Positions 1-64,000 of a DNA stretch of 64,000 nt are shown here, one piece after another. The notes under the pieces are model-generated. The model worked only from the letters and a program-made list of their open reading frames with translations, was not told the DNA's origin and did not search any database. Position 1 is the stretch's first letter. Each line of letters begins with the position of its first letter. Source of the stretch: Oscillatoria nigro-viridis PCC 7112 (lineage in GTDB: Bacteria; Cyanobacteriota; Cyanobacteriia; Cyanobacteriales; Microcoleaceae); contig NC_019730.1 in the NCBI RefSeq assembly GCF_000317475.1, positions 124,001-188,000 of the forward strand, in the 5' to 3' direction. A program made the translations under genes and the position numbers.

Positions 1-891
1 TCAGGAATTCAAACAGGAAAACCCAGAAAAATAAAATCAATAGTCGGTTCGCTCGAAATTACCGACAATCAAGCGAAATATTTTGGATTGAAAGCGTATA
101 GTCAATTCAGTCCAATGATGGAAAAATGCTGTCTTTTAATTAGTGCCAACGAATCTTATCAAATGGCAGAAAAAGATTTAGAGATTTTCACCGGAATCAA
201 AGTCTCTCATAGTACATTACAAAGATTAGTCAAACGACAAGAATTTGAATTACCTACATCTAAACAAGGAGTTCAAGAAATTACATTAGATGGCGGGAAA
301 GTCAGGCTACGCAACGACACCAAAGGCGAGGGTTGTTACTGGAAAGACTATAAAGCCATTTGTTTAGATAATGTTTATTCGGGAGCATCTTTTCAAAATA
401 ATCAAAATTTAATTGATTGGACTAATAGCCAAAAATTGCGACATCCTATGTATTGCCTAGGAGACGGTCATGCGGGAATTTGGAAAATATTTCAAGAAAT
501 AGGAGATACTGAACAAAGACAAGAAATCTTAGATTGGTATCATCTGAAAGAAAATCTTTACAAGGTAGGAGGTTCGCTAAAACGTTTGAAATTAGCAGAA
601 AATATGTTGTGGCAAGGTAAAATAGATGAAGTTATCAATCTATTTAAAGAGATGAAAAAACAAGCATTTAAAACATTTTGTAATTATTTAGAGACTCATC
701 GCTGCCGAATAGTCAACTACCAATACTATAAAGAAGAATCCATAAGTTCGATAGGTTCTGGAACAGTTGAATCAATCATTAAACGAATTGGGTTTAGGGT
801 AAAAATATCAGGAGCGCAATGGAAGATTGAGAGCGTTCCCTCTATCCTTTCTCTTCGCTGTGCTTATCTCAACGGTCAACTTTCAATTTGA
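1..891 (+). CDS. ISKra4 family transposase, C-terminal part (ORF2 frame)
   Basis: The frame is open from base 1, so it continues upstream of the window. The first internal ATG is at 88, but it lies inside the protein and is not a true start. Visible family features are the DGGKVRLR segment, a GDGHAGIWK segment and ILDWYHLKENLYKVGG, typical of ISKra4-type DDE transposases. In the complete copy at 57537-58603 this frame is reached by a -1 shift from a short upstream frame. This copy would need the same shift upstream of base 1. It matches the second copy in protein sequence, so it is a recent transposition product. Confidence 0.85.
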   Translation, partial: SGIQTGKPRKIKSIVGSLEITDNQAKYFGLKAYSQFSPMMEKCCLLISANESYQMAEKDLEIFTGIKVSHSTLQRLVKRQEFELPTSKQGVQEITLDGGKVRLRNDTKGEGCYWKDYKAICLDNVYSGASFQNNQNLIDWTNSQKLRHPMYCLGDGHAGIWKIFQEIGDTEQRQEILDWYHLKENLYKVGGSLKRLKLAENMLWQGKIDEVINLFKEMKKQAFKTFCNYLETHRCRIVNYQYYKEESISSIGSGTVESIIKRIGFRVKISGAQWKIESVPSILSLRCAYLNGQLSI

Positions 892-917
892 TGTATTTGC
901 CAAAGTGAGATGCACCC
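1..917 (+). mobile_element. ISKra4-like insertion sequence, right-hand 917 bp (left end outside window)
   Basis: Bases 1-917 match 57713-58629 wherever I compared them; that second copy is complete, so this is the right part of an element of 1179 bp. The right terminal inverted repeat ends in TTTGCCAAAGTGAGATGCACCC at 896-917. The element lies inside a ParE-type toxin gene on the opposite strand, whose 5' part resumes at 918. The target duplication cannot be checked because the left end is outside the window. Confidence 0.9.
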
Positions 918-1000
918 CGATCTAAACTATCATCAGCGATGTAGTCCCAAATATCTAGCAAATCCAGTTCAGCACGCGGGCGTTTAACGATCGTGGCCAT
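918..1000 (-). pseudogene. parE: parE-type toxin, 5' fragment cut by the ISKra4 element
   Basis: The ATG (complement of 998-1000) overlaps the antitoxin stop in a TAATG arrangement, the usual parD-parE coupling. The frame reads MATIVKRPRAELDLLDIWDY followed by IADDSLDR, the first strand and helix of the RelE/ParE fold. After about 27 codons it runs into the ISKra4 end at 917. Every catalytic or DNA-gyrase-contacting part lies downstream and is absent here, so the toxin should be inactive. The rest of the gene would lie left of the window, beyond the element. The product assignment rests on the N-terminus and the operon order. Confidence 0.75.
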
Positions 1001-1254
1001 TACTGCGGTTTCCTCCGCCGACGCTGCCGCGCTTTTGCCTTGATTGCTGGCATATCCAAGGGAGTTGCCTCACCGCTGTCTAGCCCTACCTGAATTTCCT
1101 GCCGCAATTCCTGCAAGCGAGTTTGCTGGAATTGTTCCCGTTCTTTCAACAGGCGCAACCCTTCACGGATTACCTCGCTAGCAGAATAATACAGTCCGCT
1201 TGAGACTTTCTCCTGGACATACTGCTCTAACTCTGGTGTCAAAGACACGTTCAT
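1000..1254 (-). CDS. parD: ParD-like type II antitoxin (ribbon-helix-helix)
   Basis: An 84-residue protein starting MNVSLTPELEQYVQEKVSSG, the standard ParD/CopG ribbon-helix-helix N-terminus (beta strand at residues 1-5, then two helices with YSASEVIREGLRLL). The basic, Lys/Arg-rich tail is the toxin-wrapping region. AGGAGG lies a few bases upstream of the ATG (complement of 1262-1268), which supports this start. It is the first gene of a toxin-antitoxin operon whose toxin gene overlaps its stop codon and is destroyed by an insertion, leaving an orphan antitoxin. Such antitoxins normally repress their own promoter and neutralise a ParE gyrase inhibitor. Confidence 0.88.
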   Translation of the reverse strand: MNVSLTPELEQYVQEKVSSGLYYSASEVIREGLRLLKEREQFQQTRLQELRQEIQVGLDSGEATPLDMPAIKAKARQRRRRKPQ

Positions 1255-1698
1255 GCCTGAGTCCTCCTGTAATTTGGGCTATTCCATTTTCGCCTTAATA
1301 ACAGGGAATAGCAATCGTTGTTATTATTGTACTAAAAAACTCGCTCTTGTGTACAAGCGAGTTGAGCAATTTCTCAAGTAACTCTCGCGATCGATCGAAA
1401 TGAACCAATAGACATCTCCAAAAATGAATCTGAAACCCTTATCCTGCTTAGACTTATCTGTAATTTATGGAGATGTATAATCAGGCCCCAAGTGGGTTTC
1501 CAACTAATCAGAATCTACAAGGATTACCTACAGTTGACCTGGAGAGAGCGATCGTACCCAACATTTTGAGCAAGTTCATTTTTCCAACCGCGATCGCGCT
1601 CACATCGCTGAAAACTTTTGGCTATTATGCAATGAAACTGCTAACTGCACAAGACATCCTCCAGCGTTACTCAGAATACCGGAAATATTCCGCATTTT
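1255..1698. other. Intergenic stretch with a possible pentapeptide-protein start fragment
   Basis: It holds the parD promoter region and no convincing intact gene. At 1631-1678 on the plus strand the codons read MKLLTAQDILQRYSEY, which resembles the N-terminus of cyanobacterial pentapeptide-repeat proteins, but no pentapeptides follow and the frame runs antisense into the next gene. I treat it as a possible gene remnant only. Confidence 0.3.
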
Positions 1699-2166
1699 TT
1701 AAGTGTTCAATAACTCCAAGCAAATCACTTGGTTTGGTGCGAGAACACCTCCGACTTTTATTACTTGCAGCTCTCCGGTTTCGTGGGAATATTGTCCTTT
1801 AACTTGGGCAATTGCTGCATCTAAACTAGATGCCTGAGCAATATACACCTTCTCAAGAGCACTTAGTACCCAAATAGGTTTGGGCCACTTATGTCGAGGT
1901 TGGAGAATTGAATAGTGAATCACTTGACCAGTGTACTGAACAATTTGCTCGATCGCAGTTTCCGAACAAAACTCCCCCAATTCTGACTCAATACATTGTT
2001 TGAGTTCTTTCGCAGGAATTTGCTCAAAAACTGATTCTAAGAGCATTAATGTCGGTCTTGTCTGCTCTAATTGAGTGTGTTCCTGCACGACTAATGACTC
2101 TACGAAACGACTCACCTGGTTAATGATTGAGTCAAAATCTAGCTCCATCAATAAATGACGTGACAT
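1699..2166 (-). CDS. Hypothetical protein, 155 residues
   Basis: I do not recognise the family. The protein is soluble and mildly acidic, with a predominantly helical first half (residues 8-75) and a mixed second half containing IQPRHKWPKPIWVLSALEKV-like strand segments. There is no signal peptide, membrane segment or metal motif. The frame opens only 4 bases after the tnpB stop on the same strand, so the two may be co-transcribed, or a tnpB element may have inserted directly upstream of or into its 5' end. An alternative start at Met7 (2148) is possible. A plus-strand frame overlapping its 3' end looks like a shadow. Confidence 0.55.
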   Translation of the reverse strand: MSRHLLMELDFDSIINQVSRFVESLVVQEHTQLEQTRPTLMLLESVFEQIPAKELKQCIESELGEFCSETAIEQIVQYTGQVIHYSILQPRHKWPKPIWVLSALEKVYIAQASSLDAAIAQVKGQYSHETGELQVIKVGGVLAPNQVICLELLNT

Positions 2167-2170
2167 TCTC

Positions 2171-3400
2171 CTACACCCACTGCGTACAGTATGGTGCAGG
2201 CTTCTCAGCGACTCCAGCTATTGCTTCGGACATTAACTGAGCTTTAAAGACGGGATGACCCACCGCCCTATTTTTAATCACGATAGCTGCATTATGGTCG
2301 CGGTCAAGACTGCATCCACAATTCGGACAGTCGTGCCATCTTTCATGCAGCTTTTTTGGTACTTTTTCACCACAACTAGAACAATCTTGTGAAGTATTGT
2401 AGGCACTTACTGGAATCACCAACAAACCAGCATTTACGGCTTTGTTTGTCAGTATCGACAGAAACCTTGACCACCCAGCATCCAACACAGATTTAGCTAG
2501 CTTTGTACGAGCAAGTCCCTTAACATTCAAGTCTTCAACTGCAACAACATCATATTTCTTCAAAAGATCGTTGGCAGTTTTGAAATGAAAGTCTTTACGT
2601 TTGTCCGCTACTTTCTTGTGACACTTCCCCAGTTGCTTAACTGCTTTTTGCCTGCGGTTACTGCCTTTTTTGCGACGTGAGACTCGCTTCTGAATGGTTC
2701 GCAGGCGTTTTTGAGCTTTGCGGTAATGTTGAGGAATTGCCACAGTCTCGTTTTCTGAGGTTGTCAAAAAATCTTTCAGCCCTACATCAATTCCAACAAT
2801 CTTTTGAGGATTGAAATCGGGTTTTATTTCAGGGACTGTTGAATCTTCTAAGCTGAGAGTCACATAGTAACCATCAGCTTTTTTGGTGATAGAGACAGTT
2901 TTGATTTTTAAGCCAGCAGGTATTGAACGGTGTAAAATAACTTTAACTTTTCCGAGCATCGGCAAGTTGATTAAGTTATTTTGTAGACAGCCGTCTTTAA
3001 CTTGAGGATAAGTAAACGTGCGGTAACGACTACGTGGTTTAAATCTTGGTCTACCGCTACGTTTTCCGCTGCTATCACCTTTTAAAAAACGCTCGAAAGT
3101 TACTTTAACTCGTTTAACTACATCTTGGAGGACTTGAGAGTAAATCCCGGCATACCAAGGATGAGTTTTTTTGAGGTGAGGTAACGTCTTTTTCTGACTG
3201 TAGTAATCTGGATTATCTCGCAGTTCAGGCAAGTAGCAAACTAGCGGACACGCATTGATGGAGGAGCGGTTTTGTTCGTACCAGTTGAATCGATCTGCCA
3301 ACAAATAGTTGTACTGTGCACACAACATTGACAACCATCTGTCAATCTCAGTGGCTTGCAACTTTGTTGGACGTAATCGATACTGGTAAGAAGTTCTCAT
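2171..3400 (-). CDS. tnpB: TnpB, RNA-guided endonuclease of IS200/IS605 type, stand-alone
   Basis: A 409-residue protein with an intact RuvC-like core: Asp205 in [10 protein letters not shown], Glu289 in VVAVEDLNV and Asp368 in the DRDHNAA motif. The treble-clef zinc site is also intact (Cys340/Cys343 in CSSCG and Cys358/Cys361 in CPNCG). The N-terminus ([15 protein letters not shown]) and the basic [16 protein letters not shown] stretch are typical. No tnpA transposase lies beside it, so it is a tnpB-only element or a retained nuclease. TnpB uses an omega-RNA read from the 3' end of its gene and downstream DNA. Here the next gene begins 4 bases after the stop, so any such RNA would overlap coding sequence. 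Confidence 0.93.
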
Positions 3401-3449
3401 TGCTGCGGGGCCAATATTAAATTGCAGTCGCTACTTATCAATTAGTGTT

Positions 3450-3479
3450 ACTGTACTTGCATACGTTACTTGCTGTCAA
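3450..3479 (-). promoter_or_regulatory. Possible sigma-70-type promoter for tnpB
   Basis: On the minus strand TTGACA (complement of 3474-3479) is followed after 18 bases by TACAGT (complement of 3450-3455), about 50 bases upstream of the tnpB start. The -35 is a perfect consensus; the -10 is weak. Confidence 0.4.
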
Positions 3480-3643
3480 GTTTATGAGTGAATATTTTAT
3501 TCATAGAATCAGAGAGGTTTCTATCCTCAAATGTTAATTTTTATTACCAAACTTCGACTGGCGACATAATTATGAAATGATCAAAAAAGTGTATTGAAGG
3601 ACAAAATAGACCCCTCGAATAAAGAGTTTGTTTATCTCGTCAT

Positions 3644-3691
3644 CCACCCGCCCACCGCTCAAAACATAGTTTTGAATTGGTTGACGGGTGG
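3644..3691. repeat. Nested inverted repeat in the intergenic region 3401-3723
   Basis: CCACCCG at 3644-3650 pairs with CGGGTGG at 3685-3691, and an inner CAAAAC/GTTTTG pair lies at 3660-3665 and 3669-3674. There is no T-tract, so a simple terminator is unlikely. Apart from this and the possible tnpB promoter, I see nothing in 3401-3723. Confidence 0.5.
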
Positions 3692-3723
3692 AATCCTCGC
3701 CTCACCGCGCCTTTCATCCCACA

Positions 3724-3912
3724 CTATATCGCTTCGATTAGTGTGGGGATTCCCGTCTGTTTAGCTAAATACTCCCTTAACAAATTTCTTAGCTTTTCAT
3801 CAGAGATATTGATACCGCAGGTTTTTAGATAAACTGAAGGTTTATTACCCAAATTCCGACCGCAGCCAACTTCTTCATTAGCTGCATCTTCTGCTTCTAT
3901 CAGTTCCATCAA
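3724..3912 (-). CDS. Small hypothetical protein, 62 residues
   Basis: I do not recognise this protein. It is a short, mostly helical sequence with two cysteines and a C-terminal helix (SDEKLRNLLREYLAKQTG). The composition is protein-like and no competing frame exists. There is no strong ribosome-binding site in front of the first ATG (3912), and Met2 is equally possible. It could be the 3' remnant of a longer gene. Neighbours are unrelated mobile-element genes. Confidence 0.4.
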   Translation of the reverse strand: MMELIEAEDAANEEVGCGRNLGNKPSVYLKTCGINISDEKLRNLLREYLAKQTGIPTLIEAI

Positions 3913-4244
3913 GCGCGGATAAGCTGTTAGTCATTTAAATTTATTGCCTTAACCCCTTGCAGTATGGGGTCTGGCCCACAAATAGTGCAGTTTGAATGTC
4001 GAACAGCTTAACTGGTTGTATCATCTATTGTGGATTGGGGCTGGGAGGGAATTGAATTACTCATAAAAAAGCTCGGTAAGTGGGAAAGTCAGTTACATTA
4101 TAGTCATAATTTTTAAATTTAAATTCAAACAATATTTTCCCATCCACCTCTCTGTTAAATTTTTTTTAAAATCTAATCCTTCCGAATTAAAGTCGCACTT
4201 AACAGTGCTGCATCGGTGAAGTTCATACATCTGAGTTCACCGTT

Positions 4245-4401
4245 ATGAAAAAACTCCTCGCTATCGCTCTAACAAGCCTTTTTGCTCTTAATGACAACAG
4301 ACGCTAACGCAGCCGTTTGTAAAAAGATTACAGATAGCAAACCAGGCTGCGACTTTTTAGGCGGCCCTGGGGATAGCCTAAACAACTGTTGCCGACTCTA
4401 A
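4245..4401 (+). pseudogene. Small secreted cysteine-containing peptide, single-base frameshift
   Basis: From the ATG at 4245 the frame reads MKKLLAIALTSLFAL, a clean Sec signal peptide, then hits a stop. Skipping one A near 4290 restores MTTDANAAVCKKITDSKPGC followed by DFLGGPGDSLNNCCRL and a stop at 4399-4401. That gives a Lys-rich start, a hydrophobic core, an ANA cleavage motif and a mature peptide of about 30 residues with four cysteines. An independent terminator follows directly. The gene is therefore either recently inactivated, a sequencing-error victim in an A-rich spot, or translated through a shift. The family is unknown to me. Confidence 0.6.
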
Positions 4402-4423
4402 AGTTGGCAACTATTTTAAATCC

Positions 4424-4449
4424 AAACCAGGCAACCACTGGTTTTTTTT
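4424..4449 (+). terminator. Rho-independent terminator after the secreted-peptide gene
   Basis: AAACCAG at 4424-4430, a 7-base loop, then CTGGTTT at 4438-4444 followed by further T residues. It sits 22 bases after the stop of the small secreted-peptide gene. Confidence 0.75.
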
Positions 4450-4608
4450 AGACCAACCGCCATCCTTTATGTCTCTTGCCTTATTCCTAAAGTTCAGGAC
4501 TTAAATTGATTTACCAAAAACTGACTTAAGTAGTCAAACAAAATTAATTACACAAACAACTAATATGATATAATAAAAAATATCAAGTTGTGTTCAAAGA
4601 GGTTTTAT

Positions 4609-5604
4609 ATGTTTTTCCTTCGAGATATTAATCCACTTTCCTTGAAATTGCTAAACCGAATTTATCGCGAAAGCAGACATCATCAAGTGCGCCTAGCAAG
4701 CACAGTTTTTAATTTTGGCTTCACAAAATATCAAAAATGAAAATTTAATGAAAATCTTTAAAATTAGTTATAAGACCATGTATAACTGGTTGAATCGATG
4801 GGAAGATGAGGGAATGCTCGGATTATATAATAAACCAGGTAGAGGCAGAAAAGAAACATTTAATTCCGCACAATCAGATCAAATTAGAGACTGGGTAAAA
4901 TTGCAACCAAAACAATTAAAGCAAGTAGTACAAAAAATCAAAGAAGAATGGTCTATTAATATAAGTACGGAAACAATTAAGAGAATAAAAAAAAAGGATG
5001 AGTTGGCATAGGATGCGTCGAGGTGTTGGCGGCAAGCCAGACCCCATAGAATACAAGGAAAAAAAAGAAAAACTGTCAGAATTAAAACACTTAGAATCTG
5101 AGGGAAAAATTGATTTATACTATTTGGATGAATCCGGATTTTGTGGCATTCCTTGTGTCCCTTATGGATGGCAAGATATTGGTGAATATTTGTCAATTGA
5201 TAGTCGTAGAACTAAGCGTTTAAATGTCTTGGGAATCATGAATCGGCAAAACACTCTTCATGCTTATGTTTCAGAGCAGACTATTAATTCTGATGTAATC
5301 ATAGCCTGCATAGATACTTTCTTTGCTGTGGTGGAGCGGCCAACAGTTATTGTAGTATATCGACGCTTCTATTCATACTAGCAATGCCATTTTCGAGAAA
5401 ATTGAAGAATGGAAAGAACGCGGTTTAACTATATTTGAATTGCCTACTTATTCACCTGAATTAAATTTAATAGAGATTTTGTGGCGGTTTATCAAATATC
5501 ACTGGCTCGAAATAGATGCCTACTCTAGCTGGCCATCTCTTGTTTCATCTGTAGAAAGAATTCTTAAAGAATTTGGAGATAATTATGTAATTAATTTTGC
5601 TTAA
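4609..5604 (+). pseudogene. IS630 family transposase, degenerate (several frameshifts)
   Basis: Three or more frames must be joined. MFFLRDINPLSLKLLNRIYR opens at 4609. A helix-turn-helix region (ISYKTMYNWLNRWEDEGMLG) lies near 4760. The catalytic part with YYLDESGFC lies near 5120. A terminal part with ELPTYSPELNLIEILW (the DDE family's final acidic residue) lies near 5440-5490 and runs to the stop at 5604. Shifts fall near 4710, 4990 and 5370. The domain order and motifs are those of IS630/Tc1-mariner transposases. I could not delimit the terminal repeats, so the element is a dead relic. Confidence 0.85.
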
Positions 5605-5615
5605 CTACTTATAAC

Positions 5616-5721
5616 TCAATACGCTTGGGTTAGCGCTTTCAGACGAATTTCATTTCACGGATTTTTGGGAATTCCAGATTTGTGAAAGGAAGTCAAATTA
5701 TTCTGAACCCAAGCGTATTGA
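5616..5721. repeat. Palindromic 106-bp element, MITE-like
   Basis: TCAATACGCTTGGGTT at 5616-5631 is the exact reverse complement of AACCCAAGCGTATTGA at 5706-5721. A second weaker pair lies inside (TTCAC ... GTGAA). The whole stretch could fold into one long hairpin. It lies between the dead IS630 and the polymerase gene. It may be a miniature element or a regulatory or termination hairpin. Confidence 0.6.
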
Positions 5722-5859
5722 CTTAAAACTCGTATACTTCCCAAATACAACCCATCATCCTCAAGCTATTTAATGTCGAAGACCTCCTTACAAATAGTAA
5801 TATTTTGTGCATTAGGGACAGATTGATATTCTTTCACTTTTTTATAAACGGAACTAATT

Positions 5860-7716
5860 ATGAAACCTAATCCACTAAAAGAGCAGAAACAATCAACCGC
5901 TATCCCAACTGTTTTGAGTCCAGACAAACTTAAAATAGCTCAGTTGCAAGTTACACTTAAAACTCCTTATCAACTGATCGATACTGCTTTCAATCTTGAA
6001 ACAGCCCTTCAACCATTCCAACAAGCCAAAATCATCGGTATAGACTGCGAAACAACAGGGCTTGACCCCTACAAAGCCAAAATTAGATTGTTACAACTTG
6101 CCATTCCTGACCATCCAGTAATCATTGTAGATTTATGGGCAATTGAACCGAGTTCTCTCGAACCATTACGCTTGCTCTTAGCGAGTCCTGCACTGAAGGT
6201 AGGTCACAACCTCAAATTTGAATGGCAAATGCTCGCTTTTGCCGGACTGGAACCATCCAAACCCTTTTTCGATACCTATTTGGCTTACCGAGTGCTGACG
6301 GCTGGACTAAAACGGCATCTGTCCCTAGAGTCTGTTACTGAGAATTTGTTGAAAGTAAAGCTAGACAAAACGCAGCAAGTTAGCAATTGGTCGGGAAACT
6401 TAACACTCGCTCAACTGCAATATGCTGCTACCGATGCTGCAATCTTACTCCCGCTGGCTGCTGCTCTGCAACAAAAACTGAAAGCTTCTAAGCTTTGGAA
6501 AACTGCTTTACTAGAGTTTGCTTGTCTGCCTGCGGTGGCTTCTATGGAACTCAACGGAATGCTTTTAGATAGAGAACAGTGGAAAGTTTTGGGACTCAAG
6601 CTCTGTTATCAACGCGACTCTCTTTTAAAACAAATTAATTCACAACTCCATCGACCTAACCCTAATCAACAAATCTCTCTGCTGCCAGAATTTACGGATA
6701 CAATTAATCCTCGCTCTCCCAAACAAGTCTTAGCAGCTTTGCAAGAAAAAGGTATTCCTGTTACTTCCACTAGCTCTCAACATTTAATTCCTTTGCAAGG
6801 CGAGTATCCCGTTATTCAAGCACTGTTAGAATACCGCAGTTTATCGGCTCGTATCGATACTTTTACTCTGGGTTTACCTGAACGCATTCACCCGATTACA
6901 GCGCGCATTCATCCCAATTGGTTTCAGATTGGTGCTAGATCGGGACGGTTTAGTTGTCGAGAGCCAAATTTAACGAATATCCCCAGAGACAAGGAAACCC
7001 GACAGTGTTTTAAAGCTGCACCTGGTTACGTCCTGCTCAAAGCCGATTACAGCCAGATTGAACTGCGGATCATGGCGAAGGTTTCGGGCGATCGCACGAT
7101 GGTGAAAGCCTACTCTCAAGGGGAAGATTTGCACTCTCTGACCGCTTCTTTGGTGCTGGCAAAACCCTTATCGGAAATTACTCTCGAAGACAGACAGCTC
7201 GGTAAAATTATTAACTTCGGTTTAATTTATGGCATGGGAGCACAGAAATTTAAGAATATGGCTCAAGCAGAGCATGGAGTCACTTTAACGCTGCAACAAG
7301 CTTCACACTTTCGTAAGAAGTTCTTTGAATCCTATACAGGTATCAAACAATTTCACAGCAAAGTTCAGAGCGCCTGGAGCCGAGGTATTCGAGAGAGTCG
7401 CACAGTCTTAGGCAGAAGGAGATTATGGTCAAAAGATACTAAGCCGCTGCTTAATGAAATGCTAAATAACCCAATTCAAGGGATGAGTGCTGACATTACT
7501 AAACTCGCTCTTGCTCTACTTTTTATGCCTCTGAGTAGCACTGGTGGTAAACTAATTTGTGTCGTTCACGATGAAATTTTAATAGAGTGTCCTCTTGAAG
7601 AAGTGAGGCCAGTTAAAGCCTTGCTTAAAAAATGTATGGTGAGAGCCGGGAATAAATTTCTATCTCCGATTCCTTGCGAGGTAGAAATTAAGGTGATGGA
7701 AAGTTGGGGAGGGTAA
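5860..7716 (+). CDS. Family A DNA polymerase with 3'-5' exonuclease, no 5' nuclease domain
   Basis: A 618-residue protein, shorter than chromosomal PolA (about 900-970) because it lacks the N-terminal 5'-3' exonuclease. The proofreading domain has Exo I IGIDCETTGLDP (Asp62, Glu64), Exo II GHNLKFEW and Exo III YAATDAAIL. The polymerase has motif A (LKADYSQIELR, near residue 396), motif B (RQLGKIINFGLIYGMG) and motif C (VVHDEI, near residue 570). All catalytic acids are present, so it should be active. Such polymerases occur on cyanobacterial accessory replicons and in phage-derived regions, but no replication initiator lies beside it. The ATG at 5860 is chosen for full domain coverage; no strong ribosome-binding site is visible. 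Confidence 0.92.
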   Translation: MKPNPLKEQKQSTAIPTVLSPDKLKIAQLQVTLKTPYQLIDTAFNLETALQPFQQAKIIGIDCETTGLDPYKAKIRLLQLAIPDHPVIIVDLWAIEPSSLEPLRLLLASPALKVGHNLKFEWQMLAFAGLEPSKPFFDTYLAYRVLTAGLKRHLSLESVTENLLKVKLDKTQQVSNWSGNLTLAQLQYAATDAAILLPLAAALQQKLKASKLWKTALLEFACLPAVASMELNGMLLDREQWKVLGLKLCYQRDSLLKQINSQLHRPNPNQQISLLPEFTDTINPRSPKQVLAALQEKGIPVTSTSSQHLIPLQGEYPVIQALLEYRSLSARIDTFTLGLPERIHPITARIHPNWFQIGARSGRFSCREPNLTNIPRDKETRQCFKAAPGYVLLKADYSQIELRIMAKVSGDRTMVKAYSQGEDLHSLTASLVLAKPLSEITLEDRQLGKIINFGLIYGMGAQKFKNMAQAEHGVTLTLQQASHFRKKFFESYTGIKQFHSKVQSAWSRGIRESRTVLGRRRLWSKDTKPLLNEMLNNPIQGMSADITKLALALLFMPLSSTGGKLICVVHDEILIECPLEEVRPVKALLKKCMVRAGNKFLSPIPCEVEIKVMESWGG

Positions 7717-8063
7717 GAGATTAACGGGGAAAGATTGGGAGTGGGGAGGGGAGAAACGGCACCCCAGGCATTGCTGTGAAAATTCCACTTCCTGACCACT
7801 CCCCATTCCCCTAACAGTCACCGCATAATTCCGCGCCCAACCTCCCACCCCTAAACAACGATTGTTGAGGTGCAAGTGAACAGTTGATTTCAAAACATAA
7901 TGAATGTAATTCTCACTGTTAGTAACCAAGCCGCAAATATGGTTGGTAAATTATCAAAATGCGCTATTGCCATGCTGCACCAAGCTGAATACAACAAGCC
8001 TAAATCATTATCAAGACTATGATACAATTATATGCAATACTTGATTATGATCATAAAAAAATG
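7717..8063. other. Intergenic region between polymerase gene and IS1-like element
   Basis: No gene, hairpin terminator or RNA is apparent. The stretch is purine-rich just after the polymerase stop (GGGAGTGGGGAGGGGAG near 7737-7753) and AT-rich later. I see nothing further to support. Confidence 0.4.
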
Positions 8064-8239
8064 GGCGTTGCATAATAGTGATATGAATTGAGGTTAAATC
8101 TAATGAAATGTCCTGAATGTGGCTCCAGCCATATCCGTAAAAATGGCAAGATGAGAGGGAAGCAAAATCATATTGGTGTCGATTGTCATCGTCAGTTTAT
8201 TGATGTTTACACAATCGGTTCTACCGAACTTAGTATGTA

Positions 8240-9905
8240 GGGCTTACTGAATAAGTTAGGAAAAATCGCGATCGCAATTAATGGGCAATTCAAGCTCGGC
8301 AAAACATAACTTTTTGTTGACTATAACTTGCCCAGTTATAGCTTTTAATAATCATTGAACCATAAATAGGTGTGATTTTTGGTTTTTGACATAAAAACAC
8401 ACAAAAAACCCGTCTTAACCAGGTAGCAAGGTTCATCACTAAAAAAGTAATAGCAATAGCTGTTTCCGAAGTATTATCAAGCTTTGCCATCACTCGATTC
8501 AAGCTAAATCTTCTTTTACCTTGTCCAAATTTGCCCTCAATAGAGTTACGAATTCTTTCATCTTCCCAGGCTTGTTTCTTGGTTTCCTTACTAACAATTG
8601 CTGGTGGCCTTCCTAAAGGGGGGCCACTAATTCTAATTCCTCTTTCTTTACACCAGGCTCGATTTTCCCTGGTTCGATAAATGCGATCGGCATGGACTGA
8701 TTCTGGATAGCATCCTGTGTAAATTTTAAATGCTTCAAATGAGTGCTTTTAAGTCTCCTGATTCGTTAAAGTTATCCCAACTTATCCGGTCTAAAAATAC
8801 ATATCCTTCACTGCAACTCGCTGACAGTTTAGCTCCAAACTCTACGGGTTTTCCTGCTTTTCCTCTAACAATGGGACGGATGTGCGGTTGGCTTAAACTT
8901 ACCCCAACTGTCCGATATACTCTGTTTTTTATTTTCCAATAACCAGAGTTGTTGGCGATAGACTTCTGTGAGAACTAGCAAGGTTTTATATTGCTTTTTG
9001 GTCAAACTTTGTAGGGTGGCACCTGATTCGATTAGCTGTTCAATATTAGCGAGGTTTCTTTTGATATATTGCAGTTGTTTTTTAAGGGCTTGGATTTTTT
9101 GTTTCGTTTAGGTCGTCGTTGTTTTGCTACTGCTAAGTAGTCTTTCCTGGCTATTTTCCGGTAGGTTCTGGGTTTTTTATTGATTTTTACTTTGAGGGAT
9201 TTATAGAGAATATCGATGATTTTTTCGGTATGAACTCTGGCTCGGTTTAATAGCCCTAAGTCGGTGGGATAGCTAATATCTGCTGGAGCACAGGTCGCAT
9301 CTATGACTAATTTTTCTTGATTGGTTAATTCATTTTTTGCGTCCGAATCCTTTTTTTTTCGGGCGGTTTTGGGGTGGTTTCGCGCATTTTTTCCACCATC
9401 CGTTCGTTCACTTTCTTGATTAAGTTTGCACTGATTCGCTGCCGAAAGTGGACTAATAATGATGGATCAAATGGGGGTTCATTACTGTATGTTGATTGAC
9501 CTATAAAGTATTGCAGGTATGGGTTTTCTCGGATCTGTTCTACTGTTTCTATGTCGCTGATTCCCAGCTTTTCTTTGATAATTAATGCCCCTAATGCCAT
9601 CCTAAATGATGCAAGCGGGTGCTCCCATTTCGGTCGGAAAATTTGCAGCATATTCTGATTCAAATTCTAACCAAGGAATTAGTTGGGTCATTTTTACCCA
9701 ACGGTTATCTTCTGACAATCTTCCTTCAAAGGGGAGTTCAAAGTCGGATGGGGAGCTTGGGGCAAGCTCAGCTTTTCTATACACGATCGCAGGTGGTGAT
9801 GCACGGGTTTTGACTGATTATACCTGTTTTTCACGGCGACCCTTACTACTTTTTTGTTCGGAAAACCCATACACTGTTTACTTTTCTCACTGATTCAGCA
9901 AGCCC
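8240..9905 (-). mobile_element. IS5-like insertion sequence, copy A
   Basis: 1666 bp with ends GGGCTTACTGAATAAGTTAG at 8240 and, from 9905 on the other strand, GGGCTTGCTGAATCAGT. A 6-bp target duplication TATGTA lies at 8234-8239 and 9906-9911. It sits inside the MITE, which is inside the IS1-like element. Two homopolymer runs are each one base shorter than in copy B (near 9351-9359 and 9104-9109), which accounts for the 2-bp length difference. Confidence 0.9.
8290..9784 (-). pseudogene. IS5-like transposase, copy A, multiply frameshifted
   Basis: Read from 9784 downward: an N-terminal frame starting MYRKAELAPSSPSDFELPFE, then a frame starting near 9663 with MALGALIIKEKLGISDIETV, broken again at the shortened poly-A run near 9355. 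The catalytic part VIDATCAPADI follows, then further shifted segments down to a C-terminal frame (FGQGKRRFSLNRVMAKLDNT) ending at 8290. The family is the IS5/IS1182-like group of DDE transposases. Three of the breaks are shared with copy B; the poly-A break is unique to this copy. Confidence 0.85.
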
Positions 9906-10768
9906 TATGTAAGAAATCGCCAAAAAGGTTATGCAGTAATAGTTTGCCGAAAAGTTGATCAAAATAGAACTATCAGAAAATCAAACCTTTGCCAACTCGG
10001 GCTTTTGGCTGTTTCGACTGTAGACCAAGCATAGCAAGTTCGGTAGAGCCACACAATCTTCCAAGGATACTCAGATGAAATTAAAGCGCAATGTTTGAAA
10101 ATGTATGTCAACGGCATGAAATTTCGAGGTATTGAGCGCGTCACAGGAGTCCATCACACCACCGTCATTAATTGGGTCAGACAAGTAGGAGAACGCCTAC
10201 CGTCCGCCTATGACGAGCGAGACCACTCCAGAAGTGGGGGAGTTGGATGAACTAGAAACTTTTGTAGGGCAAAAAAAAATCTGGTTGTGGACAGCAGTAG
10301 ACCACTTTAAGCCAGGAATTTTAGGGTGGGTTTTGGGCGACCGAGCGTGCGAAGACCTTTGCCCCCTTGTGGGAGCTTGTAGCAACATGGAATTGTTCTT
10401 TTTATGTCACGGACGGCTGGCCAGTCTATCCAGGATTTATTCCAGATGGAGATCAGAGCCCACCGCAAGACTTACATGACCAGGGTAGAAGGTGAAAACA
10501 CACGGTTACGGCATTACGCAAGCCCGACTGCATCGCAAGACACTTTGTTATTCACTCGTCAGAGGAAATGCTGAGACACTCGATCAGATTGTTGCTACAC
10601 TACCTCAAGTTCTGGGATGTGCCAATTCCTCAATGATTCATGGCATCATTCAGCAACGCCTACCTTGTCGTTGCAATCCCCAACTTTTTTCCACTCTCGC
10701 GTCCAATAAACCAGTCTGCGAAACAGTCCTACATTTCACCACTTAATATCTGCCAGTTAAACGTCAAT

Positions 10769-11716
10769 TTAAGGATGCAGTTGCGACTTAAATGTCAACT
10801 GCTTGAGTTCTTCTTGATTCCAGTTGCCGAACTTGGCGGCAGCTTCGTAGGTGCTTTGCAAGAACTCTAACAACATCTGATCCGGTGATTCTGCCTCACG
10901 GACAGCATCATAGGGCAAAATAAACTCGCCCAATTCTTGACTGTAAAATGCAGCATCGGGACGAATCGTAGCCTGCTTAAACCCATCGGGTTCTGGGTAC
11001 GCATAGGAATAAAACGCTGGGTATGATAATCCGGCTCCGGGCCAAAATCCGGCACTACTGACTTCCTGGGAATAGGCTTCCTGCGCCACTGCATCCGGTA
11101 GATTTGGCACCCCTCCCGGATGCTCAGGAGCCGATCGCCCAGAAAAGCGAGTCACTGCTAAATCAAAACTCCCCCAGAAAAAATGAACCGGACTAACCTT
11201 GCCGGAAAAATGTGAGCGAAATTCTCGAAAGACGCGATCAGACTGTAGCAGCACTCGCCAGCATCGATTGGCATAGTCTGCATCATAAGCAGCATGGGTT
11301 TCATCCTGCTCAAATCGAATGGGATCTGGAACTTCATTCGGTTTGGTGTTGATGGTGATGTGAAGATCTAATTCTCTCAGAGTTTCCATCACAGTCTGAT
11401 AAAAATCAGCAACAGAGCGAGGGTAGAGGGCGATCGCCCGTCTTGCCCCTTCACTGGTTTGAATCAGCAACTCATGATCAATGAAATCAAAGTCGATTTG
11501 AAAGATCCGGCTGCCATAGGGAATCGTGGAAGTGGTCAGTCCCCGAACGGTTAGATAGAGGGGAATATGCCAGGAATGATTAATCCACGGAGTTTGGGCT
11601 AATCGGATTTTGCCGATGATTTGAGTCCACATGTGCAAGGTGGCATAGGTCTCTTGCCATGCGTCCAGGGGTAAACTCGGCCAAATATCTGTTAGGGCAG
11701 GCTGATTTGACATCAT
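10769..11716 (-). CDS. DUF5996 family protein
   Basis: I recognise this as DUF5996, a family of unknown function, from WPSLPLDAWQETYATLHMWT at the N-terminus, the HSWHIPLYLTVRGLTT segment and the C-terminal LEFLQSTYEAAAKFGNW. It has 315 residues and no signal peptide or membrane segment. GAGGAAA in front of ATGATG places the start at 11716 (or 11713); the longer frame to 11791 would run into the upstream gene. It is the last gene of a minus-strand cluster with the UBP zinc-finger gene 32 bases upstream. A deleted remnant of a second DUF5996 gene lies at 47191-47334. Confidence 0.85.
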   Translation of the reverse strand: MMSNQPALTDIWPSLPLDAWQETYATLHMWTQIIGKIRLAQTPWINHSWHIPLYLTVRGLTTSTIPYGSRIFQIDFDFIDHELLIQTSEGARRAIALYPRSVADFYQTVMETLRELDLHITINTKPNEVPDPIRFEQDETHAAYDADYANRCWRVLLQSDRVFREFRSHFSGKVSPVHFFWGSFDLAVTRFSGRSAPEHPGGVPNLPDAVAQEAYSQEVSSAGFWPGAGLSYPAFYSYAYPEPDGFKQATIRPDAAFYSQELGEFILPYDAVREAESPDQMLLEFLQSTYEAAAKFGNWNQEELKQLTFKSQLHP

Positions 11717-11748
11717 GGTTTCCTCGCGAGTAGAAAAGGGGCGCGCGC

Positions 11749-12024
11749 TCAATAGTTCTTCTGTTGTTCGTCGGTAAAACACCACAGCCATTGTTCTCCC
11801 AATTCGGCTGAACTAATCACCGCATGTCCACTTTCTTCGTAATGGCGGCGAGCGTGTTGATTTTTAGACGAGTCGCAGCACAGCATTTTGCCGCAGGTTT
11901 GACAAATTCTCAAGTGAACCCAGCGAGCGCCAACTCGCAGGCATTCCTCACAGCGGAATACCGGGTAATTGGCTTTTGAAATCATAGTCTCTAGCGTCAG
12001 TTCGTTCAGGTGTTGACAAGACAT
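11749..12024 (-). CDS. UBP-type zinc-finger protein
   Basis: A 91-residue protein with the ZnF-UBP pattern: Cys3/His5 at the start, CEEC, CQTCGKMLCC, then HARRHYEESGH. In eukaryotic deubiquitinases this domain binds free ubiquitin tails. Bacterial stand-alone versions are common, with an unknown ligand and probably a structural or adaptor role. It lies 32 bases upstream of the DUF5996 gene on the same strand and only 36 bases downstream of the ABM-domain gene, so the three probably form one transcript. Cytoplasmic, no membrane segment. Confidence 0.87.
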   Translation of the reverse strand: MSCQHLNELTLETMISKANYPVFRCEECLRVGARWVHLRICQTCGKMLCCDSSKNQHARRHYEESGHAVISSAELGEQWLWCFTDEQQKNY

Positions 12025-12060
12025 GGAAGATTCCTGTGAATGTGCAAGATATGTACTCGA

Positions 12061-12639
12061 TCAAATGGGATACAGCCATTTGCGAAAAAGTTGGGTGAGG
12101 CGCGGCATAATCACGTAGGTCAGCAGGGCAACCGTTAGACCTGTAACCAACAACGTTCTGAGCAATACCGGAAGCCCCGCTAGGAGTGGTACTAGCAAAC
12201 GATTGAGAATAGATATCGTAAAAAACACTGCCAGCCATGTGACGATCGCCATTTTGTAGCGCGGGGGTGGAGCCTTCATCGGCTTGTCAGGAAGCGTAAA
12301 CCAGGTTTCCAGCCCAGTCAGGGTTTGAATTGCTTCTGGCTTTTCAATTAAGGGTTGTAGTCGCTCAATCCATTCTTGCCGAATATCTGATTCAATCCAG
12401 GTTTTGAGATTGTTGTAGCAATCGAACTTGAGAATGACCACGTATTCAGGATGATCATGATCACGAGGTCGAATCGTGCTGACACCTAAATGTCCCTTGA
12501 ATTTTCGTGCATCTGCGGCGATGCCATGAAACCATGCTTCATAACCTTGTTCACGTCCTGGTCTCACGATATGAGAAATCACGGCGGTGACTAGATAGTT
12601 TTCTTGACTGGTATTGCTCGCCAATGGTTCTTCCAACAT
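12061..12639 (-). CDS. ABM-domain monooxygenase-like protein with two C-terminal membrane helices
   Basis: Residues 15-115 match the antibiotic-biosynthesis-monooxygenase (ABM) fold: VTAVISHIVRPGREQGYEAW, then GHLGVSTIRP and YVVILKFDCYNNLKTWIES. Two hydrophobic helices follow (about residues 128-148 and 152-174), placing the domain at the inner membrane, and the chain ends with a basic tail. ABM proteins oxidise quinol-like aromatics or act as small redox or signal-degrading enzymes; the actual substrate is unknown. The gene is first in a minus-strand run with the UBP and DUF5996 genes. Confidence 0.85.
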   Translation of the reverse strand: MLEEPLASNTSQENYLVTAVISHIVRPGREQGYEAWFHGIAADARKFKGHLGVSTIRPRDHDHPEYVVILKFDCYNNLKTWIESDIRQEWIERLQPLIEKPEAIQTLTGLETWFTLPDKPMKAPPPRYKMAIVTWLAVFFTISILNRLLVPLLAGLPVLLRTLLVTGLTVALLTYVIMPRLTQLFRKWLYPI

Positions 12640-12708
12640 AGAATTTAACAGTCGGGGAAATTGGATGGTTAAAACAGAAAAACAGCTCTTACCGTGCCTG
12701 TATAGACT

Positions 12709-14265
12709 CTAAAACTGAAACGTCATCCGAATAATGCCAACAAAAATCGTGTCATTATTGCTGTTGTGTTCAGGGTTGGTAATGACGATTACACCAGGAG
12801 TGATTGAGAGATGGTAGTTCATTTGAAACCGGTAGAAGATTTCAAAGTGCAATGAGGTGCTAAGATCGATTACTCCAAACTGATTGCTGATCACTCTAGG
12901 CGGTTGTCCAAAAACAAAACCTAATAAGTTTCCTTCCTTACCCAAATCTGGAAATCCAAAATTAACTGCGTAGTAAAAAATCTCAGCAGTAGGAGCATTG
13001 GAGAGGTCTTGCGCCGATGCCCGGAGATATCCTATCCATCCTCCCAATCTGAAAGCAGGGTTAACGAGCCAGGAAGCCGTAAGACTATAGCTATCCCCAA
13101 CAATGCTGGTACTGTTTCCATTAAACGGATCATTGGTAATGGCACTACTTGTACCAATATCAATCGAATTCAAAGAACGAGCATAGGTTAAGCCCAAACT
13201 TAAGGATTCTGTGGGTTTGAGTGTCAGTTGTGCTAAGGCAGAGTAAGAACCATCAAATAATCCAGCTCCCGCAGTCGGGTTGTTGGCGTTACTAGCAAGA
13301 TAAACCAGTGTCAAATTGATGGCTGAGTTAAAGTTATGGTTGATACCAACACCTGTCCCACCTGTTTCTTCACGATAGATAGGGCTACGCACCCCAAATG
13401 CGGAAATCGAACCTCTGCCATCACTTCCCAATAGAGGGTTAATCGTATCAACCACATCAAACAAAGTGCCCTGGGCGATCGCAGTCACCCTAGTATCTGA
13501 CCCGATGGGAAATTGATAATAAAGTTGATTGAGAATGAACTGATTGTCTGTATTACCATCAAAACTTAGGCGAGCCATATTGGTTCCTGTGGCTGCTCTA
13601 AAGTTTGGAATATTACCAGCCTGAAATCGAATTCTCAGTAAATCTTGCCCCGTAAAACTGGTGTCCGAGATCAACCGCGCACGACCGCTAAAAATGATAG
13701 TGTCACCGATCTCACCCCTAGAACCAGGTGTGTCTCCTGCTGGTACAGCTATATCACTACCAAATGCACCGCTCACAGCAAAAACGACCTCTCCAGTCAA
13801 TTTTGTTGTAGGGGAGAATAGCTGAGACTCTAATCGAGTTGTGCGGGTTTCTAAGGAATCTACCTGTCCACGCAATATTGAGAGTTCTGATGCAAATTCC
13901 GCTTGAAGTCTTTGTAGTGTTTGTAGATTTTCTCTTTCCGCCAGATCTACTGTTGCACTGGCTAGTAGCTGATTTAGCCGATCTAGACAAGCATTTAGCC
14001 CAGCAGCAAACTCATAACGAGTAATGGCTCGATTGCCCTGAAATAGTTGATTTGGAGAACCAACCATACAGTCGTAGCGATCGACTAAGGCTTGTAATGC
14101 TGCAAATGCCCAATCGGTAGGTTGCACATCAGCCAGTTGATTCACAGAGGTGACTTGACCTTGCAAGGTATCCTGGGCAATGGCAGACTCAACCAGGGAT
14201 GGGTGAATCAGAGAGCCTCCAAAGAGCAGACACGATGAGAGAATCGACTGAAAGAGAAGTTTCAT
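12709..14265 (-). CDS. Iron-uptake-type outer-membrane porin (SLH + OprB)
   Basis: 518 residues. An N-terminal signal peptide (MKLLFQSILSSCLLFGGSLI, cleavage near residue 30) is followed by an SLH domain (about 45-105, DVQPTDWAFAALQALVDRYD), a short coiled coil (about 108-148, LQAEFASELSILRGQVDSLE) and a carbohydrate-selective-porin-type beta barrel to the terminal FVGIIRMTFQF, which ends in the aromatic residue required for outer-membrane insertion. This is the cyanobacterial major porin family, implicated in iron and small-solute entry. It sits between the ABM-UBP-DUF5996 group and the isochorismatase genes on the same strand, with gaps that suggest its own promoter. Confidence 0.93.
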   Translation of the reverse strand: MKLLFQSILSSCLLFGGSLIHPSLVESAIAQDTLQGQVTSVNQLADVQPTDWAFAALQALVDRYDCMVGSPNQLFQGNRAITRYEFAAGLNACLDRLNQLLASATVDLAERENLQTLQRLQAEFASELSILRGQVDSLETRTTRLESQLFSPTTKLTGEVVFAVSGAFGSDIAVPAGDTPGSRGEIGDTIIFSGRARLISDTSFTGQDLLRIRFQAGNIPNFRAATGTNMARLSFDGNTDNQFILNQLYYQFPIGSDTRVTAIAQGTLFDVVDTINPLLGSDGRGSISAFGVRSPIYREETGGTGVGINHNFNSAINLTLVYLASNANNPTAGAGLFDGSYSALAQLTLKPTESLSLGLTYARSLNSIDIGTSSAITNDPFNGNSTSIVGDSYSLTASWLVNPAFRLGGWIGYLRASAQDLSNAPTAEIFYYAVNFGFPDLGKEGNLLGFVFGQPPRVISNQFGVIDLSTSLHFEIFYRFQMNYHLSITPGVIVITNPEHNSNNDTIFVGIIRMTFQF

Positions 14266-14432
14266 TGAGAATCAATCCCCTCAAAACACGGCATTTCTTG
14301 GCAATTTTCGGCAGCAGTCACCTTGGCTAGGAGCGATCGCCAGAGATCGTTCCTAGCCTCCACGAAATCATCCAGTGCTGCTTCAATGCTGCAAATGAAC
14401 TGGATCTCTGAGCAATGACAACATCTACTCAG

Positions 14433-15095
14433 TTACACACGAGTCATGAGGCGTTCACGATTGGCAGAGCCAGCATTTGATGTTGCTGCATAGCTCGTCA
14501 TTAGGTTTTTGTAGTCAGGAATAAACTCTGCAAGGAGATTACCTAGCCCTTCAATATCGTTACGCCAATCACGGTGCAATTCACAAACAACGCTAAACCA
14601 ATTGACCAACTGAGCGCCAGCACGAGACATCCGATCCCAAGCTGCATCGCGGCAGGCTTCATCGAAGGTGCCAGAGGCATCAGTGACAACAAAAACGTCA
14701 TACCCTGCCTCCAATGCTGAAAGCGCGCAAAAAGTGACACAGACATCCGTGACAATTCCGGCAATAATCAATTGCTTCTTACCCGTTGCTTCTACGGCTT
14801 TAACAAATTCCTCATTGTCCCAAGCGTTGATCTGTCCGGGGCGCGGAATGAAGGGAGCATCAGGAAACTTCTCCTTCAGTTCCGACAGGATGACTCCATT
14901 GGGACCGTCCTCAAAGCTAGTAGTCAAAACAGTAGGCAGGTTGAAAAACTTGGCTATACTTGCTAGCGCTAGGACATTATTTTTGAAGTCAGCAGCACCA
15001 ATATCCCGCACAAGCGAGAATAGTCCAGTTTGGTGATCCACCAGTAAAACCGCAGCATTATTCTTGTCTAGACGATTGTACTTGAATGTAGACAT
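14433..15095 (-). CDS. Isochorismatase-fold cysteine hydrolase (YcaC-like)
   Basis: 220 residues. The catalytic Asp20 lies in LLVDHQTGLF and the nucleophile Cys119 in GIVTDVCVTF; the cis-peptide and DASGTFDEACRDAAWDRM region are typical of the YcaC subgroup. These hydrolases act on amide or ester bonds of small molecules; the native substrate is unknown. Its 5' leader (15104-15150) is nearly identical to that of the next upstream isochorismatase gene, so the two are probably co-regulated but separately transcribed. The proteins are only distantly similar, so this is not a fresh tandem duplication of the coding part. Confidence 0.9.
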   Translation of the reverse strand: MSTFKYNRLDKNNAAVLLVDHQTGLFSLVRDIGAADFKNNVLALASIAKFFNLPTVLTTSFEDGPNGVILSELKEKFPDAPFIPRPGQINAWDNEEFVKAVEATGKKQLIIAGIVTDVCVTFCALSALEAGYDVFVVTDASGTFDEACRDAAWDRMSRAGAQLVNWFSVVCELHRDWRNDIEGLGNLLAEFIPDYKNLMTSYAATSNAGSANRERLMTRV

Positions 15096-15103
15096 TAGGT
15101 AAT

Positions 15104-15150
15104 TCTCCTATTTGAGTGATTGGTGAATGAGGAATTGCAGGATGGAATCA
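15104..15150 (-). promoter_or_regulatory. Shared leader of isochorismatase genes, copy 1
   Basis: The stretch TCTCCTATTTGAG(T/C)GATTGG, then GAATGAGGAATTGCAG, is repeated nearly base for base at 15961-16008. On the coding strand it ends with the AGGAG ribosome-binding site just upstream of the start codon. Two genes with diverged proteins but conserved leaders suggest a functional regulatory site or a shared origin by recombination. Confidence 0.55.
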
Positions 15151-15257
15151 GGGATAAGAGAGTTTCTGTCCCTAACCTGCTGTTTGTCATAGCAGGGACG
15201 AAGACTGTGTTTAGAGAGTATTTCCCTCGCTAATCTTCTGGTGGCAATGGGATTTTA

Positions 15258-15956
15258 CTATCGACCCATGAAGATGGAGGAATTGCTGACCTGGACAGGT
15301 TTGCCGTCCGCTGGAGGGGTTGTTGCAAGGAGCTGAAGTTCCCATGCAAGGGCAACCGCACTAGCACCGCCATGCTCAAGAAGAATCTCTGATACACCCG
15401 CAGATGTTTCTGTGCGTGCCCAGTCACGTTGCCATTCAGCAAGTACAGCCATCCAGTTGATTGGAACTGCACCAGCCTGAACCATCCGGCGAACCGCCAT
15501 GTCATGAGCTTCCGTAGTAACACCGCCCGAAGCATCGGTAACGATGAATACGTCATAACCTTCACCCAGCGCCTGGATTGCTGGCATTGCGAGACAAATC
15601 TCGGTCCAAAGCGCAGCAAGTATAAGTTGCTTGCGGCCACTTTTCTTCACTATATCTGTCACATTTGGATCTTCCCAGGTATTGATGAAAGTGCGGTTAA
15701 TCGGTTTTTGATCGGGAAAAACATCCTGTAGTCCCTTAATGATATAACCCCCTCTTTCTTCAATGACTGTGGTCAGGATTGTGGGTACGTTGAACACCTT
15801 TGCTGATTTGGCAAGACCAATAACATTGTTAATGATCATCGTAGGTTCATGGCTGTTCAAGTTGGTGAACTGATAGGGCTGATGGTCAATCAGTACCAGG
15901 ATGCTATCTTCTGGACGAAGCAGTCCTTCTAGACCGATTTTTTGATTTTTAGACAT
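15258..15956 (-). CDS. Isochorismatase-fold cysteine hydrolase, second gene
   Basis: 232 residues. Asp24 lies in LVLIDHQPYQF and the nucleophile Cys121 in ALWTEICLAMPA; the DASGGVTTEAHDMAVRRM region follows. It is longer at the C-terminus than the downstream paralogue and belongs to the YcaC-like hydrolase subgroup often clustered with pirin and SDR genes. The start at 15956 has AGGAG upstream within the leader described at 15961-16008. A substrate cannot be named from sequence. Confidence 0.9.
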   Translation of the reverse strand: MSKNQKIGLEGLLRPEDSILVLIDHQPYQFTNLNSHEPTMIINNVIGLAKSAKVFNVPTILTTVIEERGGYIIKGLQDVFPDQKPINRTFINTWEDPNVTDIVKKSGRKQLILAALWTEICLAMPAIQALGEGYDVFIVTDASGGVTTEAHDMAVRRMVQAGAVPINWMAVLAEWQRDWARTETSAGVSEILLEHGGASAVALAWELQLLATTPPADGKPVQVSNSSIFMGR

Positions 15957-15960
15957 TGAA

Positions 15961-16008
15961 CTCTCCTATTTGAGCGATTGGTGAATGAGGAATTGCAGAA
16001 TGAAATCA
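15961..16008 (-). promoter_or_regulatory. Shared leader of isochorismatase genes, copy 2
   Basis: Partner of 15104-15150, with the same 5'-leader sequence ending in the ribosome-binding site. Differences are single substitutions only. Confidence 0.55.
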
Positions 16009-16192
16009 AAAGCTAAACATCTCTGCTTGTGCTTTTAAATGAAACGTCTGTTTACCCTCAAGGGTTGATGACGTAAGCGATCGCGCCATGAACTGAGTCT
16101 GCAAGACAACCCCAAATTTCACCACTTAAGATCCGTGAGTTAAGCATAGAGTTAAGGTGTTCGCGTCGCGTGCCCAAAGGGCGATCGCTTCA

Positions 16193-16348
16193 CTATGAAA
16201 TTGCTCCTAATGCTTTCAACGTCGCTGCTTGAGCGTACGTTAATCCAGTTGCACCTTGAATATTCATGCCTTCAAGCATGGAACCGTGCAATTTACTTGC
16301 TCGATCCATTTGCATGACTGTTTGCACAAATTCAATATAGGGGGTCAC
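16193..16348 (-). pseudogene. 3' fragment of an unidentified gene (repeated in inverse orientation at 24.9 kb)
   Basis: An open stretch of 51 codons ends ...MNIQGATGLTYAQAATLKAL then GAIS and a stop at 16193-16195. The GANxxGxTGLT style recalls the end of pentapeptide-repeat proteins. Its middle part (IEFVQTVMQMDRASKLHGSM) is repeated almost exactly on the plus strand near 24908-24975, where the end is different. I take both as decayed copies of one gene. The rest of 16010-16440 holds only repeat-like DNA. Confidence 0.45.
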
Positions 16349-16478
16349 CTTCAAGCTGTCGCCTATAGCAAGTTAAATTTTTTACAGTGCAAATTGATAG
16401 ATTAACTGTTCCATCGCAGAGTAGAAGGCTGGCTCTAACTTAAGTTAGAATCCGAATTCGATCGAAAGTACATTCATA
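16271..16478. repeat. Inverted repeat, left arm (partner 24774-24978)
   Basis: About 200 bp matching, with substitutions and a few gaps, the reverse complement of 24774-24978. It includes the palindrome TAACTTAAGTTA, the end of the WD40 frame and the MDRASKLHGSM fragment. It flanks the WD40-kinase-regulator segment on its left side. Confidence 0.7.
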
Positions 16479-16943
16479 CAATTGATCGACCATCAATGTC
16501 TGAATGCAAAATCCGGTAGCGATGTCCCACACTTTAAGGGTGCGATCGTTACTGCTACTGATTAAAAACTGACCATCTGGGCTAAAGCTGACTGACGTGA
16601 CCCAACTGGTGTGTTCGTGCAAGACGTTCAAACAAGATCCAGTTTGCAGATTCCAGAGCCGAATAGTCCGATCGCCACTGCCACTCGCTAATAGTTGATT
16701 ATCAAGGCATACAGCAACCGACCAGATCCCACCCGTATGTCCCCGCAAGACTTTTACACTTTCACCAGTTTGTAGATTCCAGACTCGGATGGTTCGATCA
16801 AAATTACCGCTGATTAGCTGCCGATCGTGGGCTGCAAATGCTAAAGTGAAAACCCCTCCTGTATGCCCCTGCAATACATACCGACACACCCCAGTAATAC
16901 GGCTCGCCGTCAGAGTATCTCTGCCTTCCAGGCTATTTCCCAT
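16440..16943 (-). CDS. WD40-repeat protein, short (possibly C-terminal remnant)
   Basis: 167 residues with three clear WD40 repeats: GHTGGVFTLAFAAHDRQLIS...IRVWN, GHTGGIWSVAV...IRLWN and EHTSWVTSVSFSPDGQFLIS...LKVWD. Each carries the GH and WD/WN dipeptides. A closed propeller needs about seven blades, so this is either half of a dimeric propeller or the tail of a larger protein, perhaps of the kinase-WD40 type common in cyanobacteria. The gene runs divergently from the giant kinase, whose start lies about 150 bases away. The last ten residues recur in a plus-strand remnant after the response regulator (24778-24810). Confidence 0.75.
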   Translation of the reverse strand: MGNSLEGRDTLTASRITGVCRYVLQGHTGGVFTLAFAAHDRQLISGNFDRTIRVWNLQTGESVKVLRGHTGGIWSVAVCLDNQLLASGSGDRTIRLWNLQTGSCLNVLHEHTSWVTSVSFSPDGQFLISSSNDRTLKVWDIATGFCIQTLMVDQLYECTFDRIRILT

Positions 16944-17093
16944 GCCCTTGCCTCACACCAGTCTGATTGGCTACTGAGTTGAGCAATTACAAGTCAAGAT
17001 ATAAAGAGCTACACAAGGAGCTTTATAGTCTGGAGCTTGGCAAGCGATATACTTTGGGAAACGGATGACAGTCCTTTATCGAGGGAGCATTCA

Positions 17094-20000
17094 ATGATTA
17101 CCCTGCCTGGAATTACTATCCACAGCAAAATCTATGAGAGCCTAGCTTCTTTGGTGTATCGGGGCATCAGAGAGCAAAATGATTGTGCAGTGATTGTCAA
17201 AGTTCTCAAGCAGGATTATCCCTCTCCTCATGAATTAACTCGCTATCGGCAGGAGTATGAAATTACTCGTTTTCTCAACATTGAAGGCGTAGTCAAGGCA
17301 TACAGCCAACAAGACTACCAGCGCACGCTGGTTATTCTTTTGGAAGACTTTGGTGGAGAGTCTTTAGAATGCTGGATGCGGCAACAATTAGATTTCTCTC
17401 CTATGCCGCTGTCGGTTTTTTTGAATATGGCGATCGCCATTACTGATACTCTAGGCAAAATCCATGCGGCTCATGTCATCCATAAAGACATTAATCCTGG
17501 CAACATTGTCTTTAATCCGAGGACTGGCGTTGTCAAAATCATTGATTTTGGCATTGCCACTCGCTTCAGTCGCACCAATCCCACATTCAAAAGTCTCTAT
17601 CTTCTAGAAGGAACCCCCGCCTATTTGTCGCCAGAGCAAACCGGGCGAATGAACCGGATGCTCGACTATCGCACCGATTTTTATTCACTGGGTGCAACCT
17701 TCTACAAACTGTTGACGGGACAATTGCCGTTTCCCACTCAATATCTCCTGGAACTAGTCCACTGCCACATTGCTACACCGCCGATTCCCCCGCATGAATT
17801 GAATGCCACGATCCCCCAACCTGTTTCAAACCTGATTTTGAAACTGATGGCAAAGAATGCGGAGGATCGTTATCAAAGTGCCTGGGGCATCAAAGCAGAT
17901 CTAGAGCGCTGTGCCCAACAACTGGCAGAAATGGGTCAGATTAACGCCATATCGTTGGGACGGCAAGATGTTTCCGAGCAGTTCCGCATTCCTCAAAAAC
18001 TGTATGGGCGAGAAGCGGAGATTGCAGCATTATGGGTAGCGTTTGACAGAGTAGTAGGGAGTAAGGCAGTCCGTGAAATGATGCTGGTCTCTGGTTACTC
18101 TGGCATTGGCAAAACAGCATTGGTACAGGAACTCTTTAGACCAATCACCGCAAAGCACGGCTATTTTATCTGGGGTAAGTTTGACCAATTCCGACGCAAT
18201 ATTCCCTACAGCGCGATCGTCGATGCCCTGCAAAAATTGGTGCAGCAACTATTGGGCGAACCCAATGAACAGGTGGAATTGTGGCGATCGCGTCTACTCA
18301 GTGCTTTAGGAAGCAACGGACAAATTATCGTAGATGTCATCCCCGAAGTTGAATTCATTATTGGCAAGCAGCCACCTGTGCCCGAAGTTGGAGCAACAGA
18401 AGCACAGAATCGCTTCAATCTCACGTTTCAAAGGTTTGTGCGGGTGTTTTGTGCAAAAGAGCATCCCCTGGTCATCTTTTTAGACGATCTACAGTGGATC
18501 GATTCTGCAACGCTGAAGTTAATTGAACTCATATTGCTTGACGAGCAAACTCAATCCCTGTTTTTGATCGGAGCCTATCGAGATCATGAAGTATCTCCAA
18601 CGCATTCATTAATTTTGATGTTGGAGAGTTTGCGAAATCAGGGTGCAGCGATTCAAGAAATTACCCTGACTCCTTTAACGCTGGAACCGTTGACTCAACT
18701 GGTGGCTGAGACGTTACATCGCAATCCTGATGCCGTTCGTTCCTTAGCCCAAGTCGTGTTGCGTAAAACCGAGGGCAACCCTTTCTTTGTTGGTGAATTT
18801 TTGAAGCTGCTGTATGGCGAAAACCTGTTGACCTTTGATGCCCAACAGTTGAGTTGGCAGTGCAACTTAACTGAGATTGAAGCTCAAGATATCACTGCTA
18901 ATGTGGTGGAGTTGCTGCTGCGTCAGTTGCAGAAATTGCCGGAAGCAACACAGCAAATTCTCTGCATAGCCGCTTGTATCGGGGCTGAATTTGATTTAGA
19001 GACGTTAGCGATCGTTTGCGAAAAATCACCGAAAGCAATTTTCCAGGATTTATTAGAAGCAATACAAGCGGGATTAATTCAACCTCTGTCTGACTTGGAC
19101 GAAGATTTGTTAGTTCAAGAGTATAAGTTTCTGCACGATCGCGTTCAGCAAGCGGCTTATGCTTTGATTGATGAATCGCAGAAACAGGTTGTTCATCTCC
19201 AAATCGGTCGCAATTTGCTCGAAAAAACTTCACCAGAGCAACGATCCGATCGGTTGTTTGAAATCATCGATCATCTCAATCAAGGACTTGAGCTAGTCAC
19301 TGCTCAATCAGAACGAACTGAAATTGCCAGATTGAATTTAATGGCAGGTCAGAAAGCAAAGGTAGCAACGGCTTATGAAGCAGCTTTTAAGTATTTCACT
19401 ACAGGGTTTCACCTCCTCAATTCAGAGAGTTGGCAGAGTGAGTATGACCTTACCTTAGCGCTGTACTCAGAAGCAGCAGAAGCGGCGTATCTCCAGGGTC
19501 ACTTTGATGAGATGGAACAGTTGGTAGAAGTGGTACTTGATCGTGGCAAAACAGTGGTTGACAAAGTGCAGGCTTACGATAGCAGAATTCAAGGATATTT
19601 GTCACAGGGCAACCTGAAAGAAGTACTAAAAACTGGATTAGAAGCGTTAAAGTTCTTGGGAATAGATTTAATAGAAAATCCAAGTCAGGCAGATATTCAA
19701 AGGGAATTGGAGTCAACGGCTGCACTACTTGCTGAACGAGAAATCGAAGACTTGATCAATTTACCAGAGATGACTGCACCAGAACCACTGGCAGCTATGT
19801 CAATCCTAGCGAATATGGGGTCTGCTGTATTTATAACATTACCAACACTGTGGATACTGATTGTATGTAAGAGGGTAAATCTGTCAGTTAACTACGGTAG
19901 TACTACCTGGTCACCACATAGTTATGTTGCTTACGCATCTGTTCTATGTGGAGTTGTTCAAGATATTGAACTTGGTTATAAATTTGGACAACTGGCTCTC

Positions 20001-23000
20001 AGCCTGGCAGAACGATTGCATAGCAAAAAAGGAAACTCGAAAACATTAATGTTTTCGAGTTTCCATATCCTGCACTGGAAGGTGCATCTTAGGAGAACAA
20101 TAACATTTCTGGTTGATGCTTATCAAAATGCGGTGGAAACCGGAGACTTTGAATCTGCTGGTTATACTGCATATTTCGTGTGCCATAACTCATTTTTTGC
20201 TGGAGAGAAACTTACCCAACTAGAACAAAAAACAGCAACTTACAGCAAAGCGATCAACCAAATCAGACGGGAAAGCCCCTCGAATTGGCTTGCAATACTG
20301 TGGCAGACCATTCTTAATTTGCTAGATAGGTCTGAGAATCCCAGCCGCTTAGTTGGTCGGGTGTGTAATGAAGAGGAGGCATTACCACACGCCCTTGCAG
20401 TTAAAGATGGAAGTGCAATTAAAATGCTATACCTGTACAAAGTTATATTGCATTATTTATTTGAAGACTATCATCAAGCTATACAGACTGGTATTTTAGC
20501 AAGGCAACATTTTGAAGAGGTGACAGCAATAACGGTTTTACCTGTATTCTGCTTCTATCATTCTCTGGCGCTTTTGAGCCTATCGCTCGATGCTTCAAAC
20601 TCTGAAAAATTAGCTTGGCTAAACTCTGTTAACACCAACCAAGAAAAGATGCAGAAATGGGCAGAACATGCCCCAATGAATTATCTACATAAATTTTATC
20701 TAGTCGAGGCAGAGAAAGCGCGAGTCTTAGGGCAATTTCCTGATGCTGAGGAGTTTTATGAACGGGCGATCGCAGGTGCCGCTGAAAATGAGTATATCCA
20801 AGAAGAAGCATTAGCTTATGAATTAGCGGCTAAGCATTATCTGGCGCGAGGTCGAGAAAAAATTGCTCAAACCTACATGAAAGAGGCTCACTATTGCTAC
20901 GATCGCTGGGGCGCAACCGCTAAAGTCAAAGACTTAGAAACTCGCTATCCACAGTTCTTTTCTCAGTCGTCTAGAGCCGCTTCCACATCAATTCCTATTA
21001 CTGCTGAAACTATCACTAATCCCTTCCATACTGCTTTCGATTTAGCAGCAGTGATGAAAGCTTCACAGGCGATTTCTCGTGAAATTGAACTGAAGCAATT
21101 GCTGCGATCGCTGATGAAAATTTTAATTGAGAATGCTGGCGCACAAACCGGATATCTGATTTTAGAAAACTCAGGAGAATGGTTGATTGAAGCGGCTTGT
21201 GAACTCAATGCCGATGAGAATGCTTGTGCGACTCAGGTGTTACAGTCTATTCCCATTGCCGATCAATTGCCAGAGTCAATCATTCAATATGTGATTCGGA
21301 CTCTGAAGCCTGTCACCTTAAATGATGCGACTCGTGAAGGTGCTTTTATTAATGAGCCATACATTCAACAGAACCAGCCTCAATCTATTTTCTGTTTGCC
21401 GCTGCTGAATCAAGCCAAGCTGGTCGGTGTATTGTATTTAGAAAATCGGTTAGCAGTTGGAGTCTTTACACCAGAGCGATCGCAGGTCTTGCAGCTATTA
21501 TCGACTCAAGCAGCGATCGCCATCGAAAATGCCAACCTTTACTCAGAGCTGCAGGCTAAGGAAAGCAAGATTACCCAGTTCCTTGAAGCGATTCCGGTGG
21601 GAATTGCGATCGTGGATGCGGCAGGTCGCCCTTACTATATCAACCAATGCGGCAATCAACTCAGGGGCAAAGAAACAGATACTTCCATAGCACCGGAGCA
21701 GATATCAGAGGCTTATCAGCTTTATGTAGCGGGAACGGATCAAATCTATCCAGCGGAGAGCTTGCCTATTGTGCGGGCATTAAGAGGCGAACACGTTAGG
21801 ACTGAAGATATAGAAATTCGTCGAGATCAGGTCACAATTTTAATTGAGGCACGGGGAACACCCGTTTTTGATCGACAGGGCAATATCACTTATGCGATCG
21901 CTACCTTTGAGGACATTACAGAGCGCAAACAAGCCGAGAAACTGCTAGCCGACTACAACTTCACTTTAGAGCAACAGGTCGCAGAACGAACTGCTGCGTT
22001 ACGACAAAGTGAGGCCAATTACCGTAACCTGATCCAAACTGCGAATTCAATCATCCTTCGCACGGATAGGCAAGGACGAATTCGATACATGAATGACTAT
22101 GGACTGAGCTTTTTGGGCTATGAGGAAGATCAGATTCTAGGGCGTACCCTACTAGAAACAATCGTTCCAGAAACCGAAACATCTGGACGTAATCTCAAGC
22201 AGCTTGTTCACAATCTGTTTCACAATCTTGAAGATTCCTTGCCTCAAGCTTACTTGCAAACCGAGAATGAGAACCTTTGTCGAGACGGTAGACGGGTTTG
22301 GATTGCCTGGTCGAATCAAGCCATCTTCAATGAACAGGGAGAGGTCGTTGAAATCTTATCGGTTGGCAACGATACCACCCAGCGTAAACAAGCAGAAGAG
22401 GCATTACAACGCAGTGAAGCTAAGTTCAGAACGATCTTTGAAAACTCGCAGGTTGGCATCTTCCGCACCCGCCTCTCGGATGGATTACTTCTCGATGCCA
22501 ATCAATGCTATGCCAATCTGCTTGGCTTTGATTCATCAGAGGAGATGATTGGGCTTGAACACGCCACAGACTACTATGTAAATCCCAGCGATCGCCAAAA
22601 ATTCCTTGAGGTGCTGAAGCGGGATGGGGAAGTGCGAAGCTATGAAGCACAGGGGCGAAAACGAGATGGGACAGTGTTTTGGGGACTTTTCTCTGCTTAT
22701 CTGAATGCAGACGATGACTACATTGAAGGGGTGATTGCGGATATTAGCGATCGCAAGCAAGCAGAAGCCGCTCTACAAACGAGTGAAGAACGACTACGCT
22801 TAGCATTAACCGCTTCAAATCAAGGACTCTACGATCTCAATATCAAAACTGAAGAAATCGTGGTTAACCCAGGATACGCTTTAATGCTGGGCTACGATCC
22901 AGCAACATATCATGTGACCACATCTAAGTGGATTGAGAGTTTGCATCCTGACGATAGAGAATCAGTGGTTGCAGCTTACCATGCTAGTCTTACTGAAGAA

Positions 23001-24131
23001 GTCTCTAACTTTCAAGTAGAGTATCGCCGTCGTACCCAGGATGGTCAGTGGAAATGGATTTTTGATGTTGGCAAAATTGTTACCTGGAATGAATCCGGTG
23101 AACCCATCCGAGCGTTGGGAGTTTTTACGGATATCGATGATCGCAAGCAAGCAGAAGCAGCCCTACAAGCATCAGAGACAAAGCTACGGACTCTAATTGA
23201 GGCAATTCCTGATCCACTGTTTGTACTGTCTGCTGAAGGGCAATTCCTTGAAATAATCGTACAGGAGCCAAATCTGCTATGGCAGCCCTTTGAGGAGATG
23301 ATTGGTAAAACCATGCATCAACTCGGAGAGGAACAAGCCGATGAATTTCTAGGTTATATTCAGCAGGTGCTGAGAACCCAACAAATCCTTACAGTCGAGT
23401 ACAGTGCATTTTTAAATGGACGAGAAGCCTGGTTTTCAGCTCGCATTGCCCCAATCAGCCACGATCAGGTAATTTGGCTGTCGCGAGATATTACGCTGCA
23501 AAAGCAAGCAGAAGTAACCTCAATTTTAGAGGAGCGTAACCGCATGGCACGCGAAATTCACGACACACTCGCTCAGTCGTTTACAGGTATTCTGGCTCAG
23601 GTCGGAGCTGCAAACCAGGTGCTCACGGATGATGTAGAAGCAGCTCAGGCACACCTAGACCTGATCAAAGAATTGGCGCGAACTGGACTGACTGAAGCGC
23701 GGCGATCGGTCGTGGCACTCCGTCCTCAGCTTTTGGAGGAGGGCAGTTTACAGAGCGCTCTCCATCGTCTCATCGCTCAAATCAGAACTGCCGCAATGGA
23801 TGTCACTCTATATTATGAGATTGAGGGTGCAGTGTATTCTCTACCCACTGAAGTCGAGAATAACTTACTACGGATTGGGCAGGAAGCATTAACTAATGCG
23901 ATTAGATACGCCAATGCTGACGAAATTCGAGTGGAGCTAGTCTATGATCGCGATCAGTTTTGCTTGCGCGTGAGAGACAATGGACAGGGCTTTGGAGTTG
24001 GCAGTATTTCAGCCTCTGAGGGTTTTGGCTTACTCGGCATGAGCGAACGGGCTGAGCGCATCGGCGCACAACTCACGATTAGGAGTCAACCTGGACAAGG
24101 AACAGAAATTATTGTCACCGTCAACCTTTGA
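17094..24131 (+). CDS. Giant hybrid signalling kinase: Ser/Thr kinase, AAA ATPase, GAF, PAS, histidine kinase
   Basis: 2345 residues from the ATG at 17094, which has GAGGGA upstream; a TTG at 17037 would add 19 residues. Order: Ser/Thr kinase-like domain (about 5-280; IHKDINPGN near 130, DFG at 151-153); AAA ATPase (Walker A GYSGIGKT at 334-341, then LVIFLDDLQWID); a long helical TPR-like region (about 600-1290); GAF (about 1318-1485); five PAS modules (about 1492-2141), four ending in a xRKQAE-type linker; NarL-type HisKA_3 with His2156 in EIHDTLAQ; HATPase ending GFGLLGMSERAERIG. It should integrate ligand and redox cues and phosphorylate the LuxR-type regulator encoded directly after it. 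The layout resembles cyanobacterial multi-sensor kinases. Confidence 0.95.
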   Translation: MITLPGITIHSKIYESLASLVYRGIREQNDCAVIVKVLKQDYPSPHELTRYRQEYEITRFLNIEGVVKAYSQQDYQRTLVILLEDFGGESLECWMRQQLDFSPMPLSVFLNMAIAITDTLGKIHAAHVIHKDINPGNIVFNPRTGVVKIIDFGIATRFSRTNPTFKSLYLLEGTPAYLSPEQTGRMNRMLDYRTDFYSLGATFYKLLTGQLPFPTQYLLELVHCHIATPPIPPHELNATIPQPVSNLILKLMAKNAEDRYQSAWGIKADLERCAQQLAEMGQINAISLGRQDVSEQFRIPQKLYGREAEIAALWVAFDRVVGSKAVREMMLVSGYSGIGKTALVQELFRPITAKHGYFIWGKFDQFRRNIPYSAIVDALQKLVQQLLGEPNEQVELWRSRLLSALGSNGQIIVDVIPEVEFIIGKQPPVPEVGATEAQNRFNLTFQRFVRVFCAKEHPLVIFLDDLQWIDSATLKLIELILLDEQTQSLFLIGAYRDHEVSPTHSLILMLESLRNQGAAIQEITLTPLTLEPLTQLVAETLHRNPDAVRSLAQVVLRKTEGNPFFVGEFLKLLYGENLLTFDAQQLSWQCNLTEIEAQDITANVVELLLRQLQKLPEATQQILCIAACIGAEFDLETLAIVCEKSPKAIFQDLLEAIQAGLIQPLSDLDEDLLVQEYKFLHDRVQQAAYALIDESQKQVVHLQIGRNLLEKTSPEQRSDRLFEIIDHLNQGLELVTAQSERTEIARLNLMAGQKAKVATAYEAAFKYFTTGFHLLNSESWQSEYDLTLALYSEAAEAAYLQGHFDEMEQLVEVVLDRGKTVVDKVQAYDSRIQGYLSQGNLKEVLKTGLEALKFLGIDLIENPSQADIQRELESTAALLAEREIEDLINLPEMTAPEPLAAMSILANMGSAVFITLPTLWILIVCKRVNLSVNYGSTTWSPHSYVAYASVLCGVVQDIELGYKFGQLALSLAERLHSKKGNSKTLMFSSFHILHWKVHLRRTITFLVDAYQNAVETGDFESAGYTAYFVCHNSFFAGEKLTQLEQKTATYSKAINQIRRESPSNWLAILWQTILNLLDRSENPSRLVGRVCNEEEALPHALAVKDGSAIKMLYLYKVILHYLFEDYHQAIQTGILARQHFEEVTAITVLPVFCFYHSLALLSLSLDASNSEKLAWLNSVNTNQEKMQKWAEHAPMNYLHKFYLVEAEKARVLGQFPDAEEFYERAIAGAAENEYIQEEALAYELAAKHYLARGREKIAQTYMKEAHYCYDRWGATAKVKDLETRYPQFFSQSSRAASTSIPITAETITNPFHTAFDLAAVMKASQAISREIELKQLLRSLMKILIENAGAQTGYLILENSGEWLIEAACELNADENACATQVLQSIPIADQLPESIIQYVIRTLKPVTLNDATREGAFINEPYIQQNQPQSIFCLPLLNQAKLVGVLYLENRLAVGVFTPERSQVLQLLSTQAAIAIENANLYSELQAKESKITQFLEAIPVGIAIVDAAGRPYYINQCGNQLRGKETDTSIAPEQISEAYQLYVAGTDQIYPAESLPIVRALRGEHVRTEDIEIRRDQVTILIEARGTPVFDRQGNITYAIATFEDITERKQAEKLLADYNFTLEQQVAERTAALRQSEANYRNLIQTANSIILRTDRQGRIRYMNDYGLSFLGYEEDQILGRTLLETIVPETETSGRNLKQLVHNLFHNLEDSLPQAYLQTENENLCRDGRRVWIAWSNQAIFNEQGEVVEILSVGNDTTQRKQAEEALQRSEAKFRTIFENSQVGIFRTRLSDGLLLDANQCYANLLGFDSSEEMIGLEHATDYYVNPSDRQKFLEVLKRDGEVRSYEAQGRKRDGTVFWGLFSAYLNADDDYIEGVIADISDRKQAEAALQTSEERLRLALTASNQGLYDLNIKTEEIVVNPGYALMLGYDPATYHVTTSKWIESLHPDDRESVVAAYHASLTEEVSNFQVEYRRRTQDGQWKWIFDVGKIVTWNESGEPIRALGVFTDIDDRKQAEAALQASETKLRTLIEAIPDPLFVLSAEGQFLEIIVQEPNLLWQPFEEMIGKTMHQLGEEQADEFLGYIQQVLRTQQILTVEYSAFLNGREAWFSARIAPISHDQVIWLSRDITLQKQAEVTSILEERNRMAREIHDTLAQSFTGILAQVGAANQVLTDDVEAAQAHLDLIKELARTGLTEARRSVVALRPQLLEEGSLQSALHRLIAQIRTAAMDVTLYYEIEGAVYSLPTEVENNLLRIGQEALTNAIRYANADEIRVELVYDRDQFCLRVRDNGQGFGVGSISASEGFGLLGMSERAERIGAQLTIRSQPGQGTEIIVTVNL

Positions 24132-24143
24132 GTGAGCATTACA

Positions 24144-24773
24144 ATGAGCCAAGCTACGACCATTCGGGTTCTGATTGCGGACGATCACGCCATTTTTCGG
24201 CAAGGATTAGCCACGATTATTAACCGTGACCCAGATATGCAGGTGATTGCACAAGCTGAAAATGGGGAACAGGCGATCGCCGCCTTTCGGGAACACCAAC
24301 CAGATGTAACGCTAATGGATCTGCGAATGCCTGAAGTGGAAGGAGTTGCCGCCATTGGTGCAATTTGTGCGAGCGTTAAATCTGCTCGGATTATTGTACT
24401 AACCACGTATGATAGTGACGAAGATATTTATCGGGGATTGCAGGCAGGCGCAAAAGGATACCTGCTAAAAGAAACTGAACCTGACGAGCTTCTGAATGCG
24501 ATTCGCACCGTTCATCGGGGTCAGAAGTATATTCCGCCTGATGTGGGAGCAAAGTTAGTACAGCGCCTCAGCAATCCAGAACTGAGTGAAAGAGAATTAG
24601 AAGTACTCCGCTCGCTGGCACAGGGAATGAGTAATGCGGATATTGCGGCAGCTTTGAGTATTGGTGAAGGCACGGTTAAATCTCATGTCAATCGGATTTT
24701 GAATAAGTTGGATGTGAGCGATCGCACTCAAGCGGTGATTGTTGCCGTTAAGCGCGGCATTGTCAGTTTGTAG
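24144..24773 (+). CDS. NarL/LuxR family response regulator
   Basis: 209 residues from the ATG at 24144; a GTG directly abutting the kinase stop (24132) is an alternative start. The receiver domain has the acidic pocket ADDHAIFRQG, phospho-acceptor Asp59 in VTLMDLRMPE and the Lys of KGYLLKET. The C-terminal LuxR helix-turn-helix reads LSERELEVLRSLAQGMSNAD then GEGTVKSHVNRILNKL. Tight coupling (12 bases or less) to the histidine kinase gene makes it the cognate regulator. Probable targets are genes of the surrounding redox island, but no binding site can be assigned. Confidence 0.95.
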   Translation: MSQATTIRVLIADDHAIFRQGLATIINRDPDMQVIAQAENGEQAIAAFREHQPDVTLMDLRMPEVEGVAAIGAICASVKSARIIVLTTYDSDEDIYRGLQAGAKGYLLKETEPDELLNAIRTVHRGQKYIPPDVGAKLVQRLSNPELSERELEVLRSLAQGMSNADIAAALSIGEGTVKSHVNRILNKLDVSDRTQAVIVAVKRGIVSL

Positions 24774-24978
24774 GGTGTACTTTCGATCGAATTCCGATTC
24801 TAACTTAAGTTAGAGCCGGCCTTCTACTTTGCGATGGAACGATTACTCTATCAATTTCTACTGTCAAACTTTTAACTCACTATAGACGACAGCTTGAAGG
24901 CGATCTCCTATATTGAATTTATGCAAACAGTCATGCAAATGGATCGAGCAAGTAAATTGCATGGTTCTATGCTTGATG
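24774..24978. repeat. Inverted repeat, right arm (partner 16271-16478)
   Basis: On the plus strand it begins with a remnant of the WD40 gene end (CTFDRIPILT and a stop at 24778-24810). It continues with GATGGAACGATTACTCTATC-like spacer DNA and ends with the fragment YIEFMQTVMQMDRASKLHGS, whose frame runs to a stop overlapping the start of the next gene. It matches the left arm in inverse orientation. Confidence 0.7.
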
Positions 24979-24991
24979 CAGATGTAAAAAG

Positions 24992-25549
24992 ATGAGCGAC
25001 GATCGTAGCCACAGGTCTTTACTTGTACCACCTTCAACTCAAGATTGGATTCAAGGTATTCTGAGTGCCAAGGTAGTGCTGGTGATGTACGGAGATTATC
25101 AATGCCCTAGAAGTGCGGACGTTTACAAGCTGATTAAAGCGATCGAACGAGAGCTTAGTGCTGCTTTTGGAGAAGATTATTTATGCTTCATCTTCCGTCA
25201 TTTTCCACAAACACAGATTCATCCCCATGCTCAACGGGCAGCCGAAGCCGCCGAAGCCGCCGCCGCCCAAGGAAAGTTTTGGTTAATGAGCGATACCTTA
25301 TTTGACCATCAACAAAGGTTGGAGAACGGTTATCTTGTCGAGTACGCCAATGATTTAGGGCTTGACATTCCTCAATTTCTCAAAGAGTTGTCTAAACAAG
25401 TGCATGTCGATCGCATCTATGAAGATATTGAAGGCGGAATACAGAGTGGAGTGACGACTGCCCCAGCCTTGTTTATCAATGGAATTCGGTATACCGAGCG
25501 CTGGAATACGACGGGGTTGATGGCAGCCATGATTGCTGCAAATCATTAG
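24992..25549 (+). CDS. DsbA-family thioredoxin-fold protein with one active-site cysteine
   Basis: 185 residues. The thioredoxin fold is shown by VVLVMYGDYQCPRSADVYKL (active-site Cys38), FRHFPQTQIHPHAQRAAEAA and the cis-proline segment GVTTAPALFINGIRY. The second cysteine of CxxC is replaced by Ser41 (CPRS), so it is a monothiol variant that could act as an isomerase, glutathione-linked reductase or detoxification protein rather than an oxidase. There is no signal peptide, hence cytoplasmic. The start codon overlaps the stop of a decayed upstream fragment. Confidence 0.87.
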   Translation: MSDDRSHRSLLVPPSTQDWIQGILSAKVVLVMYGDYQCPRSADVYKLIKAIERELSAAFGEDYLCFIFRHFPQTQIHPHAQRAAEAAEAAAAQGKFWLMSDTLFDHQQRLENGYLVEYANDLGLDIPQFLKELSKQVHVDRIYEDIEGGIQSGVTTAPALFINGIRYTERWNTTGLMAAMIAANH

Positions 25550-25914
25550 TTCACCGATTTTTGCTTCCAATTCATATCTGACTTGCCTGTAAGTGCTATA
25601 AGTCATCTAATTTTGATGGCTAGATTTTGCCTGTTTCGCTGAAAAAAACTGTCGCTTTTTGAATCATGCCAACAACTGAATTCTTTCGTATTGATTTAGT
25701 CAATTACAAATCAGTATTTCTTTGAGGATAATTCTATGCGGCATTTATTAGTACAAGGCAAGAATAATTCTGGGCATGAAGGTACACTTCAGACTGGTTC
25801 TCTTTGCGACTCCTCAATTAATCATGCCCTGATTGCGATCGCGCAAGAAGTCACTGAGTTACTGAGACCAATTTACTTGAGAAAAACCGATAAAATTAAA
25901 ATAGGAGAAACAGA

Positions 25915-26661
25915 ATGATACTGCAAGATAAAGTGGCGTTAGTCACTGGCGGAACTTCAGGAATTGGTAGAAAAACTGCGATCGCTTATGCCCAACAACA
26001 AGCAAAGGTGGTGGTAGTTGGTCGTCGAATGGATGAAGGTGAAGAAACGGTTCGATTGATTAAGGAAGCTGGCGGAGAGGCGATTTTTGTGCAAGCAGAT
26101 GTCACAAAAGAAGCCGATGTTAAAGCAATAATTGATAAAGCGGTTGGCGTTTTTGGTCGGCTGGATATTGCCTTTAATAATGCAGGAGTGGTTGGCGAAA
26201 ATCCCTCATTGATTGAGCAAACAGAAGCGGAATATGACCGCACTATGAACGTCAATGTCAAAGGCGTTTGGTTGTCGATGAAATATGAAATTGCTCAGAT
26301 GTTGAAACACGGAAGTGGTGCGATCGTTAATATGGCATCTGCGGTTGGAGTCGTTGCACTTCCTAACATACTCGTCTACACCGCGAGTAAACATGCGGTA
26401 GTAGGCTTAACAAAAGCTGCTGCACTCCAATATGTCAAAGCGGGTATTCGCATTAATGGCGTTGCACCAGGGTCAATCCAAACAGATATGTTTAAAACAG
26501 TTACAGATGAAGCCAAAGCTTACTTGGTAGGACTTCACCCGATCGGACGAGTTGGCATACTGCTTGAAGTTGCAAATGCAGTCCTGTTTCTATCATGTGA
26601 TATGGCATCCTTCGTAACAGGTGAAACATTGATGGTAGATGGTGGGTATGTAGCGCAGTAG
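25915..26661 (+). CDS. SDR family oxidoreductase, copy 1
   Basis: 248 residues, classical SDR. NAD(P)-binding TGGTSGIG at 11-18, NNAG at 88-91, catalytic Ser142, Tyr155 and Lys159 (YTASK), and a C-terminal TGETLMVDGGYVAQ. Annotated relatives are often called glucose 1-dehydrogenase, but the substrate is not predictable. AGGAGAAACAG precedes the ATG. Two close paralogues lie at 30827 and 36338, and several SDR fragments are scattered nearby. One small oddity is Lys20 where the paralogues have Ala (GIGRKT versus GIGRAT). Confidence 0.93.
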   Translation: MILQDKVALVTGGTSGIGRKTAIAYAQQQAKVVVVGRRMDEGEETVRLIKEAGGEAIFVQADVTKEADVKAIIDKAVGVFGRLDIAFNNAGVVGENPSLIEQTEAEYDRTMNVNVKGVWLSMKYEIAQMLKHGSGAIVNMASAVGVVALPNILVYTASKHAVVGLTKAAALQYVKAGIRINGVAPGSIQTDMFKTVTDEAKAYLVGLHPIGRVGILLEVANAVLFLSCDMASFVTGETLMVDGGYVAQ

Positions 26662-26750
26662 TTGATAGGCAATGCAAAATATTGCAGTGATCGAATGCGT
26701 GATGGCTAGCTTTTGTCTGTTTTGTTGAGCAAATTGCCAATCTTTGAACC

Positions 26751-27107
26751 ATGCTAATAATTACAACGCCAACCCTTAAAGCCAAGCGTAAGGGCTTAAC
26801 GCACACTCGATTACAGCAAGTAATCGGCTATATTCGTGCTCACCTTGATCGAGATTTATCACTGACGGAACTTGCAGAAGTGATCAATATTAGCCCGACT
26901 TACTTTGCAAGTTTGTTTAAGCAAACAATGGGAATTTCTCCCCGTCAGTACGTGATTCAGCAGCGCGTGGAACAGGCAAAATTGATGCTATCGAAAACAG
27001 ATCTGGCGATCGCGGACATTGCCCTGCAAGTCGGCTTCTCCAGCCAAAGCCATTTGACGCAGCACTTCAAACGATTCACAGGAAAGACCCCCAAGCAGAT
27101 TCGTTAG
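26751..27107 (+). CDS. AraC-family regulator reduced to its DNA-binding domain
   Basis: 118 residues carrying both helix-turn-helix motifs: LSLTELAEVINISPTYFASL and IADIALQVGFSSQSHLTQHF, ending FKRFTGKTPKQIR. Full-length relatives have an N-terminal sensing domain; here only the region from GLTHTRLQQVIGYI onward is left, so it is SoxS/MarA-sized. It may be a truncated gene still able to bind DNA. No good ribosome-binding site precedes 26751. It lies directly upstream of one copy of the recurrent about 45-bp motif, and a decayed duplicate of its 3' end precedes another copy (31604). Confidence 0.85.
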   Translation: MLIITTPTLKAKRKGLTHTRLQQVIGYIRAHLDRDLSLTELAEVINISPTYFASLFKQTMGISPRQYVIQQRVEQAKLMLSKTDLAIADIALQVGFSSQSHLTQHFKRFTGKTPKQIR

Positions 27108-27111
27108 CGCC

Positions 27112-27160
27112 ATAAGAATATGAAAGAAATCGAGCCTTGGAACTCATTACATTGACATTA
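27112..27160 (+). promoter_or_regulatory. Recurrent island motif, copy 1 (upstream of pirin)
   Basis: TAAGAATATGAAAGAAATCG, then AGCCTTGGAACTCATTACATTGA. It is one of five copies (others at 29999, 31675, 38242, 46488) with the consensus TAAGAATCTGAAAGAAATyGAGCATTGGAACTCATTACACT in parts. It precedes the pirin gene by about 85 bases. Probably an activator site plus promoter; AraC-type regulators recognise such A-rich asymmetric sites. Confidence 0.6.
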
Positions 27161-27242
27161 AGTTAGGCAAGAATCTGAAGCAGCAACAGAACTAAGATTG
27201 TATCTTCGTCCACAACGTCAACTAAGAATGGATCGGACAAAA

Positions 27243-28142
27243 ATGAGCATTCAGCAATTGATCACGCCTGAAAAGCACGACCTAGGTGGGTTTAGCGTAC
27301 AGCGCATCTTACCGAGTGAAACCCTAAAAATGGTTGGCCCTTTCATCTTCTTCGATCACTTAGGCCCATCTATTTTCCCGGCTGGAAAAGGCGTCGATGT
27401 TAGACCTCATCCCCACATCAATTTAGCGACGGTTACCTATTTGTTTGAAGGAAGCCTTCTGCATAGAGATAGTCTAGGGACAGTACAAGAGATTTTTCCG
27501 GGCGAGGTGAACTGGATGACAGCGGGCAAAGGTATTGTTCATTCTGAGCGATCGCCCGAGAGCTTTAGAGAGAAAGAATCTACTCTTCACGGCATTCAGA
27601 CTTGGATTGCCCTCCCCGAAACCGCTGAAGAAGTTGAACCCAGCTTTTCACATTATCCGGCGACTGATTTACCGAGGTGGATTCAGACAGGCACCAGCGC
27701 GACCTTGATCGCCGGTAGCTACCAGTCTCACCAATCACCCGTTCAAACCTATTCTGCTACTCTTTACCTAGCGCTCGTTTTCACAGAGGGTAGTCAATTT
27801 CAGCTAGCACCAACCGAAGGTTTAGAAAGAGCAGTTTATAGCGTCACATCCGGCCTGTTCGTAAATGGAGAGCCGTTAGAGCCATATTGTCTAGCCGTTC
27901 TAGCGCCGGATGAATCAGTAGATATCCGGGCGGAGGCTGAGGCAAAAGCAATGATTATCGGCGGGGCACCAGTGGGCGATCGCACAAAGTACTGGAACTT
28001 TGTGTCGAGCCGCTCAGCGCGTATCGAGCAGGCAAAACGAGATTGGCAAGACCGCCGCTTCCCGGTGGTTCCCGGTGAAACTGAATTCATTCCGCTCCCT
28101 GATAATTCAGATCGCGGTAGTAGCGTGACCCCTCTGAGCTGA
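27243..28142 (+). CDS. Pirin family protein, copy 1
   Basis: 299 residues from the ATG at 27243 (MSIQQLITPEK); a longer frame to 27198 has no ribosome-binding site. Bicupin fold: FFDHLGP, the metal site RPHPHINLATVTYLFEG, then MTAGKGIVHSERSPE. Pirins bind Fe(II) or another metal; some act as quercetin 2,3-dioxygenases and others as redox-sensitive regulators. In the metal-site region HPHIN replaces the more usual HPHRG seen in the second pirin (43245). It is preceded by the recurrent motif and the AraC-type gene, and followed by a broken LLM oxidoreductase gene. Confidence 0.92.
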   Translation: MSIQQLITPEKHDLGGFSVQRILPSETLKMVGPFIFFDHLGPSIFPAGKGVDVRPHPHINLATVTYLFEGSLLHRDSLGTVQEIFPGEVNWMTAGKGIVHSERSPESFREKESTLHGIQTWIALPETAEEVEPSFSHYPATDLPRWIQTGTSATLIAGSYQSHQSPVQTYSATLYLALVFTEGSQFQLAPTEGLERAVYSVTSGLFVNGEPLEPYCLAVLAPDESVDIRAEAEAKAMIIGGAPVGDRTKYWNFVSSRSARIEQAKRDWQDRRFPVVPGETEFIPLPDNSDRGSSVTPLS

Positions 28143-28255
28143 CGATGATTAGGCGTTTTTTGCTGAGCGAGAGAACAGCCGCTTAACTCGTGCAGCAAGG
28201 TTTTCTACTGTTTTGAATCAAGTCTATTTCATTTGCAAAACGCTTGGGAAATGAT

Positions 28256-29327
28256 ATGGAAGTTGGAATTGACAGTTTTGCCTCGGTTGGAACGAGTGAG
28301 AAGGGTGAAACGACGGATGCCGCGCAGTCTGTCGCCGAACTGCTGGAGAGAATAGAGCAGGCGGATCGTTCCGGCTTGGATATCTTCGGTATCGGCGAGC
28401 ATCATCGCCATGAATTTTTAGATTCGGCAAACGCGGTTATTCTCGCCGCTGTCGCGGCACGCACCGAGCGCATCGGCAAACGCGGTTATTCTCGCCGCTG
28501 TCGCGGCACGCACCGAGCGCATCCGTCTAACCAGCGCGGTTACGGTGCTGAGCGTGGCTGACCCGGTGCGCGTGTTTCAACAATTCGCCACGCTCGATTT
28601 GATTTCAAAAGGTCGCGCCGAAATGGTGGTCGGGCGCGGCTCGTTCACCGAAGCCTTTCCGCTATTCGGATTAAGTCTCGGCGATTACGACGAGATTTTT
28701 GCTGAAAAGCTCGAACTCTTGCTCAAAATTCGGGACAATAAAACGGTCGATTGGTCGGGCAAATTTCGCCCCGCGCTGGAAAACCAAGCGATTTATCCGC
28801 GTCCGCTGCAAAAGCCGTTTCCCATCTGGAGCGGGGTCGGCGGTACGCCGCAGTCTTTCCGCCGCGCCGGAATGCTTGGACTGCCGCTCGTGGTTGCCAT
28901 TATCGGCGGCGAAACGCATCGCTTTCGCTCGCTCGTAGATTTATACCGCGATGCCGGAGCGCGCGCCGGGTACGCGCCCGAAACATTGAAAGTTTCATTG
29001 CATTCAATCGGTTATGTCGCCGACACGACTGAACAAGCCGTTGAAGAATTTTTTCCGGGCTACGCCGAAACCTTTACTAAAATTGGCAGAGAGAGAGGCT
29101 GGCCGCCTGTTACGCGCGCCGATTTTGACGCGCAGCGCGGCGCAACCGGCGCATTACTGGTCGGCAGTCCCGAAGAAGTGGCGGAGAAAATTCGCCGTCA
29201 CAGCGAATCGCTCGGCGGCATTTCGAGAGTAACTTTTCAAATGGACAACGCGCAAATGAACCACGCCCAACTGATGCGCTCCATTGAATTGATTGGAATG
29301 CGAATGTCGCCACTCTTGAACAATTAA
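28256..29327 (+). pseudogene. LLM-class flavin-dependent oxidoreductase, frameshifted by a 49-bp duplication
   Basis: The N-terminal part (MEVGIDSFASVGTSEKGETT, FGIGEHHRHEFLDSANAVIL) and the C-terminal part (TSAVTVLSVADPVRVFQQFA, FPIWSGVGGTPQSFRRAGML) are luciferase-like monooxygenase (bacterial LLM) sequence. They are in different frames because 28424-28472 is duplicated as 28473-28521; 49 is not a multiple of three. Deleting one repeat restores a continuous protein of about 340 residues. The gene is visibly GC-richer than its neighbours (stretches like GCGCGCCGGGTACGCGCCCG), suggesting recent acquisition from a non-cyanobacterial donor. Confidence 0.85.
28424..28521. repeat. Tandem duplication, 2 x 49 bp
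   Basis: TCGGCAAACGCGGTTATTCT... begins at 28424 and again at 28473, and both copies are identical through 49 bases. It causes a +1 frameshift in the LLM oxidoreductase gene. Confidence 0.95.
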
Positions 29328-29436
29328 AATATGCTCGCGATCGTAGACAACCTACCCATCGTTCTATATACAGCTCAAAAGAAACATTGGGTGAAATTGA
29401 GGCAACCGCATCATTGTAATTTAGGTGCCCAAAACT

Positions 29437-29967
29437 ATGAATTCACAAACACCTCAAACCACCACCACTGCTGACGAGTCGGCAATTCGTGATTTTCTTC
29501 ACCAGATGATTGATGCTTGGAATGTAGGCAGCGGTGAAGACTTTGCTGCTCCGTTTAGCGAAACTGCCGACTTCATCGCCTTCGAGGGAACGCATCTCAA
29601 GGGTCGAAAAGAAATAGCTGAATTTAACCAGCAAGCCTTCGACACCGTTGTCAACGGAACACGCCTGGAGGGTGAGGTGAATTTCGTCCACTTCCTGAAT
29701 TCTCAACTTGCTCTCATGAGCGGAGCTGTCAGGGTAATGCTGCCCGGACAACCCGAAACTTCACCGTCACGAAATTCGATGCAGCTATTCGTCATGATGA
29801 AACGTGATCGAGATTGGCAAATTGAAGGGCTACTCAAGGCCCGGAAGTTGACGCTAGAACGGCAATTTTTCCTGGACGAGTTTGACTCGCTGAGTGAAGA
29901 GGCTCAACGTCAATTAACCGATCTCGTTATAGATATCAAGCAGGCTTCACTTCAATCGCGTGAGTAA
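29437..29967 (+). CDS. SgcJ/EcaC-type NTF2-fold protein, copy 1
   Basis: 176 residues from the ATG at 29437 (a GTG four codons upstream is less likely). SgcJ/EcaC family features: ADESAIRDFLHQMIDAWNVG, AAPFSETADFIAFEGTHLKG and VRVMLPGQPE, i.e. the cone-shaped NTF2/SnoaL fold, with an added C-terminal helical tail (FFLDEFDSLSEEAQRQLTDL). Members bind or isomerise small polyketide- or aromatic-like molecules; function here is unproven. A close paralogue at 45010 has a frameshift. Confidence 0.88.
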   Translation: MNSQTPQTTTTADESAIRDFLHQMIDAWNVGSGEDFAAPFSETADFIAFEGTHLKGRKEIAEFNQQAFDTVVNGTRLEGEVNFVHFLNSQLALMSGAVRVMLPGQPETSPSRNSMQLFVMMKRDRDWQIEGLLKARKLTLERQFFLDEFDSLSEEAQRQLTDLVIDIKQASLQSRE

Positions 29968-29998
29968 ACAAAGAATTTGGCAACGATCGCGAATGAAA

Positions 29999-30045
29999 TA
30001 AGAATCTGAAAGAAATTAAGCATTGGAATCAATACAGTTGAGATA
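29999..30045 (+). promoter_or_regulatory. Recurrent island motif, copy 2
   Basis: TAAGAATCTGAAAGAAATTA then AGCATTGGAATCAATACAGTTGA, 23 bases upstream of the next start codon. It lies between the SgcJ-like gene and the NTF2-like gene, with no AraC remnant nearby, so the conservation is not explained by duplication of the AraC gene. Confidence 0.6.
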
Positions 30046-30067
30046 GAACAAACTAGGAGAATCTAAC

Positions 30068-30664
30068 GTGGTCAAAGAGCAAACTGTAGACAAACAAGCA
30101 AATGTACAGGCAAACCCTAATCTGACACCTGCTCAGGAAGCTTTACAAGCGGTCTGGGAAGAGCATATCGGGCACGAGTTTGGTACTCACAGCCCTGAAG
30201 ATGCTCTCGCTACAATGGTTGAGGACGCTTACGTGAATCACATTCCGGTAATGACTGGGGGAGTAGGGAAACCGGCACTGCGTGAGTTTTATTCCAAGTA
30301 CTTCATTCCACAGATGCCGCCGGATATAGAACTGGCTCCGGTTTCGCGCACAATCGGAACCAATCAACTCGTCGATGAAATGCTGGTTAAGTTCACTCAT
30401 ACCATCCAGATGGACTGGATGCTACCCGGCATTGCTCCGACCGGGAAACAGGTTGAAGTGCCAGTGGTCGCGATTATTCGGTTCCGTGACGGCAAGTTAG
30501 CCCATGAACACCTCTACTGGGATCAGGCGAGTGTATTGGTTCAACTCGGCATGCTTGATCCGGTTACGCTGCCCGTTGTAGGGGTTGACAGTGCACGCAA
30601 GGTACTTAATTCGAGCTTGCCCTCAAACGCACTGCTCGATCATCGTGCCAGCAATCGCGACTAA
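30068..30664 (+). CDS. NTF2/SnoaL-like protein (ester-cyclase-like)
   Basis: 198 residues, GTG start with AGGAGAATCTAAC upstream. The core PAQEALQAVWEEHIGHEFGT, then EDAYVNHIPVMTGG and VAIIRFRDGKLAHEHLYWDQ, is the SnoaL-like polyketide-cyclase/NTF2 pattern with the family's HEHLYWDQ strand. Such proteins isomerise or bind small carbonyl compounds and often sit beside SDR and dienelactone hydrolase genes. It is directly preceded by a copy of the recurrent motif, so it is probably first in its transcript. A large hairpin follows the stop. Confidence 0.85.
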   Translation: MVKEQTVDKQANVQANPNLTPAQEALQAVWEEHIGHEFGTHSPEDALATMVEDAYVNHIPVMTGGVGKPALREFYSKYFIPQMPPDIELAPVSRTIGTNQLVDEMLVKFTHTIQMDWMLPGIAPTGKQVEVPVVAIIRFRDGKLAHEHLYWDQASVLVQLGMLDPVTLPVVGVDSARKVLNSSLPSNALLDHRASNRD

Positions 30665-30766
30665 GTGTAGGAGCCAGCAAATATCAATGCCTAAACCCGC
30701 CATTTTGCAACCAGGATCGTACTCATCCTGGTTGTAGGAGGTGCTTCTTATTGCTGGCCCCTACAC
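30665..30766. repeat. Long nested hairpin, 102 bp
   Basis: GTGTAGGAGCCAGCAA at 30665-30680 pairs with TTGCTGGCCCCTACAC at 30751-30766 (one mismatch), and AACCAGGAT pairs with ATCCTGGTT inside. It starts one base after the NTF2-like stop. There is no T-tract, so it is a miniature-element or cruciform-type palindrome rather than a standard terminator, though it may still end transcription. Confidence 0.65.
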
Positions 30767-30826
30767 GTATTGCTCATTGAGTTTTTGACAAAGTGACACA
30801 GCCATTCACAACAAGAGGTAACTATC

Positions 30827-31582
30827 ATGATGCTGAAAGACAAGGTTGCTTTGGTGACTGGCGGAACATCGGGAATTGGTAGAGCAACTGCGATCGCTTA
30901 TGCCCAACAACAAGCAAAGGTTGTTGTTGTTGGCCGTCGAATTGATGAAGGTGAAAAAACGGTTCGATTGATTCAGGATGCTGGCGGAGATGCTATTTTT
31001 GTGCAAGCAGATGTCACGAAAGAAGCCGATGTTAAAGCAATGGTTGATAAAGCGGTTGGCGTTTTTGGTCGGTTAGATATTGCCTTTAATAATGCAGGAA
31101 CTCTCGGCGAAAATCCCTCATTGATTGAGCAAACAGAAGCGGAATACGATCGCATTATGAATGTCAATGTCAAAGGTGTTTGGTTGTCGATGAAACATGA
31201 AATTGCTCAGATGTTGAAACAGGGAAGTGGTTCGATCGTCAATACGGCATCTGCGAATGGAGTAGTTGCACTTCCTGGCGTACCCCTCTACACCGCGAGT
31301 AAGCACGCGGTAATAGGCTTAACAAAAGCTGCTGCGCTCCAATATGCCAAGGCGGGTATTCGCATCAATGTCGTTGCACCAGCAGTAATCGAAACAGATA
31401 TGTTTGAAGCAGCTACAGGTGGGCAGGATGAAGCCAAAGCTTACATAACAGGACTTCACCCGCTCGGACGAATTGGAACACCGCTTGAAGTTGCAAATGC
31501 AGTCCTGTTTTTATCATCTGACCTGGCATCGTTCGTAACAGGTGAAACGTTGATGGTAGATGGTGGCTTTGTAGCGCAATAG
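30827..31582 (+). CDS. SDR family oxidoreductase, copy 2
   Basis: 251 residues, closely similar to copies 1 and 3. TGGTSGIGRAT cofactor motif, NNAG, catalytic Ser/Tyr (YTASK)/Lys and the C-terminal GETLMVDGGFVAQ. It differs from copy 1 in the substrate-loop segment (VVAPAVIETDMFEAATGGQD versus GVAPGSIQTDMFKTVTD), so the paralogues may have different substrates. AAGAGGT precedes tandem ATGs (30827, 30830). The 3' flank carries an AraC remnant and the recurrent motif. Confidence 0.93.
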   Translation: MMLKDKVALVTGGTSGIGRATAIAYAQQQAKVVVVGRRIDEGEKTVRLIQDAGGDAIFVQADVTKEADVKAMVDKAVGVFGRLDIAFNNAGTLGENPSLIEQTEAEYDRIMNVNVKGVWLSMKHEIAQMLKQGSGSIVNTASANGVVALPGVPLYTASKHAVIGLTKAAALQYAKAGIRINVVAPAVIETDMFEAATGGQDEAKAYITGLHPLGRIGTPLEVANAVLFLSSDLASFVTGETLMVDGGFVAQ

Positions 31583-31603
31583 TCGAAAGGCAGGGCGAAA
31601 TGT

Positions 31604-31657
31604 TTGATACAGCACTTCAAGCGACTCACTAAAGTAACACTGAAATAGGTTCGCTAA
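31604..31657 (+). pseudogene. 3' remnant of an AraC-family gene
   Basis: The codons read LIQHFKRLTKVTLK, then stop, VR, stop. This corresponds to LTQHFKRFTGKTPKQIR at the end of the AraC-type gene at 26751. Only the last helix is left. Confidence 0.65.
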
Positions 31658-31674
31658 TTCCATAGGAAACTCCA

Positions 31675-31722
31675 TAAGAATCTGCAAGAAGTTGAGTGTT
31701 GGAACTGACTACACTCAAGTGA
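31675..31722 (+). promoter_or_regulatory. Recurrent island motif, copy 3
   Basis: TAAGAATCTGCAAGAAGTTG then AGTGTTGGAACTGACTACACTCAA, upstream of the flavoprotein gene at 31756. As at copy 1, an AraC 3' end precedes it. Confidence 0.6.
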
Positions 31723-31755
31723 ACTAAGACAAAGAGACATTAGGAGTTGATGATT

Positions 31756-32703
31756 ATGTGCAAAGTTGGAGAACAGAAAAAGATGATGAACCGAAACAAA
31801 GAGATTTACGAGTGCGTCATTGTCGGTGGCGGCTCCGCTGGACTCAGTGCGGCACTGCTTTTAGGCAGAAGTCGCCGTCGAGTGTTAGTCTGCGACAAAG
31901 GGAATCCGCGTAACGCTCCCGCACACGAGTCGCACAGTTTTTTCACCCGCGATGGCATCAGTCCACATGAACTTTTGAGCATCGGGCGCGACCAACTCAA
32001 ACCTTATAAAAGCGTTGAATTTCAAGCGATTGGGGTCAAGGAAATCAACCCATCCGGCAATCAATTTGAAGTTGTGTTTGAGGATGGCACGATTAAAAAA
32101 ACGCGCAAAATTTTGCTGGCTTTCGGGGTAATGGATGAATTTCCAGCTCTCGAAAACTTTGGTGATTTCTGGGGCAAAAGCGTGTTTCATTGTCCCTATT
32201 GCCATGCCTGGGAAGTGCGCGACGAGCCGCTTGCCATTGTTGAAAATGGCGAAACGGGCATCGAAATGGCGGCATTGCTGAAAAATTGGAGTGGTGATTT
32301 AGTCCTCTGCACCAACGGCAAAGCCGATCTAACCGCTGATCAAAGGACACTCTTGGAAAACCACAAAATCCTTGTTCGCGAAGAGAAAATTATCCGACTC
32401 GAAGGCGATAACGGACAATTAGAAAACATCGTTTTTGAGACAAACGAGAAAATTGCGCGTCGCGGAATACTGATCCGACCAAAGCAAACACTCCGTTCAA
32501 ACCTAGCTGAAAAGTTAGGCTGTGAGTTGAATGAATTTAATTTAATCAAGACGACCAATGTTTTTAACGAAACTAGCGTCAAAGGCGTTTATGCGGCAGG
32601 TGACATCACTTCACCCATGCAAGTGATCGTCGCTGCTGTTTTTCAGGGTAGCGTTGCTGCTAGCGGCTTAAATCACTCTCTGATTATGGAAGATTTCGTC
32701 TAA
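31756..32703 (+). CDS. NAD(P)/FAD-dependent oxidoreductase, thioredoxin-reductase-like
   Basis: 315 residues from the ATG at 31756, placed 9 bases after AGGAG; ATG 31750 or TTG 31747 are alternatives. FAD-binding VIVGGGSAGLSAALLLGRSR near the N-terminus, redox-active CPYC in FHCPYCHAWEVRD, and the C-terminal FAD motif GVYAAGDITSP. The NADPH-site glycine motif is reduced (IVENGETGIEMAALL), so the nucleotide specificity is uncertain. The protein belongs to the TrxR-like low-molecular-weight disulfide reductase group. It could regenerate a thiol partner, perhaps the monothiol DsbA-like protein at 24992. It is preceded by the recurrent motif. Confidence 0.9.
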   Translation: MCKVGEQKKMMNRNKEIYECVIVGGGSAGLSAALLLGRSRRRVLVCDKGNPRNAPAHESHSFFTRDGISPHELLSIGRDQLKPYKSVEFQAIGVKEINPSGNQFEVVFEDGTIKKTRKILLAFGVMDEFPALENFGDFWGKSVFHCPYCHAWEVRDEPLAIVENGETGIEMAALLKNWSGDLVLCTNGKADLTADQRTLLENHKILVREEKIIRLEGDNGQLENIVFETNEKIARRGILIRPKQTLRSNLAEKLGCELNEFNLIKTTNVFNETSVKGVYAAGDITSPMQVIVAAVFQGSVAASGLNHSLIMEDFV

Positions 32704-32889
32704 ATTAAGGTAATTCAATCTTCATCAGAACAAGCATTGTGGCTGGTCTAGTTTCATAGATCAAGAGAGTAGGGAAAGTCATGCGTGTTAATTACATATC
32801 AAGTCTACAGAGCGATCTAATGATGCAGTCTTTGTGGTGGTGGGTTGGTAGCGCAGTAGTCGAAAGGCAGTACGAAACGTTGCGACCAA

Positions 32890-33075
32890 GTAGCGATCGA
32901 CACCGATATGAATCCCGCAGACAGCGACTTTGCCGCAGAGCAGACCAAGATGACTGCCCTCGGTCGCTATGGACAGGGTGACGAGGTAGCTGGCATGGTC
33001 TCTTATCTCGCCAGTTCTGAAGCTGATTTTGTTACGGGCGCAAGTCTCAAAATTGATGGCGGCTATACCGCTTGA
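32890..33075 (+). pseudogene. SDR family 3' fragment
   Basis: 61 codons reading TDMNPADSDFAAEQTKMTAL, GRYGQGDEVAGMVSYLASSE and VTGASLKIDGGYTA with a stop. This is the C-terminal third of an SDR of a different subfamily from the three full copies. The DNA before it (near 32843-32865) resembles the 3' flank of those SDR genes, so a recombination junction lies about 32870-32890. Confidence 0.8.
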
Positions 33076-33235
33076 ACAACAGGTAATCCAGATCTGCAAC
33101 CACTAAAGCAATCCTAATTGGAGTCTGACGGGTCGTAAGGATGGAACCCTGGCTGGAGGCGCAGCCCTCACTCCCCTTATTCACAAGTAGGTCGTAAACG
33201 CTACAAACCTTATTCAGAGAAATTCAGAGGACATC

Positions 33236-33280
33236 ATGATTTCGCAAAAACTCTCAGAAAAAGTTGCACTCGTCACATAG
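33236..33280 (+). pseudogene. SDR family 5' fragment
   Basis: ATG at 33236 with AGAGGA upstream reads MISQKLSEKVALVT and stops, i.e. the first beta strand of an SDR cut just before the glycine motif. The following frame belongs to the alpha/beta hydrolase. Confidence 0.7.
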
Positions 33281-33305
33281 CTCATCCACACAGCAGAAAA
33301 CAGCA

Positions 33306-34304
33306 ATGATAAACTCTTCGATATCAAACATTTTTTTCACCTTCTGTTCGGGCACAATTGCTTACCAGAAGCATACGGTGGGATTTTCCTTATTGAAAGT
33401 TGCACATTGCCTGTTAGTTATCATCGTTCTGGTTGTCAGTGTGCTTGTTGGCTCTGGTTGGCTGAATCGCGCAACTCCTGCTTCAACTTGTGACATCGCA
33501 ACTCGCTCTACCCAAATCGGGAGTGGAACGCTTTCCTATAATCAAGCAGGGACAGGACAGCCGATTTTACTGCTGCATGGATTATTTGCCGAGAAAGAGC
33601 AGTGGAATGGCATGATGTGCGAGTTGGCTAGAGTAGGTTATCAAGCGATCGCACCCGATCTACCCGGTTATGCCAAGAGTACTGGATTTACCGTGAAAGA
33701 CTATGCACTAGAGAATCAGGTAGCCCTCTTGCACCAGTTTGTCGAGCAGCTAAAGATTCAATCCCTTGATGTTGCAGGTAGCTCAATGGGGGGCACGATC
33801 GCAGCCCTTTACAGCCAGCTTTATCCCAACCAAGTTCGCAGCCTCGCCTTTATCGGTTCACCGCTAGGCGTAACGAATTGGGCAACTAGCGTCAGGAAAT
33901 CGATTATTGAGGGCATCAATCCCTTTATTCCGATTACCAAAGAGCAGTTCGATCTAGAAATCAGTCTGCTTTTCGTGACGCCTCCTACGATTCCGGATGA
34001 GGTCAAAACCGAGAAAGTGAACGATTATGTGAATCGTAATCGAAATTATCAGCAGACTTGGGACATTGTGAATCTTTATGATGATGTGCTTTGTCAGTTG
34101 CCTCACAGTCGGGTTCCGACCCTGGCAATTTGGGGTCAGGAAGACAAAATCTATGATATTCGGGATGTCGATCGCTCACATCGCTGTCTTCCAGGGAGTC
34201 AAATTATTCAATTACCCAAAGCAGGACATTTGCTGTTGATCGAAAACGCTCAGGAAGCAGCATCGAATTATCTTGGTTTTCTGAAAACAATCAAAAATCG
34301 ATAG
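33306..34304 (+). CDS. Alpha/beta hydrolase, membrane-anchored
   Basis: 332 residues from the ATG at 33306; the longer frame to 33264 overlaps an SDR remnant. A single hydrophobic helix (about residues 32-52, VAHCLLVIIVLVVSVLVGSG) anchors the enzyme, with the hydrolase domain outside the cytoplasm. Oxyanion HG in ILLLHGLFAEKEQW, nucleophile Ser in the elbow VAGSSMGGTIA, Asp in WGQEDKIYD and His in KAGHLLLIEN complete the triad. Substrate unknown; an esterase or C-C bond hydrolase is plausible. Confidence 0.9.
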   Translation: MINSSISNIFFTFCSGTIAYQKHTVGFSLLKVAHCLLVIIVLVVSVLVGSGWLNRATPASTCDIATRSTQIGSGTLSYNQAGTGQPILLLHGLFAEKEQWNGMMCELARVGYQAIAPDLPGYAKSTGFTVKDYALENQVALLHQFVEQLKIQSLDVAGSSMGGTIAALYSQLYPNQVRSLAFIGSPLGVTNWATSVRKSIIEGINPFIPITKEQFDLEISLLFVTPPTIPDEVKTEKVNDYVNRNRNYQQTWDIVNLYDDVLCQLPHSRVPTLAIWGQEDKIYDIRDVDRSHRCLPGSQIIQLPKAGHLLLIENAQEAASNYLGFLKTIKNR

Positions 34305-34640
34305 ACGAATCAAGCATTCAGCAATTAGGCTTCGGTGTCGAGGAATTGAATCTCAGCCAGTTGTTGGCTAATGACCTGAACCTTAAGCTTACAAAAGAAA
34401 GGAGATCGCTATGAGAAACAATGGAACAACATGACTATTTAGTTAAGTTGCACATCGTCTTTGGCTGGGAGCGAGAAAACTTTTTTGGTGTGCTACGAGG
34501 CTGTGATATCTGCATTTGCTACTAAACGGTAACTACCTTACCAAATCGTGCTGACTTACGAAGTTAGGGAGAACTTACCTACGCTGAATAGTATTGAAAT
34601 CCCGTCACTGTTTATTCTAAATCAAGGAGAGTTGGCACAG
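34305..34640 (+). other. Intergenic stretch with an unidentified short open frame
   Basis: From about 34308 a frame reads SSIQQLGFGVEELNLSQLLA then NDLNLKLTKERRSL and a stop at 34413. It is protein-like but lacks a start and could be a gene end fragment. The rest shows no gene or hairpin I can support. Confidence 0.3.
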
Positions 34641-35609
34641 ATGGAATCTATGAAAGCAGCCGTATTAACTGCGTTTGGTGATGCTGAGAAGTTTGAGATT
34701 CAAACGGTTCCCATACCAACACTTAATGCGAATCAGGTGTTAGTCAGAGTTTGTGCAACCTCGATTAACCCGGTCGATTACCAAACTCGTCGTGGTGATT
34801 ACAAGGAACTGGTTCAATTACCCGCCATCCTTGGAGTCGATGTTTCAGGGGTGATTGAGGCAATTGGCGAAGCTGTGACTGATTTCAAGGTGGGAGAGAA
34901 CGTATATTACTCACCGCAAATTTTTGGAGAATTCGGTAGCTACGCTCAGTATCATGTGGCTGATGCAGCGATTGTTGCATTGAAGCCTGCAAATCTGTCA
35001 CACGTTGAAGCAGCTTCTTTTCCGCTTGCAGGCGGAACGGCTTGGGATTGTCTAGTGACTAGGGGCAATCTACAAGTTGGTGAAACAGTTCTCATCCATG
35101 CGGGTGCGGGTGGAGTGGGTTCGATCGCAGTTCAACTCGCCAAAGCGATAGGGGCATACGTTTTTGCAACGTGTAGTTCTAGAAACCGAGATTTCGTGAC
35201 AGAACTGGGTGCAGATCGAGTGATTGATTACAAAAATGAAGATTACGTAGAAGTCATTCGTCAAGAAACAAATGGACTGGGTGTGGATTTAGTTCTAGAT
35301 ACAATCGGCGGAGAAACAATTCAGCGTAGTCTAGAAATCATTCGTCCCTTTGGTAGGCTTACAAGCATTGTAGACATTGCAGTACCGCAATCGCTTCTTG
35401 AAGCATGGGGTAAGAATCTGACGATTCATTTTGTTTTTTCACCCCAGTATCGAGCAAAATTAGAGGCTTTGACAAAACTGATCGAGCGTCATCAGCTTCG
35501 CCCAGTGATTGATTCAGTATTTTCTTGGGATCAGGTCGTTCTAGCACATCAGCGTATAGAGCAGGGAGGAACACGGGGCAAAGTTGTGCTGAAGTTTACA
35601 GAAAATTAG
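34641..35609 (+). CDS. MDR-superfamily NADP-dependent oxidoreductase (quinone-reductase-like)
   Basis: 322 residues from ATG 34641, which has AAGGAGAG 8 bases upstream; the frame extends to 34548 without support. GroES-like N-terminal domain (MKAAVLTAFGDAEKFEIQTV, INPVDYQTRRGDY), then the Rossmann motif HAGAGGVGSIAVQLAKAIGA and the C-terminal RGKVVLKF. Catalytic-zinc ligands are absent (no Cys/His triad), placing it with zeta-crystallin/quinone oxidoreductase-type NADPH reductases. In this neighbourhood a quinone or enone reductase role is likely. Confidence 0.92.
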   Translation: MESMKAAVLTAFGDAEKFEIQTVPIPTLNANQVLVRVCATSINPVDYQTRRGDYKELVQLPAILGVDVSGVIEAIGEAVTDFKVGENVYYSPQIFGEFGSYAQYHVADAAIVALKPANLSHVEAASFPLAGGTAWDCLVTRGNLQVGETVLIHAGAGGVGSIAVQLAKAIGAYVFATCSSRNRDFVTELGADRVIDYKNEDYVEVIRQETNGLGVDLVLDTIGGETIQRSLEIIRPFGRLTSIVDIAVPQSLLEAWGKNLTIHFVFSPQYRAKLEALTKLIERHQLRPVIDSVFSWDQVVLAHQRIEQGGTRGKVVLKFTEN

Positions 35610-35854
35610 ACCAGCTTTACAGCATTGGTAATTGCTAAACGGATCGGAGTTTGATTGTGTGCTGAAGGTCAACATTGATTGGAACTCGCATAACAATCCC
35701 GTTGCACGCCAACCATACAAAGATAGTTAGTTGAGTACGAAAGGTTGCTAGCGGCAGATGATGGCGGGCGATCGCTGACTACGCTGAGGAGAAGAATGCG
35801 CTGGTAGAGAGACCGTTCCGTTAAAGCATCCACTTGAACAGAGGAGAGATTCAG

Positions 35855-36208
35855 ATGTCAGAGAACAATAAAGCTGTCTTAGAAGCGGCAAATGCGGCGA
35901 ACGCAGCAGGCAACTATGAAAAATTCTTGTCATTCTGCACCGACGACACGCAATGGACGTTTGTAGGCGACAAGACCCTTAACGGAAAAGAAGCCGTTCA
36001 CCAATATATGGCAGAGACATACATAGAGCCGCCAAAGTTTACGGTCACCAACTTAATCGCTGAGGGTGATTTCGTCACGGCACTCGGCGACATCACACTG
36101 AAGGACGAAGACGGGAAGGCGGCTCATTACTCGTACTGCGATGTCTGGCGCTTTCGCGACGACAAGATGGTCGAGTTAAGGGCTTTCGTCATTAAAACCT
36201 CGGTCTGA
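35855..36208 (+). CDS. NTF2-like/SnoaL-fold protein
   Basis: 117 residues from ATG 35855 with GAGGAGAG upstream. MSENNKAVLEAANAANAAGN, FLSFCTDDTQWTFVGDKTLN and YCDVWRFRDDKMVELRAFVI give the classic NTF2-like ketosteroid-isomerase fold. Function unproven; relatives bind or isomerise small hydrophobic compounds. A degraded 5' copy lies at 42086-42181, fused to a lipocalin-like remnant. Its 5' region shares a short stretch (GATCGGAGTT...GTCAA(C/T)ATTGATTG) with the 5' region of the third SDR. Confidence 0.88.
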   Translation: MSENNKAVLEAANAANAAGNYEKFLSFCTDDTQWTFVGDKTLNGKEAVHQYMAETYIEPPKFTVTNLIAEGDFVTALGDITLKDEDGKAAHYSYCDVWRFRDDKMVELRAFVIKTSV

Positions 36209-36337
36209 CCCGCCGTCGTCGTTCACGTCGTTTTCAACCTGCTCACTATCCCGGTGATGGCAATCGCTGGCATGGGCTGAGATGCGATCGGAGTTCAATT
36301 TTTGAAAGTCAATATTGATTGCAACAGGAGAAATAGA

Positions 36338-37165
36338 ATGATACTTCAGGATAAAGTGGCGTTAGTCACTGGAGGCACAGCGGGAATCGGTAGAGCAACA
36401 GCGATCGCTTATGCCCAACAACAAGCAAAGGTGGTGGTAGTTGGTCGTCGAATTGATGAAGGTGAAGAAACGGTTCGATTGATTCAGGATGCTGGCGGAG
36501 AGGCTATTTTTGTGCAAGCAGATGTTACGAAAGAAGCCGATGTTAAAGCAATGGTTGATAAAACGGTTGACGTTTTTGGTCGGTTGGATATTGCCTTTAA
36601 TAATGCAGGAATGGGCGGCGAAAATCCCTCATTGATTGAGCAAACAGAAGCGGAATATGACCGCACTATGAACGTCAATGTCAAAGGCGTTTGGTTGTCG
36701 ATGAAATATGAAATTGCTCAGATGTTGAAACACGGAAGTGGTGCGATCGTTAATATGGCATCTGCGGTTGGAGTCGTTGCACTTCCTAACATACTCGTCT
36801 ACACCGCGAGTAAACATGCGGTAGTAGGCTTAACAAAAGCTGCTGCACTCCAATATGTCAAAGCGGGTATTCGCATTAATGGCGTTGCACCAGGGTCAAT
36901 CCAAACAGATATGTTTGAAGCTGCTGCGCTCCAATATGCCAAAGCGGGTATTCGCATCAATGTCGTTGCACCAGGGGCAATCCAAACAGATATGTTTGAA
37001 GCAGTTACAGATGAAGCCAAAGCTTACTTGACAGGACTTCACCCGATCGGACGAGTTGGCACACCGCTTGAAGTTGCAAATGCAGTCCTGTTTTTATCAT
37101 CTGAGATGGCATCGTTCGTAACAGGTGAAACGTTGATGGTAGATGGTGGGTTTGTAGCGCAATAG
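36338..37165 (+). CDS. SDR family oxidoreductase, copy 3, mosaic with internal duplication
   Basis: 275 residues from ATG 36338 with AGGAGAAATAG upstream, 27 longer than copy 1. It carries TGGTAGIG, NNAG and YTASK. The segment ALQYVKAGIRINGVAPGSIQ is followed by a second version, ALQYAKAGIRINVVAPGAIQ. The first version matches copy 1 and the second is copy-2-like, so the gene looks like an unequal crossover product. The extra 27 residues lie just after the active-site helix and would disturb the substrate loop; activity is doubtful although the frame is intact. Confidence 0.9.
   Translation: MILQDKVALVTGGTAGIGRATAIAYAQQQAKVVVVGRRIDEGEETVRLIQDAGGEAIFVQADVTKEADVKAMVDKTVDVFGRLDIAFNNAGMGGENPSLIEQTEAEYDRTMNVNVKGVWLSMKYEIAQMLKHGSGAIVNMASAVGVVALPNILVYTASKHAVVGLTKAAALQYVKAGIRINGVAPGSIQTDMFEAAALQYAKAGIRINVVAPGAIQTDMFEAVTDEAKAYLTGLHPIGRVGTPLEVANAVLFLSSEMASFVTGETLMVDGGFVAQ
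36839..37000. repeat. Imperfect tandem duplication, 2 x 81 bp, in SDR copy 3
   Basis: GCTGCTGCACTCCAATATGT at 36839 and GCTGCTGCGCTCCAATATGC at 36920 open two 81-bp units that differ at a few bases. Each encodes AA(A/L)QYxKAGIRINxVAPGxIQ-type sequence, and the reading frame is kept. Confidence 0.9.
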
Positions 37166-37182
37166 TCGAACGACAGTGCGAG

Positions 37183-37338
37183 ATGACAACACTTGCAGGC
37201 AAAGTTGCACTGGTAACAGGTGGTTCTCGCGGTTTAGGAGCGGCGATCGTAGGGTATGCCAAAGGTGTCCAAGATTCCAAGTCTGAGCGTCGAAGCTCAG
37301 TCGGAAGAAAATCAAAAACAGAGAGAATTGTACGATGA
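37183..37338 (+). pseudogene. SDR family 5' fragment
   Basis: ATG 37183 reads MTTLAGKVALVTGGSRGLGA then AIVGYAKGVQ, a typical SDR beginning (TGGSRGLG). It then degenerates into an unrelated basic tail and stops at 37336-37338, overlapping the next ATG. It is the second SDR N-terminal fragment in 4 kb. Confidence 0.75.
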
Positions 37339-38231
37339 AAATACGCTACGGGTTTCGACAGGTCGGCGATGTCGAAGTGTTCTACCGTGAGGCGGGGTCA
37401 AGCGATGCGCCAGTAATACTGCTGTTGCACGGCTTTCCAACCGCTAGCCATATGTTCCGTGACCTGATCCCTCTCCTTGCTGATCGCTTTCGGCTCATCG
37501 CGCCCGATCTACCTGGTTTTGGGCAGACCAAGGCACCGTCACGCGGGACGTTCGACTACAGGTTCGACCGCCTTACCGACGTGATCGAGGGCTTCACCGA
37601 TGCTTTGTCGCTCGATCGATACGTACTCTACATCTTCGACTACGGTGCGCCGGTAGGTCTGCGTCTGGCGATGCGCCATCCTGAACGGATATCTGCGATC
37701 ATCTCGCAGAACGGCAACGCTTACCTGGAGGGTTTCAGTGATGAATGGGGTTCGTGGGAGTCCTATTGGCGCGAACCGAGCGCAGCGAACCGGGAAGCCT
37801 GCCGACCCTCGCTCGCACCGGACACAATCCGGAACTGGCAGTATGGTACCGGAGCCGATCCAACCCTTCTGTCGCCTGACGGCTACGAACTCGACATCGC
37901 CTACATGGGGCGAGCGGGCGCGGAGGAGATCCAGCTCGATCTGATCCTCGATTACCGCAGCAACGTCGCGCTCTATCCGGATTTCCAGTCCTACTTTCGT
38001 GAGCAACGTCCGCCGCTTCTCGCCGTCTGGGGTCGTCATGATCCGGCATTTCTGCCCGCTGGTGCTGCCGCTTATCAGCGAGATCTCCCGAATGTAGAGA
38101 TTCACCTGCTCGACGCCGGACATTTCGCGCTGGAGACTCATGCAGAGGAGGTGGCAACGTTGATCCGCGCATTCCTCGACAGAACGCTCGGTTCCACGCT
38201 GCGTCTTGAAGGTGATTGCACAAGAATCTGA
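37335..38231 (+). CDS. Alpha/beta hydrolase, haloalkane-dehalogenase/epoxide-hydrolase-like
   Basis: 298 residues. LLLHGFPTASHMFRDLIPLL and APDLPGFGQTKAPSRG are typical. The nucleophile elbow reads LYIFDYGAPVGLRLA, with Asp in place of Ser, as in epoxide hydrolases and haloalkane dehalogenases. A downstream acid lies in VWGRHDPAFLP and the His in LLDAGHFALET. The gene is visibly GC-richer than its surroundings (CGCGCTCTATCCGGATTTCC style), which points to recent transfer. A separate 3' remnant of a homologue lies at 40161-40277. Confidence 0.9.
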   Translation: MKIRYGFRQVGDVEVFYREAGSSDAPVILLLHGFPTASHMFRDLIPLLADRFRLIAPDLPGFGQTKAPSRGTFDYRFDRLTDVIEGFTDALSLDRYVLYIFDYGAPVGLRLAMRHPERISAIISQNGNAYLEGFSDEWGSWESYWREPSAANREACRPSLAPDTIRNWQYGTGADPTLLSPDGYELDIAYMGRAGAEEIQLDLILDYRSNVALYPDFQSYFREQRPPLLAVWGRHDPAFLPAGAAAYQRDLPNVEIHLLDAGHFALETHAEEVATLIRAFLDRTLGSTLRLEGDCTRI

Positions 38232-38241
38232 CAAAACACCC

Positions 38242-38288
38242 TAAGAATCTGAAAGAAACCGAGCATTAGGAGTCATTACACTCAGACT
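38242..38288 (+). promoter_or_regulatory. Recurrent island motif, copy 4
   Basis: TAAGAATCTGAAAGAAACCG then AGCATTAGGAGTCATTACACTCA, starting 10 bases after the hydrolase stop. A partial CAAGAATCTGA also overlaps the stop at 38220-38230. Downstream are a truncated GST-like gene and the first dioxygenase. Confidence 0.6.
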
Positions 38289-38342
38289 ATGAAAACAGCA
38301 GATAGGAAGCAAAAACACATTCTTCGCGATAAGGGACATTCC

Positions 38343-38483
38343 ATGAAACTCTATCATATGCCCGGTGCCTGTTCGCTGGCTGATCTCATCGTTCTTGAAT
38401 GGATTGGTATGCCGCACGAAATCGTCAGGATGAGTCTTGAAAGCATCAAGTCACCAGACTATAGCTGTAGCCAATTAGATTAG
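38343..38483 (+). pseudogene. Glutathione S-transferase, 5' fragment
   Basis: 46 codons read MKLYHMPGACSLADLIVLEW and IGMPHEIVRMSLESIKSPDY, the thioredoxin-fold N-terminus of bacterial GSTs (Cys/Ser-rich GACSLA turn). The chain ends at a stop before the rest of the domain. A start upstream at 38289 in the same frame has no family support. The junction near 38465 probably marks a deletion. Confidence 0.75.
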
Positions 38484-38499
38484 GACACAGATTATAAGT

Positions 38500-39412
38500 C
38501 AAGATAGTCGCCGTAAAACAACCATCATTAATCACGTAACTAAAAAGGAGTTTGATCGTGCAGAACATCACACTTGACACTATCACTGAAGCCGTCATTA
38601 ATCATGGCGATCGCGGCAAATCTCACCCGCGACTCTATGAAATGTACACGAGCTTGGTTCGACATTTGCATGACTTTGTGCGTGAGGTGAATCTGACAGA
38701 ATCAGAGTTGCAGCAGGGACGTAATTTTCTCAACCAGGCAAGTCATCACACTCAAGAGATTCCCACTGGAGAGATCCATATGTTGACGGATCTACTAGGG
38801 CTCTCAGAGTTGGTAGAATTGCTGCACGATAAGCATCGCGGTACAGAAAGCAATTTAGAAGGACCCTTGTATGTGCCGAATGCACCAGAACGGCAGATGG
38901 GCGATCGCTTGGGTATTGATGCAGAAGGAGACTCACTTTTCCTGTCAGGCAGGGTTTTAAATTTGAACGGTCAACCGATCGCCAATGCTCTGATTGATGT
39001 TTGGCAACCCACTTCCAAAGGATTATATGATGTCCAAGAGCCATCTCAGCCGTTGGGGAATTTTCGCGGACGTTTCAAAACGAACAAGAGTGGAAAGTAT
39101 ATGTTTGAAACCGTCGTGCCACTAGGTTACAAAGTGCCAAGCAGTGGCCCATGTGGCGAGTTGCTGGGACTCTTGGGACGGCATCCCTGGCGGGCGGCTC
39201 ACATCCATTTCAAACTCAGTGCTCCGGAGTATACTTCGCTGACAACACAAATTTTTATTGCTGGCGATCCTCACCTGGATTCAGATACAACCTTTGCAGT
39301 GCGATCGACGATCGTTCAATTGCAAAAGCACGAAGCACTAGACGAACTCAAGGCACACAATCAAAGTAAACCGTTTTACACGACTGAGTTTGATTTTGTG
39401 TTGAAACCCGCT
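38500..39412 (+). repeat. Duplicated 0.9-kb segment (partner 41071-41983)
   Basis: From CAAGATAGTCGCCGTAAAAC at 38500 to the last codons of the dioxygenase, this segment recurs at an offset of 2571 bases with scattered substitutions and, as far as I checked, no indels. Both the leader and the coding region are included. The right copy begins inside the 3' end of the DUF981 gene, so the breakpoint is visible. Confidence 0.9.
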
Positions 39413-39421
39413 ACTCTCTAG
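38558..39421 (+). CDS. Intradiol ring-cleavage dioxygenase, copy 1
   Basis: 287 residues from GTG 38558 (AAAAAGGAG 7 bases upstream; the TTG at 38552 is too close to it). Catechol/hydroxyquinol 1,2-dioxygenase family: helical N-terminal linker domain (residues 5-95), then the beta-sandwich with likely Fe(III) ligands Tyr in EGPLYVPNAP, Tyr in VVPLGYKVPSSG and two His in WRAAHIHFKL. It would cleave a catechol-type ring between the hydroxylated carbons. Most intradiol enzymes feed a muconate pathway, but no cycloisomerase lies here, so the physiological substrate is open. Confidence 0.92.
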   Translation: MQNITLDTITEAVINHGDRGKSHPRLYEMYTSLVRHLHDFVREVNLTESELQQGRNFLNQASHHTQEIPTGEIHMLTDLLGLSELVELLHDKHRGTESNLEGPLYVPNAPERQMGDRLGIDAEGDSLFLSGRVLNLNGQPIANALIDVWQPTSKGLYDVQEPSQPLGNFRGRFKTNKSGKYMFETVVPLGYKVPSSGPCGELLGLLGRHPWRAAHIHFKLSAPEYTSLTTQIFIAGDPHLDSDTTFAVRSTIVQLQKHEALDELKAHNQSKPFYTTEFDFVLKPATL

Positions 39422-39451
39422 CGGAGAATCATCAAGCAATGGTTGCACATT

Positions 39452-39916
39452 ATGTCTACACCATCAATCCAGAACAATCCGCTAATTGGCATTTGGAAGT
39501 TAATTTCTGCAACCGCCATTTACGCTGATGGAACGGTGACTCCAGACGTGTATGGAACTCATCCGGTTGGCTACATCACTTACACATCAGATGGTCACAT
39601 GATGGTGATGTTTTCTAGGAGCGATCGCTCACCGCTGAGTCAGGAGGTCAGATCACCGCTGACTCCCCAGATGGAATCTTTACCCGTGGAAGAGCTTGCT
39701 CAAGCATTTACAACATTCAATGCTTACGCTGGAACTTATACCTTGAGTGACAACACAGTAACTCACCAGATCAAAATTGCATCAATTCCTAATCGGGTCG
39801 GTACAACATTAGTTCGCACTTTTACTCTGAGTGAGAGCCGAGTGACGCTGAAAACGTTGCCAGTTTTGAGTGATGGTGTTGAGGCGGTTTTCGAGTTGGT
39901 GTGGGAGCGCATTTAA
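39452..39916 (+). CDS. Lipocalin-like domain protein
   Basis: 154 residues from ATG 39452. NPLIGIWKLISATAIYADGT and GYITYTSDGHMMVMFSRSDR are the opening of the bacterial lipocalin-like (Lipocalin_5) barrel, whose middle and end (GTYTLSDNTVTHQIKIASIP, GTTLVRTFTLSE) are also present. It probably binds a small hydrophobic ligand. No signal peptide. The gene follows dioxygenase copy 1 by about 30 bases and may be co-transcribed. A 5' fragment of a near-identical gene follows dioxygenase copy 2 at 42021, so the duplication originally included this gene. Confidence 0.87.
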   Translation: MSTPSIQNNPLIGIWKLISATAIYADGTVTPDVYGTHPVGYITYTSDGHMMVMFSRSDRSPLSQEVRSPLTPQMESLPVEELAQAFTTFNAYAGTYTLSDNTVTHQIKIASIPNRVGTTLVRTFTLSESRVTLKTLPVLSDGVEAVFELVWERI

Positions 39917-40160
39917 TTGCTTTGTCATTGCACCGCAAAAGCATTTAAGTTTCTACAACTTTGCGACACAGTATCAAATTTCATTCAAGCTTCAACCGCA
40001 AGCGAATGCAATCTGAATCAAGATTTTAGCGCTATCAGCCGTCTCTAACTTGTAGCTTAACTCAGCAAACTTGACTGTTCTGAATCAAATGAATGTTGAA
40101 GAATGAGGACAACGAAACACCTGTTTCTCAGACATCTACGTTGTAGAAGTCTTCGGTAAT

Positions 40161-40277
40161 GACGTTGAGTTTCATTTACTCGATACCGGACATTTTGCTC
40201 TGGAAGAAGATGGGGATGCGATCGCAAATCACATCACGCAATTTCTCGCATCACGGCTGCAACCCATCCCTGTCTAA
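40161..40277 (+). pseudogene. Alpha/beta hydrolase 3' remnant
   Basis: 38 codons read DVEFHLLDTGHFALEEDGDA then IANHITQFLASRLQPIPV. This matches the catalytic-His end of the hydrolase at 37335 (VEIHLLDAGHFALETHAEEV). No upstream part is recognisable. Confidence 0.75.
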
Positions 40278-40280
40278 TAA

Positions 40281-40415
40281 GTGCGAAGATTGCTGGGCAA
40301 GCGCTTTCGTATTGGCGATGTTCACCTGATGGTGATACAGCCTCGCCTGCCCCGCTACAAACTTGAGATTCCCGATCATTATCGTTTTAGTGCTGTGGTG
40401 AAAGAGTATTTCTGA
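40281..40415 (+). pseudogene. MOSC-domain protein fragment
   Basis: The codons read RLLGKRFRIGDVHLMVIQPR then LPRYKLEIPDHYRFSAVVKE and a stop. The QPRxPxYKL stretch is the core of MOSC-type molybdenum-cofactor sulfurase domains (YiiM-like), with the usual Cys replaced by Arg in LPRYKL. Both ends are missing. The remainder of 39917-40508 shows no other gene. Confidence 0.6.
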
Positions 40416-40508
40416 AGCCAAAACTGGTACACACAGCAATGCGACAGGCATTGCATACTTCAGTTTTTGTCTAAGTCTTAACAAAACCGAACATTTGCAG
40501 GAGGTCTA

Positions 40509-41078
40509 ATGTTTATCGATTACCTGACACTCATGCTGATTAATCTATCGGCTGGACTCGCTCTGTTAGCTGCCTATGTGTATTTTGGTCTTGGTACTTC
40601 AAATCAGAAACGCTGGATTCCTGGTTTTGGTGTAGTCGGCGCGATCGCTTTAGTCACTGGCTTACACATGACTTTTACCTGGCCCATTATTGGTAGTTTC
40701 AATGTTGCCTATGGTGAAACAACTGTTCTGTTTGGCATTTTGTTTGTAGGAACTTCCCTAACTCTGGCAATGGGTTGGGAATTATTTACCCTGGGCATTT
40801 ATGGATTCTTTGCAGGACTGGTATCGCTTCTAATTGGCTTTCGCATCATAAACCTGGGAATAACACAACTTCCTTTGCTGTCAGGAATTGGGTTCATTCT
40901 CGTTGGCTTAGGAGGAATTTTTTCTGTACCAACCCTCTCTCTCAAATCAACCCGGCTCTTGCGAACTATTGGAGCAATTGTGTTAAGTGTGGCAGCTCTC
41001 ATCTTTGCTTATATCGGATTGACTGCCTACTGGGCGCATCTTGCGGACTTTTCGACATGGAAGCCCCTGCCAAGATAG
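40509..41078 (+). CDS. DUF981 family membrane protein
   Basis: 189 residues, about six hydrophobic helices: 5-28, 37-56, 68-88, 92-112, 120-142 and 152-172. The family's MFIDYLTLMLINLSAGLALL beginning and GFGVVGAIALVTGLHMTFTW segment are clear. An inner-membrane protein of unknown function. GGAGGTCTA precedes the ATG. The last few codons (PLPR, stop) are supplied by the start of the duplicated dioxygenase segment at 41071, so the native C-terminus may have been replaced. Confidence 0.88.
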   Translation: MFIDYLTLMLINLSAGLALLAAYVYFGLGTSNQKRWIPGFGVVGAIALVTGLHMTFTWPIIGSFNVAYGETTVLFGILFVGTSLTLAMGWELFTLGIYGFFAGLVSLLIGFRIINLGITQLPLLSGIGFILVGLGGIFSVPTLSLKSTRLLRTIGAIVLSVAALIFAYIGLTAYWAHLADFSTWKPLPR

Positions 41079-41128
41079 TCGCCGTAAAACAACCATCATT
41101 AATCACGTAACTAAAAAGGAGTTTGATC

Positions 41129-42046
41129 GTGCAGAACATCACACTTGACACTATCACTGAAGCCGTCATTAATCATGGCGATCGTGGCAAATCTCACCCG
41201 CGACTCTATGAAATGTACACGAGCTTGGTTAGACATTTGCATGACTTTGTGCGTGAGGTGAATCTGACAGAATCAGAGTTGCAGCAGGGACGTAATTTTC
41301 TCAACCGGGTCAGTCATCACACTCAGGAGATTCCCGCTGGAGAAATGCAGGCGTTAACAGATCTACTCGGAATCTCAGAGTTGGTAGAATTACTGCACGA
41401 TTCGCATTGCGGTACAGAAAGCAATTTAGAAGGACCCTTGTATGTGCCGAATGCACCAGGACGGCAGATGGGCGATCGCTTGGGTATTGATCCAGAAGGC
41501 GACACGCTTTTCCTGTCAGGCAGTGTTTTAGATTTGAACGGTCAACCGATCGCCAATGCTCTGATTGATGTTTGGCAACCCAATTCCAAAGGATTATATG
41601 ATATCCAAGATCCATCTCAGCCGCTGGGGAATTTTCGCGGACGTTTCAAAACGAACAAGAGTGGAAAGTATATGTTTGAAACCGTCGTGCCACTAGGTTA
41701 CAAAGTGCCAAGCAGTGGCCCATGTGGCGAGTTGCTGGGACTCTTGGGACGGCATTCCTGGCGGGCGGCTCACATCCATGTCAAAGTCAGTGCCCCGGAG
41801 TACACTCCGCTGACAACACAAATTTTTATGGCTGGCGATCCTCACCTGGATTCAGATACAACTTTTGCAGTGCGATCGGCGATCGTTCAATTGCAAAAAC
41901 ATGAAGCACCAGACGAATTCAAGGCACACAATCAAAGTAAGCCGTTTTACACAACTGAATTTGATTTTGTGTTGACACCCGTTACTTCAGCCGAAGACTA
42001 TAAAGCAACATCTGAACAACATGCCTACACCATTGATTCAAAATAA
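41129..42046 (+). CDS. Intradiol ring-cleavage dioxygenase, copy 2
   Basis: 305 residues from GTG 41129, same leader and ribosome-binding site as copy 1. The likely Fe ligands (GPLYVP, LGYKVP, HIH) are intact. It differs from copy 1 by scattered substitutions and an altered C-terminus (TSAEDYKATSEQHAYTIDSK), because the frame reads into the lipocalin-like remnant beyond the duplication's end. It should be active. It lies downstream of the DUF981 gene. Confidence 0.92.
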   Translation: MQNITLDTITEAVINHGDRGKSHPRLYEMYTSLVRHLHDFVREVNLTESELQQGRNFLNRVSHHTQEIPAGEMQALTDLLGISELVELLHDSHCGTESNLEGPLYVPNAPGRQMGDRLGIDPEGDTLFLSGSVLDLNGQPIANALIDVWQPNSKGLYDIQDPSQPLGNFRGRFKTNKSGKYMFETVVPLGYKVPSSGPCGELLGLLGRHSWRAAHIHVKVSAPEYTPLTTQIFMAGDPHLDSDTTFAVRSAIVQLQKHEAPDEFKAHNQSKPFYTTEFDFVLTPVTSAEDYKATSEQHAYTIDSK

Positions 42047-42181
42047 CCCGCTAATTGGCATTTGGAAGTTAATTTCTGCAACAGCAGAATCAAAGCCATC
42101 TTAGAGGCGGCAAACGCGGCGATCGCGCTCAAACAACAATGAAGGATTCTTGTCGTTATGAAGCGATGATACGCAATGGAT
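42021..42181 (+). pseudogene. Chimeric remnant: lipocalin-like start fused to NTF2-like fragment
   Basis: 42021-42085 repeats the first 21 codons of the lipocalin-like gene (IQNNPLIGIWKLISATA). From about 42086 the DNA instead matches the NTF2-like gene at 35870 (TCTTAGAGGCGGCAAACGCG versus TCTTAGAAGCGGCAAATGCG) in a decayed form. A deletion has joined two unrelated genes. Confidence 0.75.
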
Positions 42182-42301
42182 TCTTGCCCCATCTTGAAGT
42201 CTGCTTAACACAGCATTGTTAAGACGGTGCTCGATCGCTGCATAAAAATTGTGATGCAACAGACAAAAACATATCATCAATTTACAACGGAGAAACTTCT
42301 C

Positions 42302-43138
42302 ATGCCTTACATTACCGTTGGTCAAGAAAACTCTGCAACCATCGATCTCTACTACGAAGATATTGGGACAGGTCAACCGATTGTTCTGATTCATGGATTT
42401 CCATTGAACGGACATTCCTGGGAGAAGCAGGTTTTAGTTTTACTGAATGCAGGATATCGAGTAATTACCTACGATCGCCGAGGATTTGGCAACTCCAGTC
42501 AGCCATCATCTGGCTATGACTACGATACCTTCGCCGCCGATTTGAATACACTCATGACCAAGCTTGACTTGCAAAATACCGTGCTGGTCGGTTTCTCAAT
42601 GGGAACAGGTGAAGTCACACGTTATCTTGGCAAATACGGCTCAGATCGGGTGCAGAAAGCCGTGCTGATGGCTCCCGTTCCACCGTTTCTGTTAAAGACA
42701 GACGACAATCCAGAGGGTGTTGATCAAAGTGTCTTCGATGGCATTATGAAAGCGATTGTTGACGATCGTCCAGCTTATTTTTCTGCCTTTTTCAAAGAGT
42801 TCTTCAATGTTGATGTATTGCTTGGCGATCGCATCAGCAATGAAGCAATTCAAGCCAGTTGGAATGTAGCAGTAGGGGCTTCTGCTAAAGGGACTTTAGA
42901 CTGTGTACCCTCCTGGGTGACTGATTTCCGCGATGATCTGCCCCGCATTGATGTACCGACTCTGATTATTCATGGAGATAGCGATCGCATTCTGCCGCTT
43001 GAGTCCACCGCAGCAAGACTTCCAAAGCTGATTAAAAACAGTCAACTGGTTGTCATTCCTGGCGGACCGCACGCCATCAACTGGACTCACGCCGATCGGG
43101 TCAATCCCTTGTTACTGGACTTTCTTCAGCAGAAATAA
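42302..43138 (+). CDS. Alpha/beta hydrolase, non-heme-chloroperoxidase/arylesterase-like
   Basis: 278 residues from ATG 42302 (ACGGAGAAAC upstream). LIHGFPLNGHSWEKQVLVLL, YDRRGFGNSSQPSSGYDYDT, the nucleophile elbow VGFSMGTGEV, acid HGDSDRILPLE and His in GGPHAINWTH are the hallmarks of the cofactor-free chloroperoxidase/esterase group, which hydrolyse esters or form peracids. It precedes a pirin gene on the same strand. Confidence 0.93.
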   Translation: MPYITVGQENSATIDLYYEDIGTGQPIVLIHGFPLNGHSWEKQVLVLLNAGYRVITYDRRGFGNSSQPSSGYDYDTFAADLNTLMTKLDLQNTVLVGFSMGTGEVTRYLGKYGSDRVQKAVLMAPVPPFLLKTDDNPEGVDQSVFDGIMKAIVDDRPAYFSAFFKEFFNVDVLLGDRISNEAIQASWNVAVGASAKGTLDCVPSWVTDFRDDLPRIDVPTLIIHGDSDRILPLESTAARLPKLIKNSQLVVIPGGPHAINWTHADRVNPLLLDFLQQK

Positions 43139-43244
43139 TCAGCGATCTGCTGCATTTCTGGCTTGTGAAAAAACTTTGTGATTCACCCCGTTGAGTCAGG
43201 CTCAAATGATAAACATACTTGTCTAGTTCTGAAGAGGCAATTCT

Positions 43245-44138
43245 ATGACTGTCCCCACTCAAACGTCTCGAACCGTTGCCGGAGTAATCAACAGCGTTGA
43301 AACACTCGAAGGGGCAGGATTTCTTGTACGTCGGCCCTTTCCCAAAAGTAGCTTCTCTGAATTTGACCCGTTTCTCCTCCTCGACGAGTTAGGTCCGATC
43401 AATCTCAAGCCGGGTCAGGCAAAAGGTGCACCCGATCATCCGCATCGGGGCTTTGAAACCGTCAGCTATGTCTTGGATGGACGGTTAGAACACAAAGATT
43501 CTGCAGGGCACGCCGGGCTACTAAATCCGGGTGATGTCCAGTGGATGACAGCAGGTGCCGGGGTTGTGCATTCCGAGATGCCGGAGTCAATGTTTACCCA
43601 AACGGGTGGACGGTTCCACGGCATTCAACTATGGGTCAATCTGCCACAACGAGACAAAATGATGCCGCCCCGCTATCAGGAAATCCCAGCGGCTCACATT
43701 CCGGTAGCTCAAACCGAAGATGGGTCTGTGACGGTGCGGGTGATTGCGGGAGAAGCGTTAGGGGCAAAAGCCGTAATTCAGACGCGCACGCCGATAACCT
43801 ACCTCCACTTCACACTGCAAGCAGGGGCAACGATGATCCAGCCTGTACCAAAAGAGTACAACGCCTTTGTCTATGTACTGGAGGGGTCTGGGTTGTTTGG
43901 GACAGAGCCAGCGCCTGGTGATGATGGGCAGATGGTGCTCTTTTCTCAAGATGGACAGGATGTAGTGATCTCCAACCCTGCTGATGCTCAGCGTCCTCTA
44001 GATCTTCTGCTGATTGCAGGTGTACCCCTTAACGAACCAGTCGTGCGCTATGGTCCGTTTGTCATGAACACTGAAACTGAAATCACCCAAGCGATCAACG
44101 ACTACCAAGAAGGAAGGATGGGACGGATTTATGGCTAA
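43245..44138 (+). CDS. Pirin family protein, copy 2
   Basis: 297 residues. Bicupin with the canonical metal site HPHRGFETVSYVLDG and MTAGAGVVHSEMPE (three His and one Glu). It is clearly diverged from copy 1 (27243) and keeps HPHRG rather than HPHIN, so it is the more typical quercetinase-like form. GAAGAGGCAATTCT precedes the ATG. Its last eight bases overlap the start of the next gene, indicating translational coupling. Confidence 0.94.
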   Translation: MTVPTQTSRTVAGVINSVETLEGAGFLVRRPFPKSSFSEFDPFLLLDELGPINLKPGQAKGAPDHPHRGFETVSYVLDGRLEHKDSAGHAGLLNPGDVQWMTAGAGVVHSEMPESMFTQTGGRFHGIQLWVNLPQRDKMMPPRYQEIPAAHIPVAQTEDGSVTVRVIAGEALGAKAVIQTRTPITYLHFTLQAGATMIQPVPKEYNAFVYVLEGSGLFGTEPAPGDDGQMVLFSQDGQDVVISNPADAQRPLDLLLIAGVPLNEPVVRYGPFVMNTETEITQAINDYQEGRMGRIYG

Positions 44139-44544
44139 CACATTTCAACAACGGATTAGTCAACATCACCGCTTGAGTGAGTTACGAATCAAACTACTGC
44201 ATCTGCACAAGCTTTTACTAGATACTGAGCGCCTTACCTATGAGCAAGTTCGAGGGCACGTTTCTGGAGGTGAATTGCTACAACTGGCGATTAGTCATGA
44301 GCAGTTTGCTTGGTTGCATCGACTCTCAGCATTGATTATCCAAATCGATGAGTTGCTTCATGTCGATGAATCTGTTACACCAGAGGCAATTGAAGCGATT
44401 GACAGTGACATTCGGACACTGCTGAGCCCTGATGAATCGGGCGATGAGTTTGCCATGAAGTATAACACGGCGCTTCAACGCCACCCCGATGTCGTGTTAG
44501 CTCATGCAGATGTCGTGATGTTGCTGACCTCTGACAGTATTTAA
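44131..44544 (+). CDS. Conserved hypothetical helical protein coupled to pirin
   Basis: 137 residues, start overlapping the pirin stop. Nearly all helical: LSELRIKLLHLHKLLLDTER, GGELLQLAISHEQFAWLHRL, then IQIDELLHVDESVTPE. No enzyme motif. I have a general recollection of similar small proteins lying beside pirin or hydrolase genes in cyanobacteria and proteobacteria, with unknown function. The overlap suggests a partner of the pirin or of the cupin encoded next. Confidence 0.7.
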   Translation: MANTFQQRISQHHRLSELRIKLLHLHKLLLDTERLTYEQVRGHVSGGELLQLAISHEQFAWLHRLSALIIQIDELLHVDESVTPEAIEAIDSDIRTLLSPDESGDEFAMKYNTALQRHPDVVLAHADVVMLLTSDSI

Positions 44545-44602
44545 CCTCCAAAATTCACAGATTCTGAACTTGCTCCGATTGTGTAATTGCAAACCTAAAC
44601 GT

Positions 44603-44992
44603 ATGCTGATCCAAAAACTAAACGACTGTGAAGAAATTATCGCTGGAGATGGAACTGTTCTGCGCGAACTGCTTCATCCTGACAAACAAGACATCAACTT
44701 GCGTTACAGTTTGGCGCATGCGATCTTGCCTGTTGGCAAAACTTCGATTCCCCATTCTCTAAAGACTTCTGAGGTTTATTACATCATTAGCGGTGTTGGA
44801 GAAATGTCGATCGACAGTGAAGTTTGTCGCGTTGAACCAGGCGATGCGGTTTACATTCCTCCAAATGCAATCCAGTTCCTTCACAACTATGGCGACGAAC
44901 CTATTGTTTTCGTTTGTCTAGTCGATCCAGCTTGGCGCAAAGAAGACGAAACGATTTATGCACCTGAAATTGAGGCCACCGGATCACTCTAA
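44603..44992 (+). CDS. Small cupin-domain protein
   Basis: 129 residues from ATG 44603; an upstream frame to 44570 has no support. Single cupin barrel: LPVGKTSIPHSLKTSEVYYI, SGVGEMSIDSEVCRVEPGDA then YIPPNAIQFLHN. Metal ligands His, Glu and a second His are present, with the first HxH motif reduced to one His. A ligand-binding or dioxygenase-type role is likely; the substrate is unknown. Confidence 0.88.
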   Translation: MLIQKLNDCEEIIAGDGTVLRELLHPDKQDINLRYSLAHAILPVGKTSIPHSLKTSEVYYIISGVGEMSIDSEVCRVEPGDAVYIPPNAIQFLHNYGDEPIVFVCLVDPAWRKEDETIYAPEIEATGSL

Positions 44993-45009
44993 TCCAATCG
45001 CTCAAAACT

Positions 45010-45601
45010 ATGAATTCACAAACAGCTCAAACCACCACTACTGCTGACGAGTCGGCAATCCGTGCTTTCCTTCACCAGATGATTGATGCTTGGAATCGAG
45101 GTAGCGGGGAAGGCTTTGCTGCCCCGTTTAGCGAAACTGCCGATTTCATCGCGTTCGAGGGAACGCATCTCAAGGGTCGAAAAGCGATCGCTGCATTTCA
45201 TCAGCAAGCGTTCGACACGGTTGTCAAAGGAACACGTTTGGAGGGTGAGGTGAATTTCGTCCACTTCCTGAATCCTCAACTTGCTCTCATGAACGGAGTT
45301 GTCAGGGTAATACTGCCCGGACAAACCAAAGCTTCACCGTCACGAGATTCGCTGCCGCTATATGTCGTAACGAAACACGACGAAGGTTAGACAGATCGAA
45401 GGGTTGCTCAATACCCGGAAGTTAAGGCTAGAACGGCAATTCTTCTTGGACGAGTTTGACTCGCTGAGTGCAGAGGCTCAACGTCAAGTAACCGACCTCG
45501 TTGCAGGTCTCAAGCAGCGTCATCAAGCAGATCAATCTCGAGTTTTTAATAATGATCGCTGGTTGATCAGATTTCTGCTGAGATTGGCGACGAAATTTTA
45601 G
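45010..45601 (+). pseudogene. SgcJ/EcaC-type protein, copy 2, frameshifted
   Basis: The first 120 or so codons (MNSQTAQTTTTADESAIRAF, APFSETADFIAFEGTHLKGR) match copy 1 at 29437 closely. A small lesion at about 45383-45395 then shifts the frame, and the family tail (QIEGLLNTRKLRLERQFFLD, DEFDSLSAEAQRQVTDLV) continues in another frame to 45601. The N-terminal NTF2-fold domain is nearly complete, so a shortened product might still fold. The short 5' flank is shared with copy 1 (CAAAACTATGAATTCACAAAC). Confidence 0.85.
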
Positions 45602-45724
45602 GGCCACCTGGAACTTTACCTTCCGCTGCTACACAAACGTAATGAATTCGTTGCAGATAGCAAAGGAGAAACTTTTAATGTCATTAGAACAGAATATTCA
45701 TCCCGCATTGCAAGGAGTCATCCA

Positions 45725-46450
45725 ATGTCAACCTTTGTCTTAGTTCACGGCTCGTGGCACGATGGTTCTGCTTGGAACGCGGTCATCCAACATCTAGAAG
45801 CGAAAGGTCATCAGGCTTTTGCTCCCACGATCGCGGGTCATGGTAAAGGCGTGAATAAAAACGTCAACCATGCTCAATGTACCCAGTCGATCGTCGATTA
45901 CATTGTTGAGAAAGACTTAACCGATATTGTCTTACTTGGACATAGCTTTGGTGGCAGCATTATTGCCAAAGTTGCTGAAGCAATCCGTGATCGCATTCGA
46001 CGGCTAATCTTTTTCAATGCCTTTGTCCTGAATGATGGTGAGAGCCTCAAAGACAACATCCCACCTGACACTCAAGCGTTACTCGACAATCTAGCGAGAG
46101 AATCGGACGATAATACGATAACGATGCCTTTTGAGATTTGGCGAGAAGTGTTTCTCAACGATGCTGACCTCAAACTGGCTCAATCCAGTTACACACAATT
46201 ATCCCCTGAACCGTATCAACCATTGATTGACAAGCTGGACTTGAAGCAGTTTTACTCGCTATCGATTCCTAAAAGTTACCTCTACTGTACAGAAGATACT
46301 TGCCTGCCCCAAGGCGAGTGGGGTTGGCATCCCAGGATGTCTAGCCGCTTGGGGCTATTTCGGCTCGTGCAAATGCCGGGTGGTCATGAGGTGATGTTTT
46401 CTAACCCAGTCGGTCTAGCCGAAAAGATTATTGTCGCAGGGCGCGACTAG
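45725..46450 (+). CDS. Alpha/beta hydrolase (methylketone/salicylate-esterase-like)
   Basis: 241 residues. MSTFVLVHGSWHDGSAWNAV opens a minimal alpha/beta hydrolase of the plant-MES/EstC type. The nucleophile lies in LLGHSFGGSII, an acid in the YLYCTEDTCLP region and the His in MPGGHEVMFSNPV. These enzymes cleave methyl esters or related small esters. A short frame with its own start at 45678 precedes it (MSLEQNIHPALQGVIQCQ) and may be a leader or remnant. Confidence 0.9.
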   Translation: MSTFVLVHGSWHDGSAWNAVIQHLEAKGHQAFAPTIAGHGKGVNKNVNHAQCTQSIVDYIVEKDLTDIVLLGHSFGGSIIAKVAEAIRDRIRRLIFFNAFVLNDGESLKDNIPPDTQALLDNLARESDDNTITMPFEIWREVFLNDADLKLAQSSYTQLSPEPYQPLIDKLDLKQFYSLSIPKSYLYCTEDTCLPQGEWGWHPRMSSRLGLFRLVQMPGGHEVMFSNPVGLAEKIIVAGRD

Positions 46451-46487
46451 CCGCGACAGTTCATCACAGGTATTTGAGAAATCATCG

Positions 46488-46535
46488 TAAGAATCTGAAA
46501 GCAATCAGGTACTTCGACTCACCACACTTTAGAGA
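46488..46535 (+). promoter_or_regulatory. Recurrent island motif, copy 5
   Basis: TAAGAATCTGAAAGCAATCA then GGTACTTCGACTCACCACACTTT, the most diverged copy. It starts 38 bases after the hydrolase stop and precedes a gene remnant and the RidA gene. Confidence 0.5.
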
Positions 46536-46547
46536 TGCCGAGTTCCA

Positions 46548-46646
46548 GTAGACAACCTAGAGGCTCCATTACGCTCAGTCACTCCGGAAGCGATCGAGCG
46601 AGTTTTGGCAGCGGCACCCAAGTATGGCATCGAATTCATCGCGTGA
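46548..46646 (+). pseudogene. Short 3' gene remnant (cupin-like C-terminus)
   Basis: The codons read LEAPLRSVTPEAIERVLAAA then PKYGIEFIA and a stop. The PEAIERVLAAAPKYGIE pattern resembles the C-terminal helix of stand-alone cupin or quercetinase-like proteins. Too short for certainty. Confidence 0.5.
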
Positions 46647-46705
46647 ATTAGATTACAAACCTCTTTTCTACATAATAAACACAACGTACTGAACAAAGGA
46701 ACACA

Positions 46706-47107
46706 ATGAAAAAGCCCGAGTTTTTTGTCACCCCCGGTTATGGGGAATATATGCTGAATAATTTGCATTACTCGCAAGCGGTAAAAATTGACAATCGCGT
46801 CGAGACATCCGGCCAAGGCGGCTGGGATGACAATCTGCAAATTCCCGAAGCGATCGCAGATGAGATTGCTCAGGCATTTCGGAACATAGAGCGAACCTTG
46901 GCAACTGCTGGTGCGAGTTGGGAGCATGTGGTTCACGTCAATTCTTACCATGTTGGCGGGTTTCCCCCAGAGGTTAATGATGTGATAGTCAGGCTATTTC
47001 GTCATTACATGCCCAACCACGCCCCAATTTGGACAGAGCTAGGAGTGGCGGCGCTTGGACTGCCAACGATGCGTGTTGAAATCCGCGTGACTGCAATTGT
47101 TCCGTGA
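46706..47107 (+). CDS. RidA family protein
   Basis: 133 residues with the YjgF/YER057c/UK114 fold: LHYSQAVKIDNRVETSGQGG, AFRNIERTLATAGASWEHVV, then MPNHAPIWTELGVAALGLPT and VEIRVTAIVP. The strongly conserved substrate-site Arg before the terminal strand (RVEIRVTA) is present. RidA proteins hydrolyse reactive enamines/imines released by PLP enzymes; relatives in this subgroup may act on other electrophiles. Position at the end of the island fits a damage-control role. AACAAAGGAAC precedes the ATG. Confidence 0.92.
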   Translation: MKKPEFFVTPGYGEYMLNNLHYSQAVKIDNRVETSGQGGWDDNLQIPEAIADEIAQAFRNIERTLATAGASWEHVVHVNSYHVGGFPPEVNDVIVRLFRHYMPNHAPIWTELGVAALGLPTMRVEIRVTAIVP

Positions 47108-47190
47108 ATTTTGCACAAGCGGCAACGGGGTGATTCGGCGACTACGCCCAGGAGAAGGACGCGCCCCTAATTTCAGATTTCACATCAGCC

Positions 47191-47334
47191 TCAATCATTT
47201 GGCCCAGTTTGCCCTTAGCAGCTTGGCAGGATACCTATGCAACGCTCTTGCTTTTTTCCCAAAGCACCTATGAAGCAGCAGCCAACTTAGGGCATTGGGA
47301 TCGAGTAGCCCTAGAGCGTTCCCCAACCGTGTAA
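47191..47334 (+). pseudogene. DUF5996 remnant with internal deletion
   Basis: The codons read IIWPSLPLAAWQDTYATLLL then FSQSTYEAAANLGHWDRV and a stop at 47332-47334. The first half matches the N-terminus and the second the C-terminus of the DUF5996 gene at 10769-11716, so roughly 250 internal codons have been deleted in frame. Confidence 0.85.
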
Positions 47335-48357
47335 GGCTAACAAATTGCAAACTGCTGAAGCGGATGGACTAGCGACCTTGATACAAAGTCTGAAGCGATC
47401 TGCTGTCACTTAGAGATACTAAATGGATAGTGGATAACCAAACAACCATTTTTGCAAACGGCAGTTATACAACACGGTAAGCAGACAAGGAGCATACCCA
47501 AAAATGGTTAAAGGTAGGTTAGAAGCATTCAGTGATGGGGTAATTGCTATTATTATCACCATTATGGTGCTGGAGTTAAAAACACCTCATGAGTCAGATT
47601 TAGCTGCACTACGTCCGCTGATTCCAACCTTTCTAAGCTATGTGTTGAGTTTCGTGCATGTTGGTATCTAAGTAGGTAGGCGGGAAAAAACCAATCTATG
47701 TAACAAAATATTAAGTTACCTAATTGGAGTTAAACTTAAGACGTTGCGTAGTGTAACTTCCCCTTTGTCCTCTAACTTCTACTCCATGAATTACGGCATA
47801 GGCTAGTTCTAATTCATCATCAAACATTTGTCCTGCTAACTCATCTTTCTTAATGTGTTGCCACTCCAATTCAATGGGGTTCATTTCCGAACAATACTTG
47901 GGCAAAAAGAAGATATATAAACCTTGCTTTTCCCAATGCGGCCATAACTCTTGGACTTCTTTGCATCGGTGTATTGGGCCATTGTCTTGTACGATTACTC
48001 TCGGTCGTCCAATTTCAGCAGCTTCCTGGGCTTCTCGTTCCATCATTTTGATATAAGCTTTTCGATCGACACCCCCAATTACTAAACCGTAGACAAAACT
48101 TATGTCAGGTTGAAGAAGTCCGATAATACTTAGTCTACGACCACGCCGCGAAAGTTTGTTCTAACCGTTTTTGCTCACCTATTGGGTAATAAGTATAACC
48201 TGGTTCACTCCACATACAAAACCCTGATTCATCTAGATACTTTAAGTCAATTCCTCCCGCCTCTGCCTCTAATTGCAACATATCTAAGTCAGATTGCTTC
48301 GTTTCTTGTACTATCGGGTCTTGTTTTTGTTTGTGACTTTTTCTCGCTCGTTTCCAA

Positions 48358-50606
48358 CCCACATTCCGCACCCTCAACTGGCACACACGCAGTTGGGGTG
48401 CCCCGTCCGAGTCGATCAGTCGGCTCTAGATGAGTAGAAATACTCTCGCCTGCCGTGTCAGGTGATCGAGCAAGCGATCGATTCAGTTGGAAAATGTACG
48501 AGCGTGTAAATTAACAACAAAAACCAATTATCCCCCGTGCGACGCGGAGGATAAAAATAGTCTAAACTCAAGTAGCAAACAATTCGCTCGATCGAATGAA
48601 ACCCGTGCATCAAGCAACTGAACTCGCCGTCTCTAACCTCGACCATCTTGGTTTAATAGCAGGTCTAGTTGATGAAATAGAAATTGTCCAAAAAATCAAT
48701 GAGTTAGTAGGGGAACAACCGGGTGAGATTGTCAGTCCAGGTCTAGCAGTCAAAGCAATGATTATCAATGGGTTAGGGCTTGTTTCCGCTCCATTATACT
48801 TATTTCCTAAATTTTTTGAAGGCAAAGCGCTCGAACATTTAATGGGTGAAGGTATTCAAGCATCACACCTGAATGAATACCGTTTAGGTAGAGTATTAGA
48901 CAAGCTATATTTAGCAGGCAGCAGCCAAATATTTACAACTATTGCCGCTTCAGCAGCTCAAAAATTTGAGCTCGATACAGAGACATCCCATTTAGATTCA
49001 ACTTCCTTTCACCTGCATGGCAAATACGAATCCGAGCTACCATCTGTATCTGTTATCGAGCCAGAAACGGCGCTAGATAGCGAAGATAGCGAAGATAGCG
49101 AGTCAACTAAACCCGTGTCATCTGCCGTGCCAATTAAGATTACCTACGGCTACTCCCGCGATCGCAGACCCGACTTAAAACAATTCATTTTAGATTTAAT
49201 TTGTAGTAGCGATGGAGATGTACCGCTATTTTTACGGGTGGGTTCGGGAAATGAATCAGATCGAGCCATATTCGCATCAATTTGTCAGGAGTTTAAACAA
49301 CAGTTAAACCTTGACAGTTTAATGGTTGCAGATAGTGCATTATATTCAGCTCCTAACTTAGAAATGTTAACCAATTTAAGATGGTTAACCCGCGTACCGT
49401 TGAGTATCAAGCAAGCGCAGCAACTGGTATCTCAGTTAAATGAAGCAGAATTTACCCCCAGTTCTGTGAGTGGATATAGCTGGTCAGAACACAAAAGTAA
49501 TTATGGTGGAATTGAACAAAGATGGCTAGTAGTAGAGAGCAGTTTGCGACGCGATTCAGACCGACAAAAACTCGAAAAAAAACTCAAAAAAGCCCAGGCT
49601 GAAGCTGAGAATAAACTGCAAGAACTCTCAAAAATTGAATTTGCTTGTGCCGCCGACGCTGCCGCCGCAGCTCATCGCTTATCCAAACAACTAAAATTTT
49701 ACAATATCACCCAAGTTAGTAGCAAAGAAATTACAGTAAAGACTAATACTAACGATCCAAATGCTCGCGAGAAATCCAGCTCGAAACAGAGATTTAAAGT
49801 TCAAGCAAAACTGGAACCAGATACAGGTGCGATCGCCAAAGAAACCAAAGCCTGTGGCAGGTTTATTCTCGCCACTAATGTGCTGGAAACTCAGCAATTA
49901 GAGCCTGACGATATGATTGTGAAATACAAAGAACAGCAGTCAGCAGAAAGAGGGTTTGGGTTCTTGAAAGATCCGCTGTTTTTTACGGACAGTGTATTTC
50001 TCAAGTCGCCGGAAAGAATCGAAGCTTTGGCATTGGTAATGGGTTTGTGTTTGTTAGTCTATACTTTAGGTCAAAGGTTACTGCGTCACAGTTTGCAACG
50101 CACTAATTCCCAATTGAAAAATCAGTTGGGCAAACAAACTAATCGACCGACGCTCCGTTGGATTTGCCAGATATTTCAATCAATTCATCTGGTGAGCCTA
50201 CAAGGGATTCAACAAATTTCTAATTTAACAGCCGAGCGAATGGCTATATTGAACTTGCTGCCGCTCTCCTGTAAGTCTTATTATTTATTAATCTGAGATC
50301 GAGCAGTTTGTTTGATGAGCAAAACTGACAGAAATTTCATAAATATTTGATTCAGTAGTGATGTGTAATTATCAGGCTGCTGGAAATATCTGCTGTCGAT
50401 TAATAGTTAATTATGACGGATGAAGGTGTTGTTAGATATCGAGAATCTAGGATTTGCCCGAAAGCAGTTAATTTTCAACTTGCCCCAACAGGTCGATGCG
50501 ATTGTGACCCAACAGGTCGCGGGTATTTTTGATTATTATCTCGGACGAGAGACTCGGACGGAGCACCCCAACTGCGTGTGTGCCAGTTGAGGGTGCGGAA
50601 TGTGGG
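48358..50606 (+). mobile_element. IS1634 family insertion sequence
   Basis: 2249 bp with long terminal inverted repeats (about 55 bp), starting CCCACATTCCGCACCCTCAA at 48358 and the complement of 50606. A 6-bp target duplication TTCCAA lies at 48352-48357 and 50607-50612. It is nested in the IS630 transposase gene. Confidence 0.93.
48596..50296 (+). CDS. IS1634 family transposase
   Basis: 566 residues, apparently intact. The DUF4277-type N-terminus (VSNLDHLGLIAGLVDEIEIV, ASHLNEYRLGRVLDKLYLAG) is followed by a DDE core: Asp in SHLDSTSFHLHG, Asp in SLMVADSALYSAPN, and the Glu region IVKYKEQQSAERGFGFLKDP. Full length for this family, with intact terminal repeats and clean target duplication, so it is the best candidate for a still-active element in the window. 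Confidence 0.94.
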   Translation: MKPVHQATELAVSNLDHLGLIAGLVDEIEIVQKINELVGEQPGEIVSPGLAVKAMIINGLGLVSAPLYLFPKFFEGKALEHLMGEGIQASHLNEYRLGRVLDKLYLAGSSQIFTTIAASAAQKFELDTETSHLDSTSFHLHGKYESELPSVSVIEPETALDSEDSEDSESTKPVSSAVPIKITYGYSRDRRPDLKQFILDLICSSDGDVPLFLRVGSGNESDRAIFASICQEFKQQLNLDSLMVADSALYSAPNLEMLTNLRWLTRVPLSIKQAQQLVSQLNEAEFTPSSVSGYSWSEHKSNYGGIEQRWLVVESSLRRDSDRQKLEKKLKKAQAEAENKLQELSKIEFACAADAAAAAHRLSKQLKFYNITQVSSKEITVKTNTNDPNAREKSSSKQRFKVQAKLEPDTGAIAKETKACGRFILATNVLETQQLEPDDMIVKYKEQQSAERGFGFLKDPLFFTDSVFLKSPERIEALALVMGLCLLVYTLGQRLLRHSLQRTNSQLKNQLGKQTNRPTLRWICQIFQSIHLVSLQGIQQISNLTAERMAILNLLPLSCKSYYLLI

Positions 50607-51310
50607 TTCCAAATAAACCTTTTTTTTTAGTATCCGTCTTAATCGATCTGCACTTAGTTTAACAGAACGTTCTTTTTCTAATTTCTGGACTAATTGAAGA
50701 CTGTTATATGTACGTGATTCGTTTTTGAGGCATTCTTTTAAAAACTCTATATCTTCCTCTTTCCACGTTTGCTTTGCCCCTCGACCAGGCAACTCCCAAA
50801 GCCCTTCCATGCCTAGATTCGACCATTTATGTAAAACCTCTCTCACTGTTTGTGGAGTCCAGTTAAAATGAGCAGCTATTTTTTCAACCTACGGGCCATG
50901 TGCATTTAATCTAATTACTTCTGCTCTATCTTTGACTTTTTGTGGTACGGCAGCAGTTCTCAGTTTTAATAGAGTTTTGTCTTGCTCTTGAGTCAGGAAT
51001 ACCCTTAATCTAGCGCCCATATATTGAGTTACCTCAGTAGATATATTCTTTTTGTTTACTCATCTTAACATAGTTTGGTTTTTTTGCGCCGACCTACTTA
51101 CTGGAACAATCACCATCACCTGTTTCAGGCAGTCCGACAAGTGAATGGTTCAACTTTGTGGGCAAACCTACATTTGTTGTTCTGGTTATCATTATTTCCC
51201 TTTGTCACCGCATGGATGGGTGAAAATCACTTTGCTGCGTTGCCTGTGGCGCTTTATGGTGTGGTTCTATTGCTGGCTGCGATCGCCTACTTCACTCCAT
51301 TCGTAACAAG

Positions 51311-52686
51311 TTAAGCTTGGATGGCAGTTGTCAAGGGGATTTGAGAAGATGCTTCAAAGAAAAAGCAGTCAGACCCTCGCTGTCGATCGGGAAAAGGTGC
51401 AACAATTAACTTAACATTGGGTTTTCGTTGAGCTTTAACAATATCTAAATCTCGATTTTCAGGCGCAGCGAAATACTCGATCGGGTCAGTTGCCGGTGCG
51501 TTGTTGGCGGGCCACATAAAAATGGTAAAGACCCCGGTAAATCATCTCTAACGAAATCGAATCTATTGGTAAAGATAGTCGATCGGCAACGGCATCACCT
51601 AAATCGACCAAAATTGCATAAAATATCCATGTTCCCCAAATTTGCAACTGAATCCCGTTGAGAGAACCCGTCCACAAATAGCTTAATCCCAACAGCCTTT
51701 TTACGGTATTAAAAGCCTCTTCAATCCTCCAGCGCCTGCGATATAAATCTGCCACGACGTAGGGTGGTAGCACTTGAGGATCTAGTACGCTTGTCAAATA
51801 AGAATGCCAGGTTTTACCCGAGCGAACTTCAATCAGACGCAAGGTAATAAATGGAGTTCTTGCTGTTCCCGAACCCAAGCGTACCAGACTATCTTTCAGG
51901 TCGTAACTTTTGGTAAATACTCGCTCTACTTGAATAGCCGATCCTTTTTTTAAACGAGTAATTAAATGGATATCTCGTTCAATTAATTTGAGCCAAAAGC
52001 TAAAATGGTAAAATCCTCTATCCAGTAAGAGTAAGGTTTTAGTTGGTACTAATTGCAGGATGTTTTCTTCAAGCTTAACATCAGAAGCTCGCTTGGTTTT
52101 CCTGAAACCAAATATCAACCGGGAGCCTGGTCATTAAATCTATAACTGTTGCCATTTTCCCTGCCAACTGCCCTTTAGGTAGATATTCCAGGCTTTTGAG
52201 CTTGCAAAACAATGCTTCGAGGGTTGAACTATCTACTATCCAAATTCTCGAAAATTTGGTCAAGGCAAATTGAATGCTTTCTGGTAGGGGTCGTTGTTTT
52301 CTCTGGTACCAAGCAGTTCTTAAACTTGGCAATAAGTTTTTAAAGACTCCCTCAAATAATGTGGCGGGAAAACTTAGAAACCTTTGAGACATAGCTTGTT
52401 GACTGACTGTCGTAGGTCGGCACCATAAAAAACCTTCTCTTGCCAGCATTCTTGTGAGCTCTGTTACTCCCGCTACATCTCGCCATAGCAGGGTTAATAC
52501 CGCTGCTACCATCAACGGTAGGTTAAGAATTCTCCCTCGTAAACCTAGTTGGCGGTAGTAATTTTCTTGTGAGGTAATCGCCGGTGTTAGTAACGCCGAT
52601 AGTTGTGAGGCAATCTCCTCGTCCTCCACCATCGGTTTTGTAGTTTTTTTGGCGTGGTCACGGTTGGTTTTCTGACTTTTAGCCAT
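51311..52686 (-). pseudogene. IS4 family transposase, frameshifted
   Basis: Three frames must be joined. From 52686: MAKSQKTNRDHAKKTTKPMV, ILNLPLMVAAVLTLLWRDVA and FSRIWIVDSSTLEALFCKLK to about 52090. Then TKTLLLLDRGFYHFSFWLKL and the YREK-type signature DLYRRRWRIEEAFNTVKRLL to about 51490. Finally the family tail ATDPIEYFAAPENRDLDIVK to 51311. The first junction lies at overlapping frames near 52090-52118. The left end of the element truncates the TMEM175 gene. Terminal repeats were not identified. Confidence 0.87.
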
Positions 52687-52799
52687 ATTTACTGACCTAC
52701 ACAATCGCTCAATTATTTGTCAATTATATCCTTCGATCGTACCAACGCTCGCCATCGATCTCGCTCGCGGCAACGCTGCCATGTACTTGTGGTGCAACC

Positions 52800-52872
52800 C
52801 GGGATCGATCGCCCGCCATTACTATCGATCGCCCCCCATGATTATCGATCGCCCGCCATGATTATCGATCGT
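52800..52872. repeat. Short tandem repeats around CGATCG
   Basis: Units of about 20 bp of the form TATCGATCGCCCGCCATGAT are repeated three to four times with small changes. Unit length, absence of unique spacers and the shared CGATCG core make it a minisatellite, not a CRISPR array. Confidence 0.75.
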
Positions 52873-52903
52873 GATGCAACGCCACTCGATCGCACAACTT
52901 ATT

Positions 52904-52984
52904 AATAATGATAATCGTGCTCTGGTGAGAGAGTCCGCCACAGGCGGACTCTCTCACCCTTTCCCCTATTTGATTATCATTATT
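52904..52984. repeat. Double-nested palindrome
   Basis: Outer arms AATAATGATAATC (52904-52916) and GATTATCATTATT (52972-52984) are exact complements. Inside, GTGAGAGAGTCCGCC (52925-52939) and GGCGGACTCTCTCAC (52943-52957) form a perfect 15-bp stem with a 3-base loop. No T-tract follows the inner hairpin. The rest of 52687-53272 contains only this, the CGATCG repeats and a tiny open frame. Confidence 0.85.
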
Positions 52985-53088
52985 ATTCCCTAATATTTCT
53001 ATCTTAAGAGGTATTGACAAAATCTACCCCCTTCTAACTTGTTAGCAATGCACAGGAATAGATTATCGCTGAGCTTTATTTGCAAAAA

Positions 53089-53169
53089 ATGAAACGATTT
53101 ACCTTGTTTACTTTCCTGTATCTCGCGCTGGGAGTTTGTCTGACAGCGATCGCGCGGCGTAGGGCGTAA
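53089..53169 (+). other. Tiny open frame with signal-peptide-like sequence
   Basis: MKRFTLFTFLYLALGVCLTA then IARRRA and a stop. The first 20 residues look like a Sec or lipoprotein signal peptide. The frame ends in HIP1-like DNA (GCGATCGCGCGGCG). It may be the 5' stump of a truncated secreted-protein gene. Confidence 0.3.
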
Positions 53170-53631
53170 GTCCTGCTATAGAAAGTGCCATAAAACTTTT
53201 GCGCTAATTCTATCAACAGTCAAAACTTTTTGGCTCACCAACAAACCCATGCTATTGTTGTTTATCATGCACTCAACTTTTGTCGTAAGCAGGTGGTCGA
53301 TACTCGAATAATTCTTGCTCTGCCGCCGCAAATTTAGACCCATCCCTCCCAGAAGCAGGCCGAGCAAAGGACGCTTTGTTGCGAATCCCCTGGATATCTT
53401 CAGAAGAACGCTCAGACGATAGCACAAACTGAGTTCTCTGATAACGCAGATCGGCCAATTCAATTTTACCAGGTCGCCCTTCACAATAAGCTCGCTGGGC
53501 ACAGCGTTTAACTGCGATCGCAATTTCAGCACTCGTTGCTCCGGCATAATCAGATAGTAGCAAATACCACTGTCTGTCGCTCCAAAGATTCTCTTTTCCT
53601 TCCCTAAACTGCTCTGGGAAATACTTAGCTA

Positions 53632-55299
53632 GGGCTTGCTGAATCAGTGAGAAAAGTAAACAGTGTATGGGTTTTCCGAACAAAAAAGTAGTAAGGGTCG
53701 CCGTGAAAAACAGGTATAATCAGTCAAAACCCGTGCATCACCACCTGCGATCGTGTATAGAAAAGCTGAGCTTGCCCCAAGCTCCCCATCCGACTTTGAA
53801 CTCCCCTTTGAAGGAAGATTGTCAGAAGATAACCGTTGGGTAAAAATGACCCAACTAATTCCTTGGTTAGAATTTGAATCAGAATATGCTGCAAATTTTC
53901 CGACCGAAATGGGAGCACCCGCTTGCATCATTTAGGATGGCATTAGGGGCATTAATTATCAAAGAAAAGCTGGGAATCAGCGACATAGAAACAGTAGAAC
54001 AGATCCGAGAAAACCCATACCTGCAATACTTTATAGGTCAATCAACATACAGTAATGAACCCCCATTTGATCCATCATTATTAGTCCACTTTCGGCAGCG
54101 AATCAGTGCAAACTTAATCAAGAAAGTGAACGAACGGATGGTGGAAAAAATGCGCGAAACCACCCCAAAACCGCCCGAAAAAAAAAAGGATTCGGACGCA
54201 AAAAATGAATTAACCAATCAAGGAAAATTAGTCATAGATGCGACCTGTGCTCCAGCAGATATTAGCTATCCCACCGACTTAGGGCTATTAAACCGAGCCA
54301 GAGTTCATACCGAAAAAATCATCGATATTCTCTATAAATCCCTCAAAGTAAAAATCAATAAAAAACCCAGAACCTACCGGAAAATAGCCAGGAAAGACTA
54401 CTTAGCAGTAGCAAAACAACGACGACCTAAACGAAACAAAAAAATCCAAGCCCTTAAAAAACAACTGCAATATATCAAAAGAAACCTCGCTAATATTGAA
54501 CAGCTAATCGAATCAGGTGCCACCCTACAAAGTTTGACCAAAAAGCAATATAAAACCTTGCTAGTTCTCACAGAAGTCTATCGCCAACAACTCTGGTTAT
54601 TGGAAAATAAAAAACAGAGTATATCGGACAGTTGGGGTAAGTTTAAGCCAACCGCACATCCGTCCCATTGTTAGAGGAAAAGCAGGAAAACCCGTAGAGT
54701 TTGGAGCTAAACTGTCAGCGAGTTGCAGTGAAGGATATGTATTTTTAGACCGGATAAGTTGGGATAACTTTAACGAATCAGGAGACTTAAAAGCACTCAT
54801 TTGAAGCATTTAAAATTTACACAGGATGCTATCCAGAATCAGTCCATGCCGATCGCATTTATCGAACCAGGGAAAATCGAGCCTGGTGTAAAGAAAGAGG
54901 AATTAGAATTAGTGGCCCCCCTTTAGGAAGGCCACCAGCAATTGTTAGTAAGGAAACCAAGAAACAAGCCTGGGAAGATGAAAGAATTCGTAACTCTATT
55001 GAGGGCAAATTTGGACAAGGTAAAAGAAGATTTAGCTTGAATCGAGTGATGGCAAAGCTTGATAATACTTCGGAAACAGCTATTGCTATTACTTTTTTAG
55101 TGATGAACCTTGCTACCTGGTTAAGACGGGTTTTTTGTGTGTTTTTATGTCAAAAACCAAAAATCACACCTATTTATGGTTCAATGATTATTAAAAGCTA
55201 TAACTGGGCAAGTTATAGTCAACAAAAAGTTATGTTTTGCCGAGCTTGAATTGCCCATTAATTGCGATCGCGATTTTTCCTAACTTATTCAGTAAGCCC
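53632..55299 (+). mobile_element. IS5-like insertion sequence, copy B
   Basis: 1668 bp, the ends matching copy A in opposite orientation (GGGCTTGCTGAATCAGTGAG at 53632; complement of 55299 GGGCTTACTGAATAAGTT). A 6-bp target duplication TAGCTA lies at 53626-53631 and 55300-55305. It splits the AAA ATPase gene. Confidence 0.93.
53753..55249 (+). pseudogene. IS5-like transposase, copy B, frameshifted
   Basis: The N-terminal frame starts at 53753 (MYRKAELAPSSPSDFELPFE). It must shift near 53925 into the 266-residue frame with MALGALIIKEKLGISDIETV, KLVIDATCAPADISYPTDLG and QALKKQLQYIKRNLANIEQL. It shifts again near 54640 to PHIRPIVRGKAGKPVEFGAK, and near 54805 to YTGCYPESVHADRIYRTREN and NSIEGKFGQGKRRFSLNRVM, ending at 55249. 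Copy B keeps ten A residues near 54178-54187, so its central frame is longer than in copy A. No single frame encodes a full transposase. Confidence 0.87.
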
Positions 55300-57450
55300 T
55301 AGCTAAGTGCAAATTGAAAATCTCATAGCGAGCGCCGCTGTGTGGCAAATCCACAAACCAGATTCCGCCGTCGTCAAATCTGCGGATAAGTTCAGCCGGC
55401 AGCATTTCTAAGCGGTTAACAGTAGCTAACATTAACACGGGGCTCTCATGTTCCTGCATCCAGGTGAGCAATTTCTGCGACAGCCGTCTAGCTACACCGC
55501 CATCAGCATTTGATTCCCAGCCAGAAAAACCCTTGTCAAAATCGTCAAAGAACAGCACGCAGCCGCCCAAATTATCGGCTGTATCCAGCATTTTGTTGAG
55601 AGCGCGATCGGGATTAGAGGAACCTAGAATATTGCCCCAACTTGCTGCTAAAAGCGCATAACCTAGCTTCTTAGCAGCTAGCTTCGCACTCAAACTTTTG
55701 CCCGTCCCCGGCGGCCCCCACAGCAGCATTCCTTTGGGAGGTCTGAGGTGATATTTCTTGGCATCAGCTTCTGACAGCTTTACGACTTCGCTCAAATAAG
55801 CGTCTAATAAATCTAAACCGCCAGCATGAGGCACGTCTGGAGAAGCAATGAACTCCAACCCCTGGTCTCGAAGTTGCGATATTTTATGCTCCAATACCAA
55901 CTGTGCGATTTGGACAACTGAAGCGGTCACAGAGAGCGATCGATCTAACACCAATTCAATTTCAGCAGTTGGCAGCCCTAGACTAGAAACAGCCAGCCGT
56001 TTTTTAGCAGCTACCGCATCTGAACCAAAATCAAGGGAACAATTGCGATCGCAAAAATTATCTACAAGAACTTCGACTTCAAAACGATCGGGTAACGGAC
56101 ATTTGAGTAGAGGAATTAATGGACTTAGCTTTGATGGCAGTTGGATGTACTCACCCAGCAGTACCCAATATTGGTTGGCCCAACGCCCTTTCAGCTCAAA
56201 GAATGCGTTAGCCAATTGAGAATAACGGCGGACAAGAGGCTGTTCGGTACTGTCTGACTCCAAAATGTCCTCTAACAAAAAGATACCGGGGCAGTCATTT
56301 TCCAGCAGAAATTGCAGGACATCACTCTCGACAGATAGCTCAGTTTTACATAAGACGCATTCACTATTATACATCTGGGAAATATCTGAAACGCTTGTCA
56401 TATCTGAATGACAACCTAAAATTGGGAGATTTTTATCCAAACACCGCACCTGTTGAAGAGTTGCATAGCCAGGATTCCAATAATAAACAGGTAAACAACA
56501 CTCACTGGCGTACTGATGAAATGATGACAAGATTTTTTGGCGATCTGCACTGTAATATTCTAGGGCAAATATTGGAGTTGGAGGGACTCTTAAATTAGAC
56601 AAAATCGTGAAATATTTCATGAATTTATACATCTAAGTAGAGGATGTTTAACATAAAAATTTAACTAACATAATTAAAATTTAGCGTCCTGCTAATGAGC
56701 GAAGTTTTCCCCCTCAATTGGAGGGGGTAATTGTGCCTAACGGCACTAATAAATTGATGTTATGCAAGTTAAATTGTCAATCATGGTCACAAGTAAGAAG
56801 CAAACCGCCGCCACTCCCATTCGCTCTCAGTCACCAGTGCCTGCTAAATCTAAGCCACCTGAAAAACAGAACAGTCAAACTGTCGGCAGTAACAATGGAG
56901 CAAAATCAAAACCTCAACCTAACCTCAGCTCCGAGCAACTTGCTGGCGAGCTAGTCAAACAGATTCGCAATACAATTCATAAGAAGTACGGCGTGACAAT
57001 TCAGCGTCGCGATAGCCGTATTTCGACAAAGGTTGGCCACGCAATTCGCGAAAAACTGGGATTGGATATTCAAGCTCAGTTGAATAAGCGCAACGGTAAT
57101 GGCAATGGTAAAAAGTTCGACTGGCAAGAGTGGAACAATACTGTCTTTCCCAAGCTAGTTGGCCGACCCGAGGAACTCAAGTATGATGTCGAAGTTGTTG
57201 CCTTAGCGATGAGCCAACTTTACGATACAATTGCTGACAACCCGCAAGCTGCTATTGCCGATTTAATGGAGTTCAATGCTCAAAGCTTAAAGCGTCGCAA
57301 CGAGTTAGCTAAATCCTCTGAAGAAGATACTGAAGAACTCGATGAGGACGACGAACTCGATGATGAAGATGATGAAATTGATGACATACTCGATGAAATT
57401 GATGAGGATGACGAAGACGAGGAAGGCGATGAGGATGAGGATGATGACGA

Positions 57451-58629
57451 GGGTGCATCTCACTTTGGCGAATATGTCACCAAAGGGTTAAAATGGAAAA
57501 GCTAGTAAAATTGCCCAAAAATATGAGGTAAAGAAAATGACACCCTCAGACCAAGAACAGCTAAAAGTCTACTTAAAAGCGGCAGCAGAAATTCTTTACA
57601 GAAATACAGCTCCAAGCGAGTTAGAAAGCTTTGATAGCATAGAAAAGTCTCTCCGTCAGAAAATGCTAGAAGAAGTGGGACCAGAACTAGGTAACTTTTT
57701 TTTTCAGCAGTATCAGGAATTCAAACAGGAAAACCCAGAAAAATAAAATCAATAGTCGGTTCGCTCGAAATTACCGACAATCAAGCGAAATATTTTGGAT
57801 TGAAAGCGTATAGTCAATTCAGTCCAATGATGGAAAAATGCTGTCTTTTAATTAGTGCCAACGAATCTTATCAAATGGCAGAAAAAGATTTAGAGATTTT
57901 CACCGGAATCAAAGTCTCTCATAGTACATTACAAAGATTAGTCAAACGACAAGAATTTGAATTACCTACATCTAAACAAGGAGTTCAAGAAATTACATTA
58001 GATGGCGGGAAAGTCAGGCTACGCAACGACACCAAAGGCGAGGGTTGTTACTGGAAAGACTATAAAGCCATTTGTTTAGATAATGTTTATTCGGGAGCAT
58101 CTTTTCAAAATAATCAAAATTTAATTGATTGGACTAATAGCCAAAAATTGCGACATCCTATGTATTGCCTAGGAGACGGTCATGCGGGAATTTGGAAAAT
58201 ATTTCAAGAAATAGGAGATACTGAACAAAGACAAGAAATCTTAGATTGGTATCATCTGAAAGAAAATCTTTACAAGGTAGGAGGTTCGCTAAAACGTTTG
58301 AAATTAGCAGAAAATATGTTGTGGCAAGGTAAAATAGATGAAGTTATCAATCTATTTAAAGAGATGAAAAAACAAGCATTTAAAACATTTTGTAATTATT
58401 TAGAGACTCATCGCTGCCGAATAGTCAACTACCAATACTATAAAGAAGAATCCATAAGTTCGATAGGTTCTGGAACAGTTGAATCAATCATTAAACGAAT
58501 TGGGTTTAGGGTAAAAATATCAGGAGCGCAATGGAAGATTGAGAGCGTTCCCTCTATCCTTTCTCTTCGCTGTGCTTATCTCAACGGTCAACTTTCAATT
58601 TGATGTATTTGCCAAAGTGAGATGCACCC
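57451..58629 (+). mobile_element. ISKra4-like insertion sequence, complete copy B
   Basis: 1179 bp. Terminal repeats are GGGTGCATCTCACTTTGGCG at 57451 and the complement of 58629, GGGTGCATCTCACTTTGGCA. An 8-bp target duplication GATGACGA lies at 57443-57450 and 58630-58637. From 57713 on it matches the partial copy at 1-917. Confidence 0.96.
57537..58603 (+). CDS. ISKra4 family transposase made by -1 frameshift
   Basis: The first frame (57537-57746) reads MTPSDQEQLKVYLKAAAEIL and ends EVGPELGNFFF at a run of nine T (57696-57704). Slipping back one base there gives SAVSGIQTGKPRKIKSIVGS and continues through the second frame to 58603. The joined protein is about 355 residues with the order expected for ISKra4 transposases (N-terminal helical region, DGGKVRLR, ILDWYHLKENLYKVGG). 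Programmed -1 shifting is known or proposed for part of this family. The run TTT TTT TTT in zero frame is a plausible slip site. Confidence 0.85.
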
Positions 58630-58716
58630 GATGACGATGAGGAGGATGATTTTAGTTTAGACGAAGAGGAAGAATTTGAGGAAGACGACGAATAATTGCT
58701 AAAGTTTTATTAGAAA

Positions 58717-58746
58717 GCTCTGCTGAAAAAGCAGAGCATTTTTTTG
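58717..58746 (+). terminator. Rho-independent terminator of the acidic-tail gene
   Basis: GCTCTGCT (58717-58724), a GAAAA loop, AGCAGAGC (58730-58737), then a run of T residues. It lies 21 bases after the restored stop at 58695. Confidence 0.85.
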
Positions 58747-58789
58747 CCTCTATCGAGGCCTTTTCCACGAATCGCGATTCAGGGTAATA

Positions 58790-59804
58790 CAGCAGATTCC
58801 ATGTATATGTGGTACACTCTATTTAGTACATCAGCAGAAAAAATGAAAGCTTATTCGATCGAGTTTCGTAAAAAAATAGTTAAAGCCTATGAACAAGGTG
58901 ATACATCAGTCAGGAAAGTAGCCCAACGTTTTGATGTGAGTAAAGCGTTTGTTCAAAAAATCTTAAAACAAAAACAAACGACTGGTCACGTTCAACCCAA
59001 AAAACAGGGTGGAAGCCTTAAAAGTGTGTTAAACTCGCGCCGGACTGAATTGACCCAGATGGTAGAAAAATATCCGGATAGCACGTTGTCAGAATATTGT
59101 GAATATTGGCTTATGAACTACAAGGAAGCTGTCAGTCCTAGCATGATGTGTCGTGAATTACAAAAAGAAAATTTAACGCGAAAAAAAAGACCATACGCAG
59201 TAGTCAGTCTGCCACTGAAAGAGTACAAATTCTGAGGTGTGAATATTGGGAAAAAGTGAAAAATATTGACCCTGACAACCTCGTTTTTTTGGATGAAATG
59301 GGCGTTTTATTGGGGTTAACACGAACCCATGCACGTTCAATATGTGGTAGTAGAGTCTACGATTTAAAACCATTCTATCGCGGAGCCAAAGTCACAGTTG
59401 TCGGAGCAATTAGCTTAAAAAAAGTAGTAGGATTGATGACCCTCAATGGCTCAATGGATGGCAGAGCTTTTGAAGTCTTTATTGAACATTTTTTAGTGCC
59501 AAACTTATGGGAGGGTGCAGTAGTTGTTATGGATAATCTACCCGCTCACAAGTTGGGGACTATTGGATCATTGATACAAGCCGCTGGTGCTAGTTTACTG
59601 AACTTATCCCCCTATTCTCCCGACTTCAATCCTATAGAATTATGGTGGTCGCAACTCAAATCTTTTTTACGTCAGTTTTCACCAACAACTACCAAGATGG
59701 TTGACATTTTACTGGCTACGGCCGTTGATTTGGTCAATCCTAAGCACTTTAAAAACTGGTTTACAAGCTGCTGCTACTGTACTTCATAAAGCTGGAATCT
59801 GCTG
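58790..59804 (+). mobile_element. IS630 family insertion sequence, compact
   Basis: 1015 bp with ends CAGCAGATTCC(A) at 58790 and the complement of 59804, flanked by TA at 58788-58789 and 59805-59806. It lies between the acidic-tail gene's terminator and the next small gene. Confidence 0.88.
58843..59789 (+). CDS. IS630 family transposase made by -1 frameshift
   Basis: The first frame starts at ATG 58843 (MKAYSIEFRKKIVKAYEQGD), with a helix-turn-helix (SVRKVAQRFDVSKAFVQKIL), and ends LTRKK at an A8 run (59181-59188). Slipping -1 gives KTIRSSQSATERVQILRCEY, then the DDE core: Asp in LVFLDEMGV, Asp in AVVVMDNLPAHK and Glu in YSPDFNPIELWW, ending at 59789. The codons are AAA AAA AGA in zero frame, a standard A-run slip site for IS630 elements. 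The element looks intact and potentially active. Confidence 0.88.
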
Positions 59805-59853
59805 TAATTGTCGCCACCGTCCGAATCAGGACGCTCTGGGAAGCAGACCCAAC

Positions 59854-59894
59854 AAATTCACAATCAAGGAAGTTTTGACCTTGATTGTGAATTT
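59854..59894 (+). terminator. Strong hairpin, possible terminator or regulatory stem
   Basis: AAATTCACAATCAAGG (59854-59869) pairs perfectly with CCTTGATTGTGAATTT (59879-59894), followed by AATTTTACC. It lies about 100 bases before the next start codon. Confidence 0.65.
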
Positions 59895-59994
59895 AATTTT
59901 ACCCACTCACCCACCACTATTTTTTTTGAATTAATTGTAATTAGCAGACTGCCGTCGCTTTAGTTGTGAAAAAAAACACGCTTGAGGGTTAATC

Positions 59995-60354
59995 ATGGCT
60001 AATCGCAAATCCGCTCCAACTCCGATGCAAAAGCAATTTGCAGAAACTCTTGAAGAACAGCGCTTCGAGATGTTTTTGCACGTTGCCCGCGAGTTAACGG
60101 GACGTGCCAAACAGCGACAGTTGCAGAAAGGTAAAGCTCTTGACTGGGAAGCGTTCAATACTTGGTTTAACAAGCAATATGAAGGCTACTCGGCTGACGA
60201 GATGCTTGAAGAAATCTTGAGCAATGTTTACTGGCTTTCATCTGAGCAAGCAGTGATTGACTTGCACTTCCGTTATATCGAATCGGCAGTCAAAGCTTCT
60301 CATAAGAAAAAGGCAACTGACGATAATGAAGAGATTGATGATTTTGTCAAGTAA
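59995..60354 (+). CDS. Hypothetical protein, 119 residues, acidic end
   Basis: MANRKSAPTPMQKQFAETLE, EMFLHVARELTGRAKQRQLQ and DWEAFNTWFNKQYEGYSADE describe a helical protein with an acidic end (ATDDNEEIDDFVK). I do not recognise the family. It shares a Lys-rich start and an Asp/Glu-rich end with the acidic-tail gene upstream, and both are followed by similar terminators. Without the IS630 (58790-59804) the two genes lie about 280 bases apart, so they may form one locus with the divergent AAA gene. GAGGGTTAATC precedes the ATG. Confidence 0.75.
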   Translation: MANRKSAPTPMQKQFAETLEEQRFEMFLHVARELTGRAKQRQLQKGKALDWEAFNTWFNKQYEGYSADEMLEEILSNVYWLSSEQAVIDLHFRYIESAVKASHKKKATDDNEEIDDFVK

Positions 60355-60382
60355 TCAATGACGACCCCCGATAAAGGGGATA

Positions 60383-60410
60383 AAATCCTGCTCCAAGCAG
60401 GATTTGTTTT
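60383..60410 (+). terminator. Rho-independent terminator
   Basis: AAATCCTGC (60383-60391), loop TCCAA, GCAGGATTT (60397-60405), then GTTTT. It lies 29 bases after the stop of the 119-residue gene. It also faces the 3' end of the minus-strand iscB gene. Confidence 0.85.
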
Positions 60411-60476
60411 GCCCGCCCACCCACCGCGCCAGTTCCCTTTGCGATATTGGCGATCGCTACGCCTCTAATTGCCGAT

Positions 60477-61769
60477 TTACTGGACGCAAGTGGACAATGT
60501 ATACGTATAACCATCATTATGGTGAATTGCCCTACAGTATTTGTGACGTACTGGGCTAACTTTTCCCGTTGGTGACATCATCTCAAAAACTCCACTCGCT
60601 CGAACAATTAGCCTGCCTCTATGAGTACCCGCAAATTTTCCTGTAGGCAGAGTTGCTTGTACCATGTCGCCAGTTTTAAAGCCGAAAAATTCCTTGCACC
60701 GTGTCTTGTGTCTGATTGGGAAGCCATATTTATTTGGCTGGCAGATCTGACGGCTGCCCCATCCTGAAGCTTGAATTAACAAAGGCCCGGCAGTCAAAAT
60801 TTTTAATTGGGACACGAGTCCCACACAAGCTGCATCTAACCAATGAGTTTTTGGTAATTCCAATCGAGTACGATTGTATTTGGTCTGACCGCCTGTTCCG
60901 ATTTCAACTGGTAATGATGTTTCTTTCAGTCTGTTAAAGAGTTGCCAGCGGGTGCTATTGACTGCTGCTGCATCTTTCAATGGTTGTTTGGCTTGTTTTG
61001 CGATTCGATCGAACAACTCAGGTTGCTGTGCTAAGAAATCTTTAAGCTCCTGATTTCCCTTGGCTTCGTTGCAGTGACGGCAAGCAATTGTGAGATTTGA
61101 AACTCGGGAACTTCCGCCTTTCGATCGGGGGTGGATATGCTCAATTTCTAATGGGATATTTTGGGCGTTGCAATAAGCACATTTTCGACCCCATTTTTCT
61201 AGTAAATATTCTCTGATTTCGTAGCCTGCTAGTTCTCCTTGTTGGTACTGGATGCCTGAGATTTCTGGGTTTTGCATCGCCTGAGTGTCAAATTTCACTA
61301 ACTCTTGAGATATTCCTGTAATTGGAACGTATCTGCGTATGCGGTTGACCCAAGTCAGAATATTTTCTACTCTTGATTCTAGACTGGGTGGCAACCATCC
61401 TGATTTTCGCGTCCGGTTTAAAAACCGGGGTTGTCGATACCTGGTTTTGCGGTTTCTCCGGTGACTGCGCAGGGCGCGACGCGATGCTAAATCGTGCTTA
61501 ATTTGTTGTCCCCTGTGGGTTAATTCAGCACCCCAGATTACTTTGTCGTCTCGGACAATTGCTAATCCACTAACTTTTGCACCCGGATCGATTTTTAATT
61601 GATGGGGTTGTATTTGGGGAGCGGATACTGTGTATTTGAGTACGATCGTCAAGGGGTAACGTCGATAAATAGCAGCTTTTTGCAGTTTTAACAATCGCCT
61701 TGCTTGTCCCGGTGGTACTGGGTTAAGCGGTTGTCCATTGGTATCGACAACAAAGACAAAATTAGACAT
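60477..61769 (-). CDS. iscB: IscB, RNA-guided HNH/RuvC nuclease
   Basis: 430 residues, a normal IscB length. N-terminal PLMP-type segment (MSNFVFVVDTNGQPLNPVPP), RuvC-I Asp61 in LKIDPGAKVSGLAIV, an Arg-rich bridge-helix region (DLASRRALRSHRRNRKTRYR), and RuvC-II Glu156 in GISQELVKFD. An inserted HNH domain has Cys197/Cys200, the EIEHIHPRSKGG active site and Cys230/Cys233. RuvC-III lies in THWLDAACVG (His309, Asp312), followed by a C-terminal target-interaction region. All catalytic residues are present, so the nuclease should be active. No tnpA is adjacent. A candidate omega-RNA lies directly upstream on the same strand. IscB proteins are the ancestors of Cas9. Confidence 0.95.
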   Translation of the reverse strand: MSNFVFVVDTNGQPLNPVPPGQARRLLKLQKAAIYRRYPLTIVLKYTVSAPQIQPHQLKIDPGAKVSGLAIVRDDKVIWGAELTHRGQQIKHDLASRRALRSHRRNRKTRYRQPRFLNRTRKSGWLPPSLESRVENILTWVNRIRRYVPITGISQELVKFDTQAMQNPEISGIQYQQGELAGYEIREYLLEKWGRKCAYCNAQNIPLEIEHIHPRSKGGSSRVSNLTIACRHCNEAKGNQELKDFLAQQPELFDRIAKQAKQPLKDAAAVNSTRWQLFNRLKETSLPVEIGTGGQTKYNRTRLELPKTHWLDAACVGLVSQLKILTAGPLLIQASGWGSRQICQPNKYGFPIRHKTRCKEFFGFKTGDMVQATLPTGKFAGTHRGRLIVRASGVFEMMSPTGKVSPVRHKYCRAIHHNDGYTYTLSTCVQ

Positions 61770-61774
61770 GGATG

Positions 61775-62030
61775 TCCTCCCTTGCGGGGTAATGTTTTCC
61801 TCGCCAATGTTTTGAGGGCTTGTTATGCCAATCGCACTTCCTTAACCAAATAGGGATGTTTAACTATTGACGACAGGGCTACAAGCTGGAAAGCACCTGT
61901 AGGTGTCATGACCCTCGAAACGTAGTTTGTAACTGAGGCTGGCTATCTCTCCAGCCTTGGAAGTGGTTGTCCACTCTTGTCTGCTGTTTGGTGGATAGCA
62001 TTCTCAGAAGGCTTTAGTTAATAGAACTTA
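61775..62030 (-). ncRNA. Candidate omega-RNA of IscB
   Basis: The about 260 non-coding bases in front of iscB are unusually rich in short stems on the minus strand. AGGCTGG pairs with CCAGCCT (61936-61957), GTGG with CCAC (about 61963-61974), CACCT with AGGTG (about 61894-61905), and there are further pairings around CAAACTACGTTTCGAG. The position and orientation directly upstream of iscB match the omega-RNA locus of IscB systems. The guide would be at its 5' end, near or beyond 62030. Exact ends cannot be fixed by eye. Confidence 0.65.
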
Positions 62031-62039
62031 CGCAGTAAT

Positions 62040-62278
62040 AGCCTAATTATGTCATTCTGAGTCCTTCAAGCAGTTTACCACGAGCGTAGCGAAGGTTCCG
62101 CAAGTAATGCGAAGAATCTCAAACTCTTGCCACACCATTACAAAGCCTAAGCCCTGGTTAATTAGTTTTATGCGAGAATGCAAGCCACTTAATAATAGAT
62201 CGTAAAACCGTTTGGCAATAAATCAAATAACTGTTTTTATTAAAAGGTTTTGATATTAAACGCGAGCGCGTTTGAGAG
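62040..62278. other. Intergenic stretch with a dispersed-repeat fragment
   Basis: It contains TGTCATTCTGAGTCCTT, AGCGTAGCGAAGG and GCGAAGAATCTCAAAC. This is the broken form of a GTCATTCTGAGCG...GCGAAGAATCTC element that I know as a common interspersed repeat in several bacterial groups. No gene is seen. Confidence 0.45.
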
Positions 62279-62302
62279 ATGTTCCATTTGCCAAGTATAA
62301 TC

Positions 62303-62824
62303 ATGTACGAATCTCTTCAGCATTTTCTCACACTCACAATTGAAACTGTAGTAATTTTTGGGTACGGTGGCTTAATTCTTCACTATATCGCTACGCTGTT
62401 AGCATCGAAGCAGATGAATTATTCTGAAAAAGTCTCCGCAGAACTTGCCCCAGATTTTGTGCCTCTTCTCAATGAAATTGCTTCCTTTCCTGCTGTTGCC
62501 GAATGTGCAGCAACTCCAGAACCCACAGAAGAACAGCGCCTCACCTCTTCGCTACAAGTTAAAGCCGAATTTGCTTCTAATATTCAACTCGATACCGACA
62601 CATTAAATCTACCCTTCATTCAAGTCGATAGCCTGAGTCTCCGACAATGCCGCACCGTTATTCGAGCGCTCAATTCCACTCTCCCACGAAGTGAGCATAT
62701 TCGCCTGAAACTCAACAAAAAAGATGTGCCAGCAGATTCGTTAAAATTTCAAATTAAGAAGCACTTTGAGCATCGACCGCAGCAAGTTGTCTCCCTAATT
62801 GAGCAAATTTTGAAAGCTAGTTAA
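62303..62824 (+). CDS. Hypothetical membrane-anchored protein
   Basis: 173 residues from ATG 62303; an earlier ATG at 62279 has less support. MYESLQHFLTLTIETVVIFG and GYGGLILHYIATLLASK form one N-terminal hydrophobic helix (about residues 9-31). The rest is soluble, with a Pro/Glu-rich linker and a helical end (LRQCRTVIRALNSTLPRSEH, FQIKKHFEHRPQQVVSLIEQ) of SAP- or winged-helix-like size. Not recognised. It could be an anchor for a DNA- or nucleoprotein-binding function. Confidence 0.65.
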   Translation: MYESLQHFLTLTIETVVIFGYGGLILHYIATLLASKQMNYSEKVSAELAPDFVPLLNEIASFPAVAECAATPEPTEEQRLTSSLQVKAEFASNIQLDTDTLNLPFIQVDSLSLRQCRTVIRALNSTLPRSEHIRLKLNKKDVPADSLKFQIKKHFEHRPQQVVSLIEQILKAS

Positions 62825-62906
62825 AATGCTCGGAGAATCAACGACTAAATTAGTGTTCTTTTTCAAAAAAACTTCTGGTAACGAGTTGATAAAAAGTTTT
62901 TTTGAA

Positions 62907-63078
62907 TGAACCCTCCTTTTCCTGACCAAGCTATTAGTTACTTTCTTCAGCGCCAAGGGGAATCAGACCCTTGCCAATCTGTTCGCTCAACTCGTTGAGA
63001 CTCAATCCCAGTTCAATGGCGATCGCACCGCACGAATTCTCTCCATCCCACCGACGTTACCTGGATATAAGCTAGATA
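62907..63078 (+). pseudogene. 5' fragment of an unknown gene, cut by IS5-like copy C
   Basis: ATG 62907 reads MNPPFPDQAISYFLQRQGES. After a one-base shift near 62970 it continues LANLFAQLVETQSQFNGDRT and ARILSIPPTLPGYKLD to the insertion point at 63078. The pattern suggests a real protein-coding N-terminus. The function is unknown. Confidence 0.5.
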
Positions 63079-64000
63079 GGGCTTACTGAATAAGTTAGGA
63101 AAAATCGCGATCGCAATTAATGGGCAATTCAAGCTCGGCAAAACATAACTTTTTGTTGACTATAACTTGCCCAGTTATAGCTTTTAATAATCATTGAACC
63201 ATAAATAGGTGTGATTTTTGGTTTTTGACATAAAAACACACAAAAAACCCGTCTTAACCAGGTAGCAAGGTTCATCACTAAAAAAGTAATAGCAATAGCT
63301 GTTTCCGAAGTATTATCAAGCTTTGCCATCACTCGATTCAAGCTAAATCTTCTTTTACCTTGTCCAAATTTGCCCTCAATAGAGTTACGAATTCTTTCAT
63401 CTTCCCAGGCTTGTTTCTTGGTTTCCTTACTAACAATTGCTGGTGGCCTTCCTAAAGGGGGGCCACTAATTCTAATTCCTCTTTCTTTACACCAGGCTCG
63501 ATTTTCCCTGGTTCGATAAATGCGATCGGCATGGACTGATTCTGGATAGCATCCTGTGTAAATTTTAAATGCTTCAAATGAGTGCTTTTAAGTCTCCTGA
63601 TTCGTTAAAGTTATCCCAACTTATCCGGTCTAAAAATACATATCCTTCACTGCAACTCGCTGACAGTTTAGCTCCAAACTCTACGGGTTTTCCTGCTTTT
63701 CCTCTAACAATGGGACGGATGTGCGGTTGGCTTAAACTTACCCCAACTGTCCGATATACTCTGTTTTTTATTTTCCAATAACCAGAGTTGTTGGCGATAG
63801 ACTTCTGTGAGAACTAGCAAGGTTTTATATTGCTTTTTGGTCAAACTTTGTAGGGTGGCACCTGATTCGATTAGCTGTTCAATATTAGCGAGGTTTCTTT
63901 TGATATATTGCAGTTGTTTTTTAAGGGCTTGGATTTTTTTGTTTCGTTTAGGTCGTCGTTGTTTTGCTACTGCTAAGTAGTCTTTCCTGGCTATTTTCCG
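63079..64000 (-). mobile_element. IS5-like insertion sequence, copy C (runs out of the window)
   Basis: It starts GGGCTTACTGAATAAGTTAG at 63079 and follows copy A base for base apart from single differences, for example a T7 run near 63932 where copy A has T6. 922 of about 1668 bp are inside the window. The six bases before it are TAGATA, which fits the TANNTA target pattern of copies A and B. It holds the C-terminal transposase frame (63129-63341) and the shared frameshifts. Confidence 0.93.

Follow-up and report, generated by a model that had tools for sequence, protein, structure and literature searches.

The inverted repeats around the WD40, giant kinase and response regulator (RR) genes of Oscillatoria nigro-viridis PCC 7112 are two outward-facing copies of one noncoding region. 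Within the window, the 64,000-nucleotide stretch of DNA analyzed here, the left arm reproduces, in inverted orientation, the stretch that separates the RR gene from a DsbA-like gene, and this copy broke a WD40 gene near its 3′ end. The explanation we favor, and regard as probable, is that a target promoter of the RR was copied in inverted orientation, that isochorismatase-family genes were thereby recruited to its regulon, and that the module spread between genera.

An inverted copy of the RR–DsbA gap interrupts a WD40 gene

The genome comprises 8.27 Mb in six contigs, and the window is part of the 260-kb contig C2. A repeat search of positions 10000–32000 found one inverted pair of at least 25 nt, the two arms of Table 1, which are 201 nt each, 90% complementary and separated by 8303 nt. 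The first-pass annotation had placed inverted repeats of about 200 bp around this segment, and both the repeats and their coordinates, correct to within two bases, are confirmed. The arms align without gaps, with 20 differences and with longest identical runs of 40 and 22 nt. A search of the 8.27-Mb genome with the right arm recovered the left arm at E 1.2e-73, so the likeness is not due to chance, and a stretch of contig C1 more weakly. In all, the genome holds four arms in two orientations, two on C2 and two on C1, with otherwise short matches only. No Rfam family was found in 14000–27000 at E values up to 1, and no tRNA or tmRNA that could serve as an integration site lies within the window.

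Table 1 Features of the inverted-repeat locus; positions are those of the window unless a locus is named
Feature	Position	Strand	Remarks
Right arm	24776–24976	+	Promoter-like region between RR and DsbA, source-type copy; begins 2 bp past RR stop
Left arm	16272–16472	−	Inverted copy within WD40 gene, directed at isochorismatase-family genes
Palindrome, right arm	24799–24814	+	7-2-7, TCTAACT-TA-AGTTAGA; operator candidate
Same palindrome, left arm	16434–16449	−	7-2-7
Half-site-like TTTAACT	24871–24877	+	8 bp upstream of −35; left counterpart 16371–16377; putative role
−35 and −10, right arm	24886–24914	+	ACGACA, 17 bp, TATATT
−35 and −10, left arm	16334–16362	−	GCGACA, 17 bp, TATATT
Sensor kinase	17037–24131	+	Ser/Thr kinase, AAA, GAF, PAS, HisKA_3, HATPase (Pfam)
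NarL/LuxR-type RR	24132–24773	+	Response_reg and GerE (domain search)
DsbA-like thioredoxin gene	24992–25549	+	Downstream of right arm
WD40 gene fragment	16473–16943	−	Before left arm; ORF 16440–16943 ends inside arm
Severed WD40 3′ end	16193–16271	−	GMNIQGATGLTYAQAATLKALGAIS*; match to WD40 C-termini
Isochorismatase-family gene	15258–15956	−	Downstream of left arm
Second isochorismatase-family gene	14433–15095	−	Same direction
C1 arm copies	L007:14819–15150 and L008:5971–6230		Direct repeats about 11 kb apart

The right arm fills the gap between the RR and DsbA-like genes, and the copied stretch starts 2 bp past the RR stop and ends 15 bp short of the DsbA start. On the minus strand, the WD40 open reading frame runs through ...VDQLYE into the left arm and stops after CTFDRIRILT, and the severed end beyond the arm (GMNIQGATGL...LKALGAIS) corresponds to the C-terminus of WD40 proteins that in relatives are about 1200 to 1500 residues long, a match present in 18 of 29 genomes, its own counted. 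Because the WD40 frame enters the arm and the WD40 tail lies past it, the arm interrupts the gene near its 3′ end. The peptide CTFDRIPILT, previously read as the end of the WD40 gene, does not belong to the WD40 protein; it arises where the interrupted WD40 frame of the left copy reads into the first part of the arm. Likewise, MDRASKLHGSM, previously described as a gene fragment, is the translated part of the arm downstream of the −10 box and no piece of a known gene. The earlier suggestion of an inverted duplication whose second WD40 gene was lost is partly right: there was an inverted duplication, no WD40 gene was lost on the right, and both direction and contents differ, with the promoter region copied from the RR–DsbA gap into the WD40 gene.

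The tetranucleotide TGAA flanks the left copy on both sides, and three of these nucleotides also occur at the source end; our guess is that the copy may have arisen by templated insertion during break repair. Flanking TGAA and four genomic copies in two orientations would also fit a small MITE-like transposable element inserted at both places, yet the arm ends, TGTACTTTCG and ...CATGCTTGA, are not complementary and form no terminal inverted repeats, the left copies have one common junction in WD40, the other copies lie after RR or before DsbA with different 5′ ends, and the window genome has only short matches beyond its four arms. We therefore consider a transposable element highly improbable.

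The left arm ends 316 bp from the isochorismatase-family gene on C2. Directly upstream of the two isochorismatase-family genes, the 50-bp stretches 15101–15150 and 15959–16008 are 92% identical, which suggests a tandem duplication that included the leaders. Short WD40 C-terminal remnants also lie between genes elsewhere in this genome and in relatives (L030:6390–6560, on C1 near 324462, L029 and L027); those in L030 and L029 adjoin isochorismatase-family genes, and arm searches found no arm there.

Putative promoter elements of the arms

Each arm looks like a promoter region in its sequence. In the 8.27-Mb genome the pattern TCYAACTNNAGTTRGA is matched exactly four times, once per arm; with one mismatch there are 12 further sites, and 16 sites per strand compare with 6 for the same pattern reversed as a control. 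All four arms have inverted heptamers with 2-bp spacing, and in the C1 palindromes both sides change together (TCCAACT..AGTTGGA). Across the arms surveyed, the palindrome is perfect in 63 of the 122 arms counted (48, 13 and 2 of three types), and most imperfect arms carry a one-sided change, to AGTTATA in 53 arms. The −10 box is TATATT in 113 of the 125 arms read there, and the −35 core is CGACA in 85/125 and CGACG in 31/125. A pattern of CGAC(A/G), spacer and TA box fits 115 of 126 arms, and the spacer is 17 bp in all 115. A promoter scan yielded roughly the number of promoter-like sites given by shuffled sequences (2 vs 2.0 and 2 vs 1.1). With about 115 bp between it and the putative start downstream, the palindrome is remote for a simple activator site, and the predicted RNA fold of the right-arm part downstream of the −10 box is not striking (z −1.36).

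A 24-codon open reading frame at 24921–24995, MQTVMQMDRASKLHGSMLDADVKR, starts about 6 nt past the −10 box and ends in a stop codon that shares the sequence ATGA with the DsbA start codon. It is possibly a leaderless leader peptide, not kept in all arms: its start is GTG in 9 of 13 left arms and ATT in one, and several right arms stop early. We therefore treat it as a side note.

The putative promoter elements are intact in the left copy. Across the 13 left arms, change is lowest in palindrome, −35 and −10, where 3 of 364 cells depart from the left consensus; elsewhere in the arm, 115 of 2110 cells do (Fisher p 1.3e-5, in a test that counts related sequences as independent, on elements chosen partly for their conservation and with the half-site, changed in 3/91 cells, excluded). 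This pattern argues against the left arm being hitch-hiking debris, a functionless duplicate merely carried along with the module, as do loci L070 and L138, which have lost the WD40 tail, have about 55 bp between arm and isochorismatase gene, and have kept the promoter. Debris would agree with the decay of the WD40 pieces in most loci, with an arm identity above that of the WD40 tail in only 21 of 36 pairs (nine loci), and with the spacer between left arm and isochorismatase gene, whose conservation exceeds that of the arm in 5 of 6 pairs from four loci. This last result indicates that the left arms resemble one another partly through recent transfer. Weighing both sides, we judge debris unlikely and retain the reading of a functional promoter copy.

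Conservation of the arm was also compared with four-fold-degenerate sites of the adjoining RR gene, a comparison confined to the 35 arms that follow RR genes readable whole as 213 codons. Arm identity exceeds four-fold-site identity in 29 of the 34 comparisons with the window (mean 0.846 vs 0.736; C1 paralogue included), and the arm is the more conserved in 86% of all 595 pairs. Among close RR genes (four-fold identity 0.8–0.9) the arm is no more conserved (0.838 vs 0.839).

The same putative promoter sequence stands before unrelated genes within one genome, namely DsbA and isochorismatase on C2, and cupin and DsbA on C1. At the C1 paralogous kinase–RR locus, the stretch after the RR gene is 67% identical to the right arm and is followed by remnants of the start and end of DsbA and then by the cupin gene; a second arm copy, in direct orientation about 11 kb on, precedes an intact DsbA gene. 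Comparison with this paralogue makes ATG at 17094 the likelier start of the window kinase. The RR and DsbA genes also occur together in relatives, about 200 bp apart in G045, 0.6 kb apart in G004 and 1.1 kb apart in G023. The arm profile found no arm in these three loci or in four further related loci to which it was applied, which shows that not every RR–DsbA locus has this promoter sequence. The RR–DsbA gap of G045 contains CGACA, 17 bp and TAAATT; the palindrome is absent. Elsewhere in the window, a perfect 49-bp tandem duplication (28424–28521) lies where a luciferase-like monooxygenase gene splits into two frames, 28244–28561 and 28545–29327; the homologues in L070 and L080 are single 344-residue open reading frames.

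Orientation, distribution and probable transfer of the module

Relatives were surveyed from a DsbA search of named genomes with two DsbA proteins; the best 80 of 141 relatives were taken, and the frequencies given here apply to those 80. With the arm profile cut off at 60 bits, which removed 6 of 132 matches, every one of the 80 DsbA loci contains at least one arm (one in 41, two in 37, three in one and four in one), though not always next to DsbA. A second, inverted arm lies to the left of the kinase in 11 of the 80 (L070, L072, L073, L074, L080, L083, L084, L094, L106, L125 and L138). Their hosts are Nodosilinea, Oculatella, Drouetiella, Tildeniella, Myxacorys, Symplocastrum, Phormidium and two unclassified strains, with L073 and L106 belonging to one genome. 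The closed plasmid of Gloeocapsopsis dulcis AAB1 has the inverted pair too, with an annotated 149-codon WD40 gene at the same place. Together with this plasmid and the window, the inverted-pair loci number 13. The G. dulcis genome was assembled from long and short reads, and the main text of its report mentions none of DsbA, isochorismatase or response regulator (PMC10516996).

WD40 remnants, very short in some loci, precede the left arm in 12 of the 13 and a WD40 tail follows it in 10; the tail-less loci L070, L106 and L138 have a common junction at the far end of the arm. These common breakpoints point to a single copying event. The gene that follows the left arm is of the isochorismatase family in 8 of 13 loci, L138 and L149 among them, with 96–99% identity to the product of the window in L070, L072, L094 and L125 and 49% in L084. 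Other genes follow in L073, L074, L080, L083 and L106, azoreductase-like in the first two. Twelve further arms show the direct order RR, arm, isochorismatase with no WD40 tail, and in 11 of them the product is 42–44% identical to that of the window. Two arm arrangements stand apart. In Chamaesiphon polymorphus (L124:4267–9986), four direct arm copies lie within about 6 kb, the last before DsbA. On plasmid pNSMS102 of Nostoc sp. MS1 (L152:12419–20225), the arm after the RR gene is split in two, with profile positions 1–50 at 12419–12468, positions 44–162 at 20107–20225, and TnsA-like, transposase and ATP-binding genes between them, an arrangement that looks like the insertion of a Tn7-like element, with a short duplication, into the promoter arm.

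The first-pass annotation had proposed that the 8.7-kb segment could invert by recombination between the arms and so change its outside context, and the arrangement does have the right geometry, 90% identity and a 40-nt identical run that could recombine. Comparison of gene order in relatives gives this no support: the arms face outward in one orientation in 13/13 loci, and junctions of the inverted form (WD40 end, arm and DsbA, or RR end, arm and WD40 tail) occur in none of 130 arms in 85 loci, a count that omits L152 with its split arm. Left and right arms are no more alike within a locus than between loci (0.866 vs 0.867; 12 loci), with mean identities of 0.911 among left arms and 0.853 among right arms in the same loci. 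The left arm of the window is 95% identical to that of L094 and 94% to that of G. dulcis, as against 90% to its own right arm. Its closest arm is the right arm of L072 (96%), a locus whose own arms are unusually similar (0.949). Exchange between arms in that locus would explain this likeness, as would descent of the left arms from that right-arm type. In a tree of 24 arms, left and right arms do not separate cleanly (5 changes each; counts as low in 8 and 11 of 500 shuffles); the tree has few supported forks, and left arms group with a subset of right arms. In L149, the 20 annotated features that surround the segment include no recombinase. Moreover, both arms point outward with the same elements, so that after a flip each outside operon would keep an equivalent promoter, contrary to the altered context once expected. 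Inversion of the kinase–RR segment is therefore unsupported, and we give an invertible segment very little credence.

Arm DNA is absent from 58 related genomes, 28 of them of the same genus, in a DNA search; in the loci compared, the RR is 90–99% identical to RRs of distant families, as against 78% for the C1 paralogue; and RR genes with an arm occur on plasmids of Gloeocapsopsis, Trichormus, Chroococcidiopsis and Nostoc. These three observations point to movement of the module between cyanobacteria by horizontal transfer. We had also entertained a recent insertion of the left arm private to the window genome, and rejected it because the same junction is found in other families; the copying event must then be old, and the module was probably transferred.

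Proposed copied target promoters and known systems

In the explanation we favor, each arm would be a target promoter region of the regulator encoded between the arms. The RR, a NarL-type protein with Response_reg and GerE domains, would bind the 7-2-7 palindrome, as suggested by the 7-2-7 sites of NarL, and activate the promoter. A single old copying event would have brought the isochorismatase-family genes beyond the left arm under this control as well, such that one sensor–regulator pair drives two divergent operons, and the copy may have been retained for this dual control and spread with the module. As to the signal, the genes downstream hint at redox or electrophile detoxification. A wider reading, which we offer tentatively and hold to be doubtful, makes the arm a regulator-linked propagating promoter: about 200 bp of noncoding DNA that carries the RR operator and is copied repeatedly as a cassette before detoxification genes; the regulon would grow by promoter copying and move between cyanobacteria on plasmids with sensor and regulator, and the inverted pair would be one frozen step. 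Repeated arm copies are seen at two places on C2, at two on C1 and four times in one 20-kb locus, L124.

A supposed invertible segment becomes a traceable example of how a regulon may recruit genes, since the copied promoter, the insertion site in a broken gene and debris-free forms are all visible in living relatives. It yields a candidate operator for an uncharacterized giant dual kinase and its NarL-type regulator. With one regulator, repeated target promoters and natural replicates, it may also serve as a test system for whether copying of operator and promoter expands bacterial regulons. The half-site TCTAACT departs from the consensus for NarL of E. coli. That protein binds inverted heptamers in a 7-2-7 arrangement, and the arm palindrome resembles its operators in having 7-bp inverted elements with 2-bp spacing near a NarL/LuxR-type regulator gene (PMC7419079). 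The candidate operator lies farther from the inferred start than they do.

A single protein in the window combines Ser/Thr kinase, GAF, His-kinase and ATPase domains (Pfam). In this it resembles HstK and cbSTKIII, which have an N-terminal Ser/Thr kinase, GAF and histidine kinase domains, and it differs from them in its several PAS domains, HisKA_3-type kinase and linked NarL-type RR (PMC2176072). Ava_C0117 of the same survey is probably the plasmid C relative found here in L150.

The copying itself has parallels among systems that rearrange or move regulatory DNA. Invertible DNA switches have inverted repeats around a segment; the window shares these and shows neither an alternative orientation nor recombinant arms. 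Putative mobile promoters, and promoter propagation, were reportedly described by Matus-Garcia et al. in 2012. As with such promoters, copying the arm elsewhere would give a different gene a ready-made promoter (PMC9208149). Unlike them, the arm copy carries the candidate operator of the regulator that it flanks and faces away from, and it lies within an interrupted gene; the copy is found across families together with the entire module, and no insertion sequence was seen at it. Horizontal regulatory transfer, as described by Oren et al. (2014), rewires expression through the movement of noncoding regulatory DNA; there one intergenic region replaces another, whereas the arm was added as a copy at a new site, and here regulator and targets move together (PMC5890482). 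Searches of open-licence papers found no account of this module or of a comparable promoter copy in cyanobacteria. Copied promoters are already known, and a mirror-image copy beside its own regulator, spreading with it, would be an undescribed variant of them as far as that literature shows.

What the first reader, a model, noticed from the sequence alone, without database searches (positions are those of the whole stretch)
60477..62030. Intact IscB with a structured upstream non-coding region: a complete-looking OMEGA nuclease without a transposase
All RuvC and HNH catalytic residues are present, and the upstream DNA folds into several short stems in the place expected of the omega-RNA. No tnpA is nearby. 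The cassette lies on a plasmid-like, IS-rich segment next to the disrupted AAA locus.
Basis: partly seen in the sequence, partly recalled or inferred. Interest (0 to 1): 0.6.

Follow-up and report, generated by a model that had tools for sequence, protein, structure and literature searches.

The report
IscB transposon landing beside HIP1 palindromes
This is an intact, recently mobile 1.5-kb cyanobacterial jumping element that carries the RNA-guided DNA cutter IscB and its guide RNA but no transposase; it and nearly all its relatives sit just in front of CGATCG, the core of HIP1, the commonest 8-letter palindrome in these genomes, which predicts the motif its nuclease recognises.

Summary
The minus strand encodes a 430-aa IscB (NCBIfam guided_IscB, 479 bits) with every RuvC and HNH catalytic residue. 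Directly upstream lies a full-length HEARO/omega-RNA (Rfam RF02033, 120.6 bits, window 61999-61789), with compensatory changes at 26 of 60 base pairs among relatives. No Y1 transposase gene was found on the 260-kb contig.

New here: exact ends, guide and landing motif. A 99.5% identical copy in another species has unrelated flanks, which makes the element 1,542 bp (61999-60458) and recently mobile. Empty sites were found for six independent insertions. Each shows the element placed, without target duplication or loss, directly 5' of a pre-existing (G)CGATC(G), the core of HIP1 (GCGATCGC). This predicts a CGATCG TAM and the guide AAAGCCTTCTGAGAAT; that guide plus TAM has no other target in the genome.

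The family also has HEARO-only (~400 bp) and ~100-bp end-only derivatives, so mobility must come from a transposase acting in trans. dN/dS is about 0.1.

Verdict: a genuine member of a known kind (IscB OMEGA). The HIP1 landing specificity, a likely TAM, I found nowhere in the literature held here. Cleavage, TAM use and the transposase are inferred, not shown.

The parts
60458..61999 (-). complete IscB element, 1,542 bp, left end GCTATCC..., right end ...ATTAGAGGCGTA (one-base ambiguity, G, at the junction)
   Evidence: copy in G001:C26 (RDYN01000112) 99.5% identical over this interval plus the GCGATCGC, unrelated outside; empty site in G012:C56
60477..61769 (-). iscB, 430 aa: PLMP-type N-terminus (PLNP), RuvC-I D61, arginine-rich bridge helix 97-119, RuvC-II E156, HNH H211/H213/N234, RuvC-III H309/D312, C-terminal TAM-interacting region
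   Evidence: NCBIfam NF040563 479 bits; Pfam RRXRR and HNH; solved IscB homologues; residue positions; dN/dS about 0.1
61789..61999 (-). HEARO omega-RNA scaffold, full length
   Evidence: Rfam RF02033 120.6 bits, gathering score 83; 60 pairs, 26 with changes on both sides, in 11 relatives
62000..62015 (-). predicted 16-nt guide AAAGCCTTCTGAGAAT, which is the flanking DNA left of the element
   Evidence: directly 5' of omega-RNA position 1; this flank differs completely in every copy; no second guide+TAM match with up to 3 mismatches in the genome
60450..60457 (-). HIP1 octamer GCGATCGC directly 3' of the right end: insertion target and predicted TAM (core CGATCG 60456-60451)
   Evidence: CGATCG at this place in nearly all family copies; present in empty sites of six insertions, one with a changed last base
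61962..61975 (-). short hairpin near the left end (AGTGG-ACAA-CCACT), covarying between copies
   Evidence: alignment A1 columns 26-39
57800..58603 (+). neighbouring ISKra4-family transposase fragment (context, not part of the element)
   Evidence: NCBIfam NF033572 263.9 bits over profile positions 110-422
58744..59789 (+). neighbouring IS630-family transposase split into two ORFs (context)
   Evidence: Pfam HTH_Tnp_IS630 and DDE_3

Best explanation
This is a complete non-autonomous IscB (OMEGA) transposon. Shown: a 1,542-bp unit made of HEARO RNA plus iscB moves as a block and lands without duplication directly 5' of a pre-existing (G)CGATCG, so that the DNA on its left becomes the guide and the HIP1 core on its right becomes the adjacent motif. 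Inferred: a transposase encoded elsewhere, most likely a single-strand Y1 TnpA of the IS200/IS605 kind, cuts and pastes the element; the HEARO transcript with its 5' guide loads IscB; the complex cuts sister molecules (chromosome copies or plasmid copies) where the same site is still empty, that is guide target followed by CGATCG; repair from the occupied copy restores or spreads the element. The occupied locus is safe because the element separates the guide match from the CGATCG.
For: IscB family model and catalytic residues. HEARO RNA at the expected place with compensatory pairs. Exact ends from a 99.5% copy in another species with unrelated flanks. Empty sites for six independent insertions (window element, G017:C2, G018:C6, G001:C80, G001:C26, G018:C30), all with (G)CGATC(G) already present and with no duplication or loss. 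Among ten family loci found by IscB protein similarity, independently of the motif, nine carry CGATCG at the junction, against a background of 126 per 64 kb. Purifying selection, dN/dS about 0.1. Guide plus CGATCG occurs nowhere else in the genome with up to 3 mismatches. Derivatives that keep both ends but lost iscB (~400 bp), or also most of the RNA (~100 bp), exist at their own CGATCG sites, so the mobility function acts in trans.
Against: No transcript, cleavage or transposition data. The transposase was not found: the Y1 elements of this genome whose ends I inspected do not sit next to CGATCG. That the nuclease's TAM equals the insertion motif is by analogy with characterised OMEGA systems. 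The single empty site for the window element itself reads GCGATCA, so one base of the core differs there. One family copy (UBA11372) reads GGGAGCGC at the junction.
Confidence: 0.83

Rival explanations
1. The CGATCG preference belongs only to the unknown transposase; the IscB nuclease recognises a different or looser motif that merely tolerates CGATCG.
For: Only insertion sites were observed, never cleavage. TAMs of assayed IscBs that I could read are AT-rich (NTAAA, NWRRNA; PMC13180657).
Against: The empty sites that the nuclease would meet carry CGATCG, so a nuclease that did not accept it would have no target. iscB is under purifying selection.
Confidence: 0.25
2. A fossil: the element is immobile and the nuclease inactive or no longer used.
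For: No transposase in cis; solo right ends and truncated copies exist in relatives.
Against: Intact ORF and catalytic residues, dN/dS about 0.1, and a 99.5% identical copy at an unrelated site in another species.
Confidence: 0.08
3. A domesticated host system (defence or regulation) that uses the HEARO guide against phage or host genes.
For: The nuclease is intact without a transposase, and an AAA gene with weak similarity to the defence protein IetA lies about 4 kb away.
Against: The guide is simply the flanking DNA of each insertion and changes with each copy. The guide and TAM have no second target in the genome. The flanks are homologous to an empty locus in a relative.
Confidence: 0.05
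4. CGATCGC is the fixed right end of the transposon, not target DNA.
For: It is present at the right boundary of nearly every copy.
Against: Empty sites of five insertions contain intact CGATCG before insertion, and the base after CGATCG varies between copies in step with the flank.
Confidence: 0.02

Closest known systems
IscB / HEARO OMEGA systems (KraIscB, OgeuIscB, OrufIscB)
   Same: PLMP, RuvC I-III with arginine-rich helix, HNH, compact size, HEARO RNA directly upstream, guide taken from the left flank, usually no TnpA next door
   Different: Landing motif is the palindrome CGATCG (HIP1 core); published IscB TAMs that I could read are AT-rich (NTAAA, NWRRNA)
IS200/IS605 elements with TnpB
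   Same: Insertion without duplication next to a fixed motif, with the guide taken from the flank on the other side
   Different: Nuclease family (HNH+RuvC against RuvC only), guide RNA at the opposite end, no tnpA in the element
Cas9d / type II-D Cas9
   Same: HNH domain resemblance (44.5 bits, below cut-off 375)
   Different: 430 aa, no CRISPR repeat array in the vicinity

Membership tests
IscB (OMEGA) RNA-guided nuclease | IscB family profile above curated cut-off | tested here: met
   NF040563 479.2 bits against 175
IscB (OMEGA) RNA-guided nuclease | RuvC-I/II/III and HNH catalytic residues intact | tested here: met
   D61, E156, H211/H213, N234, H309/D312; aligned with TbaIscB and HfmIscB
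IscB (OMEGA) RNA-guided nuclease | omega-RNA (HEARO) directly upstream with conserved structure | tested here: met
   RF02033 120.6 bits, 26 of 60 pairs with compensatory change
IscB (OMEGA) RNA-guided nuclease | guide position is flanking DNA; RNA start equals transposon end | tested here: met
   HEARO position 1 coincides with the left end; flanks differ between copies
IscB (OMEGA) RNA-guided nuclease | RNA-guided DNA cleavage with a TAM | not testable with these tools
   needs a cleavage assay; TAM CGATCG predicted from insertion sites
Autonomous ISC transposon (TnpA/IscA plus IscB) | Y1 transposase inside the element | tested here: not met
   1,542-bp element holds only iscB; no PF01797 on the contig; no Y1 within 4 kb in 14 relatives
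Cas9d / type II-D CRISPR nuclease | CRISPR array and Cas9d profile | tested here: not met
   44.5 bits against cut-off 375; no repeat array in 59000-64000
HIP1-adjacent insertion (this clade) | insertion directly 5' of pre-existing CGATCG | tested here: met
   six insertions with empty sites, one of them with CGATCA

The most novel reading that the evidence does not exclude
A cyanobacterial IscB clade has adopted the core of HIP1, the most over-represented and (through CGATCG-specific orphan methyltransferases) probably methylated palindrome of its hosts, as both its landing site and the TAM of its nuclease, so that permitted sites are spread over the whole genome and cleavage could depend on CGATCG methylation.
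Probability: 0.6. Interest if true: 0.5.

Novelty: new member of a known kind. Interest (0 to 1): 0.4.

Why it matters
Natural TAMs and guides of IscBs are mostly known from biochemical screens; here they are read from evolution with matched empty and occupied sites. A TAM equal to HIP1 would give the unexplained HIP1 repeat a mobile-element partner, a six-base TAM unlike the AT-rich ones reported, and a direct test of whether host methylation of CGATCG affects an OMEGA nuclease. The set of full, RNA-only and end-only derivatives with empty sites also makes trans-mobilisation testable.

Tried and rejected
Looked for the trans-acting transposase: the genome has 18 Y1 matches. The multi-copy IS605 family (five copies compared) and the two tnpA-plus-intron families have ends unrelated to the IscB element and do not abut CGATCG. 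A scan for the right-end motif in 30 congeners and 242 class-level genomes turned up no element with tnpA between the same ends; most class-level hits at 2 mismatches look like chance genic matches. The plasmid collection held no close relative of the region. Papers on HIP1 with transposons or with IscB gave nothing on point; the original HEARO paper is not held. PADLOC hits to PtuB are HNH-superfamily resemblance only. I considered and rejected CGATCG being the transposon's own end (refuted by empty sites) and a Cas9d/CRISPR assignment.

Full report
1. Observation. The minus-strand ORF 61769-60477 encodes 430 aa. Pfam RRXRR and HNH and the NCBIfam equivalog guided_IscB (479 bits, cut-off 175) identify it as IscB. 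Against solved structures it matches TbaIscB, HfmIscB and OgeuIscB. RuvC-I D61, RuvC-II E156, HNH H211/H213/N234 and RuvC-III H309/D312 are present. The 211 nt upstream (61999-61789, minus strand) match the whole Rfam HEARO model at 120.6 bits. An alignment of 11 relatives folds into 60 pairs, 26 of which show changes on both sides.

2. Ends of the element. A search of 40 related genomes found a copy in another species (G001:C26, the MAG contig RDYN01000112) that is 99.5% identical over window 61999-60450 and unrelated outside it. The left end coincides with base 1 of the HEARO RNA. Other copies, at 68-77% identity, begin and stop at the same places. The high identity at an unrelated site means recent movement. 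Between the two near-identical copies iscB differs by 7 codons, 3 of them changing the amino acid; against relatives at 69-76% nucleotide identity dN is 0.14-0.20 with dS from 1.3 to saturation.

3. Landing site. The right boundary of the family reads ATTAGAGGCGTA followed by (G)CGATCG, the core of HIP1, in nearly all copies. Of ten family loci found by protein similarity, nine have it; UBA11372 reads GGGAGCGC. CGATCG occurs 126 times in the 64-kb window, about 0.002 per position. Whether it belongs to the element or to the target was settled with empty sites. I joined the flanks of six insertions and searched 30 congeners; empties were recovered for five of these six, and for the window element. 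Examples: G001:C26 insertion, empty in G024...CCTAAAAGG^GCGATCGCTTG; G018:C30 insertion, empty in G012...CGTAAGTC^GCGATCGATC; G001:C80 insertion, empty in G004...GGTGTA^GCGATCGAGG; G017:C2 insertion, empty in about 20 genomes, 18 of them with CGATCG in place; a 102-bp end-only copy in G018:C6 and G040, empty in seven genomes...ACAAGAC^GCGATCGC. Nothing is duplicated or lost. For the window element the relative (G012:C56) reads GAGAAT^GCGATCATAAATG, so that site has one base of the core changed. The junction has a one-base (G) ambiguity.

4. Guide. By the architecture of IscB systems (established knowledge) the guide is the 16-20 nt 5' of the HEARO scaffold, here AAAGCCTTCTGAGAAT (62015-62000). 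With CGATCG appended, the whole 8.27-Mb genome contains no second match with up to 3 mismatches; the single hit is its own locus, where the element has displaced the CGATCG. The occupied site is therefore not a predicted target and an empty one is.

5. Family structure. Beside full elements there are ~390-408-bp copies with a complete HEARO RNA and no iscB (L204, L206), and ~100-bp copies with only the two ends (L190, L191, L193). The end-only copy in G018 has ends 99-100% identical to the window element. Mobility therefore needs neither IscB nor a full RNA in cis. The motif is concentrated in this genus (15 of 30 genomes, reversed-pattern control 0) and rare in the wider class. IscBs of 54-60% identity in Anabaena 4-3, Ktedonobacteraceae and Azohydromonas have no CGATCG within 400 bp of the stop, whereas two 59-60% relatives with the same right end do. 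The HIP1 link is thus a property of this clade, not of IscB in general.

6. Mechanism. Shown: block movement, sites, guide architecture, selection on the protein and on the RNA structure. Inferred: a Y1-type transposase supplied in trans, RNA-guided cutting of empty alleles at guide+CGATCG, and repair from the occupied copy. On a multicopy replicon this acts as a drive, as reported for TnpB on plasmids (PMC11870625). The transposase was not identified: there are 18 Y1 matches in the genome, none on this contig, and the families inspected have different ends and targets.

7. Known and new. IscB/HEARO systems are well known, and most lack a neighbouring TnpA (PMC9755519). HIP1 is over-represented in the presumed host (Oscillatoria PCC 7112, 630 per Mb, O/E 60), and genomes rich in HIP1 generally carry GATC- and CGATCG-specific methyltransferases (PMC4390886). 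Assignment of the window to PCC 7112 rests on contig sizes and my memory, not on a record. I found no paper in the held library linking HIP1 with transposon insertion or with IscB. Published IscB TAMs that I could read are NTAAA and NWRRNA types; supplementary tables were not readable. I file this as a new member of a known kind with an apparently undescribed target motif.

Noticed in passing
L111 2480-6174 (G000:C1 ~611.2-615.2 kb) and L112 2143-5855 (G000:C2 ~100.9-104.9 kb): Two other iscB genes of the same genome, 56-58% identical to this one, are interrupted by the same ~2.4-kb group II intron (RT/maturase/HNH protein, Rfam domain V hit) at the same codon, YPFT(L/I)I^LK; removing it restores the iscB reading frame. 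An intron homing into an RNA-guided nuclease gene.
   Followed up: partly
L170, L171 (G000:C1:1.663-1.671 Mb and 2.971-2.979 Mb): A different group II intron sits in the 3' end of a degraded tnpB of an IS200/IS605 element, with tnpA-tnpB-intron shared as a 4.4-kb block between two loci.
   Followed up: partly
L167-L169 (G000:C1:0.760, 2.3285, 5.309 Mb): Three loci share a ~3.9-kb block holding a Y1 tnpA and a group II intron with an HNH maturase; possibly an intron-plus-IS composite.
   Followed up: no
L001, L004, L007 (G000:C1): HEARO RNAs above the gathering score without a recognisable iscB downstream, of a different HEARO subtype (start GTCA), candidate guide RNAs acting in trans.
   Followed up: partly
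L204, L206: ~390-408-bp elements with complete HEARO RNA and the CGATCG right end but no iscB, sharing a ~150-bp non-coding segment between RNA and right end.
   Followed up: partly
window 55289-56632 (-): AAA ATPase with below-cut-off similarity to the anti-phage protein IetA/IteA (PADLOC 54 bits; NCBIfam 50 bits against 510).
   Followed up: no
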